Below are positions 1-64,000 of a stretch of 64,000 nt of DNA, in pieces. The stretch is from positions 1 to 64,000 of the forward strand of contig JAJDZD010000055.1 of assembly GCA_022824865.1 (NCBI GenBank), in the 5' to 3' direction. Position 1 is the stretch's first letter. Every line of letters starts with the position of its first letter. The position numbers were made by a program, and so were the translations under genes. The notes under the pieces were generated by a model, which was not told the origin of the DNA, searched no databases, and saw nothing but the letters and a program-made list of their open reading frames with translations. The stretch is from Chloroflexota bacterium (GTDB lineage Bacteria > Chloroflexota > UBA11872).

Positions 1-42
1 CTGCCGCGCCAACGCCACAAACTCCGCCCGCTGCTCCGTCAT
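1..42 (-). CDS. IS481-like transposase, N-terminal fragment (runs off window)
   Basis: Reverse-strand ATG at 40-42 opens a frame reading MTEQRAEFVALARQ up to the window edge. IS481-family transposases commonly begin this way (M-S/T-E-Q-R-x-E-F-V-x-L-A), just before their helix-turn-helix. Repeated transposon-end-like motifs lie directly upstream at 91-140, as expected if this is the start of an insertion sequence. Only 14 codons are visible, so the family call rests on the short N-terminus plus the end structure; the catalytic DDE domain lies outside the window. Confidence 0.55.
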   Translation of the reverse strand, partial: MTEQRAEFVALARQ

Positions 43-90
43 CGATCGATCCTCGAACGGCACCGGCTCATACCCTCATGGCTCCCCAAG

Positions 91-140
91 GTGTCCACCA
101 TGTCTCCGAACGGGTGTCCATGATGTCTCCGGTCTACACA
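91..140. repeat. Insertion-sequence end with tandem transposase-site-like repeats
   Basis: Two imperfect 18-bp direct repeats (91-108 and 114-131, both gtgtcca..atgtctccg) lie 23 bp apart, ending in ggtctacaca at 131-140. Read on the reverse strand the element begins TGTGTAGACC and leads into the transposase fragment at 42. TGT ends with repeated binding motifs are typical of IS481-type elements. The element boundary is therefore probably near 140. No target duplication can be checked because the other end is outside the window. Confidence 0.5.
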
Positions 141-418
141 CCCTGCCAGGGAGAGGGAATGGGACGGCGGCTCCTTGGAAGGCGGGGGCGCAGGGGATTT
201 AGGTGGGGCGTGGGTTTCGAGCGGAAGACCCCTCGGAGGCAGGAGTGAGCGGAGAGTAGTTCAGGAGTGAGAGAAGACGGGAGTTAGGGGGAAGGGGAGA
301 GGGGAGAGAAGTGAGAAAAGAGGAGGAGGGATGGGAGTGGTCCACGAAGGGCACGAAGGGCCACGAAAGGGGGACGGCGTCTGCTTGGAGGGCGGGGGTC
401 GAACAGCGCGGGTGGGGG
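141..418. other. Intergenic, purine-rich, with internal direct repeat
   Basis: No convincing gene. A roughly 30-bp motif (gggacggcg..ct.cttgga) occurs near 161-190 and again, diverged, near 367-400. Between them, 241-331 is almost purely G and A on the top strand (runs of ggggaaggggagaggggagag). A very similar purine tract lies at 37577-37660, again beside tgtcca-type repeats. The 91-aa frame at 331-606 is low-complexity and overlaps the peptidase gene, so it is not called. Confidence 0.5.
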
Positions 419-1372
419 TTACCAGGGGCATAGGGGGGATGTCAGGCCGGCGCGGTAGGGTCCCGGCAGGGTTCCGCAGACGTCGGAGAACTCGGCGTCG
501 GCGACTCCGCGGGGTCCGGTGGGCGGGGGTAGGTGTTGGGTCCAGGCGAGGGCGGCGCGGAGGCCCTGGAGGTTTTGGGGGTAGTCGGGGTGGGTGTGGG
601 TGGTGAGTTCGACGATGGCGACGTGGATGCCGCGCTGGGCCAGGTACCTGGAGGCCTGGCCGCTGAGGGGGTAGGCGGTCCAGCCCCTGAGGTAGGTGTA
701 TTGCGCGGCGCGGGTGATGGTGCTGGCGAGTTCGACGGAGCCGGCGCCAGGGCCCGGCACGACGAAGCCGCCGCGGCTGTGGAGGAAGATGGCGGCGACG
801 AAGGGCCGGTCGAGCAGGTAGCGGGCGAGGGCGCGGGTTTCGGGCTCTGAGAAGGGCCGGGTGCCGCCGGCGCCGGGGACGAAGCCGGAGGGTCCATAAG
901 CGTCAGGCTGCCAGCCGGCGTCCCAATTGCGGTTGAGGTCGACGCCGTTGGCGTTGGCGCGGGTGCCGGCTATGGCGCCGTCGGGGTTGAGATCGGGAAT
1001 TATGGCGAGGCCGACGCCTTCGGGAATTTCGGCGAGGTTTTCGCGGAAGTGGTCGAGCAGGAGGTTGGCGAGGACGGTGGAGTTGGCCTCTCGGCCCTGG
1101 TGGATGCCGCCGATGACGGCGAGCCAGCGGGGACCGGCACCCAGCTCGATGCCGCGGATGGGGCGGCCCTGGACGGAGTGGCCGAGGAGGACGGGGGCGA
1201 TCGGGGCAGCTTGTGAGTCAGCGTCTGCTGTCGCGGCAGTTTTTGGCTCCGGCGATTCGCTGGTCGGCGGGTTCTGCGCGGCAACGCTGGTTGGGATGCC
1301 AATCAATGAAAGCAGGCAGGCGGTTGCGAGGATGGCGGCCGCGGCAATGCCGGTCGTGGCTCTGGTCAGCAC
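419..1372 (-). CDS. Secreted M14-family zinc carboxypeptidase-like protein
   Basis: About 317 residues. Predicted to hydrolyse C-terminal or peptidoglycan-type peptide bonds outside the cytoplasm. The N-terminus is a signal peptide (hydrophobic stretch about residues 8-32 ending SVAAQ). Zinc-site features of M14 are visible: GGIHQGREAN (H91, E95), NPDG, DLNRNWD, an FLHSRGG histidine and a late VAIVELTTH catalytic-Glu region. The long open frame continues upstream to 2584, but that part is antisense to the dehydrogenase gene and lacks peptidase similarity. The GTG at 1372 is the first plausible start that leaves a signal peptide; no clear Shine-Dalgarno precedes it, so the start is uncertain. 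It is divergent from the next gene. Confidence 0.8.
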   Translation of the reverse strand: MLTRATTGIAAAAILATACLLSLIGIPTSVAAQNPPTSESPEPKTAATADADSQAAPIAPVLLGHSVQGRPIRGIELGAGPRWLAVIGGIHQGREANSTVLANLLLDHFRENLAEIPEGVGLAIIPDLNPDGAIAGTRANANGVDLNRNWDAGWQPDAYGPSGFVPGAGGTRPFSEPETRALARYLLDRPFVAAIFLHSRGGFVVPGPGAGSVELASTITRAAQYTYLRGWTAYPLSGQASRYLAQRGIHVAIVELTTHTHPDYPQNLQGLRAALAWTQHLPPPTGPRGVADAEFSDVCGTLPGPYRAGLTSPLCPW

Positions 1373-1498
1373 GTGGGAGTTTCCGCAACTTGAGCGCTGG
1401 CGCGTGGCGGCAACTCCCGTCTGTTCCGGGTAGGCGCAGCGCGGGTGGCTGCGTAGTATGCGGCTGGGCTTTGTTGCCGCGTATGACGTGAGGATCGC

Positions 1499-2548
1499 AT
1501 GCCGACTTTTGCCGTTGAGCCGTTGACGAAGGCCACCGCCCGGGTGCTGGGGGCGGCGGGGACGCCGGAGGATATTGCCGGCAAGCTGGCGCGCTGGCTG
1601 ATCAACGCGAATCTGTCGGGGCATCCCTCGCACGGGGTCATCCGGGTGACGCAGTACCTGGCGCAGATCAAGGACGGGGGCTACCGGCCGGCGGAACGGC
1701 CGCAGGTGGTCTCGGAGAGCGAGACCTCGGTGGTGATGGAAGGCGGCGGGGCGTTCGGGCACCTGGCGGCGGAGGAACTGACGATCCGGCTGGTGGAGAA
1801 GTCGCGGGTTTCGCGGGTGGCGGTGGGCGGGATCGCGCGCTGTAACCACATCGGGCGGCTGGGCGAGTGGTCGGAGCTGGCGGTCTCGATGGGGGCGGTG
1901 TTCCTGATGGTGGCGGGCGGTCCGGGGATGATGCGCACGGCGCCGTTTGGGGGTCGTGAAGGCCGGATGAGCACGAACCCGATCAGTTTCGGGGCGCCGG
2001 CGGGCGACGCCGATCCGATCATCCTGGACTTTGCGACCACGGCCGCGGCGGAGGGAAAAATCAGGGTGGCGCGGGACAAGGGCGTGGAGATTCCGCCAGA
2101 GCAGATCCTGGACAACCAGGGCCGGCCCTCGACCAATCCGAACGACCTGTACAACGACGGGGTCATGCTGCCGTTCGGCGGGCATAAGGGCTATGGGCTG
2201 ATGTTGATGATCGAGTTGCTGGCGTCGAACCTGGTGGGCGACACGATTACGGGTGAGCCGCAGTCGCCGATCGGGACGTTCGCGCTGGCCATCGACCCGG
2301 ATGCGCTGGGCGCGGGCGACGGGTTTGCGGCGATGAACGACGCCACGATCATTAGGGTCAAGCAGACGGCCACGGCGCCGGGATTCGACGAGGTGCTGGT
2401 GCCGGGCGACATTGAGCGCAGCTCGCGCGAGGCGGTGGCGGCGGCGGGGGTGGAACTGCCGGACGCGACCTGGAATGACGTGCTGGCCTCGGCGGCGGAG
2501 GTGGGGCTGGACCCGGCGGAAGTGAACGCGATCGCGGCGGGCGGGTAG
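1499..2548 (+). CDS. Malate/L-lactate (sulfolactate) dehydrogenase family protein
   Basis: 349 residues, normal for the type-2 malate/L-lactate dehydrogenase (Ldh_2, YlbC/YiaK) family of NAD(P)-dependent 2-hydroxyacid dehydrogenases. Signature stretches: SHGVIRVTQYL near residue 45, GGIARCNHIGRLGEW near 110 carrying the conserved His, TNPISFGAP near 160, and FGGHKGYGLMLMIELLA near 225. It begins at an ATG just after the divergent peptidase promoter region. Members act on malate, lactate, sulfolactate, ureidoglycolate or diketogulonate, so the substrate cannot be set from sequence. It fits the catabolic character of the window. Confidence 0.88.
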   Translation: MPTFAVEPLTKATARVLGAAGTPEDIAGKLARWLINANLSGHPSHGVIRVTQYLAQIKDGGYRPAERPQVVSESETSVVMEGGGAFGHLAAEELTIRLVEKSRVSRVAVGGIARCNHIGRLGEWSELAVSMGAVFLMVAGGPGMMRTAPFGGREGRMSTNPISFGAPAGDADPIILDFATTAAAEGKIRVARDKGVEIPPEQILDNQGRPSTNPNDLYNDGVMLPFGGHKGYGLMLMIELLASNLVGDTITGEPQSPIGTFALAIDPDALGAGDGFAAMNDATIIRVKQTATAPGFDEVLVPGDIERSSREAVAAAGVELPDATWNDVLASAAEVGLDPAEVNAIAAGG

Positions 2549-2601
2549 CGGCGGCGAGCGAGCGACATTCGGAGGCGGCGCCACCTCGTGAGCCCCGGCT
2601 A

Positions 2602-4242
2602 ATGGGAATGGTCACGTGCCGACGAGTGCTTCGTCTGGGCGGCATCGTTGCGTTGGGGATTCTGTGGGTCGTGGCGCTGGCGGCCTGTGGCGACATCAAG
2701 GTCGTGACCAGGGAAGTCCCGGTGGAGACGATCGTTGTTCGGGAGGTTCCGGTTGAGAAGGTCGTGACGAGAGAGGTTGAGCGGGTCGTCCGCGTTGAAG
2801 TGCCGGTCGAGAGGGTCGTGATCAGAGAAGTCCCGGTCGAAAGGATTGTGACGAGGGAAGTCGAGAGAGTCGTGCGCGTCGAAGTTCCGGTGGAGAGAGT
2901 GGTGACCGAGGAGGCGCCGGTCGAGAAGGTCGTTACTGCCGAAGTTGCGGAAGTCGTTGAAGAGGTCGCGGACGACCGAGTATGTGAGATCGATCGGGAC
3001 GGGACGGTGGAGCGGGTAGTGAATCGGGAGTTTCCTTCGGTCTTTGGGGCGTGGAGTCACATACTTCTGAATCTGCCGATACCGGACGACATTTGGGAAC
3101 TCGAATACGTTGAGCAGATGCGGGCCTATCACGATCTCTTCTGGGCCGGCATGGGGCACGGCTTGGAGTGGGGCTCGACGCCGAATGGGATGCGAGTTGT
3201 CGGACCGTGGCAGTTTGCGCTGGAGCAAAAGAACCGGCTGCATGCTCGGAATCCGTACTGGCTACATCTTGTTCCCATCTACCACTACGGCGCCCATCCC
3301 GAGACATACCCGGAAGATTGGCCGTACTGGCTGCGGGATGAGTCGGGTGATCGAGTTGCGGACGAAGGTTGGGGTGAGCTTCTCATCGACTACACGCATC
3401 CCGCAGCGCAAGACCATTTCGTCCAGCAAGCAATTGCCGTCGCAAAGTGCGGCTTATTTGACGGTATTTTCATGGATTGGTGGACACAAGAAGAGGACTC
3501 AAATCTAGAGATCGCCCACCTCTACCACGGGAACAGGATCAGCGCCGAGGTATCAATGCTTCGACGAATCCGCGAAGCGGTTGGGGACGACTTTCTTATT
3601 GTGGTGAATTCGCGAACGCAGGAGATTCCGCTTTCCGCTCCGTACGTCAATGGGGCGTTCATGGAGGGGCATCGCCGGCACACGCGGGAATACCTGGCCG
3701 AAGTCGAGAGCACCCTGCTTTGGGCCGAAACGAACTTCAGATTCCCCCAGGTCAACGGTTATGAGGCGTGGAGCATCCTGGAGGAACCGCTCAACTCTGC
3801 GCGCAACCAGCAATGGATGCGTGTGTTTACGACGCTGAGCCTGACCCACTCCAACGGGTACGTGTCCTATGTGATCGGCTTTGACGGCGCCCTCAAGCAC
3901 CAGCATGGCTACGAAGTCTGGGAAGGACACGCGGAGGAGCACGCGGCCGGTGAGGTGCATGAGCACACGCATGAGAAGAGCTGGCATGCTTTCTGGGATG
4001 CGCCGCTTGGCCGGCCCGTTGGCGGAGACGAGACAAAGGGCGAGTTGTACGGCGGTCGGGAGGGGCTGTTCATCCGCGAGTTCACGAATGGGTGGGCGGT
4101 GTACAACCGGAGTGGAAGCGCGCAGCTGATCGAGTTGCCGGAGGCTGCTACGGGTGTGCACAGCGGCATCACGGGCACACGGCACTCGCTCGAGGATCTG
4201 GACGGCGAGATCTACATCAAAGGCGATCGCAACGCCGGCTAA
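2602..4242 (+). CDS. Lipoprotein with Glu/Val repeats and a glycoside-hydrolase-like (GHL15-type) domain
   Basis: 546 residues. The N-terminus carries a twin-arginine-like stretch (CRRVLRLGG), a hydrophobic segment and a lipobox LAAC (Cys29), so it should be an exported lipoprotein. Residues about 32-125 are a Glu/Val-rich repeat (EVPVE.VV.REVE.VV), the same module found in the solute-binding lipoproteins at 16857 and 18965. The rest resembles putative glycosyl-hydrolase TIM barrels of the GHL15 type, with FDGIFMDWW (D292) as the likely active-site strand and IVVNSRTQE further on. A second ATG at 2608 aligns better with the paralogues' MITRRQLL start and may be the true one. Catalytic activity is inference. 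Confidence 0.75.
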   Translation: MGMVTCRRVLRLGGIVALGILWVVALAACGDIKVVTREVPVETIVVREVPVEKVVTREVERVVRVEVPVERVVIREVPVERIVTREVERVVRVEVPVERVVTEEAPVEKVVTAEVAEVVEEVADDRVCEIDRDGTVERVVNREFPSVFGAWSHILLNLPIPDDIWELEYVEQMRAYHDLFWAGMGHGLEWGSTPNGMRVVGPWQFALEQKNRLHARNPYWLHLVPIYHYGAHPETYPEDWPYWLRDESGDRVADEGWGELLIDYTHPAAQDHFVQQAIAVAKCGLFDGIFMDWWTQEEDSNLEIAHLYHGNRISAEVSMLRRIREAVGDDFLIVVNSRTQEIPLSAPYVNGAFMEGHRRHTREYLAEVESTLLWAETNFRFPQVNGYEAWSILEEPLNSARNQQWMRVFTTLSLTHSNGYVSYVIGFDGALKHQHGYEVWEGHAEEHAAGEVHEHTHEKSWHAFWDAPLGRPVGGDETKGELYGGREGLFIREFTNGWAVYNRSGSAQLIELPEAATGVHSGITGTRHSLEDLDGEIYIKGDRNAG

Positions 4243-4327
4243 AGCGACGTGGCAGGCGGCTGTGCGTGACGGCCCTTACCCGACGAGCCGGGCAGGGTAG
4301 GGGTGAACGGTTTGATCGACTCTGAAT

Positions 4328-4375
4328 GATCAACGCGCCCCGGACGCTCTTTGCGAGCACCCGAGGCGCGTGATC
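4328..4375. terminator. Hairpin between convergent genes
   Basis: GATCAACGCGCC at 4328-4339 pairs with GGCGCGTGATC at 4365-4375 (11 pairs with one bulged A), with a smaller gctc/gagc stem inside. It sits between the convergent ends of the lipoprotein gene and the aminotransferase gene, as expected for a bidirectional terminator. There is no strong T-run. Confidence 0.45.
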
Positions 4376-4426
4376 TGAATGCCGTTTATGCGCCGTGCGC
4401 GGTGAACGCCGAGCGCTTGAGGCCGC

Positions 4427-5602
4427 TTACTCCAGGAACGCCTCCATGCGGCGGAGGGATTCCTCCAGGTTTTCCATGCTGGTGGCGAAGCTGAGGCGGA
4501 CGCAATTGTCGTCGCCGAAGTCGCTGCCGGGGACCACGCCCACGTGGGCGTCCTCAAGGAGGCGATTGGCCCACTCGGTAGACCCTGACGCGCCCACCTG
4601 CTCGAAGGTATCGGACACGTCGGGGAACACGTAGAAGGCGCCGCCGGGCTCGGGGCAGATGACACCTTCGATCCGGTTCAGCGCGTTGCTGACGAACTCA
4701 CCGCGGCGTTCGAACTCGCTGCGCATCATCTCCACGCAGTCCTGGTCGCCATCCAGGGCGGCGGCCAGGGCGTGCATGGTGAAGGTGGCGGCGCCGCTGG
4801 TGGTCTGCGACTGGAGCTTGGCCATGCCCTTGATCAACTCCACCGGCCCGGCCGCGTAGCCCACGCGCCAGCCGGTCATGGAGTAGGTCTTGGAGCCGGC
4901 GTTGAAGGTGATGGTGTGGTCGTAGGCGTGATCCGACACCGCGCCGAAGCTCTTGAAGGTGCGGCCGCCGTAAAGCAGGCGGTCGTACATCTCGTCGCTG
5001 AAGGTGATGACGTCGGTGTCCGCCAGCACCTCCACCAGGGCCTCGGTCTCTTCGGGCGAGTAGGCGGCGCCGGTGGGGTTGCTGGGGGAGTTGAAGACGA
5101 ACACGCGGGTGCGGTCCGTCAGCGCGTCGCTGAGCTGCTGCGGCGTGATCTTGAAGTCCTGGTCTGCGCCGGCGTTGACGATGACCGGGACGCCGCCGCA
5201 GAGCTTGACCTGCTCGGGGTAGGACACCCAGTAGGGCGCGGGGATGATGACCTCGTCGCCCGGGTCCAGCAGGGTGGCAAAGGCCAGGTAGAGGCCTTCC
5301 TTGCCGCCCACGCTGGCGATGACCTGGTCGGGCGTGTAGGTCAAGCCGTTTTCGCGGGCCAGCTTGTTGCAGACGGCCTGCTTGAGTTCAGGCACGCCGG
5401 AGGCCGGCTTGGCGTACTTGGTCTCGCCGCGACCGAGCGCGTCGTCAGCAGCCTGCTTGATGTGGTCAGGCGTGTCGAAATCGGGCTCGCCGGCGCCCAG
5501 GCTGATGACGTCCACGCCTTCGGCGCGCAGGGCGGCGACTTTGTTGCTGACGGCGATCGTTCCCGATTCCGCCAAATCTTGAACACGCTGCGAGATCCTC
5601 AC
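4427..5602 (-). CDS. Class I/II PLP-dependent aminotransferase (aspartate aminotransferase type)
   Basis: 391 residues, usual size for fold-type I aminotransferases that move an amino group between aspartate or another amino acid and 2-oxoglutarate. Visible hallmarks: LGAGEPDFDTP near residue 35, NPTG at 175-178, FSDEMYDRL with the PLP-binding D203 and Y206, the Schiff-base lysine K238 in NAGSKTYSMTGWRVGYA, and the substrate-binding arginine in CVRLSFA near the C-terminus. Start is GTG at 5602. It lies 67 nt downstream of the reverse-strand operon ending at 5670 and may be cotranscribed. Exact amino-acid preference is not determinable. Confidence 0.9.
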   Translation of the reverse strand: MRISQRVQDLAESGTIAVSNKVAALRAEGVDVISLGAGEPDFDTPDHIKQAADDALGRGETKYAKPASGVPELKQAVCNKLARENGLTYTPDQVIASVGGKEGLYLAFATLLDPGDEVIIPAPYWVSYPEQVKLCGGVPVIVNAGADQDFKITPQQLSDALTDRTRVFVFNSPSNPTGAAYSPEETEALVEVLADTDVITFSDEMYDRLLYGGRTFKSFGAVSDHAYDHTITFNAGSKTYSMTGWRVGYAAGPVELIKGMAKLQSQTTSGAATFTMHALAAALDGDQDCVEMMRSEFERRGEFVSNALNRIEGVICPEPGGAFYVFPDVSDTFEQVGASGSTEWANRLLEDAHVGVVPGSDFGDDNCVRLSFATSMENLEESLRRMEAFLE

Positions 5603-5669
5603 GGGCCGGCCTTCTGGTGCAAGTCAGGGGGCGACCATTGTGCCCGACGCGAGCCGGTGACGGGTGCGA

Positions 5670-6908
5670 TTAAGCGGCGTCCGGGACAAACACGCCTTCG
5701 TGTCGGAGGTAGTCGGACACGGGCCGGTCGAGGCGTTCCGGGTATTCCAGGTCCAGCCGGGCGCAGGCGCGCTTGAGACAACGGCTATAGGCCGCCGCAA
5801 CCCCGGTCGCCACGCGGCGCACGCCCATCACGCCGCCCTGCCGCAGCGGGCGCAGCGCGGTCGCAATGGCCGCTGCATCCTCAGGTGGCAGGAGGTCCGG
5901 CGCATCGGCCGGCACCGGCGCATGGCCGTGAGCGGCCACGAAGGCCAGTTCAGCTGCTAAGCGCGCCGCGCCGGCGTAACCCCAGAGCAACCCGGTGTAC
6001 ATGCCGCGGTTGTAGTAGGTCGCGCCCACCATGGCGTGGACCAGCAGGGAGCATCCGGTTTCGACGACCTGGGCGGCGGGACGAGTGTCGGGATCGGGGC
6101 CTGGCGGTGATGGCCGCAAGGGCACGGCAATGCCGTAGCGAGACTCGGCCTGGGCTGCCAGAGGTCGCACGACGTTGAGCGTGGGTTCGATGGAGTCCAA
6201 CGCAGGGTCGGGCCAGTCGCCGCTCCAGGCGGCTAAGGGGGACAGCAATGGCTCGATGTCATCGGCCGTCAGCGCGTCCGCCGCGTGCTTGGGTCCCAGG
6301 AGACCGGCGGCCTGCGGGTCGCGCAGGAGCAGCAGGAGCCGCTGGGCCGATTCCAGCAGGTTGGCCTGCGCCTGCATGGCCGCGACGATGGAGGAACGCT
6401 CGATGGCGCGTTGCAGGCGTCCCGCCTCCGCTGGAACCTGCGCGGCCTCACGCTCCAGCAATTCCCGGGGCGTGCGACGCGAAGGCTGGTAGGGGATCTG
6501 TTGAAGCCGGACTCCCAGACCGTGGGGATCGAACAGCGGCGCGACCGGCTCGTAACGCTGGCGGTCGAGGCTTTCCGGCGAGGTGACGACGAAGTCAGCT
6601 CGCAGCGGGCCCGCGAAGGTGACGACCACCAGTTCGGCGCTGCGTGTCGATCGCGTGCGCCAGCCAAGGATGGGATGAATGGCGTTCAGGGAGTCCTCGA
6701 TCTCGGCCATAAAGGCCGGCCGTTCCTCGTCGGCAACGGCCAGCCGCAGGTCCACGTCCGACCAGCGGTCGGCGGTGCCATCGGCCAGGCTGCCGCCGGC
6801 CCAGAGCGCCTTGACGCGGGGATCGCGGGACAGCACCTGGTGCGCGGACTCTACGAATGGCAGGTGCGGACCGTCAGGGGCAAGGTCCGGGTTGGCCGGC
6901 AGGCTCAC
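5670..6908 (-). CDS. Nucleotidyltransferase-fold protein
   Basis: 412 residues. The N-terminal third has the pol-beta nucleotidyltransferase signature AGGSLADGTADRWSDVDLRL (GS followed by D-x-D for metal binding), seen in aminoglycoside nucleotidyltransferases and related enzymes. The remainder is largely helical with no motif I recognise. Its ATG overlaps the stop of the nucleoside hydrolase by 4 nt, so translation should be coupled. It could modify a small molecule, RNA or protein; nothing here decides which. Confidence 0.75.
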   Translation of the reverse strand: MSLPANPDLAPDGPHLPFVESAHQVLSRDPRVKALWAGGSLADGTADRWSDVDLRLAVADEERPAFMAEIEDSLNAIHPILGWRTRSTRSAELVVVTFAGPLRADFVVTSPESLDRQRYEPVAPLFDPHGLGVRLQQIPYQPSRRTPRELLEREAAQVPAEAGRLQRAIERSSIVAAMQAQANLLESAQRLLLLLRDPQAAGLLGPKHAADALTADDIEPLLSPLAAWSGDWPDPALDSIEPTLNVVRPLAAQAESRYGIAVPLRPSPPGPDPDTRPAAQVVETGCSLLVHAMVGATYYNRGMYTGLLWGYAGAARLAAELAFVAAHGHAPVPADAPDLLPPEDAAAIATALRPLRQGGVMGVRRVATGVAAAYSRCLKRACARLDLEYPERLDRPVSDYLRHEGVFVPDAA

Positions 6909-7768
6909 GCGAGTCGTTCGATCACGCTGAGCAATTCGTCGTGAAACGCGTTCGTGTCGATCGAGCTGGCCAGCCGCAGGTTCGAAGACTCGTCGGCCGG
7001 GGCAAAGCGAACCTGGCCGTCGACCACGCTGGCGTGCCTGGGCGTCGGATCGAGCGTCAGGAAGGTCTCGTCCAGCGCCAGGGTCAGGGCGGCCGGGTCG
7101 TACATGGAGGTCCAGTCGCGCTCGCGGCGGTCGAAGTACGTCTCCAGCATGGTCGCCAGCGAGGCACCTACGCCCGGCGCCTGCCGCACGCGGGGCAGGT
7201 CGTCGCGCCGCAGTTGGGCCTGGCAGGTCACTACGTAGTCGCCCACCAGGACGTTGCCGCCGTGGTTGCAGACGGCGGCCGCGGCCTCGGGATTGGTGCC
7301 GAAGTTGTGCTCACGCGGGAAAGCCGGCTCATGCCGGCCGCCCATCATCACGATGCCTGACAGGCCGTCGGCGACCTCCGGCCGCTCGGCCAGGAGGATT
7401 GCCGCGTTCGTGGCCGGACCGATGGTCGCCAGCCAGACGGGCGGCGGGGCCGCGGCAATCACGTCGGCCATCAGGTCGGTAGCCGAGCGAGGGTCGCAAC
7501 GCGAATCGTCGGCGCCCGGCAGTACCAGTACGTCCCCGGACAGGGTCACAGTGTTGACCTCGCCGCCGGGCGCGCCGGCCGCGACCGGCACGTCGTCGAC
7601 CCCCAATTCGTCCAGCAACCGCAGCGCCAGGGCCGCACGCCAACGCGTGTCGCCCAGCACGGTGGTGACTGCGCGAAGGTTGATGCGGGGGTGGCGAGCC
7701 GCGTAGGCGAGGGCAAAGACATCGTCCACGTCGTCGCCGAGGTCAGTGTCGAGAATCAGCGAAATCAC
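6905..7768 (-). CDS. Inosine/uridine-preferring nucleoside hydrolase family protein
   Basis: 287 residues. Predicted to cleave the N-glycosidic bond of nucleosides, releasing base and ribose. The family's calcium-binding cluster is at the N-terminus: ILDTDLGDDVDDVFAL (D7, D9, D12, D15, D16). Typical downstream strands include LATIGPATNAAILL and IVMMGGRHEP, with a later HNFGTNPEAA. The frame stays open far upstream, but that part is antisense-like; the GTG at 7768 forms a GTGA overlap with the stop of the AlkD-like gene and places the DTD motif at the N-terminus. The downstream nucleotidyltransferase overlaps its stop by 4 nt. Confidence 0.87.
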   Translation of the reverse strand: MISLILDTDLGDDVDDVFALAYAARHPRINLRAVTTVLGDTRWRAALALRLLDELGVDDVPVAAGAPGGEVNTVTLSGDVLVLPGADDSRCDPRSATDLMADVIAAAPPPVWLATIGPATNAAILLAERPEVADGLSGIVMMGGRHEPAFPREHNFGTNPEAAAAVCNHGGNVLVGDYVVTCQAQLRRDDLPRVRQAPGVGASLATMLETYFDRRERDWTSMYDPAALTLALDETFLTLDPTPRHASVVDGQVRFAPADESSNLRLASSIDTNAFHDELLSVIERLA

Positions 7769-8496
7769 GCCGTACGCCTCCCATGGTCGTCCAACCGGGC
7801 CTTGGCCAGCATGGCCCTGGTGAACTGCTTGCGATGGCGCTGCACAAACGCCGCAGTACCATCCGGGTCGACCGCCGCCAGTTCGCGCAGCGCCCAGCCG
7901 ATGGCGAGCCGGATGAAGTGGCGGCGGTCGTGGATGCTGACCTCCAACAGGTCGAGCGTGAGCGCCGGGCGGGGATGGCGGCCGATTGGCGGTACGCGCC
8001 CGAAGCGCTGCAGGCGTCTGCGCGTCGGCCCGCCCAGTCCTCGGTTGAGGGAGGTGGTGGCAACCAGCGCAACCCGGCGGTACCAAAACGGTTCCTCGCG
8101 CGCTGCCCAATCGTTCAGGCGGTCTTCGTCGATAACGCCGGCCTCCAGGTGCCCGGCAACCAGGATCAGCGCCAGCGGATCCGCGATGGCCCACGTATCC
8201 GGCAGGCCGCTCCAGCGCTCCACGAGCCGCCAGCAGGCGTCGTCAAAGGCCGGCCGCGCCGCCAGGCAGTAGATCGCCGTCCAGGCCTCCTCCAGCGAGG
8301 CGTCGAACCACTGCTCGAGTTGATCCAGGCTCGGCTGGCCGTGTTTACGCACATAAGCCGGGGCGACCCGTTCCCAGGGCTTCATGCCGGTTCCAATCAC
8401 GCGCCGGTCCGTCAGCTTCAGGTAGCGGGCTTCACCCGCGGCGCGCTCAGGCGTAGCCACGGCTTCCAGCCGGTCGCGCAGATAGTCAGGCGGCAT
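7765..8496 (-). CDS. AlkD-like DNA alkylation repair protein
   Basis: About 243 residues of HEAT-like helical repeats, matching AlkD-type DNA glycosylases, which remove N3/N7-alkylated bases without flipping them. The N-terminus has the family pattern of a short helix followed by EARYLKLTDRRVIGTGMKP; the C-terminal repeats include HDRRHFIRLAIGWALREL. I chose the ATG at 8496 because it sits just before this conserved helix; a GTG at 8580 would add 28 residues. First gene of a three-gene reverse operon whose members overlap by 4 nt, linking a base-excision-type protein with a nucleoside hydrolase. Confidence 0.78.
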   Translation of the reverse strand: MPPDYLRDRLEAVATPERAAGEARYLKLTDRRVIGTGMKPWERVAPAYVRKHGQPSLDQLEQWFDASLEEAWTAIYCLAARPAFDDACWRLVERWSGLPDTWAIADPLALILVAGHLEAGVIDEDRLNDWAAREEPFWYRRVALVATTSLNRGLGGPTRRRLQRFGRVPPIGRHPRPALTLDLLEVSIHDRRHFIRLAIGWALRELAAVDPDGTAAFVQRHRKQFTRAMLAKARLDDHGRRTA

Positions 8497-8649
8497 TGGC
8501 ACAGCTATCCGTGGGAGGGCGTACGCCACTCTAGCCGCTGCGCTCGTTGCTGGACGCAAGTCTTCCCGGCCGCGGGTCACAGATTATTTGCGGCCGGGGC
8601 TGCGCGGGCGCATCCTGAAGGGGACGACGCACAAGGTCCCGGCATCGCT

Positions 8650-8922
8650 ATGGCCACGAAAAACGGCTCGGTATCTCCTTTCCCGCCGCATCTCAAAGCG
8701 CAACGGCGAAGCGATGTCGTGCGCACGCTGCGGCGCCGCATTGCGCGGTTCGAGTTGCGCTACGAGATCTCCACCGAGGAGATGCTGGATCGGACCGCCA
8801 CGGGCGAGATGCGGGAAACGGCGGAGATTTCACGATGGCAATTCGACGCCGACTTTCTCGAGGACCTGACCGGCGACGCGGCGAAAAGCACGGCTGGCTC
8901 TGGTTCGACCGCTACGAGCTGA
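8650..8922 (+). CDS. Putative antitoxin of a TumA/TumE-like pair
   Basis: 90 residues. Contains FELRYEISTEEMLDRTATGEM followed by ISRWQFDADFLEDL, which resembles the 'FE.KYG.SSEEF...GE...D...W' pattern of small antitoxins that accompany DUF6516/TumE-type toxins. ATG at 8650, preceded by aagg about 12 nt upstream. The long frame running upstream to 7783 is antisense to the AlkD-like gene and is not part of it. Its 3' end overlaps the next gene by 88 nt in another frame. No DNA-binding domain is evident. Confidence 0.5.
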   Translation: MATKNGSVSPFPPHLKAQRRSDVVRTLRRRIARFELRYEISTEEMLDRTATGEMRETAEISRWQFDADFLEDLTGDAAKSTAGSGSTATS

Positions 8923-9326
8923 TCCATCGGGAAGTCCTGGCCGCCCACCCGTTTGTAGTCGCGGACCGCACGCGGTTCATCCCAATTCCGGGTAGCCCTG
9001 ACATCATCCGCTGTTTTGGTTTCATCGTCTGTCAGGGCGGCGTTGAGATTGACGTCGACAAGCGTCTTACCGTTCGCAGCGTCAACAATCGCACGCAGGT
9101 CCGTGGCTTCAAGTACCGGTACCACGCGCGAATCCAGGAGCGAGGGTCCGGACAAAACGTGCTCCGCTACGACAGCGGCCATGCCCACACGCCCGACGTG
9201 TATCACCGCCACGAGTACGACCCGGAAACCGGCCACGACCGCCTGACCACGCTCACCCGCGAGGAGTTCCCGGTTCTGAGCGAAGTGGTGGACGAGCTGG
9301 CGGAGATGTTCCCCCACGCCACCTAA
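8835..9326 (+). CDS. Putative TumE-like (DUF6516) toxin
   Basis: 163 residues. The C-terminal half, with FKYRYHARIQE, NVLRYDSGHAHTPDVYHRHEYDP and LPVLSEVVDEL-like ends, matches the His/Asp-rich 'RYDN.PH....HHH' pattern of TumE-family toxins. Family similarity probably begins around residue 22 (WLWFDRYELIHREV), but the ATG at 8835 is the only ordinary start, with GGAG 9 nt upstream. That creates an 88-nt overlap with the antitoxin frame, unusually long. Either re-initiation is used, or the first 20 Arg-rich residues are not translated. Biochemical activity unproven. Confidence 0.55.
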   Translation: MAIRRRLSRGPDRRRGEKHGWLWFDRYELIHREVLAAHPFVVADRTRFIPIPGSPDIIRCFGFIVCQGGVEIDVDKRLTVRSVNNRTQVRGFKYRYHARIQERGSGQNVLRYDSGHAHTPDVYHRHEYDPETGHDRLTTLTREEFPVLSEVVDELAEMFPHAT

Positions 9327-9478
9327 GATCGGGTTCGATAGACAGCGGCGGCTCGCTGTCAGGGCTTGATGGCGGGCATACGGCAGATCCGGCGGCGCCG
9401 GGGCTAGATCCGAGCGCACCAATCAGGCTTGGCTGGAGGTGCTTGCCCAGGTGCGACCGAGGACCGCGGGAAACCAGA

Positions 9479-11200
9479 TCAGGCGACCGTCAGTGCGCCT
9501 TCTTCGTGTAGTTCATGCAACGTGTCGGTCACCAGCGTGCGGACGGCGGCGGCGGACTTGCCGACGGCCGTGCCCCAAGTCTCGATTGCGTCGTCCACGA
9601 TCTGCTGACCGGTTCGGGATCCGTCCAGCAGGCGCAGGAGCGAGGTGGCGGCGATGGAGAGGAAGTGGGTCTTGGTGCTGTCGCCGTCGGGAATCTCGAC
9701 CAGCGTGGCGGGGCGCAGCACGTCTTCCTGGTCGTTGAGCATATAGGGCTGCCACTGCACGCCCTCGGCCCAGGTCGGAATCCCGCCGAGCAGTTGCTCG
9801 ATGGTGACCGGCTGATAGTCGCGCGCCTGCCGTTCTTCTTCCAGGAAGTCTTCCAGCTGCGACTGCTGCTCATCGCTGAGTTCAAGCTCGAAGTTCTGGT
9901 AGATGATCTTGAGCTGTTCGGGGCTGAACCCGCCAGCGTGCTTGAGCTTGAGATGACTGGTGGCACCTGGGCTGCGTGACACGCCCGCGGCAATCAGCGA
10001 GAAGGCTTGTTGCAGCGAGAAGCTCTGCGACGGGTCGACGATGCGCCGGGCCTGCCAGAACCAGTCATCGCGGTTGCGTTCGCCGTGGTACCAGTGCAGG
10101 GCCAGTTCCAGGAAGTCCTGGGCGGTCTTGCGGTACTCGCTGTCGTACCAGTGCATCGCCAGCGGCTCCACCTCGGGCTGACGGAGCGCGGCGGTCAAGG
10201 TCAACGCGGCTCGAATGGCCCCGTTCATGGCCAGCGCGATGCCGGTGGAAAGCACCGGATCCACGAAACAGGCGGCGTCGCCGCAGAGCATGTAGCCGGG
10301 GCCGTGGAAGGACTTGCAGAAGAAGGACCAGTCGCTGTCCATCTCCACGCGGTCGGAGATCCACTCCGCCTGATCCAACAGGCGCAGCAACTCGGGCGTG
10401 ATGGCCACGTTCTCAAGGAAGAACTCGACGCGCTGCTGGGGATTCATCCCACGCACGTGGCTGGGGTCGGTGACGAAGCCGACGCTGCTGATCTCGCCGG
10501 CCAGCGGGATGTGCCAGAACCAGCCGGCCGCGCTGGACACGATGTGCAGGTTGCCGTCGTCGTTGAGCGTCAGGTCGGGGTAGACCTCGGAGAGCTTGCG
10601 GGCGCCGCAGTAGTAGCCGGACAGGGAGACGTGCCGCATCTCCTCATTGAACTCGCGCAGGTTGAAGCGCGTGCCGAGGAGCGACGACTGGCCCGAGCAG
10701 TCCAGGATGTAGCGGGACAGCAGCTTGCCTTCGGACCCGTTGGGGCCGCGCCAGCGCAGCCCGGTCACGCGCCCGCCCACCTGGATGGTGTCCGTGACCC
10801 GGGTTTCTTCCCAGACGGCCGCGCCGCAGTCTTCGCTGTGGTCCAGCAGGATCTTGTCGAAGTCGGCCCGGCGGACCTGGAAGGCGAAGAAGGCGTCGTC
10901 GATCATTTCCGAAAACCGCAGGGTCCAGGGTTCGCGGGAACGGCCCCAGATGTAGGTGGCGCCGTACTTGCGGACGAACCCGGCCTGCAGGACTTTCTCG
11001 GTTATGCCCATCTGGTCCAGCGCCAGGAAGGCGATGGGCAGCAACGATTCGCCAATGTGCTCGCGCGGGAAGCGTTCGCGTTCGAGGACGGCAACCCTGA
11101 ACCCGGCTCGCGACAGCAGGGTGGCGGCCGTGGAGCCGGCCGGCCCGCCGCCGATGACGGCGACGTCGACTTCAAAGCCGTCAACCGGACGGGTGCTCAT
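9479..11200 (-). CDS. Predicted FAD-dependent halogenase with C-terminal PqqD-like domain
   Basis: 573 residues. FAD-binding GGGPAGS near residue 17, GESLLP at 50-55 and GDAACFVDP mark a flavin monooxygenase fold. Two marks of flavin-dependent halogenases are present: the lysine in FVRKYGATY (K78, close to the catalytic-Lys position of CmlS and PrnA) and the W-x-W-x-I-P motif as WFWHIP at 227-232. The last 90 residues (RPATLVEI to the end, with LLRLLDGSRTGQQIVDDA) look like a PqqD/RRE-type winged helix, which in other systems holds a peptide or carrier substrate. Its ATG overlaps the TPR gene stop (ATGA). No precursor peptide gene is visible nearby. A geranylgeranyl-reductase-like oxidoreductase is the alternative. 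Confidence 0.75.
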   Translation of the reverse strand: MSTRPVDGFEVDVAVIGGGPAGSTAATLLSRAGFRVAVLERERFPREHIGESLLPIAFLALDQMGITEKVLQAGFVRKYGATYIWGRSREPWTLRFSEMIDDAFFAFQVRRADFDKILLDHSEDCGAAVWEETRVTDTIQVGGRVTGLRWRGPNGSEGKLLSRYILDCSGQSSLLGTRFNLREFNEEMRHVSLSGYYCGARKLSEVYPDLTLNDDGNLHIVSSAAGWFWHIPLAGEISSVGFVTDPSHVRGMNPQQRVEFFLENVAITPELLRLLDQAEWISDRVEMDSDWSFFCKSFHGPGYMLCGDAACFVDPVLSTGIALAMNGAIRAALTLTAALRQPEVEPLAMHWYDSEYRKTAQDFLELALHWYHGERNRDDWFWQARRIVDPSQSFSLQQAFSLIAAGVSRSPGATSHLKLKHAGGFSPEQLKIIYQNFELELSDEQQSQLEDFLEEERQARDYQPVTIEQLLGGIPTWAEGVQWQPYMLNDQEDVLRPATLVEIPDGDSTKTHFLSIAATSLLRLLDGSRTGQQIVDDAIETWGTAVGKSAAAVRTLVTDTLHELHEEGALTVA

Positions 11201-13035
11201 GCCAGGGCCTCGAGTCGCGAGCGCGCCTGCGCGAGGTTGCTGCTGATCATCGCATGCTGCTGCGGGTAGGCGGCGGCGTGGAATACCTTCGCGGCCACCT
11301 CGAAACTCCGGACGGCCTCCGAGAGGCCGTGGGCGTCACTCGCCGACTGCATGAGGGCGACGGCCAGGTTGAAATGCACGCTGGCGGATTCGCGCGGGTG
11401 GGATTCGACGTCGTAGGCCGCGGCCGACGCCCGGTAGGCCTCGATCGCCGCCGCCAGCAAGTGCGGCTCGCCGCGCGCGGCCTGGGACGCCAGCGCCATA
11501 CCCAGCAGCATCTGGGTCTCGGCGTGGGCGACCGGGTCGCCGTCGAGCGGTCGATCTTCCAGCGCGCGGTACAGGTGAGCCGCGCTTTCGGCCAATGCCT
11601 GGGGTGACGTGCCGCCCGACTCCAACGCCAGGCGGCCCAGCAGGTGGTTCGCCCGTCCAACTACCGCCCGGTCCTCGTCGGAGGCCTCCAAAGCTCGATT
11701 GGCCGCGGCAGCAGCGCGGCGCAGATTGTCCGCGCGGTCGCCGTCGGTGCGCGCGGCCAGGGCTTCGGCCAGTGCCACCTGCAGCGAGGCATAGGCCACG
11801 GGTTCGGCGTCGCGGTTGATGGCGTCCAGCCCGACCTCGAACGCCTCGAGGGCCTCGCGGACGTTCGCCGTCCGGTCGCTGGCGGCGGAGGCCAGCAGCG
11901 CCGTGCCCAGCGACAGGTTGACGCGGGCGTACTCGGTCGGGAACTGGGCACGCGGCCAGGCCGACAGGGCGTGGCGGCTGAGCTCAATTGCGCGGTCAAC
12001 GCGCGCCTGGGTGCGCGCCGGACCCTCCACCATGACCCGTGGCGCTTCGATCAGGGCCGGCGCGACCAGCGCCGGGGTGCTCACCCGCGGCGCCAGGGCA
12101 ATCGCGGCCTCGAACTGCGTCAACGCCGCTTCACAGGCCGCCTCGTCGCCACTCGGAAGCCGACCGGCCCACAACCGGCCGAATCCGAGCCTGAGTTCCG
12201 CGTGACGGTCGGGCTGCGAGTCGGCCGAAACCTCGGCGAGGGCAAGGTCAAACGCTTGCCGGGCCTGGTCGAAGCGGAACGGATCCAGCGCCGTCAGCTC
12301 CACCTGCGTCAGGGCGGCTTCCGCGAGAGCCGCGGATCGAAGGTCGCCACGCGCGCCCGCGTTGGCCACGTCCGCTGCGCGGATAAACGCCGCGACGGCC
12401 GCCTCCAGCTGACTCTGCCGACTCCCTTCCAACTGCACGCGTCGCGTTTGCCCCAGCGCCAGCAGGAACCCCGCGTGATCGGCCGGATGCGTCTCCGGCG
12501 ATACCGCGTCCAGCACGGATTCGTAGATGGCGACCGCCTGCGCTCGAGCCTGGGCCTCCGGCGTGGCCGCCAACACGGCGGCCACGTTGGCTCGGGCCCG
12601 TGCATGCTCCAGCGGCGAAACCTCGGGGGATAGGGCTTCCAATACCGTCTCGAAACACCAGCGCGCCGCCTCCAGCTGTCCGCCGGCCCAGTTGGCCAGG
12701 CCCAGTCCGTGGAAGGCGCGCGCAAAGGCCTCCGGGAACTCATCGCGGTTGAAGACGACGATGGCCTTCTGATAGCAGTCGATGGCCTCGTCCAGCACGT
12801 CCGGGTCGCCCAGGCGCGCCCGCAGGTTCAGCGTGTCGGCCAGATCGAGGTGTAGCGCGCCGAATTCCACCGGGAGGGCCGCCAGGTCGAAGGTGGCGGC
12901 CGCCTCGACCAGCAGGTCGGTAGCCGCGCGCAGCTCCATGATGTCGGTGCTGTCGCGCAGCTTGCGCGCCTGCGCGATTCTCCGCCGCGCCGCCGCCAGG
13001 TTGGCCTCGTTGGGCACGCGCGACTCAAGCTCCAT
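11197..13035 (-). CDS. TPR-repeat protein
   Basis: 612 residues, almost wholly helical, built of repeated units of about 50 residues with recurring 'P.E.A..H..LG.AL' and 'A..AYE.AL' elements, typical of tetratricopeptide repeats found in scaffold proteins. No catalytic domain, signal peptide or membrane segment is seen. It lies 31 nt after the SRPBCC gene and overlaps the halogenase start by 4 nt, so the three are almost certainly cotranscribed. It may assemble the halogenase with its substrate; this is inference from context. Confidence 0.8.
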   Translation of the reverse strand: MELESRVPNEANLAAARRRIAQARKLRDSTDIMELRAATDLLVEAAATFDLAALPVEFGALHLDLADTLNLRARLGDPDVLDEAIDCYQKAIVVFNRDEFPEAFARAFHGLGLANWAGGQLEAARWCFETVLEALSPEVSPLEHARARANVAAVLAATPEAQARAQAVAIYESVLDAVSPETHPADHAGFLLALGQTRRVQLEGSRQSQLEAAVAAFIRAADVANAGARGDLRSAALAEAALTQVELTALDPFRFDQARQAFDLALAEVSADSQPDRHAELRLGFGRLWAGRLPSGDEAACEAALTQFEAAIALAPRVSTPALVAPALIEAPRVMVEGPARTQARVDRAIELSRHALSAWPRAQFPTEYARVNLSLGTALLASAASDRTANVREALEAFEVGLDAINRDAEPVAYASLQVALAEALAARTDGDRADNLRRAAAAANRALEASDEDRAVVGRANHLLGRLALESGGTSPQALAESAAHLYRALEDRPLDGDPVAHAETQMLLGMALASQAARGEPHLLAAAIEAYRASAAAYDVESHPRESASVHFNLAVALMQSASDAHGLSEAVRSFEVAAKVFHAAAYPQQHAMISSNLAQARSRLEALA

Positions 13036-13066
13036 GATCGGCGCGCTCGTCTGGTTGGTCGCGGCC

Positions 13067-13525
13067 CTATTCGCCGCCGGCCATCAGCTTGTCCAGGTTG
13101 GCCAGCGCCTGCTCGAAATCGCTCTTCATCCGGCCGCGGTTGGTGAACGACTTGATCAGGCCCAGCGGGCCGCCGCCGGACCAGGTGCCTGTGAGCGTGA
13201 TTTCCGTGTTGGCGGCGCTGGGGCGAAGGTCAATGGTGGTACGGACGTTGTGGAGGGAGCCGACGTCGCGGCCATCCCGAACCTCGCGAACTATCCGCCA
13301 GGCGACACGCCGCGAGTCATCCCAGGCCACGATGCGGTGATGAACTTCGAGGCCGTCATCCATTCGGACTATGTGCTCACGGCCGAATGCCTTGGACGGT
13401 CCGCCGGTGTGCTCAATGGAGGTCACGCCGGGCAGCCATTCAGACATCCGGTCGAAGTCGGACAACACATGCCACACGAGTTCCTGCGAACCCGATACCA
13501 CTTGGCGGGCAACGACTTTGGCCAT
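13067..13525 (-). CDS. SRPBCC (START-like) family protein
   Basis: 152 residues. Pattern of polyketide cyclase/START-like hydrophobic-ligand-binding folds: ELVWHVLSDFDRMSEWLPGVTSIEHTGG at the N-terminus, mid-sequence beta strands (RRVAWRIVREV, TEITLTGTWSGGG) and a long C-terminal helix (MKSDFEQALANLDKLM). Such proteins bind or cyclise hydrophobic molecules. It is the first gene of the SRPBCC-TPR-halogenase operon, so it may bind the compound being halogenated, though no product can be named. Confidence 0.78.
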   Translation of the reverse strand: MAKVVARQVVSGSQELVWHVLSDFDRMSEWLPGVTSIEHTGGPSKAFGREHIVRMDDGLEVHHRIVAWDDSRRVAWRIVREVRDGRDVGSLHNVRTTIDLRPSAANTEITLTGTWSGGGPLGLIKSFTNRGRMKSDFEQALANLDKLMAGGE

Positions 13526-13669
13526 CTAGGGGGATCCTCTCGACCGCGCGGCCGTGCCGAAGGCGACCGCTGGAGCGGGGTTGGACGGCCAGTGTGCGAC
13601 CTGAGGCGCGCTGGCCGCAAGGCGCGCACCCGATGCTAGGCTTGAGTTCAGCCCATGCCTGCACGCCCG

Positions 13670-13745
13670 GCCCCCGTCGTCTAGAGGCCTAGGACACCAC
13701 CCTTTCAAGGTGGAGACAGGGATTCGACTTCCCTCGGGGGTACCA
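13670..13745 (+). tRNA. tRNA-Glu (UUC)
   Basis: 76 nt including an encoded CCA. Acceptor GCCCCCG pairs with CGGGGGT (one G-T at the end). The anticodon arm ccacc-ctttcaa-ggtgg gives anticodon TTC. The T arm is AGGGA-TTCGACT-TCCCT. Standard tRNA-Glu D arm (cgtctagaggcctaggac). It lies between two reverse-strand genes. Confidence 0.96.
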
Positions 13746-13761
13746 AAGCGCCCCGCGCCGC

Positions 13762-14133
13762 TTAGCAATCCCCGCTGTTGGGGATCACGCAGATGAACTT
13801 GAGCGGGCCCTCGCCGGTGTTGCGGAACTGGTGCATGGCGTCGGGCGGTACGTAGACGGCCTCACCGGCCGCAAACGACTCGGCGCCGGTGGCCGTTTTC
13901 AGTTCGCCGGAGCCCTCCACGATGAAGACCTCGTGCTCCCAGGGGTGTTGGTGATAGGGGGTGGCTCCGGCGGGCGCGACGTCGAACAGCCGCATCGCGA
14001 AATTGGGCGGTGAGACTTGGCTGGCCACCAAGTCGTGCTTGATAACGGTTCCGACGCCTTCGGGCGAAACATCCAGGGTTGGCGCGTCGTCCGGCGCCAC
14101 CACAAACGGCTTCTCAACAGTACGAACCGCCAT
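13762..14133 (-). CDS. Cupin-domain protein
   Basis: 123 residues, one small beta-barrel. The cupin metal-binding motif 1 is seen as PYHQHPWEHEVFIVEGSGEL (H-x-H...E) and motif 2 as PPDAMHQFRNTG with its His. Such single cupins serve as metal-dependent isomerases, dioxygenases or sensors; no specific substrate can be assigned. GGAG lies upstream of the ATG on the reverse strand. Monocistronic, between tRNA-Glu and a divergent DUF4202 gene. Confidence 0.88.
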   Translation of the reverse strand: MAVRTVEKPFVVAPDDAPTLDVSPEGVGTVIKHDLVASQVSPPNFAMRLFDVAPAGATPYHQHPWEHEVFIVEGSGELKTATGAESFAAGEAVYVPPDAMHQFRNTGEGPLKFICVIPNSGDC

Positions 14134-14271
14134 GGGGCTTCTCCGTTGACCTGAACACGTTCAGCATACGACGAGAATCCGCCGGACCGCTGGTCGAGCG
14201 CCGTTCGATTTGCGGCCAGGCTCACGGGTGAACTGCTGGCGGCGGGCCTTCATTGCGTTCACAATTGGCTG

Positions 14272-14892
14272 ATGGCTGCGTGGGCAGAGCGAATGACCTT
14301 AGCGCGACTCAAGCAGGCGCTGGACCGGATTGACGAGCTCAACAGCGCCGACCCAAATGAGATTCAGGTCGGCGGCCAGTCCCTACCCAAGGAGTTGACG
14401 CACGCGGCCATGGTGTCGGCCTGGATCGAGCGGCTGCGTCCCGATGCAGACGACGCGCTACGCATCGCGGCGCACGGCCACCACGTGAGGCGCTGGGCCA
14501 TCCCGCGGCGCGAGTATCCGCAGGGACGTCGCGGCTATTTGCGGTGGCGGCAGGCCCTCCAGGAACTGCATGCCGCCACGCTGGGCGAGGTCATGACGGA
14601 GGCCGGCTACGAGGCGGCCGCCATTGAACGCGCGCAGGACCTGGTGCGCAAGAAGAACCTGCGGCGCGACCCGGACGTCCAGGCCCTGGAAGACGCGCTA
14701 TGCCTGGTCTTTCTGGAGACGCAGCTGGGAGATTTCCGCGCCGGCCAGCCGGACGAACGCACGGCCGAGATCCTGCGGAAGACGTGGGACAAGATGTCGG
14801 CGGAAGCCCGCGCACTGGCGATCGACCTGGATTTAGCGCCCGACGATCGCCGGTTTCTGCAACGCGTCCTCCAGCTCGGCGACGCCGCCTGA
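14272..14892 (+). CDS. DUF4202 domain-containing protein
   Basis: 206 residues. Matches the DUF4202 pattern: N-terminal LDRIDELNSADPNEI, then LTHAAMVSAWIERL, AAHGHHVRRWAIPR, YLRWRQALQELHA and VRKKNLRRDPDVQALEDALCLVFLE. The His- and Arg-rich conserved blocks suggest an HD-like helical enzyme acting on a phosphorylated or charged ligand, but the function is not established. ATG at 14272 has no obvious Shine-Dalgarno; a weak -10-like CACAAT ends 6 nt before it. Confidence 0.8.
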   Translation: MAAWAERMTLARLKQALDRIDELNSADPNEIQVGGQSLPKELTHAAMVSAWIERLRPDADDALRIAAHGHHVRRWAIPRREYPQGRRGYLRWRQALQELHAATLGEVMTEAGYEAAAIERAQDLVRKKNLRRDPDVQALEDALCLVFLETQLGDFRAGQPDERTAEILRKTWDKMSAEARALAIDLDLAPDDRRFLQRVLQLGDAA

Positions 14893-14962
14893 AGGAGACG
14901 CCTCGCTCATTTGAGACCTTTGCATAACCCAAGGCTGGTTGCCCGGAAGACCCCTCACCTTC

Positions 14963-15005
14963 CTTCTGGCGCAGGTGCCAGAAGTCTCCTCTCCCGTGGG
15001 AGAGG
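14963..15005. repeat. Two tandem perfect hairpins
   Basis: CTTCTGGC (14963-14970) pairs perfectly with GCCAGAAG (14977-14984) around a 6-nt loop. Three bases on, CCTCTCCC (14988-14995) pairs perfectly with GGGAGAGG (14998-15005). Two adjacent perfect palindromes in an otherwise gene-free 260-nt gap look like a REP-type dispersed element; they could also stop transcription of the DUF4202 gene, though no T-run follows. Confidence 0.55.
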
Positions 15006-15153
15006 GGAAAGAACGGTGCCCGCTTGAGGAGATTGACACCGCACTCCCGCTCCTCGGGTCACGTAAAGGTCTCCCATTTCGACGAGGGCAATAGCAGAAG
15101 GGCCGATGGCTCCGTTATGGTGAATAGGCGGGTACTTGGGGAGATAATGTGCG

Positions 15154-15453
15154 GTGGCGGGCAATCCTGACGAGGTTCAGCGACTGATCTTTGCCGTCGT
15201 CCATCGAGACGACGCCGAGGGCGTGACCCGGGTACTTATCGAGGCCGGCTACCGCGCGACCCGAATCGACGCCCAGGGCGGCTTCCTGCGCCGAGGGAAC
15301 GCCGTGTTCATGGTGGGTGTCGGGGCCGAACAGGTAGACGATGTGATCGAGAAGATCCGTGGGGCGTCGCCGCACGCCTCCGGGCAGTCCAAGAGCGGGT
15401 CGACCTACGGCATCGTGTTCGTGGTACGCGTGGACGCCTTCGCCCGCCTGTGA
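15154..15453 (+). CDS. Cyclic-di-AMP-receptor-like (DarA/PII-like) protein, copy 1
   Basis: 99 residues. Resembles DarA/PstA-type c-di-AMP-binding PII-like proteins: RLIFAVVHRDDAEGVTRVL, then EAGYRATRIDAQGGFLRRGNAVFMVGV, the conserved 'T.I...GGFL..GN..F..GV' region that forms the nucleotide pocket. GTG start with GGGGAG about 11 nt upstream. A close relative follows after 24 nt, so the two are probably cotranscribed and might form a mixed oligomer. Ligand binding is inferred from the family. Confidence 0.8.
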   Translation: MAGNPDEVQRLIFAVVHRDDAEGVTRVLIEAGYRATRIDAQGGFLRRGNAVFMVGVGAEQVDDVIEKIRGASPHASGQSKSGSTYGIVFVVRVDAFARL

Positions 15454-15477
15454 GCGCCCGGCAGATGGAAACGCGTG

Positions 15478-15816
15478 ATGCCTGAGTCCCTGGCCTACGA
15501 CCGGATGGTGCTGTGCGTCGTCCAGGACGATGACGCGGGCGAATACTCCAACGCGCTGCGCGAGGCCGGAGTTTCCCATACCCGCGTGGCCAGCGCCGGC
15601 GGTTTTCTGCAGGCCACCAATGCCGTGTTCGTTGTGGCGCTGGAGGCCGCGCGCCTGGACGAACTCAAAGAGATCACCGCCCGCACCTGCATCACGCGCA
15701 CCGAACTGGTGACGCTGCCCTGGACCGGCGAGATTGACCTCTCGCTCCCCGTCGAGGTTGAAGTGGGCGGAGCGGCGATGTTCGTGCTGAAGCTGGAGCA
15801 CGCCGAGCGGCTGTAG
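15478..15816 (+). CDS. Cyclic-di-AMP-receptor-like (DarA/PII-like) protein, copy 2
   Basis: 112 residues, diverged from copy 1 but with the same architecture: YDRMVLCVVQDDDAGEYSNAL and HTRVASAGGFLQATNAVFVVAL. The GGFL..TN..F pocket element is retained, with T for G beside the Asn. Adjacent GTG (15475) and ATG (15478) are both possible starts. The C-terminus (ELVTLPWTGEIDLSLPVEVEVGG) is longer than in copy 1 and adds beta strands ending in FVLKLE. Tandem DarA-like genes might sense the ligand with different affinity. Confidence 0.72.
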   Translation: MPESLAYDRMVLCVVQDDDAGEYSNALREAGVSHTRVASAGGFLQATNAVFVVALEAARLDELKEITARTCITRTELVTLPWTGEIDLSLPVEVEVGGAAMFVLKLEHAERL

Positions 15817-15828
15817 GCCCCCTTGGCG

Positions 15829-16665
15829 TCAGGCTGGATCCCGGCCGGCCCCCGACCACCAGCGTTGCAGGTCGGCCGCCGTGGGCGATCCGTCGTACGC
15901 AGCAACCCGCGTTCCGAAAGTCCACGAGTCGCCGTCCGCGATGGTCAACGGTTCGTACATCGTGGGGTTGAGCAGGCTGGTTCCATAGAAACGGGCGAAC
16001 GTGGGCACCGGCGCCGAGGCCGGATGCGCCATGAGCGCGGCCCCGCAGGCGTGCTCGCCAATCGACCCGCGCACATCGACCCAGCGGACCGAATGGCCGT
16101 TGATCGCGTCGGCGCCCTCTCGACCTTCGGAGTCGCGCATCACTCCGCCGTCATCCTGGTCGAGGGCGTCGATCAGGCGGCAGCCCGCCCAGGAGTGGTT
16201 GTCGATCTCGAGTTCCAGGCTTCCGTGGGACGCGCGCAGCGTGGAGACCATGTCCAGTAGGTGGGCGTTGTCGATGCGCCGCACCACATGGCTACGGATT
16301 TCGGTGGCTATCACCGTGCCGCGCCGGTCGCGCCACTCGAGGCTGAGGCTAATGCGCGCGCTGTCGGCGTCGGCGTCGGATGTGACCTGGATCGGCACGA
16401 TCCAGCCGGCGTCGACGAGGTCGTGAAAGAAATTCACACCGTTGACCTTGGCGTGCCCGATCCAGATGCCCTTGTGGTGCGGGAAGTTATGCGCACCCAT
16501 CTCCGTGACTGGATATCCGGCCGGTGTGTACAGCGGATGCACGCACGGGCGCATCAGGAACAGGTCCTTCTCCGCGCCGCCCAAGTTGAGCGCCATGACC
16601 GTGCGATGGCCATCAAGCACCCGATAGCGGTTGAAGAAGCGCGGTTCCTGGAACTGAATCTGCAT
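15829..16665 (-). CDS. DUF6807 (PmoA-family) protein
   Basis: 278 residues. Matches the PmoA/DUF6807 family: RPCVHPLYTPAGYPVTE, NFPHHKGIWIGHAKVNGVNFFHD, IDNHSWAGCRLIDALDQDDGG and RWVDVRGSIGEHACGAALMAHP. The conserved HHKG and repeated His/Asp suggest a beta-sandwich enzyme. Such genes often accompany Gfo/Idh/MocA dehydrogenases and sugar catabolism in environmental bacteria; no reaction is established here despite the old name 'methane oxygenase PmoA'. Convergent with the preceding DarA-like gene. Confidence 0.75.
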   Translation of the reverse strand: MQIQFQEPRFFNRYRVLDGHRTVMALNLGGAEKDLFLMRPCVHPLYTPAGYPVTEMGAHNFPHHKGIWIGHAKVNGVNFFHDLVDAGWIVPIQVTSDADADSARISLSLEWRDRRGTVIATEIRSHVVRRIDNAHLLDMVSTLRASHGSLELEIDNHSWAGCRLIDALDQDDGGVMRDSEGREGADAINGHSVRWVDVRGSIGEHACGAALMAHPASAPVPTFARFYGTSLLNPTMYEPLTIADGDSWTFGTRVAAYDGSPTAADLQRWWSGAGRDPA

Positions 16666-16856
16666 GGGCGGTCCTGACGAGTGGCGGTGAGACGGCGGGG
16701 CCGAGCGCGCAGGCTGCCTTGACCTGATTCCGCCTCTCCCGCTAGTCTGCCCTACTTTCTCGCCCTCGAAGTGGCGGGTTACGACTTTCGTGCCTTGCGG
16801 GTACGAGTCGCGGCCTCGCCGGACGGGGGCAGCCTGGGAGGGAGCGGTCGCAGGAC

Positions 16857-18539
16857 ATGATTACTCGAAGACAGTTGCTTCGAAGGGGCGGAACCGCCGC
16901 CCTGGGGATTTCCGGCGCGGTAGCGCTGGCTGCCTGCGGCGAGACGCAGGTTGTGACCAAGGAAGTCCCGGTCGACAGGGTCGTGGTCAAAGAGGTTGAG
17001 GTCGAGAAGATCGTCACTCAACAGGTCGAGAAGGTCGTAACGCAGGAAGTCGAAAAGATCGTCCGCGAGGAAGTCCCGGTCGAGAAGGTCGTTGAGGTTC
17101 AGAAGGTCGTCGAAGTTCCGGTCGAAAAGGTCGTCGAAGTCGAGAAGGTCGTGACCAAGGAAGTCCAGAAGGTCGTCGAGAAGGTCGTCCAGGTCGAGAA
17201 GATGGCCGAGCGCCCGAGCGCGGTCATCCGGTTGGCCAACGACCACTCGTCCGGCGCACGCGGCGCGGCGATGAACTGGGCGCTGGAGAAGTTCCACCAG
17301 CAGTTCCCGCACATTGTCATCAAGTTCGAGCCGCAGGACCACCTGTACGTGGACTCGTTCTCGATCCACATTGCGGCTGGCACGCAGGCCGAACTGGCGC
17401 TGCTGGACGGCGGGTTCTTCAACACCTGGGTGCATCGGGGCGGCTTTGCGCGCATTGACGGCGCGCTGAGCAAGCACCCGGACTGGGATCCGACCAAGTG
17501 GTACGCGCCGCCGGACGAGATGACCGTTGGTCAGTTTGATGACGACCGTGCTTCCCGCCCGGCCCCGCACACCACGGGATACGGCGGGGTCGCCCAGTTT
17601 GGAATGCCCTACCAGGGCAACATCAACGGGAAGATCTACAACTTCACGCTGCTGGAAGAGCGCGGGATTCCAATGCCGGTCGAGGGCTCCTACCACCTGG
17701 AGCGTGAGGCCGCGGATCTGTTCGCGCAGGCGTCCGACCCGGAAGCCGGAACGTACGGCGTACGTATGTCGTCCAACGCCTGGATCGTCTGGGGCAGCTG
17801 GGCGCGCGCCCTGCAGGGCACCGGGAATCACATGTACCGCGCGCCGGACCAGTTGCACTGGGACATCTTCAACGACGGCGGTGACCGCGGCTTTGCCTTC
17901 GCGGTCAACACCGTGTTGGGTGGCACAGCTCCGCCATTCGACCAGGTCCAGCAAGTCGCTGGAGAGTTTGGGGACCCGTTCTCGGCCGGCAAGATGGCCA
18001 CCTACTGGACCGGCGGTGGCGTCGGCTCGACCATCCCGCGCATCAAGGATCGCTTCTCCTGGGGTCTTGGACCCATTGAGGAAGGCGACCGTGGCGGTGC
18101 GCCGCATCACTTCACCAACCAGGGCCAGTACTGCACGGCCACGGCCGAACGGAACGGCTTGGTGGAAGAGTGCACGGAAACCTTGCTGTACTTCGCGGGT
18201 CCGGAGGTCCAGGGCCGTATCGCGATCGACCGCGGCTCGCTGCCCATGCTCAAGACAGTGATCACGTCCGACGAGTTCAAGGCCGGGCCGCCCGAGAACC
18301 ACGGGTACTACAAGACCTGGATGGACAAGACGGACCACCACCACTGGCAGAACGGCCACCCCAACTGGTGGGAGTGGTATGAGTCCTTCCGCGCCGCAAC
18401 CCCGCCCTTCATCGGCGACATGTCGATCGAAGAGGGGATGCAGCACATCATCGACACCTCCGACCGTGTTCTCGAAAACACCAAGGAGGAGTACGACGAG
18501 TGGAAGGCCTGGATCGACGCTCTGCCGCCTTCGTCCTAA
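16857..18539 (+). CDS. ABC solute-binding lipoprotein with Glu/Val repeat linker, copy 1
   Basis: 560 residues. Twin-arginine signal (TRRQLLRRGG), hydrophobic segment and lipobox LAAC with Cys27 predict Tat export and lipid anchoring. Residues about 32-120 are a highly repetitive Glu/Val/Lys linker built of EVPVEKVV/EVEKVV units. The rest matches family-1 extracellular sugar-binding proteins: ALEKFHQQFPHIVIKFE, GMPYQGNINGKIYNFTLLEERGIPMP, and a Trp/His-rich C-terminus (HHWQNGHPNWWEWYESF) likely to stack on sugars. No permease or ATPase genes are next to it, so it would have to work with a transporter encoded elsewhere. Paralogue at 18965. Confidence 0.85.
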   Translation: MITRRQLLRRGGTAALGISGAVALAACGETQVVTKEVPVDRVVVKEVEVEKIVTQQVEKVVTQEVEKIVREEVPVEKVVEVQKVVEVPVEKVVEVEKVVTKEVQKVVEKVVQVEKMAERPSAVIRLANDHSSGARGAAMNWALEKFHQQFPHIVIKFEPQDHLYVDSFSIHIAAGTQAELALLDGGFFNTWVHRGGFARIDGALSKHPDWDPTKWYAPPDEMTVGQFDDDRASRPAPHTTGYGGVAQFGMPYQGNINGKIYNFTLLEERGIPMPVEGSYHLEREAADLFAQASDPEAGTYGVRMSSNAWIVWGSWARALQGTGNHMYRAPDQLHWDIFNDGGDRGFAFAVNTVLGGTAPPFDQVQQVAGEFGDPFSAGKMATYWTGGGVGSTIPRIKDRFSWGLGPIEEGDRGGAPHHFTNQGQYCTATAERNGLVEECTETLLYFAGPEVQGRIAIDRGSLPMLKTVITSDEFKAGPPENHGYYKTWMDKTDHHHWQNGHPNWWEWYESFRAATPPFIGDMSIEEGMQHIIDTSDRVLENTKEEYDEWKAWIDALPPSS

Positions 18540-18549
18540 GCATCAGACG

Positions 18550-18604
18550 CTCGTCCGATTTAGCGGACGAGAGACCGTCGGCCCGGCACACGCCGGGCCG
18601 ACGG
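18550..18604 (+). terminator. Double hairpin after solute-binding gene
   Basis: First hairpin: 8-bp stem 18550-18557 / 18564-18571 (CTCGTCCG with CGGACGAG). Second: a perfect 13-bp stem, 18575-18587 / 18592-18604, 4-nt loop, GC-rich. They begin 10 nt after the stop codon of the solute-binding gene. No U-tract follows, but the position and stability support transcript termination or 3'-end protection. Confidence 0.7.
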
Positions 18605-18964
18605 CTCGTTAACGGCTTGATTCACTGGCGACGCCGCCGGGTCAAGCCAGCCGCGGCGACAGACTCCGAGGTGTTTGTATGTCTCGCTGCGGCTTGACCT
18701 GCCGGTGCCCGGTGCCGGGGCACAGGTGATTGGGTCCTGGCCGCCTCCCAAAGGCCGGCACTGACTGCGCTCGGCACGATCTTCGAAATTGCGTCAATCT
18801 GAAACTGAGACTCCTCCTGACCAGAAGACATTGGCCAACGTCAGGCACGTCGGCGCCAAATCCTTGACCGCAAGTCTTCGCTGGTTAGTCTGCGTACGTG
18901 GGTGCGATTGAAGACGCAAGCGCCGTGTCGCGCGTCTTTACTGACTTTGTGGTGGGCTGGGCCA
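18605..18964. other. Intergenic between solute-binding paralogues
   Basis: No gene supported. Short frames here are in overlapping registers without recognisable motifs. The stretch should hold the promoter for the second solute-binding gene; I see no convincing -35/-10 pair. Confidence 0.5.
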
Positions 18965-20644
18965 ATGAGAGTTGCAGGCGGAGCGCGAACGGCGGGAGCA
19001 ATTACCCGCCGACAGCTGCTTCGCATGGGCGCCGCCGTGCTGAGTATCCCCGGCACCGTTGCGCTGGCAGCTTGCGGTGACAAGCAAGTAGTCACCCGGG
19101 AAGTGCCGGTCGAGAGGGTCGTCGTCAAAGAGGTAGAGGTCGACAGGGTGGTGACACGGCGAGTCGAGAAGGTGGTGACTCACGAGGTCGAGAAAATCCT
19201 CAGGCACGAAGTCGCGGTGGAGAAGGTCGTCGAAAACGTCGTGACGAAGGAAGTCGAGACGACTGTTGAGGACGATGCGATGCCGCAACGCCCTCCTGCG
19301 GTGCTCCGACTAGCCAACGACCACACGTCTGGCGCTCGCGGCGCCACCATGATCTGGGCCCTGAAGACATTTCATCAACAGTTCCCCCACATCGCCATCA
19401 AGTTCGAGCCGCCGAATTACCTGTACGCGGAGACGTTCTCCACTCTCATCGAGGCAGGGGACCAGCCCGAACTGGCGCTGCTGGACGGCGGATTCCTGAA
19501 CACGTGGGTTCATCGCGGCGGCTTTGCCCGCATTGACGGCGCACTGAACAAGCATCCCGACTGGGAACCCACCAAGTGGTACGCGCCGCCAGATGAAATG
19601 TCCGTTGGCCAGTTCGACGATGATCGCGCCGCCCGCCCGGCGCCGCACAGCAGGGGCTACGAGGGCGTCATGTTCGGGTTGCCTTACCAGGGCAACATCA
19701 ATGGGGCCGTCTACAACTTTACGTTGCTAGAGGACAAAGGCGTTCCCATGCCAGTGGCCGGGAGCTTTCACCTGGAGCGCGAAGCGCAGGACATGTTCGC
19801 GCAGACCACCGATCCCGAAACCGGCACGTACGGTCTGCGGATGCATCCAAATGCCTGGCTCATCTGGGGGAGTTGGGCGCGCGCGATGCAGGACACCGGC
19901 AATCACATGTACCGCGCCCCAGACCAACTGCACTGGGACATCTTCAACGATGGGGGCGACCGCGGCTTTGAGTTGGCCGTGGACACGATTCGCAGTGGCG
20001 TAGCCATGCCTCTGGACCAGATAGCCTCGGTGGCCGGTGATGCCGGGAGCCCGTTTGCGGCTGGAAAGCAGGCGCGGCATTGGACGGCCGGGGGCCTTGG
20101 AAACTCTATCCGGCATATCGAGGACCAATTCGCGTGGGGCCTCGGTCCGGTTGAAGAAGGCGACCGCGGTCCGTTTCCTCACCACTTCACGAACCAGGGC
20201 CACTACTGCACCGCTGCGGCCGAGCGAAACGGTCTGGTGGAGGAGTGCACCGAGACCCTGCTGTTCTTTGCCGGTCCCAAGGTCCAGGGCCGCATCGCGA
20301 TCGACCGCGGCTCGCTGCCTATGCTGAAGTCGGTGATCCATACCGACGCGTTCAAGGCCGGGCCGCCCGAAAACCACGGGTACTACAAGACCTGGATGGA
20401 CAAGACGGACCACCACCACTGGCAGACCGGTCACCCCAACTGGTGGGAGTGGTACGAGTCCTTCCGTGCGGCTGCCCCTCTCTTCAGCGGCGAAATGTCG
20501 ATCGAAGCCGGCATGAAGCGCATCATCGACACGTCCGACCGTGTCCTCGCCGACAGCAGGCGGGCGTACGACTCCTGGAAATCCTGGATCGAGGCCCTGC
20601 CGCCTCCGTCCTACCCGCTGGACGCTCGTCCGCCACGCGGCTGA
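18965..20644 (+). CDS. ABC solute-binding lipoprotein with Glu/Val repeat linker, copy 2
   Basis: 559 residues, close paralogue of the protein at 16857. The ATG at 18965 gives a 12-residue extension before TRRQLLRMG (Tat motif), then lipobox LAAC with Cys37. A Glu/Val repeat linker follows to about residue 115, shorter and more diverged than in copy 1. The binding domain is nearly collinear with copy 1 (LANDHTSGARGATMIWALK, GLPYQGNINGAVYNFTLL, HHWQTGHPNWWEWYESF). The upstream in-frame ATG at 18902 would lengthen the n-region without reason. Orphan: no transporter genes adjacent. Substrate probably a carbohydrate by family. Confidence 0.84.
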   Translation: MRVAGGARTAGAITRRQLLRMGAAVLSIPGTVALAACGDKQVVTREVPVERVVVKEVEVDRVVTRRVEKVVTHEVEKILRHEVAVEKVVENVVTKEVETTVEDDAMPQRPPAVLRLANDHTSGARGATMIWALKTFHQQFPHIAIKFEPPNYLYAETFSTLIEAGDQPELALLDGGFLNTWVHRGGFARIDGALNKHPDWEPTKWYAPPDEMSVGQFDDDRAARPAPHSRGYEGVMFGLPYQGNINGAVYNFTLLEDKGVPMPVAGSFHLEREAQDMFAQTTDPETGTYGLRMHPNAWLIWGSWARAMQDTGNHMYRAPDQLHWDIFNDGGDRGFELAVDTIRSGVAMPLDQIASVAGDAGSPFAAGKQARHWTAGGLGNSIRHIEDQFAWGLGPVEEGDRGPFPHHFTNQGHYCTAAAERNGLVEECTETLLFFAGPKVQGRIAIDRGSLPMLKSVIHTDAFKAGPPENHGYYKTWMDKTDHHHWQTGHPNWWEWYESFRAAAPLFSGEMSIEAGMKRIIDTSDRVLADSRRAYDSWKSWIEALPPPSYPLDARPPRG

Positions 20645-20653
20645 AGACCCGTC

Positions 20654-20673
20654 GGCGCGGCGTACGCCGCGCC
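20654..20673 (+). terminator. 20-nt perfect palindrome after solute-binding copy 2
   Basis: GGCGCGGCGT pairs perfectly with ACGCCGCGCC starting 10 nt past the stop codon, flanked by partly complementary agaccc / ggtcgtct arms. Same position as the hairpins after copy 1, so a terminator or 3'-end stabiliser is likely. No T-run. Confidence 0.6.
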
Positions 20674-21090
20674 AACAGGTCGTCTTAGGCGTAGGGCCTG
20701 GTCCAGCGGTTCGGCTGGATGCGGCGAGGCTGTCCAGGGCTTTGCAAGCTAGTGGCAACCAAGCGGCTGGAGCTATCAGTCCGGTATGGATAGCTTGTGA
20801 TAGTTCCCTGCGATGGCTGGCGCGAAGCGCGGACGGTCACGTAGACGTCTGAAATCCCTAGAGGTTCTCTGTGCGCGGTCAACCGATTCAGACCCGGCGG
20901 AATGCGCACAGTCCCGTGCGTCCTACGAGGTGCGACGAGCCCGTGGAGTTCGCGGGGAACTCCGAAATGTCGCTTTCTGTCAGAGGCAGCTAGACGTGCG
21001 GGACTTCATACCGGTCACCAGCCGCGAGCTTGATCACGCCCGGGACCCGGCCGACATCATGGCGCTGTACGCGCTGTACCAGACGCGCTG
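20674..21090. other. Intergenic upstream of propeller/LRR gene
   Basis: About 415 nt with no supported gene. A 92-residue frame (20813-21091) has basic, low-information sequence and no family features; it ends one base into the next gene and is not called. Confidence 0.45.
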
Positions 21091-23085
21091 ATGGGGGCGA
21101 GGATGTTGGGTCGATTGCGCGGGCGGCTCGGTCGTGCCCTGGTGGCAGTGCTGGTCGTGGTCGTGGCTGTAGCGCCAATCGGCATCTGGCGCGTGACGGA
21201 TCGGATTTCGAGGTCCCCCCAGATCGTCGCCATTGTGGTGAAGGAAATGGACGTCTACAGCCACGGCCCAGTGACCCGTTTTCCCGTCCCTAGCCAATGC
21301 GGGCCACATCGGGACCCTTGGTGGCCAGGGTTTGACTATGACGTTGCAGCATGGAGCCCGGACGGCTCGGAGGTGTACTTCACGGATCAGGGGGATCTGC
21401 GGGGCATCACAGCGGACGGCTCTCGGCTCAGGCTGACGGCGAAGGACATACTGCGAACGTCCTTCGCCGTGGCCCCGGATGGGGTCCACCTTGTGTACGC
21501 GGGCTGCCGACCGGAGACGGTCACCGGACCTGATGGCGCACCGCGAGTCCTGACCGACCAAACAGGCCTCGAGCTGTTCCGAGTGAGGCGTGGCGGCGGA
21601 AGCGTCGAGCAGCTCACGGCGAACGTGGGCGCTGATTTCTATCCGGCCTGGTCGCCGGATGGGCAGCGCATTGCGTTCCTCGTCGACGCCGACACCAGAA
21701 GCCTTGGTATGGGGCTGAACACCATGGCGGCCGACGGCACGGACGTCCAGGGCCTGCTGGACGAAGAATTCGCAGTGCTGCCCGAGTCGCCGCAATGGTC
21801 ACCGGACGGCCGCCACTTGGCCGTCGTCCGTTTTCTTGCCTATAGAACAGCAGGCACTGGATCTTTTAGGAAGTTCGACCAGATTGTCCGCGAGCTCTAT
21901 ATCCTCGGCGCTGACGGTGCCAAGCGGTGGCGCCTGGCGACCGATGTGGTGAGCGGGCCCTCCTGGTCGCCGGACGGCCAGCGGGTGGCCTACGCCCGAG
22001 CCAACGCCGACGGGGTGGGGCTGTACACCGTACGGATTGACGGCAAGGACGAGACGCTGGTCAGCGACATCCCGCGGTGGACGGCGCCTCAAGGATCCGC
22101 GGTCCCGGCGGAGGATGATCCGACTGAGGCCTGGATTGACACCGTGGTCTGGTCGCCGGACGGGACCCGAATTCTCGTCAAGTCCAGCTCCGATTACCCG
22201 GCGTTTGTCGTCAGCCTGGAGACCGGCCAAACAACAGGGATCGGGTTTGCCGATCCACTGTCGTCAGATGGACTGACGGAAGCCGTGCGGGCGGTCGCCT
22301 GGTCGCCGGACGGCGCGCGGATTGCCCTGCTCGCCCGCGGGAGATTTGTTGAGGGGCCCGGCGTCGTGGCGACGGTGGCGGCCGATGGCACGGAGTTGCG
22401 CGTGCTGGCCCAGCGGGAAAACCCGGTCTATTCGGACGCGGGGCTCTTGCCGCAGCGAGCGCGTTACGTGCCGGGCCCGGCGGACACGGTGGCCTGTCGG
22501 ACCGGGGGTGCAGTGCCGGACCCGGACGTGAATAAAGGGTTGGTGGAGGAATGCGTGGACCTGATCCGCGTGCAGAAGAGCCTGGTCGGCGGCGAGGCGC
22601 TGAACTGGCGTCCGGATCGCCCGATGGCCGAGTGGGAGGGCGTGGTCCTGGGTGGGGAGCCACCCTACGTTGGCGTTCGCGAGTTGGACCTCGGCGGTCG
22701 GGGTCTGCGCGGGGCAGTGCACGAGGCGATTCCGTGGAGAACATCCCTGCGTGTGCTGGTACTGCGGGACAACAGTCTTGATGGCCGGATCCCAGACGAA
22801 TTGTTGGGTCAGTGGGATCTCGAAATCCTTGACCTCAGCAACAACCAGTTGACCGGACCCATCCCGTCCACAATGAGCCAAATGGACCAGTTGCGAGTCG
22901 TGGACCTTTCGTCCAACCAGCTCAGCGGCGACATCCTGGACCGGCTGGTCGACTTGCCCAACCTGGAGGAGATCGCGCTGGCGGGCAATCAGTTCACCGG
23001 CTGCGTGCCGGCCGGGCTCCCGCTGCGTGATCGCGACGAGTTGGACCTTCCGACCTGCGAGCCGGTGACCGCGGGATCTGGGTAA
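21091..23085 (+). CDS. Membrane-anchored TolB-like propeller protein with C-terminal leucine-rich repeats
   Basis: 664 residues. Residues about 14-32 are a hydrophobic signal anchor. Seven WD40-like/TolB (PD40) units follow, each around W-S-P-D-G (AWSPDGSEVYF, AWSPDGQRIAF, QWSPDGRHLAV, SWSPDGQRVAY, VWSPDGTRILV and so on), predicting a beta propeller. From about residue 535 there are five 24-residue leucine-rich repeats of the plant-like type (LEILDLSNNQLTGPIPSTM, LRVVDLSSNQLSGDI). Both parts are protein- or glycan-binding folds, so a surface adhesion or sensing role is likely. ATGs at 21091 and 21103 are both usable. The domain combination is unusual. Confidence 0.83.
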   Translation: MGARMLGRLRGRLGRALVAVLVVVVAVAPIGIWRVTDRISRSPQIVAIVVKEMDVYSHGPVTRFPVPSQCGPHRDPWWPGFDYDVAAWSPDGSEVYFTDQGDLRGITADGSRLRLTAKDILRTSFAVAPDGVHLVYAGCRPETVTGPDGAPRVLTDQTGLELFRVRRGGGSVEQLTANVGADFYPAWSPDGQRIAFLVDADTRSLGMGLNTMAADGTDVQGLLDEEFAVLPESPQWSPDGRHLAVVRFLAYRTAGTGSFRKFDQIVRELYILGADGAKRWRLATDVVSGPSWSPDGQRVAYARANADGVGLYTVRIDGKDETLVSDIPRWTAPQGSAVPAEDDPTEAWIDTVVWSPDGTRILVKSSSDYPAFVVSLETGQTTGIGFADPLSSDGLTEAVRAVAWSPDGARIALLARGRFVEGPGVVATVAADGTELRVLAQRENPVYSDAGLLPQRARYVPGPADTVACRTGGAVPDPDVNKGLVEECVDLIRVQKSLVGGEALNWRPDRPMAEWEGVVLGGEPPYVGVRELDLGGRGLRGAVHEAIPWRTSLRVLVLRDNSLDGRIPDELLGQWDLEILDLSNNQLTGPIPSTMSQMDQLRVVDLSSNQLSGDILDRLVDLPNLEEIALAGNQFTGCVPAGLPLRDRDELDLPTCEPVTAGSG

Positions 23086-23165
23086 CCTCACACCAAGCAG
23101 GCCGCCTGAGCCTTTGGGGCTCGGCTGGAGGACCGCGGATTGCGGCCTTGAGGGAGCAGACCGGC

Positions 23166-24263
23166 ATGAGTTTCAAAGTCGGGATCATCGGGCATACGGG
23201 GCATGGCAACTACGGGCACTATCTCGACATGGCCTTCGTTGGGGTGGAGGGCGCCGAGATCGCCGCGCTGGCCGATCCGGACGACGACGGGCGGGCCGAG
23301 GCGGCTGCAAAAACCGGTGCGCGCACGGCCTACGCGGACTACCGCGAGATGCTGGAGGTCGAGAAGCCCGACATTGCGGTGGTGGCCTCGCGGGAGGTCG
23401 GCGATCACCGCGACCTGGTCGTCGACGCCGCCCGGGCGGGCGCGAACGTCTACCTGGAGAAGCCGGTGGCCACCGCGCCCGAGGACGTGGACGCCATGCA
23501 GGCGGCCTGCGATGAGTCGTCCGTCATCTGCGTGGTCGCGCATCCCTGGCGTGGGCATCCGCCGATCCAGCATGTGGCGATTCCCCTGGTCAAGTCAGGT
23601 CGAATCGGCGAGCCGCGACTGGTGCGCGTGTTCGGCAAGGACGGCGAGCGCGGCGGCGACGAGATGTTCCTGGACCTGTATCCGCACTTCTTCGACTTTC
23701 TCTGGCAGCTCTTCGGCGCTCCGCTGTGGTGCAGCGCCCACCTGACCCAGGACGGCCGCACCTGCGAGCAGTCCGACCTCAGGCCCGGCTGGGAAGGCAT
23801 GGGCCTGGTGGCCGGCAACGGTCTCAAGGCCTATTACTGCTTCGAGGGCGGCGTCGCGGCTGACTTCGAGTCCTACCAGGGCGACGGGGCCTCGGACCCG
23901 TACCGCGTCGACATCTACGGCACCGAGGGCACGATCTCCTTACCGGGGCCGATGGGACGCGGCCCGGACATATATCTGCATCCGAGGGCCAACCCGGAAC
24001 TGATCGACGACGACGGCTGGGAGGTCGTCCCCGCCGAGCCGCCGCCGGACCGCCACAAGTGGCTGCGGTCGCACCGGCGCATGGCTCGCTCGATGATGGA
24101 CATGCTGGAAGGCAAGCAGCCGGAGTGGGACCTGGTGCAGTTGCCCAACGCCAGGCTCTACCTGGAGATGGCCATGCTGGCCCACGCCTCGCACATGCAG
24201 GGCGCGCGGGTGGGCTTGCCGCTGCCCGACGGCAAGAATCCGTTCGATCACTGGACGGCGTGA
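23166..24263 (+). CDS. Gfo/Idh/MocA-family oxidoreductase
   Basis: 365 residues. NAD(P)-dependent sugar or cyclitol dehydrogenase family. N-terminal Rossmann part: FKVGIIGHTGHGNYGHYLDMAF and the conserved cofactor/active-site lysine in NVYLEKPVA. C-terminal alpha/beta domain contains DLYPHFFDFLWQLFG with the typical Asp/His pair. The ATG at 23166 has GGGAG 9 nt upstream and starts the protein right before the Rossmann fold; an in-frame codon at 23148 is less likely. The next gene is another member, 112 nt on. Confidence 0.9.
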   Translation: MSFKVGIIGHTGHGNYGHYLDMAFVGVEGAEIAALADPDDDGRAEAAAKTGARTAYADYREMLEVEKPDIAVVASREVGDHRDLVVDAARAGANVYLEKPVATAPEDVDAMQAACDESSVICVVAHPWRGHPPIQHVAIPLVKSGRIGEPRLVRVFGKDGERGGDEMFLDLYPHFFDFLWQLFGAPLWCSAHLTQDGRTCEQSDLRPGWEGMGLVAGNGLKAYYCFEGGVAADFESYQGDGASDPYRVDIYGTEGTISLPGPMGRGPDIYLHPRANPELIDDDGWEVVPAEPPPDRHKWLRSHRRMARSMMDMLEGKQPEWDLVQLPNARLYLEMAMLAHASHMQGARVGLPLPDGKNPFDHWTA

Positions 24264-24375
24264 GCAGCGAATCGGGGACGGCATCGCGCCTGCGTCTGCG
24301 ATGATGCCGTTCGAACCGGTCGGCGGCCCGCGCGGCACCCGCCTGGCGCGCTGATCTCTCGCAGGGAGTTGAGAA

Positions 24376-25512
24376 ATGTCAGCCAGCGATCTCCCGGCCT
24401 TTCGCATCGGGGTGGTTGGATGCGGCGGGATCAGTTCCCGCCACGGTCGCGCCGGCCTGGAGTCCGAGAAGCTCCAGCTCGTCGCCTGCTGCGACATCCG
24501 CGAGTCGGTGGCCCGCGAATGGGCCGAGACCTACGACTGCGAGGCCTGGTACACCGACTACGAACAGATGATCCGCGACCAGGACCTGGACGGCGTGGTG
24601 CTGGCCACCTGGCCCAACCAGCACCGGGAACAGGTGGAGCGTTGCCTCAACGCCGGCGCCCGCAACATCCTCAGTGAAAAGTCACTGACCGCAGACGGGC
24701 AGGAAGCGCTGGAACTGGCGCAACTGGTCGAGTCGGCCGGCGCCTACCTGATGGAAGGCTTCATGTACCGCCACCACCCGTTCGTGGCCGAGTTGGAGCG
24801 CCAGGTGGCCGCAGGAACTATCGGCCAGATCGATTCCGTCAGTTCCAAGTTCAGCACCTTGGATTACGAAGAGGAGAGCCCCGACGATCCGAACCGGAAC
24901 TGGCGGCGCGACCCCGAGCGCCTGGGCGGCTCGCCCTGGGACATCACCTGCTACGCCATCAACGCGGTCAACCACTTTGCGTCGATGGGGGCGGGCGGAC
25001 GCGGCACCGGCCAGGGGTCCAACCCCGATGGAACGCTGGGTTCCGACGCGAAAAGCCTTGTCGCCGCCCGGCCGACCCGCGTGTGGTCGGTCGGGAGCAT
25101 GAGCGAGGTCTACGGCACCCTGAACCGCCAGTTCGGCCTGATCGAATACGACAGTGGCTGCGTGGGCTACGTGGAAGGCAGCCGCCAGGCGCATATCAGC
25201 GAAGAGCTGCACATTGCCGGCAGGGAAGGTCGCCTCTGCATCCGCCGAGCGTGGCGGCCCCACGCCGAACCGGTCATCGAGCACCAGTACGGCAACGGCG
25301 AGTGGCGGGAAATCCCGGTTTCGGGCGCCGAGATGTACCGGCTGCAGATGGAGAACTTCGCCGACGTGGCGCAAGGCGTCGCCGAGCCGGTGATGCCGCT
25401 GATCCAGACGGTGGTAAACATGTACACCATTGAGGCGACCGTCACCAGCCAGATTGAAGACCGCCTCGTGGACCTGGAACTCCCGGCCAGCCTCTTCGAC
25501 GACGAGGCCTAG
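24376..25512 (+). CDS. Gfo/Idh/MocA-family oxidoreductase
   Basis: 378 residues. Rossmann signature FRIGVVGCGGISSRHGRAGLES, conserved lysine in ARNILSEKSLTA, and the EGFMYRHHPFV region with an Asp/His-containing second domain (WDITCYAINAVNHFAS). Good Shine-Dalgarno (caGGGAGttgagaa-ATG). Diverged from the preceding gene, so probably a different substrate in the same sugar or cyclitol pathway rather than a recent duplicate. Confidence 0.9.
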   Translation: MSASDLPAFRIGVVGCGGISSRHGRAGLESEKLQLVACCDIRESVAREWAETYDCEAWYTDYEQMIRDQDLDGVVLATWPNQHREQVERCLNAGARNILSEKSLTADGQEALELAQLVESAGAYLMEGFMYRHHPFVAELERQVAAGTIGQIDSVSSKFSTLDYEEESPDDPNRNWRRDPERLGGSPWDITCYAINAVNHFASMGAGGRGTGQGSNPDGTLGSDAKSLVAARPTRVWSVGSMSEVYGTLNRQFGLIEYDSGCVGYVEGSRQAHISEELHIAGREGRLCIRRAWRPHAEPVIEHQYGNGEWREIPVSGAEMYRLQMENFADVAQGVAEPVMPLIQTVVNMYTIEATVTSQIEDRLVDLELPASLFDDEA

Positions 25513-25588
25513 CCGATCCACCGAGCGAGGCTCGAATGGTCTCGGCGATTGGCCGCCGCTGGCGCCTGGGTGCCAATATGACGCGCCG

Positions 25589-26755
25589 ATGAGCGCCCAC
25601 GTCACAACCAAACGCGAAGCCGCCGACCTATTGAGCCGGCTGGTCGCCACGCCCAGCGTGACGCCCGACGTCGAGGGCGGCACGGGCGAAGCGGCAATGG
25701 GCGACATTGTCGAGGAGTTCGCCCGCTCCATCGGCGCGCAGATCACCCGCCAGGAAGTCTTCCCCGGCCGCGAGAACGTGATTTGCACCATCGCTCCCGA
25801 CGCGCCCGGCCCGCACCTGATGCTGGAAGCGCACATGGACACCGTGGCGCTGGGTCCCATGACCAACGGTCACGAGCCGTACATGGACGACGAGGGCCGG
25901 CTGCACGGTCGCGGCTCCTGCGATACCAAGGGCTCGCTGGCGGCCATGCTGCTGGCGCTCAAGTGGGCCGCCCGCGTTTCCGATCCGGCCGGTCCGCTCA
26001 CCGTCGCCGCGGCGGTGGACGAGGAAACCGGCAGCGCCGGAGCCAAGGCGCTGCCGCACTCGGGAGTCAAGGTGGATGGCGCCATCGTCGGCGAGCCGAC
26101 GAGCTTGGAGGTGGTTCGTTCGCACCGCGGCGGCCGCTATTGGCCCCTGATCACCCACGGCACCGCGGTCCACAGTTCCACGCCAGAGCTTGGCGACAAC
26201 GCCATCCTGCGCATGGCCGACGTGCTGCACGTGCTCCGCGAGGAATACGGCCGGCGCCTGGCCGGACGCACGCACCCGCTGGTCGGCAACTCGTCGTTCT
26301 CGGTCGGCATCATCAAGGCCGGAACCTCCTTCAACATGGTTCCCGATCGCTGCGAGGCCATCATCGAGCGGCGGCAGATTCCCGGTGAGTCCGTAGATGA
26401 CGTGGAGGCGGAACTCGCGGAGGTCCTGGAGATCGCGCGCCGCCGCCATCCCGATTTGCGCGTGGAGGTGCAGGCGCCGTTCGTGTTCGGGGATGTGCTG
26501 GACACGCCGGCCGACGCCCCGATCGTGCAGGTGCTGCGCGACGCCGTCACCGACGTCTGCGGCGAGGCGAATGTGATCGGCGTGTCCTATGGATCCGACG
26601 CCGCCACGCTGGCCGCCGCCGGCATTCCCAGCGTGCTGTGCGGACCGGGCGACATCGCGTACGCGCACAGCGCCGACGAGTTTGTGCCGATGGCGGAAGT
26701 CGTGCAGGCGGCCGAGATCTACGCGCGCGCCTGGAAGCGCTTCGCCGCCGCCTGA
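25589..26755 (+). CDS. M20-family metallopeptidase (ArgE/DapE type)
   Basis: 388 residues. Zinc-dependent amidohydrolase/deacylase family that removes acyl or peptide groups. Visible: MLEAHMDTVALG (His and Asp ligands), GRGSCDTKGSLAAML, VDEETGSAGAKAL (catalytic Glu pair), a dimerisation domain with SRHRGGRYWPLI-like start, and the late GVSYGSDAATLAAAGIP. The ATG at 25589 follows TATGAC by 6 nt, so a leaderless message is possible; the frame upstream to 25430 overlaps the preceding gene. Its stop overlaps the sulfatase start (TGATG). Confidence 0.88.
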   Translation: MSAHVTTKREAADLLSRLVATPSVTPDVEGGTGEAAMGDIVEEFARSIGAQITRQEVFPGRENVICTIAPDAPGPHLMLEAHMDTVALGPMTNGHEPYMDDEGRLHGRGSCDTKGSLAAMLLALKWAARVSDPAGPLTVAAAVDEETGSAGAKALPHSGVKVDGAIVGEPTSLEVVRSHRGGRYWPLITHGTAVHSSTPELGDNAILRMADVLHVLREEYGRRLAGRTHPLVGNSSFSVGIIKAGTSFNMVPDRCEAIIERRQIPGESVDDVEAELAEVLEIARRRHPDLRVEVQAPFVFGDVLDTPADAPIVQVLRDAVTDVCGEANVIGVSYGSDAATLAAAGIPSVLCGPGDIAYAHSADEFVPMAEVVQAAEIYARAWKRFAAA

Positions 26756-28200
26756 TGCCGCCCACGGCCGGCGGCGGGCGTCCGAACATCGTCCTGGTCA
26801 TCACCGACCAGCAGCGCTACGACACGATCGCCGCCTTGGGACACCCGCACGTCGACACGCCGAACCTCGACCGGCTGGTTCGAGAGGGCGTCAGCTTCGA
26901 CGAGTGCCATGTCACCGCGGCCTCCTGCGTCCCCGCCCGCGCCAGCCTCTTCAACGGGCTCTATCCGCATACGACCGGGGTGCTGCGCAACGGCTGCGAG
27001 TGGCGCCGGTCCTGGGTGGAGCAGCTGGCGGCTTCGGGCTACCACTGTGTCAATGTCGGCAAGATGCACACCGTCCCCTTCGAGACGCCGCTGGGCTTCC
27101 ACGAGCGCTAAGTCGTCGAGAACAAGGACCGGTTCCTGGACGGCCGCTACTACTTCGACGAATGGGATAAGGCCCTGGCGGCGCGTGGGCTGGCCAAACA
27201 GCAGCGCGAGTTGTACCGGCAGCGACCCGACTACCGCGAAGCCATGGGCGCCTTCACCTGGGACCTGCCCGCCGACATGCAGAGCGACAACTTCGTGGGC
27301 GGCCTGGCGCGCTGGTGGCTGGACACCTACCCCACCACCCAGCCGCTCTTCCTTGAAGTCGGCTTCCCCGGCCCGCACCCGCCCTACGACCCCACGCCCG
27401 AGGCGCTGGCGCCCTACCTGGACCGCGATTTGCCCATTCAGCCCGTGTCACAGGCCGATCTGGACGGTCAGCCCGAAGCGATGCGCGTCATGCGCGAGCA
27501 CAACACTGAAGTCGACCACGACTCCGTGATGCACATCGTCGATCCGCCACTGGAGTCGAGGCGCCGCCAGCGGGCGCATTACATGGCCAACGTAACCATG
27601 ATCGACACGCAGATGGGCGAACTCATGGACGCCCTGGAGCGCAACGGCTACGCCGACGACTGCGTGGTGATCTTCACCTCCGACCACGGCGACTGCCTGG
27701 GCGACCACGGCCACATCCAGAAATGGACCATGTACGACGCGGTGACGCGCGTGCCCTGCATCGTCTGGTCGCCAAAGCGGTTTGCCGGCGGCCGGCGCAT
27801 CGACGACCTGGTCCAGTGGTTCGACCTGGGCCCGACCATCCTGGAAATCGCCGGCTGCGAGCCGGACCCGAACATGGAGGCCCGTTCACTCCTCCCGGCC
27901 CTCGAAGGCGGCAACCCGCCGCACCGCGATTACGTCTTCACCGAACAGGGCCGCGACGACGGCAACGGCCTGCACGTGGACCTGGTAACGGCGGTGCGCA
28001 GCCGGACCTGGAAGCTGGTGCACTTCCTGGGCGAGGACGAGGGGCAGCTATTCGATCTGCGGAACGATCCGGACGAAGAGCTCAACCTCTGGAACGACCC
28101 AGTGGCCGCGCAGATCCGCAGCGAAATGCTGGATGTTCTGCGCGACTGGCGCCTGAGCAGCGGGGTCGCCACCGCCAATTGGGCGGCAGGTGCACGCTAG
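26755..28200 (+). pseudogene. Type I sulfatase interrupted by an in-frame stop
   Basis: One reading frame across 481 codons encodes a complete sulfatase except for a TAA at 27109-27111 (codon 119, in HER-stop-VVENKD). The N-terminal part has RPNIVLVITDQQRYD and the formylglycine site C-V-P-A-R at Cys58. The C-terminal part has IFTSDHGDCLGDHG (metal site), WTMYDAVTRVPCIVW and the usual DLRNDPDEELNLW ending. Similarity continues without loss across the stop, so this is a single nonsense change or an assembly error, not two genes. The ATG overlaps the M20 stop. Family members remove sulfate esters from glycans and need a formylglycine-generating enzyme, not seen here. Confidence 0.85.
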
Positions 28201-28212
28201 CCCTTAAACGCG

Positions 28213-28252
28213 TCGAGAGGGGCGCCGGGAGTTATCCCGGCGGCCCCTCTCG
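28213..28252 (+). terminator. Strong intrinsic-type hairpin after sulfatase
   Basis: TCGAGAGGGGC followed by GCCGGGA pairs with TCCCGGC and GCCCCTCTCGA around a short gtta loop, an almost unbroken stem starting 12 nt after the sulfatase stop. A pyrimidine-rich stretch (actccttacctttacctttt) follows. Clear terminator position. Confidence 0.8.
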
Positions 28253-28388
28253 AACTCCTTACCTTTACCTTTTGCCTGCAACCGGCCAACCTGACGGCTG
28301 GCGAGAATCACCTTATAGCTTCGTCTTCCAAAACCTGCTGGCATTGTATCCCTTGGCTGCAGCCGGGACAACGCCGACCGAATCGACG

Positions 28389-28952
28389 CTATCCGCCCTC
28401 CAGAAAGCGTTCGCGCTCATCGACCGACTCGAGGAGTTCAGCGAACAGCGCGTGCCCCTGACGAGCAAGCCGGACGACCTGGCCAAACCGTTCAGGGATC
28501 GTCATCTCGGCCAATCGGGCCTTGATGTGGTCCACCAGTTCCTGGTCCTCTGGTCCCAGGAACTCGGAGAGGCGGTCAATGTTGTCGGCCAAGTAGTTGG
28601 CGGTCGTCAGCGTCTGGCCGTGGATACGGCGCAGGGCGTGGTGCTTGCGCGGGTCGACGCGCAACTGAACGGCCCCAAGCCGAAACACCATTCCGCCGTA
28701 TCCGTCTTCGAGCATGTACGACTCGAATTCCGCGAGCACTTGCTGGAAATGTATGAGCGTCCGGCGAGAGTCAAACCATGCGGCCCGAAAGCGGTCGCGA
28801 TGAGTTCGCTCCTGAAACTGGCGTGTTCTTCGGGTCTCAAGGAACGCGGCGCCGCCCGCCACCACGCCCATGATTCCTAGTGCGATCGCAAAGGGATCGG
28901 GGTCAATCAGCTCCTCGTCGTTGGCGAGGAGCGCTGTCGGTTCCTGACGCAT
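28389..28952 (-). CDS. Hypothetical single-pass membrane protein
   Basis: 187 residues. No family recognised. A hydrophobic segment near residues 21-39 (PFAIALGIMGVVAGGAAFLE) is followed by a charged, helical cytoplasmic-type domain (TRRTRQFQERTHRDRFRAAW) with LRRIHGQTLTTANYLADNI and later helices. The long helices suggest a coiled coil. Monocistronic and convergent with the sulfatase. Confidence 0.6.
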   Translation of the reverse strand: MRQEPTALLANDEELIDPDPFAIALGIMGVVAGGAAFLETRRTRQFQERTHRDRFRAAWFDSRRTLIHFQQVLAEFESYMLEDGYGGMVFRLGAVQLRVDPRKHHALRRIHGQTLTTANYLADNIDRLSEFLGPEDQELVDHIKARLAEMTIPERFGQVVRLARQGHALFAELLESVDERERFLEGG

Positions 28953-29068
28953 GAAGTGGGCGGGTCCTGTGAAGTCGGATGCCAGGCACGCTACAACGCC
29001 CGTCCCCCGTTCGACGGTAGGAATGGCTACGAATAGGCTCAGGGAGCCCTGAAGAAGCAGATCATCAG

Positions 29069-29566
29069 ATGCCCCAGCCCGACCTGCCCATCACTATCCG
29101 CGGCTACGAGCGCCGCGACAATGACCGCATTCGCGAGTTGACCCTGGAAGGCTTCGACGGCGTCAGCATCGACCAGAACGCCGACGGCCTGCTGGGGTTG
29201 GACACCGAGCCGCTCTGGGAGACGCGCAAGTGGGCGGGCGTGAAGGCCGAATTGGAGGCTTCGCCGTCCAACCACTTCGTAGCCGTGCTGGACGGCGAGG
29301 TCATCGGCTACATCACCACCAGTCCGCAGCCGGACGCCGGCATCGGCCAGATCCCCAACATGGCCGTGGACGCGAGATACCGGCGGCGCGGCGTGGCCTC
29401 TCGGCTGATCGAGCACGCGCTGGACTACTTGCGGTCTCGCGGCATGCGAGTGGCAAAAATCGAGACGCTGGTGCAGAACGTCCAGGGGCAGACGCTGTAC
29501 CCGCGGTTCGGCTTCCAGGAAGTCGCCCGCCAGATCCACTACGTGCGCCGCCTTGACGACGACTGA
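29069..29566 (+). CDS. GNAT-family N-acetyltransferase
   Basis: 165 residues. Typical GNAT fold transferring an acetyl group from acetyl-CoA: ITIRGYERRDNDRIRELTLEGF at the N-terminus, VIGYITTSP for strand 4, and the acetyl-CoA loop motif VDARYRRRGVASRLIEHAL (R-x-x-G-x-A type). The C-terminus IETLVQNVQGQTLYPRFGFQEVAR is the classical ending. Substrate unknown. Convergent with the alcohol dehydrogenase gene, ending 15 nt from it. Confidence 0.88.
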   Translation: MPQPDLPITIRGYERRDNDRIRELTLEGFDGVSIDQNADGLLGLDTEPLWETRKWAGVKAELEASPSNHFVAVLDGEVIGYITTSPQPDAGIGQIPNMAVDARYRRRGVASRLIEHALDYLRSRGMRVAKIETLVQNVQGQTLYPRFGFQEVARQIHYVRRLDDD

Positions 29567-29581
29567 GCGAAGACTCGGCGG

Positions 29582-30589
29582 CTAGCGCCAGTCGAACAGG
29601 CAGCCCACCAGCGACGGTTCGAAGTCGAATAGCAGGTCGTAGATCTCCTTGAAGTCGCCGCCCTTCACCCGGTGCGTGATCAGCGGGTCAAGGGTGATCC
29701 GGCCTGCCACGGCCAGCCGCAACGCGACCGCGATGTCGCGCCGCGGCGACCAGTGCACCGGCAGCGCGTTGAGAAACGGGTTGTCGCCCGCGTCGGGCTG
29801 ACGGATGGAGTCGTGCGCGCCGATGATCGTCAGACCCTTCTTATGCACGTCGCGGTAGAAGTTCACCTGCTCCGTCGATCCACGGGTGCTGCCCAAAATG
29901 ACCACCCGCGCCAGGTGGCCGGCCAGGATGAACGCGTCATTTATGGGCGCCGGGAAGCCGGTGGACTCGATCACCACCTGCGGGCCGCCGGTGTGGCCTT
30001 CGGCCAGGGCGGCGCGTGCGTCCTCTGAGGTTGGGTCCATGGACTCGAGCCACGGCACGGCTTCCGCCATTTCGCGCCGCGAGGGATCCAGGTCGGCCAC
30101 CACCACGCGCCCCGCGCCGGCCACGTAGGCAAACTGCGCGGCCAGCTGCCCGATCAGCCCGCCGCCGATCACCAGCACGGTCTCGCCCATCTCGACCCGC
30201 GCCTTGCGCACCGCCTGCATGCTGATCCGCAGCATGGTGTGAAAGGCGGCCTCCTGGTCCGGCACGTCGTCGTCGACCAGGAACACGTCGCGCATGGGGG
30301 CCAGGTCGGCCGTGGCGTGCCGGCCGCGGGTCAGCACGCGGGTGCCCGGCGCCAGGTCCACGCCCGCGCCCGCGGCGACAATCTCGCCCACCGCGCTGTA
30401 ACCCACGTTGCGTGGCCAGACCTGGGAGGGCGTGTTGGGCAGCGCCAGCAACGAGGCCCGCTCGGTGCCGGGCGACATGGCCGTGACGTGGTGACGGACC
30501 AGGACTTCGCCGGGGCCCGGATCGCCCAGCTCAATCGTCTCCATCTGAATCGTCTCGACCGAGTGACTGACCAGGACTTGCGCTTGCAT
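29582..30589 (-). CDS. Zinc-type medium-chain alcohol dehydrogenase-like protein
   Basis: 335 residues. Medium-chain dehydrogenase/reductase fold: N-terminal GroES-like part (LGDPGPGEVLVRHHVTAMSPGTERASL) and Rossmann domain (VLVIGGGLIGQLAAQFAYVAGAGRVVVADLDPSRR). The usual catalytic Cys and structural-zinc Cys cluster are absent; the SPGTER sequence recalls the BchC/sorbitol-type subgroup with an altered site. The ATG at 30589 begins right at the fold; the upstream frame overlaps the divergent gene's leader. Divergent from an enolase-family enzyme, suggesting a joint sugar-acid pathway. Confidence 0.83.
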   Translation of the reverse strand: MQAQVLVSHSVETIQMETIELGDPGPGEVLVRHHVTAMSPGTERASLLALPNTPSQVWPRNVGYSAVGEIVAAGAGVDLAPGTRVLTRGRHATADLAPMRDVFLVDDDVPDQEAAFHTMLRISMQAVRKARVEMGETVLVIGGGLIGQLAAQFAYVAGAGRVVVADLDPSRREMAEAVPWLESMDPTSEDARAALAEGHTGGPQVVIESTGFPAPINDAFILAGHLARVVILGSTRGSTEQVNFYRDVHKKGLTIIGAHDSIRQPDAGDNPFLNALPVHWSPRRDIAVALRLAVAGRITLDPLITHRVKGGDFKEIYDLLFDFEPSLVGCLFDWR

Positions 30590-30689
30590 GCGACCGGCCG
30601 CCTTGGGCTGCCATCCGAGCATTGGCAGCCTGCCACAGCCGCTCGGGGCGCGTACGATGCAGGCTCCCGGCGCGTTACCTGGAGCATTC

Positions 30690-31832
30690 ATGCAGATCAC
30701 CAAAGTCGAACCGCTGTTCCTGGACCAATACCTGCTGGTGCAGGTGCATACGGATAACGGGCTGGTGGGCCTGGGCGAGTCAGGCTCCTGGGGTTTCCTG
30801 GAAGCCTCGGCCGCCGCCATCGAAAAGATGGGCCGCTACCTCATTGGCGAGGACCCGCTGCGGATCGAGCACCACTGGCAGTACATGTACCGCTGGAGCC
30901 ACTTCCGCGGCGCCGCGGTGATGGGCGCCCTCAGCGCCATCGACATCGCGCTCTGGGACATCGCCGGCAAGTACTTCGAAGTCCCCGTCTATCAGCTGCT
31001 CGGCGGCCACGTGCGCGACCGCTGCCGGGTCTACTACCACGTCCTCGGCGACACCCGCCAAGCCCTGGTGCAGGGCGTCGCCAACGCGCGAAGAGAGGGC
31101 TACACGGCCGTCGGTCACCTCTCGCCCTTCCTGGACGAAGAACGCGACGTCGTCTACTTCAAGACCCACGTCGACAAGATCGAGGACGCAACCGAAGCCG
31201 TGCGGCTCTACCGCGAGGCCGCCGGCAACGAGGTGGACCTCTGCGTCGAAATCCACCGCCGCATGACCCCCACCGAGGCCGTCCAGCTTGGCCGCGCCAT
31301 CGAGAAGTACACCCCCTACTTCTTTGAGGACCCGGTCACGCCCGACAACCTGGACGAGATGGCCTACGTGGCCTCCAAGATCAACATCCCCATCGCCACC
31401 GGCGAGCGTTTCAGCTCCATCTGGGAGTTCGACATGTGCCTGCGCCGCGACGCGGTGCAGTACGTGCGGCCCGACGTGTGCATGGTGGGCGGAATCACCG
31501 GCAGCAAGAAAGTCGCTGCCCTGGCCGAGGCGCGTCACGTGGGCGTGGTGCCGCACAACCCGCTCAGCCCCGTCAGCACCGCCGCCTGCCTGCAGGTGGC
31601 CGCCGCGGTTCCCAACTTCGCGCTGCAGGAGCTACCGCTCGGCGAGACCGTGCCGCCCAAGAGCGCCATGGTGGACGGCATCCACCCGCACGATGGCGAG
31701 GGCTACATTCGGCTCACCGACCGCCCCGGCATCGGCGTCACCCTCAAACCCGACGCCGCGGAGAACGCCCCCTACAAGGCCCGCGAAATCCACACGCGCC
31801 TGGGCGCCGACGGGGCGGTGGTGGATCAGTAG
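30690..31832 (+). CDS. Enolase-superfamily (mandelate racemase/MLE) sugar-acid dehydratase-like protein
   Basis: 380 residues. Starts MQITKVEPLFLDQYLLVQVHT, with the capping domain ending near GGHVRDRCRVYYHV. Metal ligands appear in order at barrel strand ends: DLCVEIH, FFEDPVTPDN and IATGERFSS, resembling the mannonate/galactonate dehydratase group. The reaction would be Mg-dependent abstraction of the proton alpha to a carboxylate. ATG at 30690 has GGAG about 6 nt upstream. A TACGAT -10-like box lies near 30654. It sits divergent to the alcohol dehydrogenase and convergent with an aldo/keto reductase. Confidence 0.88.
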   Translation: MQITKVEPLFLDQYLLVQVHTDNGLVGLGESGSWGFLEASAAAIEKMGRYLIGEDPLRIEHHWQYMYRWSHFRGAAVMGALSAIDIALWDIAGKYFEVPVYQLLGGHVRDRCRVYYHVLGDTRQALVQGVANARREGYTAVGHLSPFLDEERDVVYFKTHVDKIEDATEAVRLYREAAGNEVDLCVEIHRRMTPTEAVQLGRAIEKYTPYFFEDPVTPDNLDEMAYVASKINIPIATGERFSSIWEFDMCLRRDAVQYVRPDVCMVGGITGSKKVAALAEARHVGVVPHNPLSPVSTAACLQVAAAVPNFALQELPLGETVPPKSAMVDGIHPHDGEGYIRLTDRPGIGVTLKPDAAENAPYKAREIHTRLGADGAVVDQ

Positions 31833-31844
31833 GTTGGCTTCGGC

Positions 31845-32777
31845 TTAGCCCGCCTGCTCGTCCAACTCCGCCACCCGCTCCAGGGCTTCGGCCCAGATGT
31901 CGGCCGGGATGGCTGAGGTGGCTTCGAGGACGTTGGTTTCCATTTCGTAGGCCGAGGCCGCGCCGGTCAACACCACGTCGATGTCCCCGTTGGCCAGCAC
32001 GAAGCGCATGTTCAGGTGGCGCAGGTCCACCTGGCGCTCGCGGCACCAGGCGTACCAGTCGCGGGCGGCCTGGATGTCCTCAGGTGGGTACAGGTCGGTG
32101 AGGCTTGGCCGGACCTTCAGGGCGATCATCGGGTCGCCGTGCGCCAGCAGGCCCTGCAGCTGCGGCGAGCCCAGGATCACGCCCACGCCGTTGGACTTTG
32201 CGTGGCGAATCAGCGGCGCGGCCGTCTGGCGCACCAGGCTGTAGTCGGCGTAGGTCAGGATCGCGTCCACCCGCCCGGCGTCGATTGCCTGGCGGTGAAA
32301 GTCCAGGTCGCGCACGCCCAGGCCGATGGCTTCCAGGCGTCCCTCGTCACGCAGGGCCTCCAGCGTGTCGAAGCCGTCGCCGGCGGCCATCACCGGGTCC
32401 ATCGTGGGCGGGTCGTGGATCAGCACCAGGTCGAGCTTCTCGCGACCCAGCAGCCGCGAACTGTCGTCCAGCGACCAGCGCAGGTCCTCGGCCGTGTAGC
32501 TGAACTGCCGGCTGGGATGGGAGCCGACCTTGGTGGAGATCAGCAGCTCCGGCAGGTCCATGCCCTCCATCGCCTTGCCCAGGTTTTCCTGGCTGTTGCC
32601 GTAGAGCGGCGAGGTATCCAGGCAGCGCACCCCCAGGTCGTACATGCGCTGCAGCGTGGCGCGCACCTCGGGAATGGTTATGGCGTGCACCATCCCGCCC
32701 ATGTGCGCGGCGCCCAGTGCCAGGCGGGTCGGGTACAGGTTGGTTTGACCCAGGCGGCGTCGTTCCAGTGCACTCAT
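31845..32777 (-). CDS. Aldo/keto reductase
   Basis: 310 residues, TIM-barrel NAD(P)H-dependent reductase. Family marks: RRLGQTNLYPTRLALGAAHMGG at the start, the catalytic region CLDTSPLYGNSQENLGKAM (Asp and Tyr), ISTKVG with the catalytic Lys, and DLVLIHDPP with the His. The ATG at 32777 begins the fold and lies 4 nt after the stop of the upstream Gfo/Idh/MocA gene, so the two are cotranscribed. Substrate unknown; a sugar aldehyde or ketone is likely from context. Confidence 0.9.
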   Translation of the reverse strand: MSALERRRLGQTNLYPTRLALGAAHMGGMVHAITIPEVRATLQRMYDLGVRCLDTSPLYGNSQENLGKAMEGMDLPELLISTKVGSHPSRQFSYTAEDLRWSLDDSSRLLGREKLDLVLIHDPPTMDPVMAAGDGFDTLEALRDEGRLEAIGLGVRDLDFHRQAIDAGRVDAILTYADYSLVRQTAAPLIRHAKSNGVGVILGSPQLQGLLAHGDPMIALKVRPSLTDLYPPEDIQAARDWYAWCRERQVDLRHLNMRFVLANGDIDVVLTGAASAYEMETNVLEATSAIPADIWAEALERVAELDEQAG

Positions 32778-32781
32778 CTGC

Positions 32782-33831
32782 CTACACCCAGCCGTGCTGG
32801 ATCTGGACCGGCTCGCCCGCGGCTTGCGAATTCCAACTCTCGCCCGAGTCCAGCAGGACTTCGCTGCGGCTGAGTTCCGAGGTCTCGGCGGCCAGCAGGA
32901 TCTCCATGATGTGACGGCCGTATTCGCCGGGCACCGGGCTTTCGATGCCCTGCTCGATGGCCTCGGCAAAGCGTCCCCACTCCAGCCGCATGTTCTGCGG
33001 CCAGTAGTCGTACTCCACCTCGTCCCAGGAGTTGTTCTTGCCGATCCAGAGGCCGCGGCCGGAGGCGCTGTGCGCAAACTTCAGGCTGCCGTTGGCGCAG
33101 ATGACGTGCGTGTCGTGGATCGGTCCGCCGTCGGCGAAGCCCACCGACACGGCCACCCCGGCCAGCCCGTTCTTGTAGCGGATAAAGGCCGTGGCCGAAT
33201 CGTCGCCGGCCTGGTAGTGCGCCCGCGTGCCGATCGAGGCCGACACCGAGGCCGCCTGCGAGCCCATGAACCAGGTCACCCGGTCCACCACGTGTACGCC
33301 GTTGCTCAGCCACATGCCTCCGCCGTGGTAGCGGCTGCGGTATTGCGGCCGTCGGTTGGCGTGGTTCCAGTTCTTGGACATGTAGCTCACGATGGTGATC
33401 AGCGGCCCCAGTTCGCCTGAGTCCAGGATCTCCTTCGCCTTGATGTTCACCGGCAGGAAGTGGTTGGTCAGGCCCACCATCAGCTTTACGCCGTTGGCAT
33501 GGGCGGCCGCGATCATCTCGTCGCACTGCTCCAGCGTCAGCGCCATCGGCTTCTCCACCAGCACGTGCTTGCCGGCGTTCAGCGCATCCACGCTCAGCCG
33601 GTGGTGCAGGTGATGACCCAGCACCACGCCCACGGCGTCGATGTCAGGGTCTTCCAGCAGTTCCGTGTGCGACGCGTAGCCCTTGGGGACGTCGTAGGCG
33701 TCCATGTACTCGGCGCGCGTCGACTCGATCAGGTCGGCGCAGGCCACGATCTCCACGTCGTCCAACTCGGCGATGCCCTGGGCGTGGGAACGGGCGATGC
33801 CGCCCAGGCCGATCATTCCAACTCGCAACAT
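32782..33831 (-). CDS. Gfo/Idh/MocA-family oxidoreductase
   Basis: 349 residues. MLRVGMIGLGGIARSHAQGIAEL forms the NAD(P)-binding strand and loop, GKHVLVEKPMALT carries the conserved lysine, and the second domain has SNGVHVVDRVTWFMGS with the Asp/His pair. First gene of a two-gene operon with the aldo/keto reductase. Distinct from the two members at 23-25.5 kb. Confidence 0.9.
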   Translation of the reverse strand: MLRVGMIGLGGIARSHAQGIAELDDVEIVACADLIESTRAEYMDAYDVPKGYASHTELLEDPDIDAVGVVLGHHLHHRLSVDALNAGKHVLVEKPMALTLEQCDEMIAAAHANGVKLMVGLTNHFLPVNIKAKEILDSGELGPLITIVSYMSKNWNHANRRPQYRSRYHGGGMWLSNGVHVVDRVTWFMGSQAASVSASIGTRAHYQAGDDSATAFIRYKNGLAGVAVSVGFADGGPIHDTHVICANGSLKFAHSASGRGLWIGKNNSWDEVEYDYWPQNMRLEWGRFAEAIEQGIESPVPGEYGRHIMEILLAAETSELSRSEVLLDSGESWNSQAAGEPVQIQHGWV

Positions 33832-34110
33832 CCTGGCGGGTACCTCGGCGAGCAGCCATGCGGACCGTGCCAGCCACGCGCATGGGCGTCAATTCCCGCG
33901 ACTGGAGATTCCCCTAGCGCTCCGGCTAGCAGCCCCAAAAGAGGGGGAAATCGGACCCTCCACGAAGGCAGCTATGATTTGAATGCGCGTCAAGCGGCCC
34001 AGCCGTGCCAAGGGTGGGACGCGCTTGGTACCGATGTGGCAGCGACCCGGAGTGCGGGTCCAGCCGCTGAGATGCCGGGTGATCGCCCGGCACACGAAGG
34101 AACTACGGTC

Positions 34111-34350
34111 ATGACGGCCGACGCGCGCCGCGATACACGCGACTCTTTGAGCGCCGAGATGAATCTGATGAGGGTTGACGTGCGGGCCGAGACAAACCGG
34201 CTGCGCGAGACGTTCCGAACCCACGGCGTGACCAAGGCGGATCTCCACGCCATGGAAACACGCCTAGTCAAGTGGATTCTTGGGCTCATGCTCAGCTCGA
34301 TGAGCGCTGCGGTCATCATTTCCGTCGCCCTCGGCCGTCTGTCGACCTGA
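34111..34350 (+). CDS. Small coiled-coil membrane protein
   Basis: 79 residues. A charged helical N-terminus (MNLMRVDVRAETNRLRETF, then KADLHAMETRLVKWI) with coiled-coil heptads is followed by one transmembrane helix (LGLMLSSMSAAVIISVALG). This layout resembles small DUF1640/CCDC90-like proteins. No enzyme motif. The ATG at 34111 follows ggaactacggtc with a weak Shine-Dalgarno. Confidence 0.6.
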   Translation: MTADARRDTRDSLSAEMNLMRVDVRAETNRLRETFRTHGVTKADLHAMETRLVKWILGLMLSSMSAAVIISVALGRLST

Positions 34351-34417
34351 CAGTTGCCCAAGGTCGCATCGCCGCTGATTCGGGGTACTATTGGCGACTG
34401 GCCGGTGGACTCAATTC

Positions 34418-34642
34418 GTGATCTCCAGGCGACGCGTCCTTCGTCTTGCGCCTTTCGTGCTGGGCGCCCTCGCAACGGGAACCGTCGTCGCGTGCGCCGG
34501 CTCGGATGCCGACGCGCCCGGGGGGTACAGTTTCCCCAGGGTCGGGGACGGTCACCAGTACTACATCTCCGAGGAAGAGCGCGCCAAACTGCAAGAGCAG
34601 GCCGCCGCTGGTTACACTCCCACCCCCACGGCCGGTAGCTAA
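34418..34642 (+). CDS. Small Tat-type lipoprotein, copy 1
   Basis: 74 residues from the GTG at 34418. SRRRVLRL is a twin-arginine motif, followed by a hydrophobic stretch and a lipobox-like VVAC. The mature part begins GSDADAPGGYSFPRVGD and contains SEEERAKLQEQAAAG. The paralogue 19 nt downstream has the same design. A TTG nine codons upstream is also open but destroys the alignment with the paralogue. A -10-like TACTAT lies at 34386-34391. Confidence 0.6.
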   Translation: MISRRRVLRLAPFVLGALATGTVVACAGSDADAPGGYSFPRVGDGHQYYISEEERAKLQEQAAAGYTPTPTAGS

Positions 34643-34660
34643 CGAGTCAAAGCCAGTCCA

Positions 34661-34897
34661 ATGACGTCACGTCGGAACATCCTCAGGTTCGCGCCCGTTG
34701 CCCTGCTCGGGCTGACGGCCCTGGGCGCCTGCGGCAGCGAGGTCGACGCCCCCGGCGGCTACGCCTTTCCCAAGCAGCGCCCCAGCAGCGACGACTACAT
34801 GAGCCCCGAAGACCGCGAAAAGCTGCGCCAGCAAGCCCTCGCCGACAAGGCCGAACGCGAAAGCCAGCAGGCAACCCCCGCCGGCGGAGGCAGCTAG
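34661..34897 (+). CDS. Small Tat-type lipoprotein, copy 2
   Basis: 78 residues. SRRNILRF twin-arginine motif, hydrophobic segment and lipobox LGAC at the signal end. The mature sequence shares DAPGGYAFP and the SPEDREKLRQQALADKAE helix with copy 1, showing tandem duplication of a very short surface lipoprotein. Family and role are not known to me. Likely cotranscribed with copy 1. Confidence 0.65.
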   Translation: MTSRRNILRFAPVALLGLTALGACGSEVDAPGGYAFPKQRPSSDDYMSPEDREKLRQQALADKAERESQQATPAGGGS

Positions 34898-34955
34898 GCT
34901 CGTAAGCTTGCCGACGCCGCTCGCCGTGGCGGCGGTTCTGTTCTGAGGTCTGAAA

Positions 34956-35726
34956 ATGGGTGTCCTGGATCAATTCAGCCTGGCCGGCAGAACCGCCCTG
35001 GTTACCGGGGGAGGAACCGGTATCGGCAAGGCGCTGGCGATTGGGTTTGCGGAAGCTGGGGCTGACGTGGCTGTATGTGGGCGCACGCAGGAAACGCTGG
35101 ACAGCACCGCTGCCGCGATTGAAGCCACGGGGCGACGCGCCCTGGCGCTGACGGCTGACGTGACGAAGGCGGATGAGGTCGACTCCCTGGTCGACCAAAT
35201 CGTGGACGCCTGGGGCCGGCTGGACATTGCCTGCAACAACGCCGGCGTCAACAACTGGGTGGACGCGGCCGGAATGTCGGAAGAGGACTGGGACTGGATC
35301 TACGACACCAACGTCAAGGGCGCGTTTCTTTGCTCGCAGGCCGAGGCCCGCGTGATGATTGGCGCGGGACGCGGCTCGATCATCAACTTGGCGTCGATTT
35401 CGGCTCGGATCACCAACCGGCCGCAGCCGCAGTCGCACTACAACTCGTCCAAGGCGGCGTTGGTTCAGCTTTCCAAGTCGATGGCCGCCGAGTGGGCGCC
35501 GCACGGGGTGCGGGTCAACTCGCTGAGTCCCGGCTACACCCGCACCGAGATGGCCGACGCCCCCCGCACCCGCGAGGCCCAGCCGATCTGGAATCGCGAT
35601 ACGCCGCTGGGCCGCATGGCCGAGGTGGAGGAACTCCAGGGTGCCGCCGTCTTCCTGGCTTCCGACGCCGCCTCCTACGTCACCGGCCACGACCTGATCG
35701 TGGATGGCGGGTTCACCGTCTGGTAG
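34956..35726 (+). CDS. Short-chain dehydrogenase/reductase (SDR)
   Basis: 256 residues, classical SDR. Cofactor motif TGGGTGIGKALAI near residue 18, NNAGVNNW for the NNAG strand, the catalytic Ser in SIINLASIS and the Tyr-x-x-x-Lys pair HYNSSKAALVQL, followed by VNSLSPGYTRTEM. Reversible NAD(P)-dependent oxidation of an alcohol or sugar. The arrangement resembles gluconate 5-dehydrogenase and glucose dehydrogenase relatives. Convergent with the DUF418 gene. Confidence 0.93.
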   Translation: MGVLDQFSLAGRTALVTGGGTGIGKALAIGFAEAGADVAVCGRTQETLDSTAAAIEATGRRALALTADVTKADEVDSLVDQIVDAWGRLDIACNNAGVNNWVDAAGMSEEDWDWIYDTNVKGAFLCSQAEARVMIGAGRGSIINLASISARITNRPQPQSHYNSSKAALVQLSKSMAAEWAPHGVRVNSLSPGYTRTEMADAPRTREAQPIWNRDTPLGRMAEVEELQGAAVFLASDAASYVTGHDLIVDGGFTVW

Positions 35727-35742
35727 ATCCGCGATTGCGGGG

Positions 35743-36906
35743 TCAGGCCCGGCGCAGCGCCTGATCCTTCCGGTACGTCGCAACCCGCCACAGCCACTCC
35801 GCCGGGCCGAAGCGGAACCGCTGCATCCAAGCCTGCGACCACCATAGCTGCAACGTCCAGACGGCCAGGACGAAGAGCAGGAGGCCGGCCCGATTCACGG
35901 AGAGATCGCTCAGCAGTAGCGTGAGAATCAGCACGCCCAGGATTGTCTGCGCCAGGTAGTTGGTCAGGGCCATGCGGCCGACGGCGCGGAAGCGCTGTTT
36001 CAGGGCGCTGTCCAAGCCTCGGTTCCAGAGAACGATGAGGCTCATATAGCCCAGCGAGGCGGGAATCGTGCCGAGGGTATTGGGAACCTGTCCGATGAAC
36101 GCCACGTCCCTGGAATAGTCGCCCAAAGCGGTGATCAGGACGCCGATGGCAGCGAGCGGCAGGCCGATGGCAAGGCCAGCGCTGGCCGTCAGACGGTAGG
36201 TCCTGGCCGACAAGGCCCCTTGCATGAAGCCAAGGCGATAGAGCCCGGCGCCCATCAGGATCATGCCCAGGCCGCGCAGGAAGTAGCCGAGGAGTGTGAG
36301 TCCCAGCACGGCGCCGTTGAGTCCGGCGAAATCGACCTCGTCGCCCCTGGATGGAGCCCAAAGACCGCTGAGCGCGACATCGGTTGCGTTGGCGATGGCT
36401 TGATTCACGAGCAGCACGGGAACGGAAAGCAGGAAGACACCCGCGCCGACGCCGATCAGCCCAAGACCCGGAAGTTTCCGCAGGGCGATGAGGAATAGGG
36501 CCGATACGGCATAGACGATCAACACGTCGCCTTCCCACAGCAGGCTGTGCAGGATGCCGATGCCCAGCAGCAGGGCATTCCGCCAGAGATTCAGCTGGAT
36601 GGGACGACCGCCTTTGGCCTCGGCGCGTTCGATGAACAGCAGGATCCCGGCGCCGAAGAGCAGCGAGAAAATCCCCATGAACTTCTGGTCGACGAAAATC
36701 TCGCCGGCGATGCCCACGACCCAGTCCAACCACGACTCCGAGCCGCCCGCGCTCAGGTTCAGGTACGGCACGCGTCCGAACCCGAAGTGGACCACGTTCA
36801 TCAGCAGAATCCCCAGCACCGCCACCCCGCGAACCAGGTCGAGACTGGTGATGCGGGCGGATTCGGCGACTGGTGCGGCTTTGGTTTGCTGAGGTGTTTC
36901 AGGCAT
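35743..36906 (-). CDS. DUF418-family membrane protein
   Basis: 387 residues with about ten hydrophobic helices. Family features: N-terminal ITSLDLVRGVAVLGILLMNV, FGAGILLFIERAEAKGG, and the C-terminal DUF418 region with GRMALTNYLAQTILGV followed by PAEWLWRVATYRK. DUF418 proteins are related to acyltransferase-like membrane proteins, but no reaction is established. The ATG has only a weak ribosome site. Confidence 0.85.
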   Translation of the reverse strand: MPETPQQTKAAPVAESARITSLDLVRGVAVLGILLMNVVHFGFGRVPYLNLSAGGSESWLDWVVGIAGEIFVDQKFMGIFSLLFGAGILLFIERAEAKGGRPIQLNLWRNALLLGIGILHSLLWEGDVLIVYAVSALFLIALRKLPGLGLIGVGAGVFLLSVPVLLVNQAIANATDVALSGLWAPSRGDEVDFAGLNGAVLGLTLLGYFLRGLGMILMGAGLYRLGFMQGALSARTYRLTASAGLAIGLPLAAIGVLITALGDYSRDVAFIGQVPNTLGTIPASLGYMSLIVLWNRGLDSALKQRFRAVGRMALTNYLAQTILGVLILTLLLSDLSVNRAGLLLFVLAVWTLQLWWSQAWMQRFRFGPAEWLWRVATYRKDQALRRA

Positions 36907-37002
36907 TGGTCAGGCTCTGCGCTTGAGCGGGTTGGCTGCGGCGGTCATGGCCGTGGCGTCGGTGGTTTGGCGATCCGGGCGCGCAGCGGGGGATGAAGGG
37001 GG

Positions 37003-37055
37003 AACTGTCTCTCGCCAGCCCGACCCCAGAGGGGTCGGGCTGGCGAGAGACAGTT
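37003..37055. repeat. Perfect 25-bp inverted repeat
   Basis: Bases 37003-37027 are exactly complementary to 37031-37055 around a 3-nt aga loop; the arms begin aactgtctctcgcc. Tttt and a second T-run (ggttttttgggg) follow. It lies upstream of, not after, the DUF418 gene, so it is either a mobile hairpin (MITE/REP-like) or a terminator for transcription entering from the left. Confidence 0.75.
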
Positions 37056-37492
37056 TTGGCCGGTTTTTTGGGGCAGATTCGGGAGTTTCGCGGACGACAG
37101 ACCGGGGATGCGCGTCCGGTGTAGCGGCGGGGTAGAAGGGGGCCGAGGGGGTTGATGGGAGGGTAGGACGGGGAGCGGGAGAGGGGGTGGGCGAGCGCGG
37201 GCGTGGAGATGGATGGGCGAGGCCGCTGTGGGGTGGGGGCGTGGGAAGGATGAGGCGAGTCAGCAGGGAGAGAAGGAGGTATGGCAGGCGGACGAGGGCC
37301 ATGTGAACGGGAAGCTCCGAGGGGTGGGCGATGGGTACGGCCGCTGATTGTACACCGTGTGATTACGAACGGCAAGGCGGGGGGCGACGGGGTTGTGGGT
37401 TGCGGTGTTCGGGATGGTGGTTGGGGGCTGGGGCGGTTTGGATTGCGGGGGCGTCCGTTGGCCTGGCAGGTGTTCACCGTGTTTTCGGCCAG

Positions 37493-37660
37493 GTGTCCAG
37501 TTTTTGCCCGGATGTGTCCCGTTTTCGGGGCAGATCACCCCAAATGTGTCCACCTGGCACGCGAATGTGTCCACCCGGACTGGACAAGGGGAAGGGGAGA
37601 GGGGAGAGGGGAGAGGGGAGGGCGGAAGGGGAGAGGGGAGAGGGAAGAGTAGTGAGATAA
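37493..37660. repeat. tgtcca repeat cluster and adjoining purine tract
   Basis: The pentamer tgtcc occurs at least five times in about 80 nt (aggtgtcca, atgtgtccc, atgtgtcca, atgtgtcca), then 37577-37660 is almost all G and A with repeated gggagagg units. The same order, tgtcca repeats then a purine tract, is seen at 91-331 beside the IS481-like fragment. No transposase is encoded here. Confidence 0.5.
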
Positions 37661-37708
37661 GTCGGGGACGAGAGGGGAAAGAGCGCCGGCAGCTCCGGAG
37701 GGCCGGGG

Positions 37709-38149
37709 TTATTGGCGGCCGCCGAGGGGGACGTCGCGGCCTTCGTCGAGGTCCAGGCGGTCGAACTGGCGGGTGACGTCGGTGCGGTGCGACTGGCCGA
37801 TGTCGGCCATGAACTGCCAGAAGCGTTCGCGGGCCGCATCGTCGTCGGGCGTTCTGACCATCATCTCGCGGTTGAAGGCCATGATCTCGGTGGCCGACCG
37901 CGGCCGCATTCGCGCCTTGACCCAGGCCCAGACCTCCTCGTCACTCTCGCGCGCGGCCACCGCATCCACGAAGTCCTGCGGCTCGATCCCCAGGAACTCC
38001 AGCAGCATCCCGGAAAAGAACGTGCGCGAAATGTAGTCCCCCAACTGACCGGCGATCTCGGCGCGCACCTTGTCGATCGCCCGCGGCAAAAACACGATCC
38101 CGTGCATCGACTCATACGGACTCCGCGGCACCCCATTCACCAGATCCAT
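37709..38149 (-). CDS. DUF5069 domain-containing protein
   Basis: 146 residues. Matches DUF5069: VPRSPYESMHGIVFLPRAIDKVRAEIAGQLGDYI, then LLEFLGIEPQDFVDAVAARESDEEVWAWVK. The ATG at 38149 is preceded on the reverse strand by GGAGGGAG at about 8 nt, which decides the start over an in-frame ATG nine codons upstream (38176). The function of DUF5069 is not known. It borders the accessory region. Confidence 0.82.
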   Translation of the reverse strand: MDLVNGVPRSPYESMHGIVFLPRAIDKVRAEIAGQLGDYISRTFFSGMLLEFLGIEPQDFVDAVAARESDEEVWAWVKARMRPRSATEIMAFNREMMVRTPDDDAARERFWQFMADIGQSHRTDVTRQFDRLDLDEGRDVPLGGRQ

Positions 38150-38669
38150 TGCGTAGCTCCCTCCAAAGTCGTCCACTGCATCATGCGCGCTGGGCAGAGC
38201 CCAGGGACGGCGGCCACCTCTCGACAGGGTAGCGAGGGGTGAGGCTGCATGGGGCCGCAGCCACCGAGCCCGACACCGGCCGGCCCGCGCTCAAGGTTAC
38301 GAAGGCGTCGAACGCTCGCCGCTCGACGTGTTCGTCAAGCGCAGCTGGGGCGGCTGGATCCACGGCGGACCCGACTCCGAAACCAGCGGCCCCAAAGAAC
38401 CTCCAAATCGTCGGCGCCCTCCAGGCCCTCCTCCGATCCACCCTCTCCGGTAGAACCGAACCCGTAGACCTCTAGCCGCAATGGCATCGGACACCATAAC
38501 TGAAGTTACAATTACCCAAGTACATCGCGCAGATCCGACCGTGCAAGCGATCAGCTTTTCAAAGCGGCCCAACCTCGGTCCAACGCCTCCCTAGCTTCCC
38601 CACGCGGCGCGCTCACTCCCCGGAGCCAAAAACGCGTCAAAGTCATCTTCGCTGCCGATAATCTATCGC
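38150..38669. other. Intergenic flank of the AT-richer two-gene unit
   Basis: About 520 nt. No gene supported; short frames on both strands overlap and lack family features. Base composition falls from GC-rich to AT-richer after about 38470, marking the edge of the ATPase/phosphoesterase unit. No tRNA or obvious direct repeat was found to mark an insertion boundary. Confidence 0.45.
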
Positions 38670-40958
38670 CTACCTGTCCAGATACAGCACATCACATCTC
38701 ACTTCCAATCGTTTACGCTCGCCTGCGCTAGGCATGAAGTCATCCGCAATCGCGCTCGGAACCGGCACGAAAGTTCGCTCATTCGCGAGAATAGTAGATG
38801 TCACGTATTGACCTCCACCCGATTCTGCACTAACGAGCCCGGGACACAGGATATCGTAGTATAGGCCAAAGTGCCCCGAGTGGTGCTGAAAAATGAACAT
38901 GACCTTACGACCGCCCCAGACAATCTCAGTTGTATGCGGCTGCAAGAAAAAATCACCCTTTTCCCGCTGCACGCGTTCGCTTAACGAAAGAAAACAACAA
39001 TATCCATTTACCGGCGACTCGCTCGTCAATATCAGTGCGTCTGTTCTCTGCTCCCGACGGTCGATCCCCGGCCTAGCCTCAAACGTATCACCAAGTTCAG
39101 TATCCTCGTCTCCGGATTCAAAGTCCCTTACCACCGACGAAACTGGCGCAGCACCAGAACTGCTAACCTCAACAACCGACCGTCCGGAATCTACTAGCCT
39201 CTTTGTTGCTTCCACCACGGTCAGAGTTCCAGCGGCTAGTTCCTTGAAAATCTCATCGACATTCGCCTTGTCATCAAGCTCGTATTCGAACCACTCTCGA
39301 TTTGCTCGAAGGTGTCGCAGGAATGCTTCCGAACCCTCGCGCGTACTACTAGGAACAAGTTTTGCTATTCGAGGAAAGACGGCCGATCGAACAAAGTCCT
39401 TCACGAAGGGTCCAAATGCGTCAAAGTCACTACGATAGAGTGCCAAAAGTGGAGCGACACTGCTTGACTCAGGGTTAACGTATATTGTGGCCGGATTGCC
39501 TGAATCAGTGACGAGGATCGAGAGACCGCCAGAAATGGCCCCGAAGCGCACTTCGGCTGCCAGAAAGTAGTCTTCTTCGAGAATTCTAGCAAGACGTGTT
39601 GCAAGTGCTGAGTGATCGAAGCTCTGTTGAGCGATTGGGATTTCTCGCGTGACCCTAGGACTAATGTCAACCTCTCTGATTCCTTTACTTCGAAGGTAGC
39701 CAAGCTCGCAATTTCTACGTGGAGATCTTCTCGAAAGCACAATCAATGTCTCATCCTCGCTCGCGTATGTCTGCACTACCGATTCACTTCGGCCACTGTA
39801 GTAGCGAATGCCACGACGTTTGACTACATCCTCAAGTCGCTCGAACTGGCCAGTCGGACGAAGATGCACCTCTAACGGACCACAGCGTGAGAATCCCTTA
39901 GTGTCGACAATCCACTGAAGAAACCCATCGTTGGAGAACGACTCCGAGTGGCTCGCAGCTATCGACGAAACTTGGTCGTCAAGAGCCGAGATGATGTGCT
40001 GCAAGAGTTGGTTGGAACGGGCGTCCAGTGCTTCACGTCCAGCAGTTGGTCTTAGAAATGGCAGATCCGCCACACCGCCCCATCGGTAACCTGAATGTGT
40101 GGCGACTCTAGATAGACCAAACCCTGACCGAAGTGTACGGATCGCACCGCGGCCCTGCAAAAGAACTACTGAACCGGACTGTCCCGGACTTGCAGGAGAC
40201 GTAATGTTCTGAATTACGACTCGGAGCTCGCCAGTCGCCATCCCAAGTACCTCCAAATCGCCCATGACGACACCAGCGAGATCTAATCCCTTTCGTTTCT
40301 CCGCCCACGCATGCTTCTCAGACGGAAGCACCGACCTGTGAATTGACCCACTCAAGCTCTCTTCGTTGAAATAAACAGGCACATCGACGAACTCAACAAA
40401 TTCGTGGAGATAAGCGCGAGCTTCCGAAACCGACACTCTGCTCTCCGAGGCAAGACGTGCTCGAATGGTTGTACCAGGCCTTCCTTTGCTCTCTATCGAC
40501 GCAACCGAGATCACGTTGCTATCTGTTGACAGGTCGGACTTCTCTACCGACGACAGGGTCCGCTCACCTGTCCGTGCTGACTCGCTAACCACTTCAAGCG
40601 CGTCGGCAACGCCAAAATTCGCCATTGCGCCAATACCGAAGGTGCCCACAACACCCGCTGCACGTGCCTCATCCGTGTTCTTCCCACTCCTGCCCGCATA
40701 CCAGTAGTTCGTCTCAATTTCCTGAGCGGTCATCCCAATGCCGTTATCAACCACTACTACGCTCTCACTATCAACGGTCACGAGAATGGCTGGTTCGAAG
40801 CTATCTCCCTTCGACATCCTCATGCGAATTGCATCAAACGCGTTTTGTGTATTTTCTCTCAACAAAGCGAGCGGCGACTGATAGATCTGATCGGCAAGTA
40901 ACTCGAGAATACGGGAAATCTCCACCTTGAAGGGAATCTTTCTTTCTGCACTGTTCAT
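38670..40958 (-). CDS. HSP90/GHKL-type ATPase of a two-gene accessory unit
   Basis: 762 residues. The N-terminal third has the Bergerat ATP fold in HSP90 order: N-box LLRENTQNAFDAIRMRM (Glu then Asn), G1 box VVDNGIGMT, G2 region GVVGTFGIGAMANFG, and a late PGTTIRARL. The remaining 500 residues have no family I recognise, though length and domain order recall HtpG-like or MORC-like proteins. The ATG overlaps the phosphoesterase stop (ATGA), so translation is coupled. Codon use and base composition are visibly AT-richer than the flanks, a sign of transfer. Chaperone or conformational-switch activity powered by ATP is inference. Confidence 0.78.
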   Translation of the reverse strand: MNSAERKIPFKVEISRILELLADQIYQSPLALLRENTQNAFDAIRMRMSKGDSFEPAILVTVDSESVVVVDNGIGMTAQEIETNYWYAGRSGKNTDEARAAGVVGTFGIGAMANFGVADALEVVSESARTGERTLSSVEKSDLSTDSNVISVASIESKGRPGTTIRARLASESRVSVSEARAYLHEFVEFVDVPVYFNEESLSGSIHRSVLPSEKHAWAEKRKGLDLAGVVMGDLEVLGMATGELRVVIQNITSPASPGQSGSVVLLQGRGAIRTLRSGFGLSRVATHSGYRWGGVADLPFLRPTAGREALDARSNQLLQHIISALDDQVSSIAASHSESFSNDGFLQWIVDTKGFSRCGPLEVHLRPTGQFERLEDVVKRRGIRYYSGRSESVVQTYASEDETLIVLSRRSPRRNCELGYLRSKGIREVDISPRVTREIPIAQQSFDHSALATRLARILEEDYFLAAEVRFGAISGGLSILVTDSGNPATIYVNPESSSVAPLLALYRSDFDAFGPFVKDFVRSAVFPRIAKLVPSSTREGSEAFLRHLRANREWFEYELDDKANVDEIFKELAAGTLTVVEATKRLVDSGRSVVEVSSSGAAPVSSVVRDFESGDEDTELGDTFEARPGIDRREQRTDALILTSESPVNGYCCFLSLSERVQREKGDFFLQPHTTEIVWGGRKVMFIFQHHSGHFGLYYDILCPGLVSAESGGGQYVTSTILANERTFVPVPSAIADDFMPSAGERKRLEVRCDVLYLDR

Positions 40959-42379
40959 GGCGACATTCTGCCAATCAATATTCTGGCTCTCAGTTGATCG
41001 ATTAGCGACGCGTCGATCCAATCACCCGCCAGGCCCAGCTTCGCTTCGGCAACGTCGAACTCACCCAATTTCAGCAGTAACGAGATCAGCATGACCGCCT
41101 CCTCTGAGTTCTGTGGAGGATCCAATAGCTCAATCAGCTCTTCCGCCCTTCCAAGTCCATCAAGCGATCGCATCATTATCTGACGCTTCTGCTGTGAATG
41201 GGACACACCGAATTCGTCGCAAAGTCCCAACGCACTCTCGAAGTCTCCTCTCGCCACTGCGGACATCGCATCGTCGACGGTTCGCGTCACCGTGCTAAGT
41301 GATCGCCGAGCCGTCGGCCGTTTGAAGCTAAGTTCGCTGTAGCTCTTTCCCCCAAAGTCATTCCTAAAGGAGGCCATAAATACTCCAGCCTCCGACATCT
41401 CTCGCACGTGCACCGTAACTCTGTCTTGATCAGAATCAATACATATTAGATTGAATTGTCGCCTCTCACCCGTAGGCAGCCCGCGATCACCCACAGCAAT
41501 CGACCCAGCACCGACGACCACCATTGACGTCAAGTTCGGTAGTCGCAGTTCGAAGGGCACGGCTCCTGGGAAATGCTGGTGACCATGTAATCCGACATTG
41601 AATCCGAAGTCAATGAGACGGTGAGTAACACGCACATCCATGTAGTCACTTGCCCTGGGTCCCCCAACGAGACTATGGTGCCAGACGGCGATGCCCAATG
41701 GCGCATCTGACTCTTCGAGCAGTCTCCGGGATACATTGATCGCTTCAGACCTAATCTCTCCAACATGGCAGAAACAGTCATTTCCGTTCCACGATGCGAA
41801 TCCCGCTATGGCACAGCCAAGGCTTGGGTGATGAAGAAACACAAGATCTTCGCAGCCGTGGGATAGTGGATTTGGATCTAGGTCTCTATAGAACTCGGAT
41901 TGAAAGTCCCTAAAGTGTCTAAGTCGCGACTCATAGGTTCTGCCGTCTACAATCTCGTAGGCTTGGCGATTGCTCCAGTTCCATCGCAATCCTGAGTCTG
42001 AATTGAACTCTTTGTAGCCTATTCCAGCTGGGCACTCTTCTAGCGGCGACATGGCTTCGTGAGCTCGGTGCCAACTGACGTCATGATTCCCTGGGACGAC
42101 CATTACCCGAGATAGATCAGATCCAACGAACTCCTCTGCTAGACTTCGAAGGAGACGGTCAGCCTCGAGATACTGAGACGCAATTTCCGCGTCTGGATCA
42201 CTCTCCTTTCTGTCCGGTCCCTGGATTAGATCGCCGCTCACTACAATAAATTCTGGTTGCGGGATGTTCTCCTGTTCCCATCGTCGCGAGTCGCTGCAAA
42301 TGGCTGCAATCAGATCGTCGTTGTCAAGACGAGGCGCGGCTGTTCGATGTAAGTCGGAGATATGGAGCAGCGTGGGCAC
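40955..42379 (-). CDS. Calcineurin-like metallophosphoesterase with helical C-terminus
   Basis: 474 residues. All five metal-site motifs of calcineurin-like phosphoesterases are in order: HISDLH, VVSGDLIQG, VVPGNHDVSWH, VWHHS and GLHGHQH, within about the first 275 residues. After a beta-rich stretch, residues about 370-474 are helical with TPR-like pairs (AMSAVARGDFESALGLCDEF; LLLKLGEFDVAEAKLGL). GTG start at 42379 puts HISDLH right at the N-terminus. Likely hydrolyses a phosphodiester in nucleic acid or a nucleotide. It overlaps the HSP90-like gene by 4 nt and precedes it. Function in defence is inference from the pairing and the neighbouring toxin-antitoxin genes. Confidence 0.82.
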   Translation of the reverse strand: MPTLLHISDLHRTAAPRLDNDDLIAAICSDSRRWEQENIPQPEFIVVSGDLIQGPDRKESDPDAEIASQYLEADRLLRSLAEEFVGSDLSRVMVVPGNHDVSWHRAHEAMSPLEECPAGIGYKEFNSDSGLRWNWSNRQAYEIVDGRTYESRLRHFRDFQSEFYRDLDPNPLSHGCEDLVFLHHPSLGCAIAGFASWNGNDCFCHVGEIRSEAINVSRRLLEESDAPLGIAVWHHSLVGGPRASDYMDVRVTHRLIDFGFNVGLHGHQHFPGAVPFELRLPNLTSMVVVGAGSIAVGDRGLPTGERRQFNLICIDSDQDRVTVHVREMSEAGVFMASFRNDFGGKSYSELSFKRPTARRSLSTVTRTVDDAMSAVARGDFESALGLCDEFGVSHSQQKRQIMMRSLDGLGRAEELIELLDPPQNSEEAVMLISLLLKLGEFDVAEAKLGLAGDWIDASLIDQLRARILIGRMSP

Positions 42380-42750
42380 TACTATGGCCTTAGTGACCGC
42401 AAAATGTCATGTCAGAAGTGGCTCCAAAACAGGAGCCCAAGATGTTTCACTGGAATTCGACGCTTGCTGTTCTTGCCCGCCTACAGCCCAGGAAAAAAGG
42501 GCATCTCGCTACCTGAGTAGCGCCAAAGTGTAGCATGGCGTCCGCGATTCGACATTTCCCGAACGAACTGGGCTCTCTCGCTAACCCTGCCAGAACTCGG
42601 AGGTTCGGTCGCCCAATTGGGCTGCTACGCGCAGAAGTCGCCTGGTGCGTATTCAAAGACCAGCCAAGGCGATCAACGCCACAATGTGGAAACGCGAGTT
42701 CTCTTGGCCGCCTGATTGTTTCTCAGTCGAAGCGTCTGCAGGAATCTCGA
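42380..42750. other. Intergenic upstream of the phosphoesterase gene
   Basis: About 370 nt. Frames of 60-90 codons exist on both strands but have no recognisable motif and differ in register, so none is called. The stretch should hold the promoter of the phosphoesterase/ATPase unit and its insertion boundary; I could not identify either. Confidence 0.4.
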
Positions 42751-43083
42751 TCACACGCCGCACCAAGCGATTCCTGCGACATGAGCAGGATTTAGGGTCC
42801 GGACGGAACACCCTATCGAGTAGTGTGGTGGATTAAGCATCTGGTTCGGTTTCGTCTCCGCCGCCCACTCCACGTCGATCGGCGCGTCGAAGTCATCGTG
42901 GGTCTTGATGATGTCACGATCCCGACCGGACCACGAACCCAGAGAGGGCCGAAACGGCAACAGCTGCGCCACCGACTTCCCCCGATTTGTAATCACAATC
43001 TCCCGACCCGTCGCCGTCAGCGTCCGAGCCAACCCGTGCAAACACCTTGACACCACAAGAAAATGATGCTTTGATGCCTGCAT
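42751..43083 (-). CDS. Phd/YefM-like antitoxin ORF, possibly a remnant
   Basis: Up to 110 residues from the ATG at 43083. The first 65 match type II Phd/YefM antitoxins: MQASKHHFLVVSRCLHGLARTL for the N-terminal helix, TATGREIVITNRGKSVAQLLPF for the core 'TG.EIVIT.RGKPVA.L.P', then HDDFDAPIDVEWAAE as the usual ending. The frame runs on 30 residues past that ending without similarity. Its start codon overlaps that of vapB on the other strand, within one CATG, and there is no toxin partner, so it may be a remnant or its 5' end may have been replaced by the vapBC locus. Confidence 0.6.
   Translation of the reverse strand: MQASKHHFLVVSRCLHGLARTLTATGREIVITNRGKSVAQLLPFRPSLGSWSGRDRDIIKTHDDFDAPIDVEWAAETKPNQMLNPPHYSIGCSVRTLNPAHVAGIAWCGV
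43047..43075 (+). promoter_or_regulatory. vapBC promoter
   Basis: TTGACA at 43047-43052 and TTTGAT at 43070-43075 with a 17-nt spacer, followed after 6 nt by the vapB ATG. The -35 is a perfect consensus. The distance puts the transcription start at or within a base or two of the ATG, so the message would be leaderless. The site lies inside the opposing Phd-like frame. Confidence 0.65.
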
Positions 43084-43360
43084 GCGAACCACCCTCACCC
43101 TGGACGACGATCTCGCCGACGCCCTCAAGCAGCGGGCGAAGCTGCTCGACGTCCCATTCAAGCAAGTCGTCAACGAAGCCCTGCGCCGCGGCCTCGCACC
43201 AGATTCCCCAGAAGACCGGCCAGTGTTTCGCGTTCGAACATTCCGCAGCGGATTTCGGTCGGGAGTCGACCCCATGAAGCTGAACCAACTCAACGATCAG
43301 CTCGAAGTCGAGGACTTCCTCGAAGAGCAGCGGAAGTTAATCGAAGAGCACCGGGAGTGA
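43082..43360 (+). CDS. vapB: VapB-type ribbon-helix-helix antitoxin
   Basis: 92 residues. N-terminal MRTTLTLDDDLADALKQRA and KQVVNEALRRGL form the ribbon-helix-helix DNA-binding fold used by VapB-type antitoxins to repress their own promoter. The C-terminal acidic helix (EVEDFLEEQRKLIEEH) would wrap and neutralise the PIN toxin. Its stop overlaps the vapC GTG by GTGA. No ribosome-binding site precedes the ATG; see the promoter at 43047. Confidence 0.85.
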   Translation: MRTTLTLDDDLADALKQRAKLLDVPFKQVVNEALRRGLAPDSPEDRPVFRVRTFRSGFRSGVDPMKLNQLNDQLEVEDFLEEQRKLIEEHRE

Positions 43361-43782
43361 TCGTTCCGGACGTCAATCTGCTGCTTTATGCCCATGACGA
43401 AGCGGCGCCCTTGCATCCCTCGGCCCTGCGTTGGTGGGGGCGTCTGCTGAACGGCACGGAACGCGTCGGCATTCCCTGGGTTGTTGCTATCGGCTTTGTG
43501 CGCCTGGCCACGCACCCGTCCGCGCTCGCGCATCCACGGTCTCCGGAAGAGGCGGTTGACTACTTGGACGAGTGGTTTCGCTTACCCCATGTCACCCCCT
43601 TGAATCCTGGCCGGCAACACCTCACCCTCGTACGCCGCGCCCTCGACGCCGCCGGCGTTGGCGGCAACCTCGCCACCGACGCTCACATCGCCGCCCTGGC
43701 CATCGAATACCAGGCCGAAGTCCACTCCAACGACAGCGACTTCAGCCGCTTCCCCGGCCTCCGCTGGCGCAATCCCCTCTAG
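43357..43782 (+). CDS. vapC: VapC-type PIN-domain ribonuclease toxin
   Basis: 141 residues. PIN-domain metal-binding acids: IVPDVNLLLYAH (D5), a central Glu/Asp region, NLATDAHIAALAIE and HSNDSDFSRFPGLRW. PIN toxins cut tRNA or rRNA when freed from their antitoxin. GTG start overlaps the vapB stop, the normal coupled layout. Last complete gene on the right side of the accessory region before the HIT gene. Confidence 0.9.
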   Translation: MIVPDVNLLLYAHDEAAPLHPSALRWWGRLLNGTERVGIPWVVAIGFVRLATHPSALAHPRSPEEAVDYLDEWFRLPHVTPLNPGRQHLTLVRRALDAAGVGGNLATDAHIAALAIEYQAEVHSNDSDFSRFPGLRWRNPL

Positions 43783-43900
43783 TTCCACTCCTAGGCGGCG
43801 GGCTACGCGCCCTCGCGCTCGCCGACTCCGCGCATCCAGCAGGATCAGGAATGACGCATCTATCCCGGATTCGCCGCCGGCTCTCGCCGAGGCGGGCCCG

Positions 43901-43906
43901 TAGGAT
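43901..43906 (+). promoter_or_regulatory. -10 element with leaderless spacing (HIT gene)
   Basis: TAGGAT ends exactly 6 nt before the ATG at 43913, the same spacing as for vapB and the SIMPL gene. No clear -35 is seen. Predicts a transcript starting at the start codon. Confidence 0.5.
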
Positions 43907-43912
43907 TCGGGG

Positions 43913-44371
43913 ATGAGCTATTTCGAGTTGCCGGAGCCTCGGCGGGGGCGGTGTCCGTTTTGCGACAACGTGGCCGGTCGTGAGACGGAAGGGGGCGTTG
44001 GTTGCGCGGTGGTGCTGGAAACTGATTTGACGCTGACCTTTGTGGAGCCAAGACGTAAGCACCCGGGGCGGCTGCTGGTTATCAGCAAGCGGCACGCGCC
44101 GACGCTGCTTGACCTTACGGACGAGGAAGCAGCGGCGATCATGCGGGACACGCGGCGCGCGGCGCTGGCCGTGACCAGGGCCTTCGAGCCGGACGGCCTG
44201 ACCATCTACCAGAACAACGGCGTCGGGGCCGGTCACGAGATTCCCCACGTCCACATGCACGTCGTCCCTCGCTATCACGACGATGCTGGCGCGAATCCGC
44301 GGAAGGGTTCCGTGATCCCCTACGAGGAGCGCGCCGAGGTCGCGGCCCGCATCAAGCTGTTTATCGAGTAG
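43913..44371 (+). CDS. HIT-family (histidine triad) protein
   Basis: 152 residues. The nucleotide-binding histidine triad is intact: GHEIPHVHMHVVPRYH (H-x-H-x-H). Upstream are CPFCDNVAG, a likely zinc Cys pair, and LLVISKRHAPTLLDL, the usual 'L.I.KRH...L.DL' block. HIT proteins hydrolyse or transfer nucleotidyl groups. ATG directly follows a TAGGAT box by 6 nt. Upstream of the first of the two tandem enolase-family genes. Confidence 0.9.
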   Translation: MSYFELPEPRRGRCPFCDNVAGRETEGGVGCAVVLETDLTLTFVEPRRKHPGRLLVISKRHAPTLLDLTDEEAAAIMRDTRRAALAVTRAFEPDGLTIYQNNGVGAGHEIPHVHMHVVPRYHDDAGANPRKGSVIPYEERAEVAARIKLFIE

Positions 44372-44429
44372 GCAGGGCCGCTGGCTGGCACCATGACGCG
44401 TGTTGTCCGCTCTCGTGCCAGGCGCTGCC

Positions 44430-45581
44430 ATGAAGATTGCCGACATCCAGTTCTATTCCTTCAACCCGGGCCGTCGGAACCTGGAGGTGGTGCGGGTCGA
44501 ATCGGACAACGGGTACTACGGCTGGGGCGAGGTGGGCCTGACCTCGCGGAACCTGGCGGTGGGCGGGGCCATTGCGCACTTTCGGGATTTCCTGATCGGC
44601 CAGGATCCGCGCCGCATCGGGCGTATCTGGCAGGAGACGTACCGCAGCCAGTACTTCGAAGGCGGACGGGTGCTGACCTCGGCCATGGCGGCCATCGACA
44701 TCGCGCTGCACGACCTGGTGGCCAAGAGCCTGGGGGTGCCCGTCTACCAACTGCTGGGCGGCAAGCAGCGGGACTTCGTGCCCTGCTTCGTCACCACGAA
44801 CGCCCGCAACCAGGACGACCTGGTCGAGGAGGTGAAGGGCCTGGTGGCAGACGGCTGGGAGTGCATCCGCACGCTGGTCTGGGGCCTGTGGGAGACCGAG
44901 GGGCAGGTCTTTTCGCCGCGCGAGTCGGTGGCCATTACCGCCGAGTGGCACACGGCGGTGCGCGAGGCGGTGGGGCCAGGTCCCGTGATCGGGCCGGACT
45001 ACCACCACCGGCTGAGCGTGGCGGAAGCGGCCTCGTATTGCCAGCGCATGCCGCCGGGGACCATCGATTTCCTGGAAGAGCCGATCCGCGACGAGACGCC
45101 GGCGGCTTACGCCACCCTGCGCTCCATGACCGACGTGCCCTTCGCGATCGGCGAGGAGTTTTCCAGCAAGTGGCAATTCGCGCCGTACATCGAGCAGGGC
45201 CTGACCAACTTCGCCCGCCTGGACGTTTGCAACGTAGGCGGATTTACGGAGGCCATGAAGGTGGCGGGCTGGTGCGAGACGCACTACATCGACCTGATGC
45301 CGCACAACCCGCTGGGCCCGGTCTGCACGGCGGCCAGCGTGCACCTGGGCGCGGCGGTGCCGAACTGGGCCTGGCTGGAGGACCGGACCGTTGACCTGGG
45401 CCGGCTCTATTCCGACGAGATCTTCCCCGTGCAACCCAAGCTGGACGGCACCTGGTACCCGGTGCCGGACGGCCCGGGCCTGGGCGTGGAGATCGACCTG
45501 GACGTGATCAAGGAGATTCCCTCCCGCCAGACCGAAACCCCGCATACGGTCCGACCGGACGGGTCGGTGACGAACTTCTGA
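44430..45581 (+). CDS. Enolase-superfamily dehydratase-like protein, tandem copy 1
   Basis: 383 residues. MKIADIQFYSFNPGRRNLEVV start, capping domain ending LGGKQRDFVPCFV, and barrel residues GPDYHHRLSVAEAASYC, DFLEEPIRDE and AIGEEFSSKW supplying Asp and Glu metal ligands, as in the galactonate/mandelate racemase-type group. C-terminal GLGVEIDLDVIKEIPS. About 58 nt after the HIT stop. Very close to the gene at 45914, from which it is separated only by a small DUF2283 gene, so the pair arose by duplication. Confidence 0.9.
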   Translation: MKIADIQFYSFNPGRRNLEVVRVESDNGYYGWGEVGLTSRNLAVGGAIAHFRDFLIGQDPRRIGRIWQETYRSQYFEGGRVLTSAMAAIDIALHDLVAKSLGVPVYQLLGGKQRDFVPCFVTTNARNQDDLVEEVKGLVADGWECIRTLVWGLWETEGQVFSPRESVAITAEWHTAVREAVGPGPVIGPDYHHRLSVAEAASYCQRMPPGTIDFLEEPIRDETPAAYATLRSMTDVPFAIGEEFSSKWQFAPYIEQGLTNFARLDVCNVGGFTEAMKVAGWCETHYIDLMPHNPLGPVCTAASVHLGAAVPNWAWLEDRTVDLGRLYSDEIFPVQPKLDGTWYPVPDGPGLGVEIDLDVIKEIPSRQTETPHTVRPDGSVTNF

Positions 45582-45642
45582 GGTAGCGCGCTACCGTGTG
45601 CTGGACATCCCGCAGTTCCAGGTATCTCGGAGGCCTACATAC

Positions 45643-45840
45643 GTGAAAGTGACTTATGACCCACGGACGGACACCGTGGTCATCAGCCTGCGCGAGTCCG
45701 CCATCGAGGAAAGCGACGAGGTTCGACCGGGGGTGATTGTGGACTTTGATTCGGCCGGTGAGGTGGTGCGCTTTGAGGTGCTTGAGGCGTCGCGCGTCGT
45801 TGAGAATCCGCGCGAGATGCGGTTCGTGATTGCCGAGTAG
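45643..45840 (+). CDS. DUF2283 domain-containing protein
   Basis: 65 residues. Matches DUF2283: MKVTYDPRTDTVVISLRESAI, EVRPGVIVDFDSAGEVVRFEVLEASR and NPREM near the end. These small proteins often sit next to toxin-antitoxin or regulatory genes; function unknown. GTG at 45643 with CGGAGG about 9 nt upstream. Wedged between the two tandem enolase-family copies. Confidence 0.8.
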   Translation: MKVTYDPRTDTVVISLRESAIEESDEVRPGVIVDFDSAGEVVRFEVLEASRVVENPREMRFVIAE

Positions 45841-45913
45841 CCACTGGGGCTCCAAGTCGCGGCGTTGGCTGGCACCATGAGGCGTGCCGTTCGCTCCCGA
45901 GGCAGGCGCCGTT

Positions 45914-47068
45914 ATGAAAATCGCCGACATCCAGTTTCATGCCTTCAACCCGGGCTTCCGCAACGTGCAGACCGTGCGGATCGAGTCCGACAACGGCTTC
46001 TACGGCTGGGGCGAGGCCGGCCTGAGCACCCGCGACCTGGCGGTGGGCGGGGCGGTGTCGCACTTTCGGGATTTCCTGATCGGCCAGGACCCGCGGCGGA
46101 TCGGGCGCATCTGGCAGGAGGTGTATCGCAGCCAGTATTTCGAGGGCGGGCGCGTGCTGACCTCCGCGATGTCGGCCATCGACATTGCCCTGCACGACCT
46201 GGTAGCCAAGAGCCTGGGGGTGCCCGTCTACCAGCTGTTGGGCGGTAAGCAGCGGGACTTCGTGCCCTGCTTCGTCACCACCCGATCAAGCGACCTGGAC
46301 GAGCTGATCGCGGAGGTGAAGGGCCTGGTGGCGGATGGCTGGGAGTGCATCCGCACCTCCATGTATGGCCCGGGGATCAGCGACGGCAGCAACCGATTCG
46401 AGCCGCGCGAGTCGGTGGCCGTGACCGCCGAGTGGCACACGGCACTGCGCGAGGCCGTGGGATCCGGGCCGGTGCTGGGTCCCGACTATCACCACCGGCT
46501 GAGCGTGGCCGAGGCGGCCTCCTACTGCCAGCGCATGCCGCCGGGCACGATCGATTTCCTGGAAGAGCCGATCCGCGACGAGAGTCCCAACGCCTACGCC
46601 ACGTTACGCACGATGACCGACGTGCCGTTTGCGATCGGCGAGGAGTTTTCCAGCAAATGGCAGTTCGCGCCCTATATCGAACAGGGCCTGACGAACTTTG
46701 CGCGGGTGGACATCTGCAACGTTGGCGGGTTCACGGAGGCGATGAAGGTGGCCGGCTGGTGCGAGGTCCATTACATCGACCTGATGCCGCATAACCCGCT
46801 GGGCCCGGTTTGTACGGCGGCGAGCGTGCACATGGGCGCGGCGGTGCCCAACTGGGCCTGGCTGGAAGACCGCGGACCGGACTTGGGCCGGCTGTATTCC
46901 GATGAGCTATTCCCGCTTCAGCACAAGCTGGACGGCGTCTGGTACCCGGTGCCGGATGGCCCAGGCCTGGGCGTGGAAATCGACCTGGATGTTGTGAAGG
47001 AACTCCCGGTCAGCCACTGGGAGTCTCCGCACCTGACCCGCCCTGACGGGTCGGTGACGAACTGGTAG
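45914..47068 (+). CDS. Enolase-superfamily dehydratase-like protein, tandem copy 2
   Basis: 384 residues, near-collinear with the protein at 44430 (MKIADIQFHAFNPGFRNVQTV; GPDYHHRLSVAEAASYC; DFLEEPIRDE; AIGEEFSSKW). All predicted metal ligands are kept, so both are probably active; the loop after VADGWECIRTS differs most between copies (MYGPGISDGSNRFEP here), a likely specificity change. Similar sequence before the start (tggctggcaccatga) is shared with copy 1. Confidence 0.9.
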   Translation: MKIADIQFHAFNPGFRNVQTVRIESDNGFYGWGEAGLSTRDLAVGGAVSHFRDFLIGQDPRRIGRIWQEVYRSQYFEGGRVLTSAMSAIDIALHDLVAKSLGVPVYQLLGGKQRDFVPCFVTTRSSDLDELIAEVKGLVADGWECIRTSMYGPGISDGSNRFEPRESVAVTAEWHTALREAVGSGPVLGPDYHHRLSVAEAASYCQRMPPGTIDFLEEPIRDESPNAYATLRTMTDVPFAIGEEFSSKWQFAPYIEQGLTNFARVDICNVGGFTEAMKVAGWCEVHYIDLMPHNPLGPVCTAASVHMGAAVPNWAWLEDRGPDLGRLYSDELFPLQHKLDGVWYPVPDGPGLGVEIDLDVVKELPVSHWESPHLTRPDGSVTNW

Positions 47069-47113
47069 CGGGGGACTGACTATGGTGTCCTGCGCGTCAG
47101 CGGCGCTCGCGAG

Positions 47114-48862
47114 ATGACGCGCAGGATCCCGGCCGGGGCTCGCCTGCTTGCGGGCTACATGGTCAAGCGCTGGCGGATGTACGCGCTGCTGTGGGCGATC
47201 TCCACGGCCGGCGTGGCGGTGCAAACGGTGATTCCCTTCATGGTCCGCGGCCTGCTGGACGATGCGCTGCCGGCCCGCGAAATCGGGCTTGTCGTGGTCC
47301 TGGTGCTGGCCATCGGCTGCGCGTACGGCTTCCATCGTTTCACCGTCATCGCCAACCGGATTGGCCGCGAGCGCGGGCTGGTGCGCACCAACCAGGACCT
47401 GCGCACGGACATCTTCGCCCGGATGCTTCGCCGCGACGGGCGGTTCTTCGATAAGCAGACCAGCGGAGAACTGACCGACCGGCTAATTCGAGATACGCAG
47501 GCGGCGAGTCACTGGGCTCAGCACCTGGTCATGAAGGGGTTCCTGGGAACGATCGAGCTTGGCGGTCCCCTGATCGCGGCGTTCATCCTGAACTGGCGGA
47601 TGGCGGCGGCGATGCTGGTGCTGGCGCCGGTCCTGCTGCTGATCCGGCGATTCATCACACCGCGCGAGCAGGCCGCGCTGCAAACCGAACGCCAGCTCTC
47701 GGGGGACGTGCGCTCGTTCGCGCAGGAAGCCATCGCGGGCCGCCGTTTCATCCGGGCTTCCCACACCCATGCCAGCGCCCAGGCTCGCTTGCGCGAACTC
47801 AATCAGCGGCTGCTGACCGAGGGCTCGTACCGCGTCACCACGCTGGCCAGCTACCAGGACAACATGTGGATGACGGCGCGCGGCCTGGGCCTGCTGCTGG
47901 TGTTTGCCGTGGGCATTGCCGAAACCGCCAGCGGGCGCACCACGCCGGGCACGCTGGCCGCCTTTGTGCTGACGGCCATGCTCTTCTACTCCGCGTTGGG
48001 TTTCATGCTGGACTACTACACGATGCTGCACCGGCTGCTGGCGCCCTGGCGACGGGTGGCGCCTCTGCTGGAGGACCCGCCGGACGCTTCGGCGGACAGC
48101 CGTCGGACGGTGGCAGCCGGGCCTCCGGGCGTGACGTTCAGCGACGTCTCATTTGCCTACACCGATGACCGTGAGGCGCCGCTGCAAGACGTGAGCTTCG
48201 AGGTCGCATCCGGCGAGTTCTTGGCCGTGGTCGGTCCCACGGGGTCAGGCAAGACTACGGTGGCGGATCTGCTGATGCGCTTCTATAAACCGCGGTCGGG
48301 CACGGTGTCCGTGAACGACCTGGACGTGTCGGAGTTGCCCGCGCACGAACTTCGACGCGTGGTTGGCATCGTCCCGCAGGACACCGCCCTGTTGAACGAG
48401 AGCATCCGCGAGAACCTGCAGATTGCCGCGCCGGAGGCGGACGAGACTGAACTGATCGAGGCCATGCGTGCCGCCGAGCTCCATGACTTCGCGGCCTCGC
48501 TGCCGGACGGCTACGACACGGTGATCGGCGACCGTGGGGTTCGACTCAGCGGCGGGCAGCGTCAGCGCCTGGCCATCGCGCGGGTGCTGCTGCAGGATCC
48601 GCCGCTCCTGATCCTGGACGAAGCGACGTCCTCACTGGACAGCCTGACTGAACGGCGCATCCAGGCCGCGCTAGATCGGGCCAGCCAGGGTCGCACGGTC
48701 ATCGCGATCGCCCACCGGCTGGCGACCATCATCAACGCCGACCGGGTGCTGGTGCTGGACGGAGGCCGCATTGTCGACCAGGGCACGGTGGCCGAACTCA
48801 GGGGGCGGGACGGCTTGTTCCGGGCGATGTATGACACGCAGTTCGCGGCGGCGGAGGCCTAG
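47114..48862 (+). CDS. ABC exporter subunit with fused membrane and ATPase domains, half 1
   Basis: 582 residues. About six membrane helices in the first 330 residues (type I exporter fold), then a complete ATPase: Walker A VVGPTGSGKTTVADLL, signature LSGGQRQRLAIARVLL, Walker B LLILDEATSSLDS, and the switch IAHRLATI with His. It lies one base before the second half and is very likely its heterodimer partner. Exporters of this type move lipids, drugs, peptides or metabolites; the cargo is unknown. Confidence 0.92.
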   Translation: MTRRIPAGARLLAGYMVKRWRMYALLWAISTAGVAVQTVIPFMVRGLLDDALPAREIGLVVVLVLAIGCAYGFHRFTVIANRIGRERGLVRTNQDLRTDIFARMLRRDGRFFDKQTSGELTDRLIRDTQAASHWAQHLVMKGFLGTIELGGPLIAAFILNWRMAAAMLVLAPVLLLIRRFITPREQAALQTERQLSGDVRSFAQEAIAGRRFIRASHTHASAQARLRELNQRLLTEGSYRVTTLASYQDNMWMTARGLGLLLVFAVGIAETASGRTTPGTLAAFVLTAMLFYSALGFMLDYYTMLHRLLAPWRRVAPLLEDPPDASADSRRTVAAGPPGVTFSDVSFAYTDDREAPLQDVSFEVASGEFLAVVGPTGSGKTTVADLLMRFYKPRSGTVSVNDLDVSELPAHELRRVVGIVPQDTALLNESIRENLQIAAPEADETELIEAMRAAELHDFAASLPDGYDTVIGDRGVRLSGGQRQRLAIARVLLQDPPLLILDEATSSLDSLTERRIQAALDRASQGRTVIAIAHRLATIINADRVLVLDGGRIVDQGTVAELRGRDGLFRAMYDTQFAAAEA

Positions 48863-48863
48863 C

Positions 48864-50639
48864 ATGCCGGCCGGGAAGCCAAGGGAGCAGGCCGGTGACG
48901 GCGGCTGGCGCGAACTGCGACAGGCGCTGGCCGCCGCGCCGCCGAAGCGCTCGACGATTGCCGTCACCGTACTCCTCGCCTCGCTGACCATCGTGTTTGC
49001 GGTGGCCGGCGCCCTGGCCCTGCGCGAACTCGTGAGCGAGGGCGTCTACCTTGGATTCCCCGACGCGCTCGGAGCACTCATCCTGACCGCGGCTGGCCCG
49101 ACGCTATCGGTCGGCATCGGCTGGGTGCTGGCTGCCCGCGCGGAACGGCTGGGCTTTCGAGCGAGCGCGCGGCTGACGGAGCGGGTCTTCGCCCACGTCC
49201 AGCGCGTGCGGATGGACGTCCTTGACGGCATGCGTTCCGGCGAGTTGACCGCGCGGGCGATCGATGATCCGAGCGAACTGGCCTGGCAAGCGCGCTGGGG
49301 CGCGGGCGCCGGCCTCTTCGCTCTTGCTTATGGGCTGGCCACGATCATTACCGCGGCCATCATCAATTGGCGCCTGCTGGGGCTCGTCGTGGTCATTGCG
49401 CCGCTCTACTTCATGCTCACCCGGCGGTTCGGTTATGGGCTGCGCCGCCTGGCCGCGTACGACCGGTTGGTTTCGCAATCCGACCTGGCGGCGTTCGCGC
49501 AGGAACGACTGGGCGCGTCGCGCCTGGTGCAGGCGAGCCGGGCCGAGGACCGCGAAACCGCGCGATTCTCGGACCTGGCCGAGCGGCTGAGCCGCGACCA
49601 CCTGCGCGAGTTCCTGGCCGGCCGCACGTCGGGCGACGTCGGCATCGCGCTCGCCTGGCTGACGGCGCCAATCCTGGTGTTCGGTTTAGGCAGCATCGAA
49701 TACCTCAACGGACGGCTGACGACAGGCGACATTGCCGCGTTGATCAGCGTGCTCATGGCCCTGGTCAAGATCTCGATGACGGCCAGCGTCTACTGGTTTG
49801 AGTTGGCGCCAATCTTTGCGGCGGCACGCCGGCTCAACGAGACGCTGAGACTTCCAACCGAGGATGACTCCGTGACTGCGCATCATGACCTGGCGCATCC
49901 GCCCGCGCTGGCGTTCAGCGGCGTCGCGTTCCGCCACCGTTCGACCGATGTGCAGCCGCTGGCTGAATTCAGTCTCGAAGCGGGGGCTGGACGGGTCACC
50001 GCGCTGGTTGGCGAGAGCGGCTCGGGCAAGTCGACCGCAGCTGAACTGATCGCGCGGTTCTTTGATGTGGACGCGGGCCACATCGATCTCGACGGCCACT
50101 CGATTCAGTCGCTGCGCCGCGACCAGGTCCGGCGGTCAATCGCGTTGGTTGCGCAGGATCCCTTCTTCTTCAGCGCGAGCATCCGAGCGAACCTGACCTT
50201 TGGACTGGCCGACATCGACGACCGCGACCTTGAGCGCGTGTGCCGGATCGCGCGGATTCACGACTTCATTCTGTCGCTGCCCGAGGGCTACGACACGGAG
50301 ATCGGCGAGCGGGCCTCGCACCTTTCGGGCGGCGAGCGCCAGCGCCTGGCAATCGCCCGCGCCCTGCTCACCGATCCCGACGTCCTGATCCTGGACGAGG
50401 CGACCTCCGCCCTGGACTCGGTCACCGAACGCGAGGTCTACGATGGCGTGCTGGCGGATTCGGGCAGTCGAACGGTGCTGGTTATCGCCCACCGCCTATC
50501 GACCGTGCGCAACGCCGACCGCATATTCGTGCTTGAAGACGGGCGCGTAGCCGAAACCGGGACGCACGGCCAACTGATGGCAGCCGACGGTCCGTACCAG
50601 CGCCTCTACGCCGCCCAGGCGACTCCGGGGCAGGCCTAG
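48864..50639 (+). CDS. ABC exporter subunit with fused membrane and ATPase domains, half 2
   Basis: 591 residues. Membrane domain with helices at IAVTVLLASLTIVFAVAGALA, LILTAAGPTLSVGIGWVLA and LFALAYGLATIITAAIINWR, followed by an ATPase domain: Walker A LVGESGSGKSTAAELI, signature LSGGERQRLAIARALL, Walker B VLILDEATSALDS. Unlike many heterodimeric exporters, both halves keep canonical catalytic Glu residues, so neither site looks degenerate. ATG at 48864, one nt after the previous stop. Confidence 0.92.
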   Translation: MPAGKPREQAGDGGWRELRQALAAAPPKRSTIAVTVLLASLTIVFAVAGALALRELVSEGVYLGFPDALGALILTAAGPTLSVGIGWVLAARAERLGFRASARLTERVFAHVQRVRMDVLDGMRSGELTARAIDDPSELAWQARWGAGAGLFALAYGLATIITAAIINWRLLGLVVVIAPLYFMLTRRFGYGLRRLAAYDRLVSQSDLAAFAQERLGASRLVQASRAEDRETARFSDLAERLSRDHLREFLAGRTSGDVGIALAWLTAPILVFGLGSIEYLNGRLTTGDIAALISVLMALVKISMTASVYWFELAPIFAAARRLNETLRLPTEDDSVTAHHDLAHPPALAFSGVAFRHRSTDVQPLAEFSLEAGAGRVTALVGESGSGKSTAAELIARFFDVDAGHIDLDGHSIQSLRRDQVRRSIALVAQDPFFFSASIRANLTFGLADIDDRDLERVCRIARIHDFILSLPEGYDTEIGERASHLSGGERQRLAIARALLTDPDVLILDEATSALDSVTEREVYDGVLADSGSRTVLVIAHRLSTVRNADRIFVLEDGRVAETGTHGQLMAADGPYQRLYAAQATPGQA

Positions 50640-50661
50640 GATTGCTTCGGAGCGTGTGTCG

Positions 50662-51699
50662 TTAGGCCGGCCGCGGTGCCGGTGCCGCCATGAGGTGGGG
50701 GCCGTTGGTGGCGGAGGATTGGCGGGCGAGGTCGTAGACGCCGTCCTGGAGTTCCAGGATGTCGACAGCCTGGCGTAGGGGGATGGGCGGCGGGTCGCCG
50801 TTTTCCAGGGCTTGGATGGAGCGGCCCATGATGCTGGCCATCATGTCGGAGCGCGGCGTCTCGTCGTAGACCCGGACGCCCTGGCTGGTATGCACCTGCA
50901 CCTGGCCGACGAGGTCGGCGGTGTACTGGCCGAGGATGATCGCGTTGGTGCCCACGGCGCGGATGACGTATTCGCCGGAATGGTCGCCCAGCGGATAGGC
51001 GTAGCTGCATTCCACCAGGCCGGTACTGCCGTCGGCGGCCCGGAACAGGCCGGCGGCGTAGTCGTCGAACGGGCGCTGGAACATGGCGTTGGAGATGACG
51101 CCGGCCACGGCTTTCACCGGCTGACCGCCCATGGCGTCCAGCATGATGTCGATGCCGTGCTGGCACTCCACCGCCCAGCAGCCGCCGCCCGAGATCGACG
51201 GGTCGTTGTGCCAGGCGGAGGGCATGTTGTCGTAGCGGGTTGGCGTGGAGGTGCTGAGGCGGCTGTGGAAGTGGGCCAGGTCGCCGAGCGTGCCGTCGGC
51301 AATCGACCGGCCGATCACGCCGAACACCTTGAGCTCGCGGGTGGGCAGGGTGAGCGCGCCCCAAAGGCCGGCGGCCTCGGCGGCTTCGACGGCGGGTCGC
51401 AGCCGGTCGGCGCAGTCCGCCCAGGGCTTGTCGAACAGGCAGGGCACGCCGGCGTCGACGCAGGCCTGCAGGTAGTCGGGAGCCAGGGTGTGGCGGCCGG
51501 AGACCAGGGCCACGTCGGGTCGCACGGCTTCCAGGCACTCGGCTGCGGTGTCGAAGACGGGGCAACCGAAGGTCTCGGCCATCGTGTTGCGCTCCGACTC
51601 CAGCGGGTCGAACGCGCCGGCGAGTTCGTGCCCAAGCTGGACGGCGGTGCGGCCCATCCCGAATCCGTGATGACTGTAGGAGAGAACGACGGCGCGCAT
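50662..51699 (-). CDS. Gfo/Idh/MocA-family oxidoreductase
   Basis: 345 residues. Diverged N-terminus (MRAVVLSYSHHGFGMGRTAVQL) without the plain GxGGIA loop; conserved lysine in PCLFDKPWADC and VSGRHTLAPDYLQACV before it; second domain with WAVECQHGIDIMLDAMGG. GGAG sits 7-8 nt before the ATG at 51699. The altered nucleotide loop suggests a different or reduced cofactor grip. It is transcribed away from the NYN gene. Confidence 0.83.
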   Translation of the reverse strand: MRAVVLSYSHHGFGMGRTAVQLGHELAGAFDPLESERNTMAETFGCPVFDTAAECLEAVRPDVALVSGRHTLAPDYLQACVDAGVPCLFDKPWADCADRLRPAVEAAEAAGLWGALTLPTRELKVFGVIGRSIADGTLGDLAHFHSRLSTSTPTRYDNMPSAWHNDPSISGGGCWAVECQHGIDIMLDAMGGQPVKAVAGVISNAMFQRPFDDYAAGLFRAADGSTGLVECSYAYPLGDHSGEYVIRAVGTNAIILGQYTADLVGQVQVHTSQGVRVYDETPRSDMMASIMGRSIQALENGDPPPIPLRQAVDILELQDGVYDLARQSSATNGPHLMAAPAPRPA

Positions 51700-51805
51700 G
51701 CGGGTGACTCCGGTCTGCCGATTTGCGCGTGAGTTTACGGGGCGGCCGACTGGACTTTCCTCAGTTGCTAGGGGAGCCACCGTACGCCCTTAGGTTCGGG
51801 GCTTG

Positions 51806-51811
51806 TATAAT
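51806..51811 (+). promoter_or_regulatory. -10 element for NYN-domain gene
   Basis: Perfect TATAAT (cttgtataatgc). No clear -35 at 16-18 nt upstream. If used, the transcript begins near 51818 and carries about 70 nt of leader containing two hairpins before the NYN start codon. Confidence 0.5.
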
Positions 51812-51826
51812 GCAGCCACTGATCCC

Positions 51827-51882
51827 CCCAGCTGTTTCGATGGCTGGGATGGGGCCACCTCCGGGTGGCCCCTGAAATTTTT
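51827..51882 (+). terminator. Terminator-like leader in front of NYN-domain gene
   Basis: First stem CCCAGC/GCTGGG (51827-51832 with 51843-51848). Second, a 9-bp stem GGGGCCACC/GGTGGCCCC (51851-51859 with 51864-51872) with a TCCG loop, then tgaaaTTTTT. This is a complete intrinsic-terminator shape between the promoter and the start codon at 51889. The C-run at 51824-51829 could pair with the G-run at 51851-51854 in place of the terminator stem. Suggests attenuation or a short RNA product. Confidence 0.6.
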
Positions 51883-51888
51883 AACGGC

Positions 51889-52530
51889 ATGGCTCTGCGC
51901 ACCAACGTCTACGTGGACGGGTTCAATCTCTACTACGGCGCGCTGCGCAGGACTCCTTACCGCTGGCTTGATTTGCGCGAGCTTTGTGTGGGCCTTCTTG
52001 GATCGGCCCATGCGCTGCACCGCATCCGCTATTTCACGGCCGACGTCAAGCCTTCGCCGACCGATCGACACAAGGACATACGCCAACAGACGTACCAGCG
52101 TGCACTGCGCACGCTTCCCGGGGTCGAGATTCACAAGGGGAGGTTCGTTCGCAACCGCCACTGGATGCCGCTGACTAATCCGCTAGCTGGAATTCTCGAG
52201 CGAATACGTGTAGAGCGTGTCGAGGAGAAAGGCTCCGACGTCAACCTTGCGACCTACCTTGTGCTCGACGCCGCGCAGCGGGACTTTCAGGCCGCCTTCG
52301 TGCTATCGAATGACACCGATCTGGTAGAGCCTATTCGCCTCGTGCGTCAAACCTTCAGCCTCCCCGTGCATGTAGTGAGCCCCCACCGGGTGCGCAGCCG
52401 GCGGATGCAGGCGGCTGCAACGTCCTACGCGCTGCTTGATCACACGCAGTTACCGAACTGCCAATTCCCCACAGGACTCACTGATAGTGTCGGTCCGTTC
52501 CACAAACCGCCGGAGTGGGACTGGACTTAG
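51889..52530 (+). CDS. NYN-domain (PIN-like) putative RNase
   Basis: 213 residues. Starts [16 protein letters not shown] (first Asp), has [18 protein letters not shown] with KGSDV and later [17 protein letters not shown] (Asp cluster), the hallmarks of NYN/LabA-like PIN-fold nucleases. The ATG at 51889 is 7 nt past the leader's T-run. No Shine-Dalgarno is obvious between them. No partner protein is adjacent; the leader hairpins could be its target, which is speculation. Confidence 0.85.
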
Positions 52531-52545
52531 GGCGCGGCGCCTTCC

Positions 52546-53823
52546 TCAGGCCGACTCTTCGGCCTGTTGCTGCTGGGCTTCGGCGAGGCCTGGCTGGGTG
52601 ACCAGGATGGGGGCACTGTTGGACTCCACCGTGTCGCGCGTGACGACCACCTTTTTCACGCCAGTCTTTGAGGGCAGGGTAAACATGGTGTCCATGAGGA
52701 GGTCTTCCAGGGTTGTGCGCAGGCCGCGGGCGCCGGTGTTGGTTTCCTGCGAGCGGCGCGCAATGGCCTCCAGGCCGTCGTCGGTGATCTCCAGTTCCAC
52801 GCCGTCCATCTCGAACAGCTTCTGGAACTGGCGCAACAGCGCGTTCTTGGGCTCGCAGATGATCTGGACCAGCGCTTCGACATCCAATTCGTCCAGCGCG
52901 GCCACCACCGGCAGGCGGCCGACGAACTCGGGAATGAGGCCGTACTTGAGCAGGTCGTCTGAAGCGACTTCGTGCATCACGCTCTCGGCCTTCTCGTCCT
53001 GAGAGCGTTTGCCGAAGCCCACGCCGGCCGCGTGGCCGATGCGTCGGGAGATGATCCGGTCCAGCCCTTCGAACGCGCCGCCGCAGACGAACAGGATGTC
53101 GCGGGTATCCATCTGGATGAAGTCCTGGTGGGGGTGCTTGCGTCCGCCCTGCGGCGGCACGTTGACCTGGGCGCCCTCGATGATCTTCAGCAGCGCCTGC
53201 TGCACCCCTTCGCCCGAGACGTCGCGCGTGATCGATGGGTTGTCGGCCTTGCGGGAAACCTTGTCGATCTCGTCGATGAAGATGATGCCGGTCTGGGCGC
53301 GCGGGACGTTGAAGTCGGCGGCCTGCAGCAGGCGCAGCAGGATGTTCTCCACGTCCTCGCCCACGTAGCCGGCTTCGGTGAGGGCGGTGGCGTCGGCGAT
53401 GCAGAAAGGCACGTTGAGAATGCGCGCCAGGGTGCGGGCAATCTCGCTCTTGCCCACGCCAGTGGGTCCCAGCAACAGGATGTTGCTCTTGTGCAGTTCA
53501 AAGTCGTCGTCGGATGCGCCGGCCGCCACCCGCTTGTAGTGGTTGTAGACGGCGACCGAGACGACCTTCTTGGCGCGGTCTTGTCCGATCACGTAGTCGC
53601 TCAGCAGCTCGAACAGCCGCTCCGGCGTGGGAATGCGGCCGGCCATCGCGCGCGGGCTGGGCTCGCGCGTCTGTTCCTCGTCGATGATGTCCCGGCAGAG
53701 GTTGACGCACTCGTTGCAGATGTAGACGCCGGCCGAGCCTGAGATCAGGCGGCGGACCTGATCCTGCGTTTTGCCGCAGAACGAGCAGCGGTAGCTGGCG
53801 CGGTTCGATCGACTACGGGCCAT
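52546..53823 (-). CDS. clpX: ATP-dependent Clp protease ATP-binding subunit ClpX
   Basis: 425 residues. Zinc-binding domain with Cys13, Cys16, Cys36 and Cys39 ([15 protein letters not shown]), Walker [16 protein letters not shown], Walker [10 protein letters not shown] and the C-terminal sensor region. An unfoldase that feeds tagged proteins to ClpP. The ATG at 53823 has GGAG at about 8 nt and starts where family members start; the ATG at 53841 is less likely. Order tig-clpP-clpX on the reverse strand is the standard cluster. Confidence 0.96.
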
Positions 53824-53877
53824 ATCGGCTCCGAGGGACAAAGGTCCCGGCAGGGTACCGAGGTCGGGCCACGTCGC

Positions 53878-54504
53878 CTAGTCCGGGCCGTTGCCGTCCT
53901 GGCCCACGCTTGCCGAGCGCGGGGTCACGATCTGGTCGATCAGGCCGTAGTCCCTGGCCTCTTCCGCCGTGAGGTAAAAGTCGCGGTCCGAGTCGGCGTG
54001 GATGCGTTCCTTGGGCTGTCCGGTCGCGTCCACGAAAATTTGTTCGATGCGGTCGCGGACCTTGCCGATCTCGCGGGCTCGAATCTGCAAGTCGGCGGCC
54101 TGCACGAAGCCCTCGAACCCCTGCGACGGCTGATGCAGCAGCACCGTGCTGTGCGGCAGCGCCGACCGCTTGCCGCTGGCGCCCCCGGCCAGGATCACGC
54201 TCCCCATGCTGGCGGCCAACCCTACGCAGGTCGTGGCCACGTCGTTTGGCACGTACTGCATCGTGTCGAAGATGGCGAGGCCGGCGCTCACGCTGCCGCC
54301 CGGCGAGTTGATGTACATGTTGATATCGGCCTCGGCGTCCTCGCTCGTCAGCAGCAACAACTGCGCGATGACGGTATTGGCCACGGCGTCATCGATGGGC
54401 GTACCCAGGAAGATGATCCGGTCGCGCAACAGGCGCGAGTAGATATCCATCCCGCGTTCGCCGCGGTCGGTCTGCTCGATTACGTAAGGAACCAGAATGC
54501 CCAT
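53878..54504 (-). CDS. clpP: ATP-dependent Clp protease proteolytic subunit ClpP
   Basis: 208 residues. Serine-protease triad visible: Ser99 in GLAASMGSVILAGG, His124 in VLLHQPSQGF, Asp171 in ADSDRDFYL. N-terminal LVPYVIEQTDRGERGMDIYSRLL is the usual axial-loop segment. Start ATG with AAAGGA at about 8 nt. Lies 28 nt after tig and 54 nt before clpX, so one transcript. Confidence 0.97.
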   Translation of the reverse strand: MGILVPYVIEQTDRGERGMDIYSRLLRDRIIFLGTPIDDAVANTVIAQLLLLTSEDAEADINMYINSPGGSVSAGLAIFDTMQYVPNDVATTCVGLAASMGSVILAGGASGKRSALPHSTVLLHQPSQGFEGFVQAADLQIRAREIGKVRDRIEQIFVDATGQPKERIHADSDRDFYLTAEEARDYGLIDQIVTPRSASVGQDGNGPD

Positions 54505-54531
54505 GCGAAAGTCCTTTCCCGTCCGGCGACG

Positions 54532-55917
54532 CTAGGCCTGCGCGGACTCGGGGTCATCCTCCGGCTCTGCCGCGGCCGCCAGCTCGGGCGAGGGCTCGGA
54601 ATGGTGGTGATCGTGGTCGTGCAGCGGGGCCGTGCCGTCGGTAACCGCAGCTACCAGCGCCCGCATGGCTTTTCGAGCACGAACGCTGGTTGCCACGTGC
54701 CGGCCCGCCTCGTCGCGCATGAGGTTGGTGCGGATGATGTTCCGGCGTTCCTGCGGGTAGTACTCGGCCACGCGGTCGACCTCGGCCTGCATTTCGTCAA
54801 CCTCGGCCGTGAGCTCATGTGCGTCCGCATAGGCGTCCAGGGCCAGGGCGCGGTGAACGCGGTTGAGCGCCTCGTCGCGCGCTTCTTCCTCCCATTCGTC
54901 GCGCGTCTGCTCGCGCATGGCGAGATAGGTGTCAACTGGAACCCCCTGCCGTACGAGGGCGTCGGTACGCTCGCGAAGCACCGACTCGCTTTCCCGCTCG
55001 ATCAGCACGTCGGCGATCTCGAACGTGGCGCGCTGCACCAGGGCTTGCACCGCCTGCTCTTCGAGTTCCTGCCGGGCTTCGTGCGTCTTGCGCTCGTGGA
55101 GGGCGCCGGTGATGCGTTCGCGCAGGGCGTCCACGCTCTCGAACGGACCCACGCTGCGGGCGAACTCGTCGTCCAGGTCCGGGAGAACCTGCTCACTCAC
55201 CCCGTCCACCTGGATCTCAAACGTCACGGCCTTGCCGCGCAGCGCCTCGTTCGGGTCGTTTGCTGGGATGTGAGTGTCGTACGAGACCGCGTCCCCGGCC
55301 ACGGCGCCAGTCACGGCGCCGTCGAACCCTGTGGGGAAGTTGTTATTTCCAACCAGCACGTTGTAGGGCTGCGGATCCTCCGGCTCGATCCCCTCGCCCA
55401 CGACCTGAATGCGGGTCTGCACCATGTCCTCGGCAACCGCAGCGCGTTCCACCGGCTCCCAGGAAGCCTGGGTCGTGCGCAGCTGCTCGATTTCGGCCTC
55501 GATCTCGTCCTCGATCACCTCGTCGACCGATACCTCGATCGACACGTCGTCCATGTCACCCAACTCGACCGTCGGCGCGACAGCAACTTCGGCCGAGAAC
55601 AGGAAAGGCGCGTCCAGCGACGGGAGTTCCGGCACATCCAGTTCCGGCTGGTCGATCGGGTTCACGCCCGTCTCGTCCAGGGCCGAGGTGTAGGCCCGGG
55701 GCACCACGGCCTCCAGCAGGTCCTGCATCACCGTGCCCACGCCGGCGGCGTTCTCAACCAGGCGGCGCGGCGCCTTGCCGGGGCGGAAGCCGGGGATCTT
55801 GATCCGGCGTCCTACGCGTTGTATCGCCCGTCCATATTCCTTTTGCAGGTCCTCTGGCGGCACTTCGACCGCGAGCCGAACGCGGCTGCCGTCAAGCTTC
55901 TCAGCGGTCGCGGGCAT
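54532..55917 (-). CDS. tig: Trigger factor
   Basis: 461 residues, normal for a ribosome-bound chaperone with peptidyl-prolyl isomerase. The ribosome-binding loop is seen as PGFRPGKAPRRLVE, and a central PPIase-like domain (VGEGIEPEDPQPYNVLVG) and a long helical C-terminus follow. The tail is acidic and His-rich (HDHDHHHSEPS), which may bind metal. ATG at 55917 with AGAGG upstream; the ATG at 55941 is less well supported. Confidence 0.95.
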   Translation of the reverse strand: MPATAEKLDGSRVRLAVEVPPEDLQKEYGRAIQRVGRRIKIPGFRPGKAPRRLVENAAGVGTVMQDLLEAVVPRAYTSALDETGVNPIDQPELDVPELPSLDAPFLFSAEVAVAPTVELGDMDDVSIEVSVDEVIEDEIEAEIEQLRTTQASWEPVERAAVAEDMVQTRIQVVGEGIEPEDPQPYNVLVGNNNFPTGFDGAVTGAVAGDAVSYDTHIPANDPNEALRGKAVTFEIQVDGVSEQVLPDLDDEFARSVGPFESVDALRERITGALHERKTHEARQELEEQAVQALVQRATFEIADVLIERESESVLRERTDALVRQGVPVDTYLAMREQTRDEWEEEARDEALNRVHRALALDAYADAHELTAEVDEMQAEVDRVAEYYPQERRNIIRTNLMRDEAGRHVATSVRARKAMRALVAAVTDGTAPLHDHDHHHSEPSPELAAAAEPEDDPESAQA

Positions 55918-56096
55918 ACCAATCCTCTGGCCATGGGTCACACGCCGGTCGTGGGACTAGATGGTCTAGGGAAACTGTACTACGAACTCTCGCGTGCGCG
56001 GTCTCCGTATCGACGTTCCCTGGGGAAATCTCTGCAAAGCAACGGCAGGTGAGCGAGGATGAGGTGATGGTCACTCCAAGCCCGGTGGTCGGTCAC

Positions 56097-59000
56097 TCAA
56101 TGACCGGTCTTGCGGCCGGGCGGTGTCGACTGTCCATGGTCGTTGCCGCCCCAACATGCCAGGGTCCCGTCCGTAAGGATTCCGCAAGTGTGCTCAGATC
56201 CGCTGGAAATGGACGCGAACACAAGCTCCGCCGGCGGCGAAGTCTGGTCACGCTGGTCATTCCCCCAACAGACCGCCGAACCGTCAAGCCTCAGGCCGCA
56301 GGCGTGCACACGTCCCGTGGTGATCATCTTGAACACCTCGTCCGCCGGCGGGGACCATTGGCCGAAGTTCGCCGCGACGCCTTGGACAGGCCAGCAATAC
56401 GGAGTCCCGGCATTGTCCAGCCCGCAGGCAAACTCGTACTTGCTGCTGATGGACGCGAACGTGACGTCCTCGGGGCCTGAGCGCAACCCACCCTCGGCGT
56501 TCCAGCATTCGACCGAGCCGTCATCGCGGAGCCCGCAATGAAAGCTGTTGCCAAAGCTGCCATTGGTGATTGAGTCGAATCTCCCGGATGGCGTGTAGGC
56601 ATCGGGCTCGTCGCGCCACCGCTCTACGGTGCCGTCAAGGAGGATACCGACACCTGTGGTCACTGCCTTGAACGCCACGCCGGGCAGTGGCGACCACGGA
56701 CTCCGTGTGCGATCGCCCCAGCAGACGGCGGTGTCATCGGCGCGGATTCCGCAGGTTATGTCGTGATGGCTTGCGATCGATGTGAAGCGTTCGTTCACTG
56801 GGGCGTCCGACTGGCCGCGGTCGTTGGCACCCCAACAGTAAGCCGCGCCGTCCACGGCCAGCACACAGGTGTGGGCCGCCCCGGCCGCGACCGCCTTGAA
56901 GCGCTCATCGGGATCGGGAACGGCGGTCGGACGCAGGTCGGGGGCTGTAAAGGTAACGACCTCATAGGGTGACGACTGGTCGGCGAGTCCGGCGCCCCAG
57001 CAGACGGCAGCACCGTCCTGCCTAAGGCCGCAGGTGTGGAACCGCCCGCTGCTCATCGCGGCGAAGCGCTCCTCGCGGGGAGGGGATGCCTGCCCGTGTC
57101 CCCTCAGAACCCTACGGTCATCCAGGCCCCAGCACTCAACCGTGCCGTCTGAACGCAGTCCACAGGTGTGGATCTCCCCGCTACTCAGCGATACGAAGCT
57201 CTCCCGCGCAGGTGGGGTGGCGTGACCATAGGCAAGCACCCATTCCGAGTTAGGGGGGTAAAGGGGTACTTCTTCAGTACCCCAACACAAGGCGGTGCCA
57301 TCTGTGAGCAGGCCGCACGTATGGTAGGTCCCACTGCTCAGCGACTTGAAGTGCCGGTCTTCCGGTGGAGACGACTGCCCATATTCATCGTCGCCACGAC
57401 ACACGGCCGTCCCATCTTCGCGCAGCCCGCAGGTATGCCGGTCACCGGCACTGATCGAAGCGAAACGCTCATCCGCTGGCAGGAACATATCGGGAGGGCC
57501 GATCGATTTGGACTCGGCGCCCCAACACACCGCGGTGCCGTCCAGACGCAGCCCGCAGGTATGGACCCATCCGCTGCTCAGCGATACGAAGCGTTCGCCC
57601 TTCGGCGGCGATGCCTGCCCGAAGTTCGGACCATCGCCCATGCGACACATAGCCGTGCCGTCCTGCCGGAGGCCGCAGACATGGCTGCCGCCGCTACTGA
57701 TCGACGTCAAGCGCTCGCCCGGGAATGGTGAGGACCAACCTTCACCAATGCGCCTCCAACAGACGACCTCGCCGCTCTGCAGCAGTCCACACGCGTGGTC
57801 GTGCCCGCTGCTGATGGAAGCGAACCGCGCGTCCGGGCCGAGGAGGCCCTGCTGCCCAGGCGCCGTGGCTTGCCAAAACTCGCCGTCGCCCCAACAGACG
57901 GCGGTGCGGTCCTGGCGAAGCGCACAACTGTGCCGGCCCCCCACGCTGACCGACGCGAACTTCTCGCCCCACGGTGCCGATGCCTCTCCGTAAGCGTTGG
58001 GGCCCCAGCAAACAACCCTGCCGTCTTTGGTGAGGCCGCAGCCATGTGAGTCGTGGCTCACGCTGATGGCGGTGAGGCCGCCGGGCTTATTCCTATAAGG
58101 ATCAGCGAGATCCGCGTACTCACCCCAGCACCTTGTCCCGCCAGCTTCAGTGATTCCGCAGGTCAAGCCGGAGAAGCTGTCGATGGATACGAACCGGTCA
58201 TCCGGGGGCGGCTGCCATCTACCGTAGCGTCCCGAACCAGGCTCAGGGCCCCAGCATGCGGCCGTCCCGTCTTCGCGCAACCCGCAGGTATGACTGCTTC
58301 CGGCGCTGATAGCGGTGAGGCGCTCCTCCGCGGGCGGCGATGCCTGGCCGGAACCGTCACTGCCCCAGCAGACGGCCGTCCCGTCCGCGCGCAGGCCGCA
58401 GGCGTGGGTGCCGCCGCTGCTGACAGCCGTCAGGAACTCACTCTGGGGCGGCGACGCTTGGCCCTCCGTGTCATCGCCCCAGCAGACGGGCGATCCATCC
58501 TCTCGGAGGGCGCAGGTGTGGGAGTCGCTGGCGCTGACGGCCGTAAAGCGCTCATTCTGGGGTGGCGACGCTTGGCCGTCCGTGTCATCGCCCCAGCAGA
58601 CGGGCAATCTGTCCTCCTGGAGGGCACAAGTGTGGTTGGTGCCGCTGCTGAGGGCCGTGAAACGAGGTGCGGGCGCCGCGGTGTCCTCGGCACCGGCGCT
58701 GATGGATGTGACGGCTTTCAGTTTCCGCGGTGTTGCCTGGCCGTACTGATTTCCGCCCCAGCAGACCGCGATGCCGTCAGCGCGCAGCCCGCAGGCATGA
58801 CCGTAGCCTGCGCTGATGGCGATGAATGTCTCGCTCTCCGGCGGGGTTGCCTGTCCGTCGTCATCGTTGCCCCAGCAGACCACTGAGCCTTCGGAACGCA
58901 GACCGCAACTGAACCAGTTGCCGGTCGTGACCGATGCGAAAGTCTCCCCTTCGGGCGGTCTTGTCTGGCCATGGTCATTGAGATACCAGAAGACCGAGGT

Positions 59001-59828
59001 TCCGTCAGCGCGCACCCACGAGGTGCCATCCGGACGGTAGGTGATGGACGTGTACGATTCACCTTGCGGCGGCGTGATCATCCCGTCGTCGCTATCAGCC
59101 CAACAAATAGTTGACCCATCGCCGCGCAGGCCACACGTGTGGCCGTAGCTACTGAGGAATACAAACTTCTCGCCTGCCAACGCCGTCGACGGGTCGTTGC
59201 TTCGGTCACCCCAACAAGCGAGCGAGCCATCGGAACGCAGTCCGCACGTATGGGTCCAGCTACTGCTGATCGATGTAAAGGTCTCACCTTCCGGCGGCGT
59301 CGCCCGGCCGTCCTTGTTGTAGCCCCAGCAGACGGCAGTGCCGTCTGTTCGCAGTCCGCAGGTGTGCACGTAGCCGCTGCTGATGGCCTTGAATGTCTCG
59401 TCTTCCGGCGGCTCTGCCGCGCCATAGCGGTTCCGGCCCCAACAGATAGCCGAGCCGTCAGCGCGCAGCCCGCAGGTGTAGTCGTGCCCGCTGGCGATAG
59501 CTGTGAAAGTCTCGTCCGGAGGGGGGTACCCATATCGACTGTCTCCCCAACACACCGCGCGGCCGTCTCTGCGCAGCCCGCAGGTGTGGAACCCGCCCGA
59601 GCTAATGGCTACGTAGCGCCAAGGGTCAGGAATCGGCATGGCCGTAGGTTCGGGCGTATCGGTCGGCGAGGGCGCAGCGACGGACATGGAAACCTCAGCC
59701 GGCGGCGGCTTGTCAGCACTTGCGGCTAGAAGAACCGCAGCCAGCAGACATAGCAGGCCAATTCGTGCCACGTCGCGAACGGTTGCTTGTAACCGGCCGA
59801 TGAGCGCGACATCAGCCTTGTGGAACAT
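56097..59828 (-). CDS. Very large secreted RCC1-repeat protein
   Basis: About 1243 residues from the ATG at 59828. Signal peptide (IGLLCLLAAVLLAASA), a Pro/Thr linker (SPTDTPEPTAMPIPDP), then about 29 units of roughly 38 residues each built as H-T-C-G-L-R-x-D-G-x-A-V-C-W-G-x-N with PPEGETF between them. Nearly every unit carries two Cys nine to ten apart, so disulfides are likely outside the cell. The fold should be several stacked RCC1-type propellers. Units near residues 285 and 1090 have lost Cys. TTG at 59870 and GTG at 59771 are alternative starts; GTG 59771 gives the cleanest signal peptide. Role likely surface binding; unknown. Confidence 0.85.
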   Translation of the reverse strand: MFHKADVALIGRLQATVRDVARIGLLCLLAAVLLAASADKPPPAEVSMSVAAPSPTDTPEPTAMPIPDPWRYVAISSGGFHTCGLRRDGRAVCWGDSRYGYPPPDETFTAIASGHDYTCGLRADGSAICWGRNRYGAAEPPEDETFKAISSGYVHTCGLRTDGTAVCWGYNKDGRATPPEGETFTSISSSWTHTCGLRSDGSLACWGDRSNDPSTALAGEKFVFLSSYGHTCGLRGDGSTICWADSDDGMITPPQGESYTSITYRPDGTSWVRADGTSVFWYLNDHGQTRPPEGETFASVTTGNWFSCGLRSEGSVVCWGNDDDGQATPPESETFIAISAGYGHACGLRADGIAVCWGGNQYGQATPRKLKAVTSISAGAEDTAAPAPRFTALSSGTNHTCALQEDRLPVCWGDDTDGQASPPQNERFTAVSASDSHTCALREDGSPVCWGDDTEGQASPPQSEFLTAVSSGGTHACGLRADGTAVCWGSDGSGQASPPAEERLTAISAGSSHTCGLREDGTAACWGPEPGSGRYGRWQPPPDDRFVSIDSFSGLTCGITEAGGTRCWGEYADLADPYRNKPGGLTAISVSHDSHGCGLTKDGRVVCWGPNAYGEASAPWGEKFASVSVGGRHSCALRQDRTAVCWGDGEFWQATAPGQQGLLGPDARFASISSGHDHACGLLQSGEVVCWRRIGEGWSSPFPGERLTSISSGGSHVCGLRQDGTAMCRMGDGPNFGQASPPKGERFVSLSSGWVHTCGLRLDGTAVCWGAESKSIGPPDMFLPADERFASISAGDRHTCGLREDGTAVCRGDDEYGQSSPPEDRHFKSLSSGTYHTCGLLTDGTALCWGTEEVPLYPPNSEWVLAYGHATPPARESFVSLSSGEIHTCGLRSDGTVECWGLDDRRVLRGHGQASPPREERFAAMSSGRFHTCGLRQDGAAVCWGAGLADQSSPYEVVTFTAPDLRPTAVPDPDERFKAVAAGAAHTCVLAVDGAAYCWGANDRGQSDAPVNERFTSIASHHDITCGIRADDTAVCWGDRTRSPWSPLPGVAFKAVTTGVGILLDGTVERWRDEPDAYTPSGRFDSITNGSFGNSFHCGLRDDGSVECWNAEGGLRSGPEDVTFASISSKYEFACGLDNAGTPYCWPVQGVAANFGQWSPPADEVFKMITTGRVHACGLRLDGSAVCWGNDQRDQTSPPAELVFASISSGSEHTCGILTDGTLACWGGNDHGQSTPPGRKTGH

Positions 59829-59928
59829 TCCTCCTGCGAACGCGACACTGCCGAACTCTAAACGGGGCAAGGCGCCTGGGTTACTTCTCTACTGCGCCGC
59901 AGCGTGAGGGTTCCGGACTTTGTGCAGG

Positions 59929-60015
59929 TGGTGGGGAAGGAGAGACTCGAACTCTCACGGAGAAATCTCCACGTGATCCTAAGTCACGCTCGTCTACCAG
60001 TTCCGACACTTCCCC
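59929..60015 (-). tRNA. tRNA-Leu (UAG)
   Basis: 87 nt including an encoded CCA. On the reverse strand the acceptor GGGGAAG pairs with CTTCCCC. The anticodon arm CGTGA-CTTAGGA-TCACG gives anticodon TAG, and a long variable arm (TGGAGATTTCTCCG) marks a class II tRNA. T arm GAGAG-TTCGAGT-CTCTC. Confidence 0.96.
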
Positions 60016-60142
60016 CTGGAGTGCTTGAACGGACAGGACAGACAGACAACCGCCCGCGCGAACGCGGGCACCACCCATTATATGGTGAACGGCGTCAGTT
60101 TCCGGGCCTTCTGATTCGGCCGCCGCTTTAGCAGCGTCCCGC

Positions 60143-60158
60143 AACGGGCTAGGATTGA
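60143..60158 (+). promoter_or_regulatory. Conserved 16-mer with -10-like TAGGAT, upstream of sod
   Basis: AACGGGCTAGGATTGA occurs here and again, identically, at 60899-60914 in front of the SIMPL gene. TAGGAT (60150-60155) fits a housekeeping -10 in GC-rich bacteria. From here the sod transcript would have a leader of about 56 nt containing AAAGGA before the ATG at 60218. Confidence 0.6.
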
Positions 60159-60217
60159 TTCCAGCCCTCGACCCGCCGGATCGCCGGCGGCGCCGACGCT
60201 AGCAAAGGACCTGCGAC

Positions 60218-60823
<606 letters not shown>

Positions 60824-60839
60824 ACCGACTCCTGCGCTG

Positions 60840-60880
60840 CGAAGCGCCGACGGCCCTATACGCAGGTCGTCGGCGCTTCG
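60840..60880 (+). terminator. 13-bp-stem hairpin after sod
   Basis: CGAAGCGCCGACG (60840-60852) pairs perfectly with CGTCGGCGCTTCG (60868-60880) across a 15-nt loop, starting 17 nt after the stop codon. Short T-containing tail (atggttta) follows. Confidence 0.72.
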
Positions 60881-60905
60881 CGCGAATGGTTTAGGCCAAA
60901 CGGGC

Positions 60906-60911
60906 TAGGAT
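60906..60911 (+). promoter_or_regulatory. -10 element with leaderless spacing (SIMPL gene)
   Basis: TAGGAT, within a 16-mer identical to that at 60143-60158. It ends 6 nt before the ATG at 60918, so the transcript should start at the initiation codon. No Shine-Dalgarno and no -35 consensus are seen. Confidence 0.55.
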
Positions 60912-60917
60912 TGACGC

Positions 60918-61757
60918 ATGTTTGCTTTGTACCGGCGCGCCCCCTGGCAGGCGCAGTTGCTGACGATCTTTGCGATCGTCGCAGTCCTGATCGTCATCGG
61001 ATTCCTCGCGCTCCGGCAATTCCAGGCCGGCGACCCGAACGTCTCCGTGGAACCGACGTCGGTCGACGTGGGCGGCGCCGCGAATCTGATCCCGCCAGGC
61101 GAACGACCATTTGGACTGCACGTCATTGGTGAAGGCGAGGTTGTGGTTCCGCCCGACCGCGCGATCGTGACGCTGGGCGTCGAAGCCTCAGCCGACACAG
61201 CGGCGCAAGCGGCCGACGAGGCCAACGCAACGGCCGAGAAACTGATCGAAGCCATTCGCGGCGTGAGCTCTAATGAGCGAGAAGTCCTGATTCAGACGAC
61301 CGGACTGAGCCTGTCACCGGTCTTTCCGCCAGCCGCGCCCGAGCAGCGCACTGTATCGGCCGACCCGGTGGGCTATCGCTCGGCGAACACCGTCACCGTC
61401 ACGATTGACAAGATCGAGCTGACGTCCCGCGTGCTGGACGCGGCGCTGAGCGCGGGCGCCAACAGCGTGCGCTCGATCAGCTTCACCCTGCAGGACGATG
61501 GCCCGGCCAAGGCCGAAGCCCTGCGGCTGGCCACCCTGGACGCCGCCGACAAGGCGCGCGCGGTGGCCGACGCCCTGCGCGGCAGCGTGCGTGGCTTGAT
61601 CTCGCTACAGGAAGACAGCATCTACGTGCCGGTGGCGCGCAGCGAGTTTGCCGTGGCACGGCCGATGGCAGCCGCGCCCGCCGCGGCCGCGGTCCCGGTG
61701 GAAGCCGGCGAACTGCGTATCCGGGCCACGGTGCGCGCCAACTTCGCCTACGAGTAG
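60918..61757 (+). CDS. SIMPL (DUF541) domain protein, membrane-anchored
   Basis: 279 residues. One transmembrane helix near residues 14-33 (AQLLTIFAIVAVLIVIGFLA), then the SIMPL domain: IGEGEVVVPPDRAIVTLGVEA, later VTIDKIELTSRVLDAAL and SFTLQDDGPAKAEALRLATLDAADKARAVADAL. SIMPL proteins are exported or periplasmic and linked to envelope stress; the mechanism is not known. It sits after sod with its own promoter. Confidence 0.85.
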   Translation: MFALYRRAPWQAQLLTIFAIVAVLIVIGFLALRQFQAGDPNVSVEPTSVDVGGAANLIPPGERPFGLHVIGEGEVVVPPDRAIVTLGVEASADTAAQAADEANATAEKLIEAIRGVSSNEREVLIQTTGLSLSPVFPPAAPEQRTVSADPVGYRSANTVTVTIDKIELTSRVLDAALSAGANSVRSISFTLQDDGPAKAEALRLATLDAADKARAVADALRGSVRGLISLQEDSIYVPVARSEFAVARPMAAAPAAAAVPVEAGELRIRATVRANFAYE

Positions 61758-61792
61758 GCGAAGACCGGGGAGCGTTTGCCCTAACGCGTCCT

Positions 61793-62824
61793 CTAGCCCA
61801 GGTCGGCGGGACGCACGGGTGAGCCGGAGCGCGCGGACTCCTCGATGGCCAGCGTCGCTTGCAGGGTGAGAACGGCGTCGGCATAGGTCGAGCGAATGTC
61901 GGAGGCATCGCCGGTCTGCACCGCCCGCACGAATGCCTCATCCAAGAGGTACTTGGCGTCGGCGCTGTTCGTGAATTCGCGCACCTCGCCCGGCCGCGCG
62001 ATCCGGCCGCCCTCGTGCCACACCCACATCGACAGGTCGCGCGCCACGATGGTGACGCCATGGTCCCACGGTTCGACCGGCACATCGTTCAGCCCGCAGG
62101 TGTTCAGCAGCGTGCCGACGGCCCCGTTGGCGAACTGGAACGTTGCCGCCGAGACGTCAGCGATGTCCAGATTGGGCGCGTCGGTCATCAATCGCGTCGC
62201 GGCGGCGGTGTGAATGCTCTCGATCTCGCCGACGAGATAGCGCTGCAGGTCCACCACGTGGGTCGCCTGCTCAACCACCTGCCCGCCTGACTGCGCCTGC
62301 ACCCGCCACCAGGCGGTGCGGGGCATGCCGCCCAGGTAGGTGCCGATGGCCATGCCCACCGTTCGGTCCGCCAGCAGCTCACGCGCGGTGTCGGCTGCCT
62401 GGCTGTAGCGCGTCTGGTAGCCGACGGCGGTGATGAGGCCGCGCTCGGCGATGGCGCGCTCGATCCCGCGCACGGTGGGCATGTCCAGTCCAACCGGCTT
62501 CTGCACCATCATCGGCACGCCCGCCTCAATGCACTGGTACTCGATCTCGCCATGCGCGAACGGCGGAACCGAAATGAACACCGCGTCAGGCGCAACGGCC
62601 GCCAGCATCCGACCGGCGTCATCAAAGGACTCAATGGCGGGCGGCTCGACCGGCCGTGACATCCTCGCGGCGGCTAGGCGCAGCGTGTCCGGAATCCGCG
62701 CGAGATCAATGTCCGCCAGCGCCACCACGTCGGCTTCCGGCATGCTCCACAGGTTGGCCAGGTGCATGGAGGCGATTCCGCCCACACCAATCATGGCAAC
62801 GCGTACGGGGGATGGCTCAGGCAT
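61793..62824 (-). CDS. Gfo/Idh/MocA-family oxidoreductase
   Basis: 343 residues. VRVAMIGVGGIASMHLANLWS nucleotide loop, conserved lysine in GVPMMVQKPVGLD, and second domain with GGQVVEQATHVVDLQRYLVG holding the Asp/His. Fifth member of the family in this window. Monocistronic; divergent from the trk gene and convergent with the SIMPL gene. Confidence 0.9.
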   Translation of the reverse strand: MPEPSPVRVAMIGVGGIASMHLANLWSMPEADVVALADIDLARIPDTLRLAAARMSRPVEPPAIESFDDAGRMLAAVAPDAVFISVPPFAHGEIEYQCIEAGVPMMVQKPVGLDMPTVRGIERAIAERGLITAVGYQTRYSQAADTARELLADRTVGMAIGTYLGGMPRTAWWRVQAQSGGQVVEQATHVVDLQRYLVGEIESIHTAAATRLMTDAPNLDIADVSAATFQFANGAVGTLLNTCGLNDVPVEPWDHGVTIVARDLSMWVWHEGGRIARPGEVREFTNSADAKYLLDEAFVRAVQTGDASDIRSTYADAVLTLQATLAIEESARSGSPVRPADLG

Positions 62825-62986
62825 ACGGCTTCGGATCCGGCGGCCGGTCGCCGAAGCCTAGGGGTCGCTCAGCCGCAGCGTCAACGCGGGTCTACACTGC
62901 CCGGCTGTGATGTGGTGCCGGTTGACGCAACTGGATCTCGCCGGGGCTCGCTCGGACGTTGAGCGAGGACGGGCTGGAGGCGTCTG

Positions 62987-64000
62987 ATGCCGCCGGGACC
63001 GCGCCGCCACCATGGCGCACCTCAGCCGCTGGGCGCCGGCGACCGGGTAGTTCGCGTGCCGCGGCGGGTGGCCATGAGCCTGGAGGTGGACACCACCCTG
63101 GCGCGCCGCGGCCCCTTTAGGCCGGGACTCATCCTCGTCATTGCCTTCGCCAGCCTGATATTCCTGGGCACCGTCCTGCTGGCCCTGCCACTCTCGCTGG
63201 CCGACGGCCAGGAGCCGGACCTGCTGGTCGCGCTGTTCACCGCAACGTCGGCTGTCTGCGTCACCGGGTTGACGGTCGTCTCGACCCACGACCATTGGTC
63301 GCTGTTCGGACAGATCGTGATCCTGGGCTTGATTCAGGCCGGCGCTCTGGGCTTCATCGTGGGCGCCATCGTCATCTTCTCGCTGGCCGGCCGGCGCACG
63401 TCCACCCGCGAACGCCTGATGTTCGGCCAGCACATCGGTCGCGGTGAACCCGGCGGCCTAAAGGGGCTGTTCTGGCGCATCGCCATCTTCACGCTGTTCC
63501 TGCAAGGCGCGGGCGCGGTGCTGCTATTTCTGCGGGTCCGCGGCGACTCAGCAGTAGACAATCCGCACTGGTGGTCGATCTTTCACGCCGTCTCGGCCTT
63601 CACCAACGCGGGGTTCGACATCGAGCCCGGCTCCAACAGCTTCGCGCGTCTGGTCGACGATCCAACCACGGTGGGCATCCTGGCGGCGCTGGCGATCATT
63701 GGCGCCATCGGATTCATGGTGATCTTCGACGTGATACGTCGGCGGCTGTGGCGGCGCCTGGGGCTGGAATCACGAATCGTGCTGACGGCCATGCCGGCCC
63801 TCCTGATCGCGGGATTCCTGCTGCTGCTGGTGCTTTCGCCGGATTTCGGCGGCGCGGTGCCCGAGGACGACCTTGGCCTGCGCTCGAACGCCGCGCTCAA
63901 TCACGCGGTCTGGCGCACGACCGGCTTCTCGACCATCGATATGGGCCGTCTCCACACCGACACGCTGATCGTTCTGATCGTCCTGATGTTCATCGGGGGC
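62987..64000 (+). CDS. TrkH/KtrB-type potassium transporter, N-terminal part (cut by window end)
   Basis: 338 codons are visible and the frame is open at the edge. A basic N-terminus leads into helices (LILVIAFASLIFLGTVLLALPLSL). Pore-loop sequences of the Trk/Ktr family are present: ATSAVCVTGLTVVST, AVSAFTNAGFDIEPG and AVWRTTGFSTIDMG, ending just before the next filter (LMFIGG). The ATG at 62987 has GGAGG at about 6 nt. Would import K+ with a cytoplasmic TrkA/KtrA subunit encoded elsewhere. The DarA-like c-di-AMP proteins are known partners of potassium control in other bacteria, though not adjacent here. Confidence 0.93.
   Translation, partial: MPPGPRRHHGAPQPLGAGDRVVRVPRRVAMSLEVDTTLARRGPFRPGLILVIAFASLIFLGTVLLALPLSLADGQEPDLLVALFTATSAVCVTGLTVVSTHDHWSLFGQIVILGLIQAGALGFIVGAIVIFSLAGRRTSTRERLMFGQHIGRGEPGGLKGLFWRIAIFTLFLQGAGAVLLFLRVRGDSAVDNPHWWSIFHAVSAFTNAGFDIEPGSNSFARLVDDPTTVGILAALAIIGAIGFMVIFDVIRRRLWRRLGLESRIVLTAMPALLIAGFLLLLVLSPDFGGAVPEDDLGLRSNAALNHAVWRTTGFSTIDMGRLHTDTLIVLIVLMFIGG

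What the first reader, a model, noticed from the sequence alone, without database searches (positions are those of the whole stretch)
38670..42379. Two-gene unit: calcineurin-like phosphoesterase coupled to an HSP90-like ATPase
Both proteins carry complete catalytic motifs (five phosphoesterase metal-site blocks; HSP90-order N, G1 and G2 boxes), and the genes overlap by ATGA. The unit is visibly AT-richer than its flanks. It sits between gene-free repeats with tgtcca motifs and a VapBC locus with a Phd-like remnant. Nucleic-acid-type hydrolase plus GHKL/HSP90 ATPase in an accessory region is the layout of restriction- or abortive-type systems, but I know no named system with exactly this pair.
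Basis: partly seen in the sequence, partly recalled or inferred. Interest (0 to 1): 0.85.

Follow-up and report, generated by a model that had tools for sequence, protein, structure and literature searches.

The report
Hsp90-like ATPase plus phosphoesterase defence cassette
Two tightly linked genes, a metal-dependent phosphoesterase and a reshaped Hsp90-type ATPase, travel together between unrelated bacteria, plasmids and phages and sit where sister genomes carry phage-defence genes, so they are probably an undescribed two-gene antiviral system.

Summary
Window 42379-40955 (-) encodes a 474-aa calcineurin-like phosphoesterase (PE). Window 40958-38670 (-) encodes a 762-aa protein with an Hsp90-type ATPase domain. 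They share an ATGA overlap and are AT-rich (GC3 0.51-0.54 against 0.78-0.90 in flanking genes). The ATPase is not housekeeping HtpG: only its N-terminal ~200 residues match by sequence, and the C-terminus matches nothing searched.

I found 17 further full-length relatives (24-68% identity), in MAGs labelled as several phyla, conjugative plasmids and phage contigs. All 17 have the PE directly upstream. The two protein distance matrices correlate at r=0.98, and DNA homology between loci stops at the two genes.

In sister genomes the same slot (window ~38466-43007) is empty or holds other cargo: a PDC-S28 helicase, a SIR2-like protein, a retron-type RT fused to an Mrr nuclease, and Eco57I-type methylases. 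Other copies adjoin restriction-modification genes, an ABC-3C system, or lie inside a Mu-like prophage. The PE's nearest curated families are the validated anti-phage phosphoesterases DS-9A and DS-8.

Best reading: a two-gene anti-phage system in which the Hsp90-like ATPase gates the PE effector. The defence role is well supported by context; trigger and substrate are unknown. I found no description of this pair.

The parts
40955..42379 (-). Gene 1: calcineurin-like metallophosphoesterase, 474 aa, GTG start
   Evidence: Pfam PF00149 1.6e-12; all seven metal ligands invariant in 16 pairs; AF2 model pLDDT 81
42347..42355 (-). PE block I, D9-x-H11 (SDLH)
   Evidence: invariant
42230..42235 (-). 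PE block II, G49-D50
   Evidence: invariant
42080..42091 (-). PE block III, G97-N-H-D100
   Evidence: invariant
41675..41680 (-). PE block IV, H234-H235
   Evidence: invariant
41573..41584 (-). PE block V, G266-H-x-H269
   Evidence: invariant
40958..41302 (-). PE C-terminal all-helical region (aa ~360-474, seven helices), repeat-like
   Evidence: secondary structure and pLDDT ~80-93 in the AF2 model; no Pfam repeat family hit
38670..40958 (-). Gene 2: Hsp90-like ATPase, 762 aa, ATG start
   Evidence: Pfam PF13589 1e-6; NCBIfam HSP90-family models match aa 7-223 only, far below cut-off; 17 full-length relatives
40359..40940 (-). GHKL/Hsp90 N-terminal ATPase domain (aa 7-200): N box (40830-40856), G1 DNGIGM (40731-40748), G2 GTFGIG (40629-40646)
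   Evidence: hmmsearch to PDB Hsp90s 8e-19 over 5-201; hhalign to HtpG 9e-22
40032..40049 (-). PTAGRE motif (aa 304-309; PTAGR invariant, E309 is D in one of 16), proposed counterpart of the Hsp90 middle-domain catalytic-arginine loop
   Evidence: aligned to HtpG NVSRE at the tail of the hhalign match; the middle region alone is not matched, so this is inference
38673..39053 (-). Conserved C-terminal domain (aa 636-762) without detectable homologue
   Evidence: no PDB, HtpG or significant Pfam match; 21 invariant columns in 11 diverse sequences
40955..40958 (-). ATGA stop/start overlap
   Evidence: sequence; overlaps of 1-14 bp in nearly all relatives
38466..43007 (.). Variable cargo slot: absent (empty) in two sister genomes, filled with other defence-type genes in four
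37709..38176 (-). DUF5069 gene, conserved left border of the slot (not part of the system)
   Evidence: 8e-39; conserved in sisters
43082..43782 (+). RHH antitoxin + PIN toxin, right border of the slot; the RHH/antitoxin end is conserved in several sisters (not part of the system)

Best explanation
This is a horizontally mobile two-gene anti-phage defence cassette. SHOWN: the two genes form a conserved overlapping operon, are inherited together, move as a unit of exactly two genes, and occupy a defence-gene slot. INFERRED: the Hsp90-like protein works as an ATP-driven dimeric clamp that senses an infection cue or phage protein, using its middle region and its unique C-terminal domain. It controls the phosphoesterase, probably through the latter's C-terminal helical region. 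On activation the phosphoesterase hydrolyses a phosphodiester, more likely a nucleotide or nucleotide signal than protein phosphate (DNA or RNA is possible), and stops phage replication directly or by halting the cell.
For: Pair adjacency in 17 of 17 full-length relatives of the ATPase. In 400 same-phylum genomes the ATPase family occurs in 3 and the PE subfamily in 2 of the same 3; the third has a diverged PE (PF00149, 3e-10) next to its ATPase. Mirror-tree correlation r=0.979, 0 of 5000 permutations as high. DNA homology between loci is confined to the two genes, e.g. L003/L005 8547-12279 and L009/L010 573-4349. Slot with empty sites in G229/G181 and with PDC-S28 (4e-258), SIR2-like, retron-type RT-Mrr and Eco57I-type methylase cargo in G085, G069, G301, G205. 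Neighbouring PLD-helicase/Type ISP methylase (L001), C5-methylase (L003), N4/N6-methylase (L006), Type ISP enzyme (L007), ABC-3C (L042). Inside a Mu-like prophage with an nSTAND-like NTPase upstream (L046) and beside head genes (L045). PE's nearest NCBIfam models are DS9_1 (13/13 members) and DS8 (12/13), validated anti-phage proteins whose phosphatase residues are essential. Published precedent for a GHKL ATPase needed together with a nuclease in defence: VcSduA, PMC12137116. PE fold matches Lmo2642, SMPDL3A and Mre11.
Against: No experiment. No recognised trigger or substrate. The ATPase model is poor (pLDDT 54), so the clamp architecture beyond the N-terminal domain rests on motif position and a low-TM Foldseek match. 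Some copies (L004, L008) sit among housekeeping genes. Several loci are MAG contigs whose taxonomic labels may be wrong. Physical interaction of the two proteins was not modelled. Neighbour enrichment was not measured against a random-gene baseline.
Confidence: 0.72

Rival explanations
1. A mobile-element counter-defence or host-takeover module: the phosphoesterase degrades an immune nucleotide signal or host nucleic acid for the benefit of phages and plasmids, and the Hsp90-like ATPase stabilises or regulates it.
For: Copies on conjugative plasmids and phage contigs. A phage metallophosphoesterase, Gp48, that damages host DNA and subverts immunity is published (PMC12287305). The fold resembles SMPDL3A, reported to cleave cGAMP.
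Against: Most copies found are chromosomal, several of them in defence slots or beside restriction-modification genes. The nearest curated PE families are defence, not counter-defence. Only 3 viral contigs were found.
Confidence: 0.1
2. An accessory part of neighbouring restriction-modification systems: the pair is the restriction (effector) arm and needs the adjacent methylase.
For: Methylases of several types lie immediately upstream or downstream in L001, L003, L006 and L007. GHKL domains occur in Type II restriction enzymes that give weak hits.
Against: The methylases are of unrelated types, and none was seen next to the pair in the window, in L042 or in several other copies. DNA homology between loci excludes the methylase.
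Confidence: 0.08
3. A non-immune stress or proteostasis module: a diverged Hsp90 chaperone with a nucleotide phosphoesterase that buffers stress and was acquired because the host lacks HtpG.
For: The own genome has no other HtpG-like gene. The N-terminal ATPase domain is true Hsp90 type.
Against: It is sparse (3 of 400 genomes), foreign by composition, absent from all sisters and shares their defence slot. Sequence similarity to HtpG beyond the ATPase domain is not detectable on its own.
Confidence: 0.07

Closest known systems
DS-8 and DS-9 (DefensePredictor systems, PMC13092281)
   Same: Metallophosphatase of the same broad branch; DS9_1 and DS8 are the best NCBIfam matches of every or nearly every PE here. 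In DS-8 the phosphatase is coupled to an NTPase.
   Different: DS-8 is one protein with a NACHT NTPase; DS-9 pairs with a HAD phosphatase. Here the partner is an Hsp90-type ATPase, and scores are far below the family cut-offs (39 against 420 bits; 22 against 790).
VcSduA (Shedu with GHKL ATPase domain, PMC12137116)
   Same: GHKL-family ATPase that is required together with a hydrolase effector for phage defence.
   Different: One polypeptide with a PD-(D/E)xK nuclease; no phosphoesterase.
HtpG/Hsp90/TRAP1 chaperones
   Same: N-terminal ATPase domain with the same catalytic residues; PTAGRE may match the Hsp90 NVSRE loop.
   Different: No sequence match of the middle region alone or C-terminus; operon with a phosphoesterase; accessory distribution.
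Mza (MzaB), Tmt (TmtA) and BbrUII/HgiDII restriction enzymes with GHKL ATPase domains
   Same: Weak hits restricted to the ATPase domain.
   Different: Only short domain-level matches; the models' lengths and gene sets differ, and no phosphoesterase partner is known to me.
Lmo2642 / SMPDL3A phosphodiesterases
   Same: Best solved-structure neighbours of the PE domain, apart from an integrative model of YydD-YydB.
   Different: 11-14% identity over the fold; no Hsp90-type partner is known to me.
Eukaryotic Hsp90-PP5 pair (analogy only, from general knowledge)
   Same: Hsp90 ATPase with a metallophosphatase that carries helical repeats.
   Different: The PE motifs (GNHD, GHxH) are not the PPP-family motifs; PP5's repeats are N-terminal; homology was not tested and is not claimed.

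Membership tests
DS-9 / DS-8 anti-phage phosphatase systems | PE scores above the NCBIfam equivalog cut-off | tested here: not met
   39 bits against 420 (DS9_1), 22 against 790 (DS8)
DS-9 / DS-8 anti-phage phosphatase systems | Partner is HAD phosphatase (DS-9) or fused NACHT (DS-8) | tested here: not met
   partner is an Hsp90-like ATPase in 17 of 17 loci
HtpG (molecular chaperone) | Full-length match above the curated cut-off | tested here: not met
   69.5 bits against 371, aa 8-223 only; own-genome hit below cut-off
HtpG (molecular chaperone) | Hsp90 ATPase catalytic residues | tested here: met
   E35, N39, D71, G105-G110, T163 invariant
HtpG (molecular chaperone) | Hsp90 middle and C-terminal dimerisation domains | tested here: inconclusive
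   no sequence match; Foldseek aligns ~650 columns to Hsp90s but from a low-confidence model with TM ~0.2
Calcineurin-like metallophosphoesterase superfamily (PF00149) | Five metal-site blocks D-x-H, GD, GNHD, H, GHxH | tested here: met
   Pfam above cut-off; all ligands invariant
Anti-phage defence system | Located in defence islands or slots and on mobile elements | tested here: met
Anti-phage defence system | Measured protection against phage | not testable with these tools
   needs an experiment
Named PADLOC/NCBIfam defence system | Either protein matches a known defence model along its length | tested here: not met
   only domain-level hits below cut-off

The most novel reading that the evidence does not exclude
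An Hsp90 paralogue has been turned into an immune sensor or switch. It gates a metallophosphatase that carries a helical-repeat tail and acts on an unknown nucleotide signal, as a prokaryotic functional counterpart of Hsp90-phosphatase (PP5-like) or SMPDL3A-type immune regulation.
Probability: 0.3. Interest if true: 0.82.

Novelty: new variant of a known kind. Interest (0 to 1): 0.64.

Why it matters
Hsp90 is known as a chaperone; a dedicated Hsp90-type ATPase inside a compact immune operon would show the fold used as a defence switch. It would also add a third architecture to the recently found anti-phage metallophosphatases, whose substrate is unknown in DS-8 and DS-9. The same enzyme branch coupled to NACHT, HAD or Hsp90 partners makes the substrate question directly testable by comparison. 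The plasmid copies provide cultivable homologues.

Tried and rejected
Housekeeping HtpG: rejected. Dependence on a specific methylase: rejected as necessary. Middle and C-terminal domain identity by sequence: nothing found. AF2 of the ATPase gave a poor model, so its fold matches are used only as a hint. Repeats shared between the two cargo flanks: none of 10 nt or longer. RNA element: none in Rfam. E. coli genomes: no DNA-level homologue of the plasmid pair. Phage records: only short ATPase-domain hits. Promoter and terminator scans: no more than chance. Other tgtcca-type repeat copies: the 30-nt sequence is unique in the genome. Literature: searches for the pair returned no description in the open-access library held; subscription papers and most preprints are not in it, so 'undescribed' is provisional.
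Full report
WHAT IS THERE. Gene 1 (42379-40955, -) encodes a 474-aa calcineurin-like phosphoesterase (PF00149, 1.6e-12). Gene 2 (40958-38670, -) encodes a 762-aa protein that begins with a GHKL/Hsp90 ATPase domain (PF13589, 1e-6). Stop and start overlap as ATGA. GC falls from 0.64-0.69 to 0.52-0.55, and GC3 is 0.54 and 0.51 against 0.78-0.90 in neighbouring genes, a clear foreign signature.

THE ATPase IS NOT HtpG. NCBIfam HSP90-family models match aa 7-223 only, at 70-100 bits against cut-offs of 371-455. A family profile hits PDB Hsp90s (TRAP1, Grp94, Hsp82, HtpG) at 8e-19 or weaker over residues 5-201. Profile comparison with HtpG gives 9e-22 and extends weakly to a PTAGRE motif aligned with the Hsp90 NVSRE catalytic-arginine loop. 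The middle region and C-terminus alone match neither PDB sequences, HtpG nor any significant Pfam family. The AF2 model is poor (pLDDT 54). Its best Foldseek neighbours are all Hsp90s over ~650 columns, but at TM ~0.2, which I treat only as a hint. The own genome has no other HtpG-like gene.

THE PE. The model is fair (pLDDT 81). Its structural neighbours are an integrative model of YydD-YydB, Lmo2642, SMPDL3A, purple acid phosphatases, 5'-nucleotidase and Mre11. Residues ~360-474 form an all-helical tail. Of 18,950 NCBIfam models, DS9_1 matches every one of 13 PE members and DS8 matches 12, with the best E-values of any family. Both are experimentally validated anti-phage metallophosphatases whose catalytic residues are needed (PMC13092281). 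Scores are far below the cut-offs, so this is kinship of the domain, not membership.

CO-CONSERVATION. A genome scan, a plasmid search, a same-phylum search and a viral-contig scan gave 17 full-length ATPase relatives at 24-68% identity. They come from MAGs labelled Caldilineaceae, Chloroflexi, Acidimicrobiia, Gemmatimonadota, Gammaproteobacteria and Rhodobacteraceae, from Rhizobium and P. aeruginosa plasmids, and from viral contigs. All 17 have the PE directly upstream (two of them only in part, because the contig ends), nearly always overlapping by 1-14 bp (the most diverged PE is confirmed by Pfam). In 400 same-phylum genomes the ATPase family is in three and the PE subfamily in two of the same three. 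Pairwise distances of the two proteins correlate at r=0.979 (0 of 5000 permutations), and all catalytic residues are invariant. Between loci, DNA homology essentially ends at the gene pair (only L002/L009, near-identical copies, share some downstream sequence). The window ATPase is 66-68% identical to copies in MAGs of other phyla but only 43% to its same-phylum relative G106, which indicates horizontal transfer (MAG binning errors are a caveat).

DEFENCE CONTEXT. No other genome of the genus carries the pair. Comparing synteny, the slot between the DUF5069 gene and the RHH/PIN-HIT-enolase genes is empty in G229 (89 bp) and G181 (78 bp). In G157, G117, G173 and G023 the DUF5069 gene lies next to the enolase and the RHH/PIN/HIT genes are missing. 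Other cargo fills the slot in four sisters: a PDC-S28 helicase (4e-258) in G085; a SIR2-like protein plus methylase in G069; a retron-type reverse transcriptase fused to an Mrr nuclease plus methylase in G301; and a methylase plus an unknown AT-rich gene in G205. Elsewhere the pair adjoins a PLD-helicase/Type ISP methylase (L001), a C5-methylase (L003), an N4/N6-methylase (L006), a Type ISP enzyme (L007) or an ABC-3C system (L042), or lies in a Mu-like prophage with portal, terminase and Mu transposase genes and an nSTAND-like NTPase (L046). L004 and L008 sit among housekeeping genes.

HOW IT PROBABLY WORKS. Shown: two-gene operon, joint inheritance, mobility, preserved active sites, defence-slot location. 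Inferred: an ATP-driven Hsp90-like clamp senses infection and gates a phosphoesterase effector. A GHKL ATPase needed together with a nuclease for defence is published for VcSduA (PMC12137116), and phosphatase-NTPase coupling for DS-8. The substrate is unknown: cyclic or other nucleotides are favoured by the fold neighbours, and nucleic acid is not excluded. Confidence is about 0.85 that it is a defence system, about 0.45 in the gating mechanism, and 0.72 for the statement as a whole (weighted to the defence claim).

NOVELTY. Neither PADLOC nor NCBIfam has a model that either protein matches along its length above cut-off, and searches of the literature library returned no description of this pair. 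I class it as a new variant of a known kind: a phosphatase-effector defence system with a new, Hsp90-type partner.

Noticed in passing
L064:9685-11241 (-) (sister genome G301, same slot): Retron-type reverse transcriptase (best PADLOC matches RT-Protease XI / RT-TIR XII, ~1e-129 to 1e-125) fused to a C-terminal Mrr_cat nuclease domain; possibly an undescribed retron effector fusion.
   Followed up: partly
window 38466-43007 and the matching slot in L061-L070: Defence hotspot in this genus between DUF5069 and RHH/PIN-HIT-enolase genes; a shared Eco57I-type methylase recurs with different AT-rich partners in three sisters.
   Followed up: yes
L061:6741-7889 (-): AT-rich 382-aa protein (GC 0.46) without any Pfam or PADLOC hit, by eye an internal duplication, beside the slot methylase; candidate new defence gene.
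   Followed up: partly
L048:9519-10073 (+): Short ORF upstream of the distant pair in G162 that by eye resembles the N-terminus of the slot methylase, perhaps a remnant.
   Followed up: no
G000 (own genome): No HtpG-like gene other than this ATPase; the same-genus genomes sampled also gave no Hsp90-type hit to P0001.
   Followed up: partly
window 37003-37055: Perfect 25-nt inverted repeat (3-nt loop) in the gene-poor stretch left of DUF5069.
   Followed up: no
window 44400-45581 and 45884-47068: Tandem enolase-superfamily paralogues (83% identical); in sisters G085, G069 and G301 the match to the second copy contains one in-frame TGA.
   Followed up: no
L046:6153-7889 (+): nSTAND-like NTPase gene directly upstream of the pair inside a Mu-like prophage, suggesting a prophage-borne defence cargo region.
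   Followed up: partly
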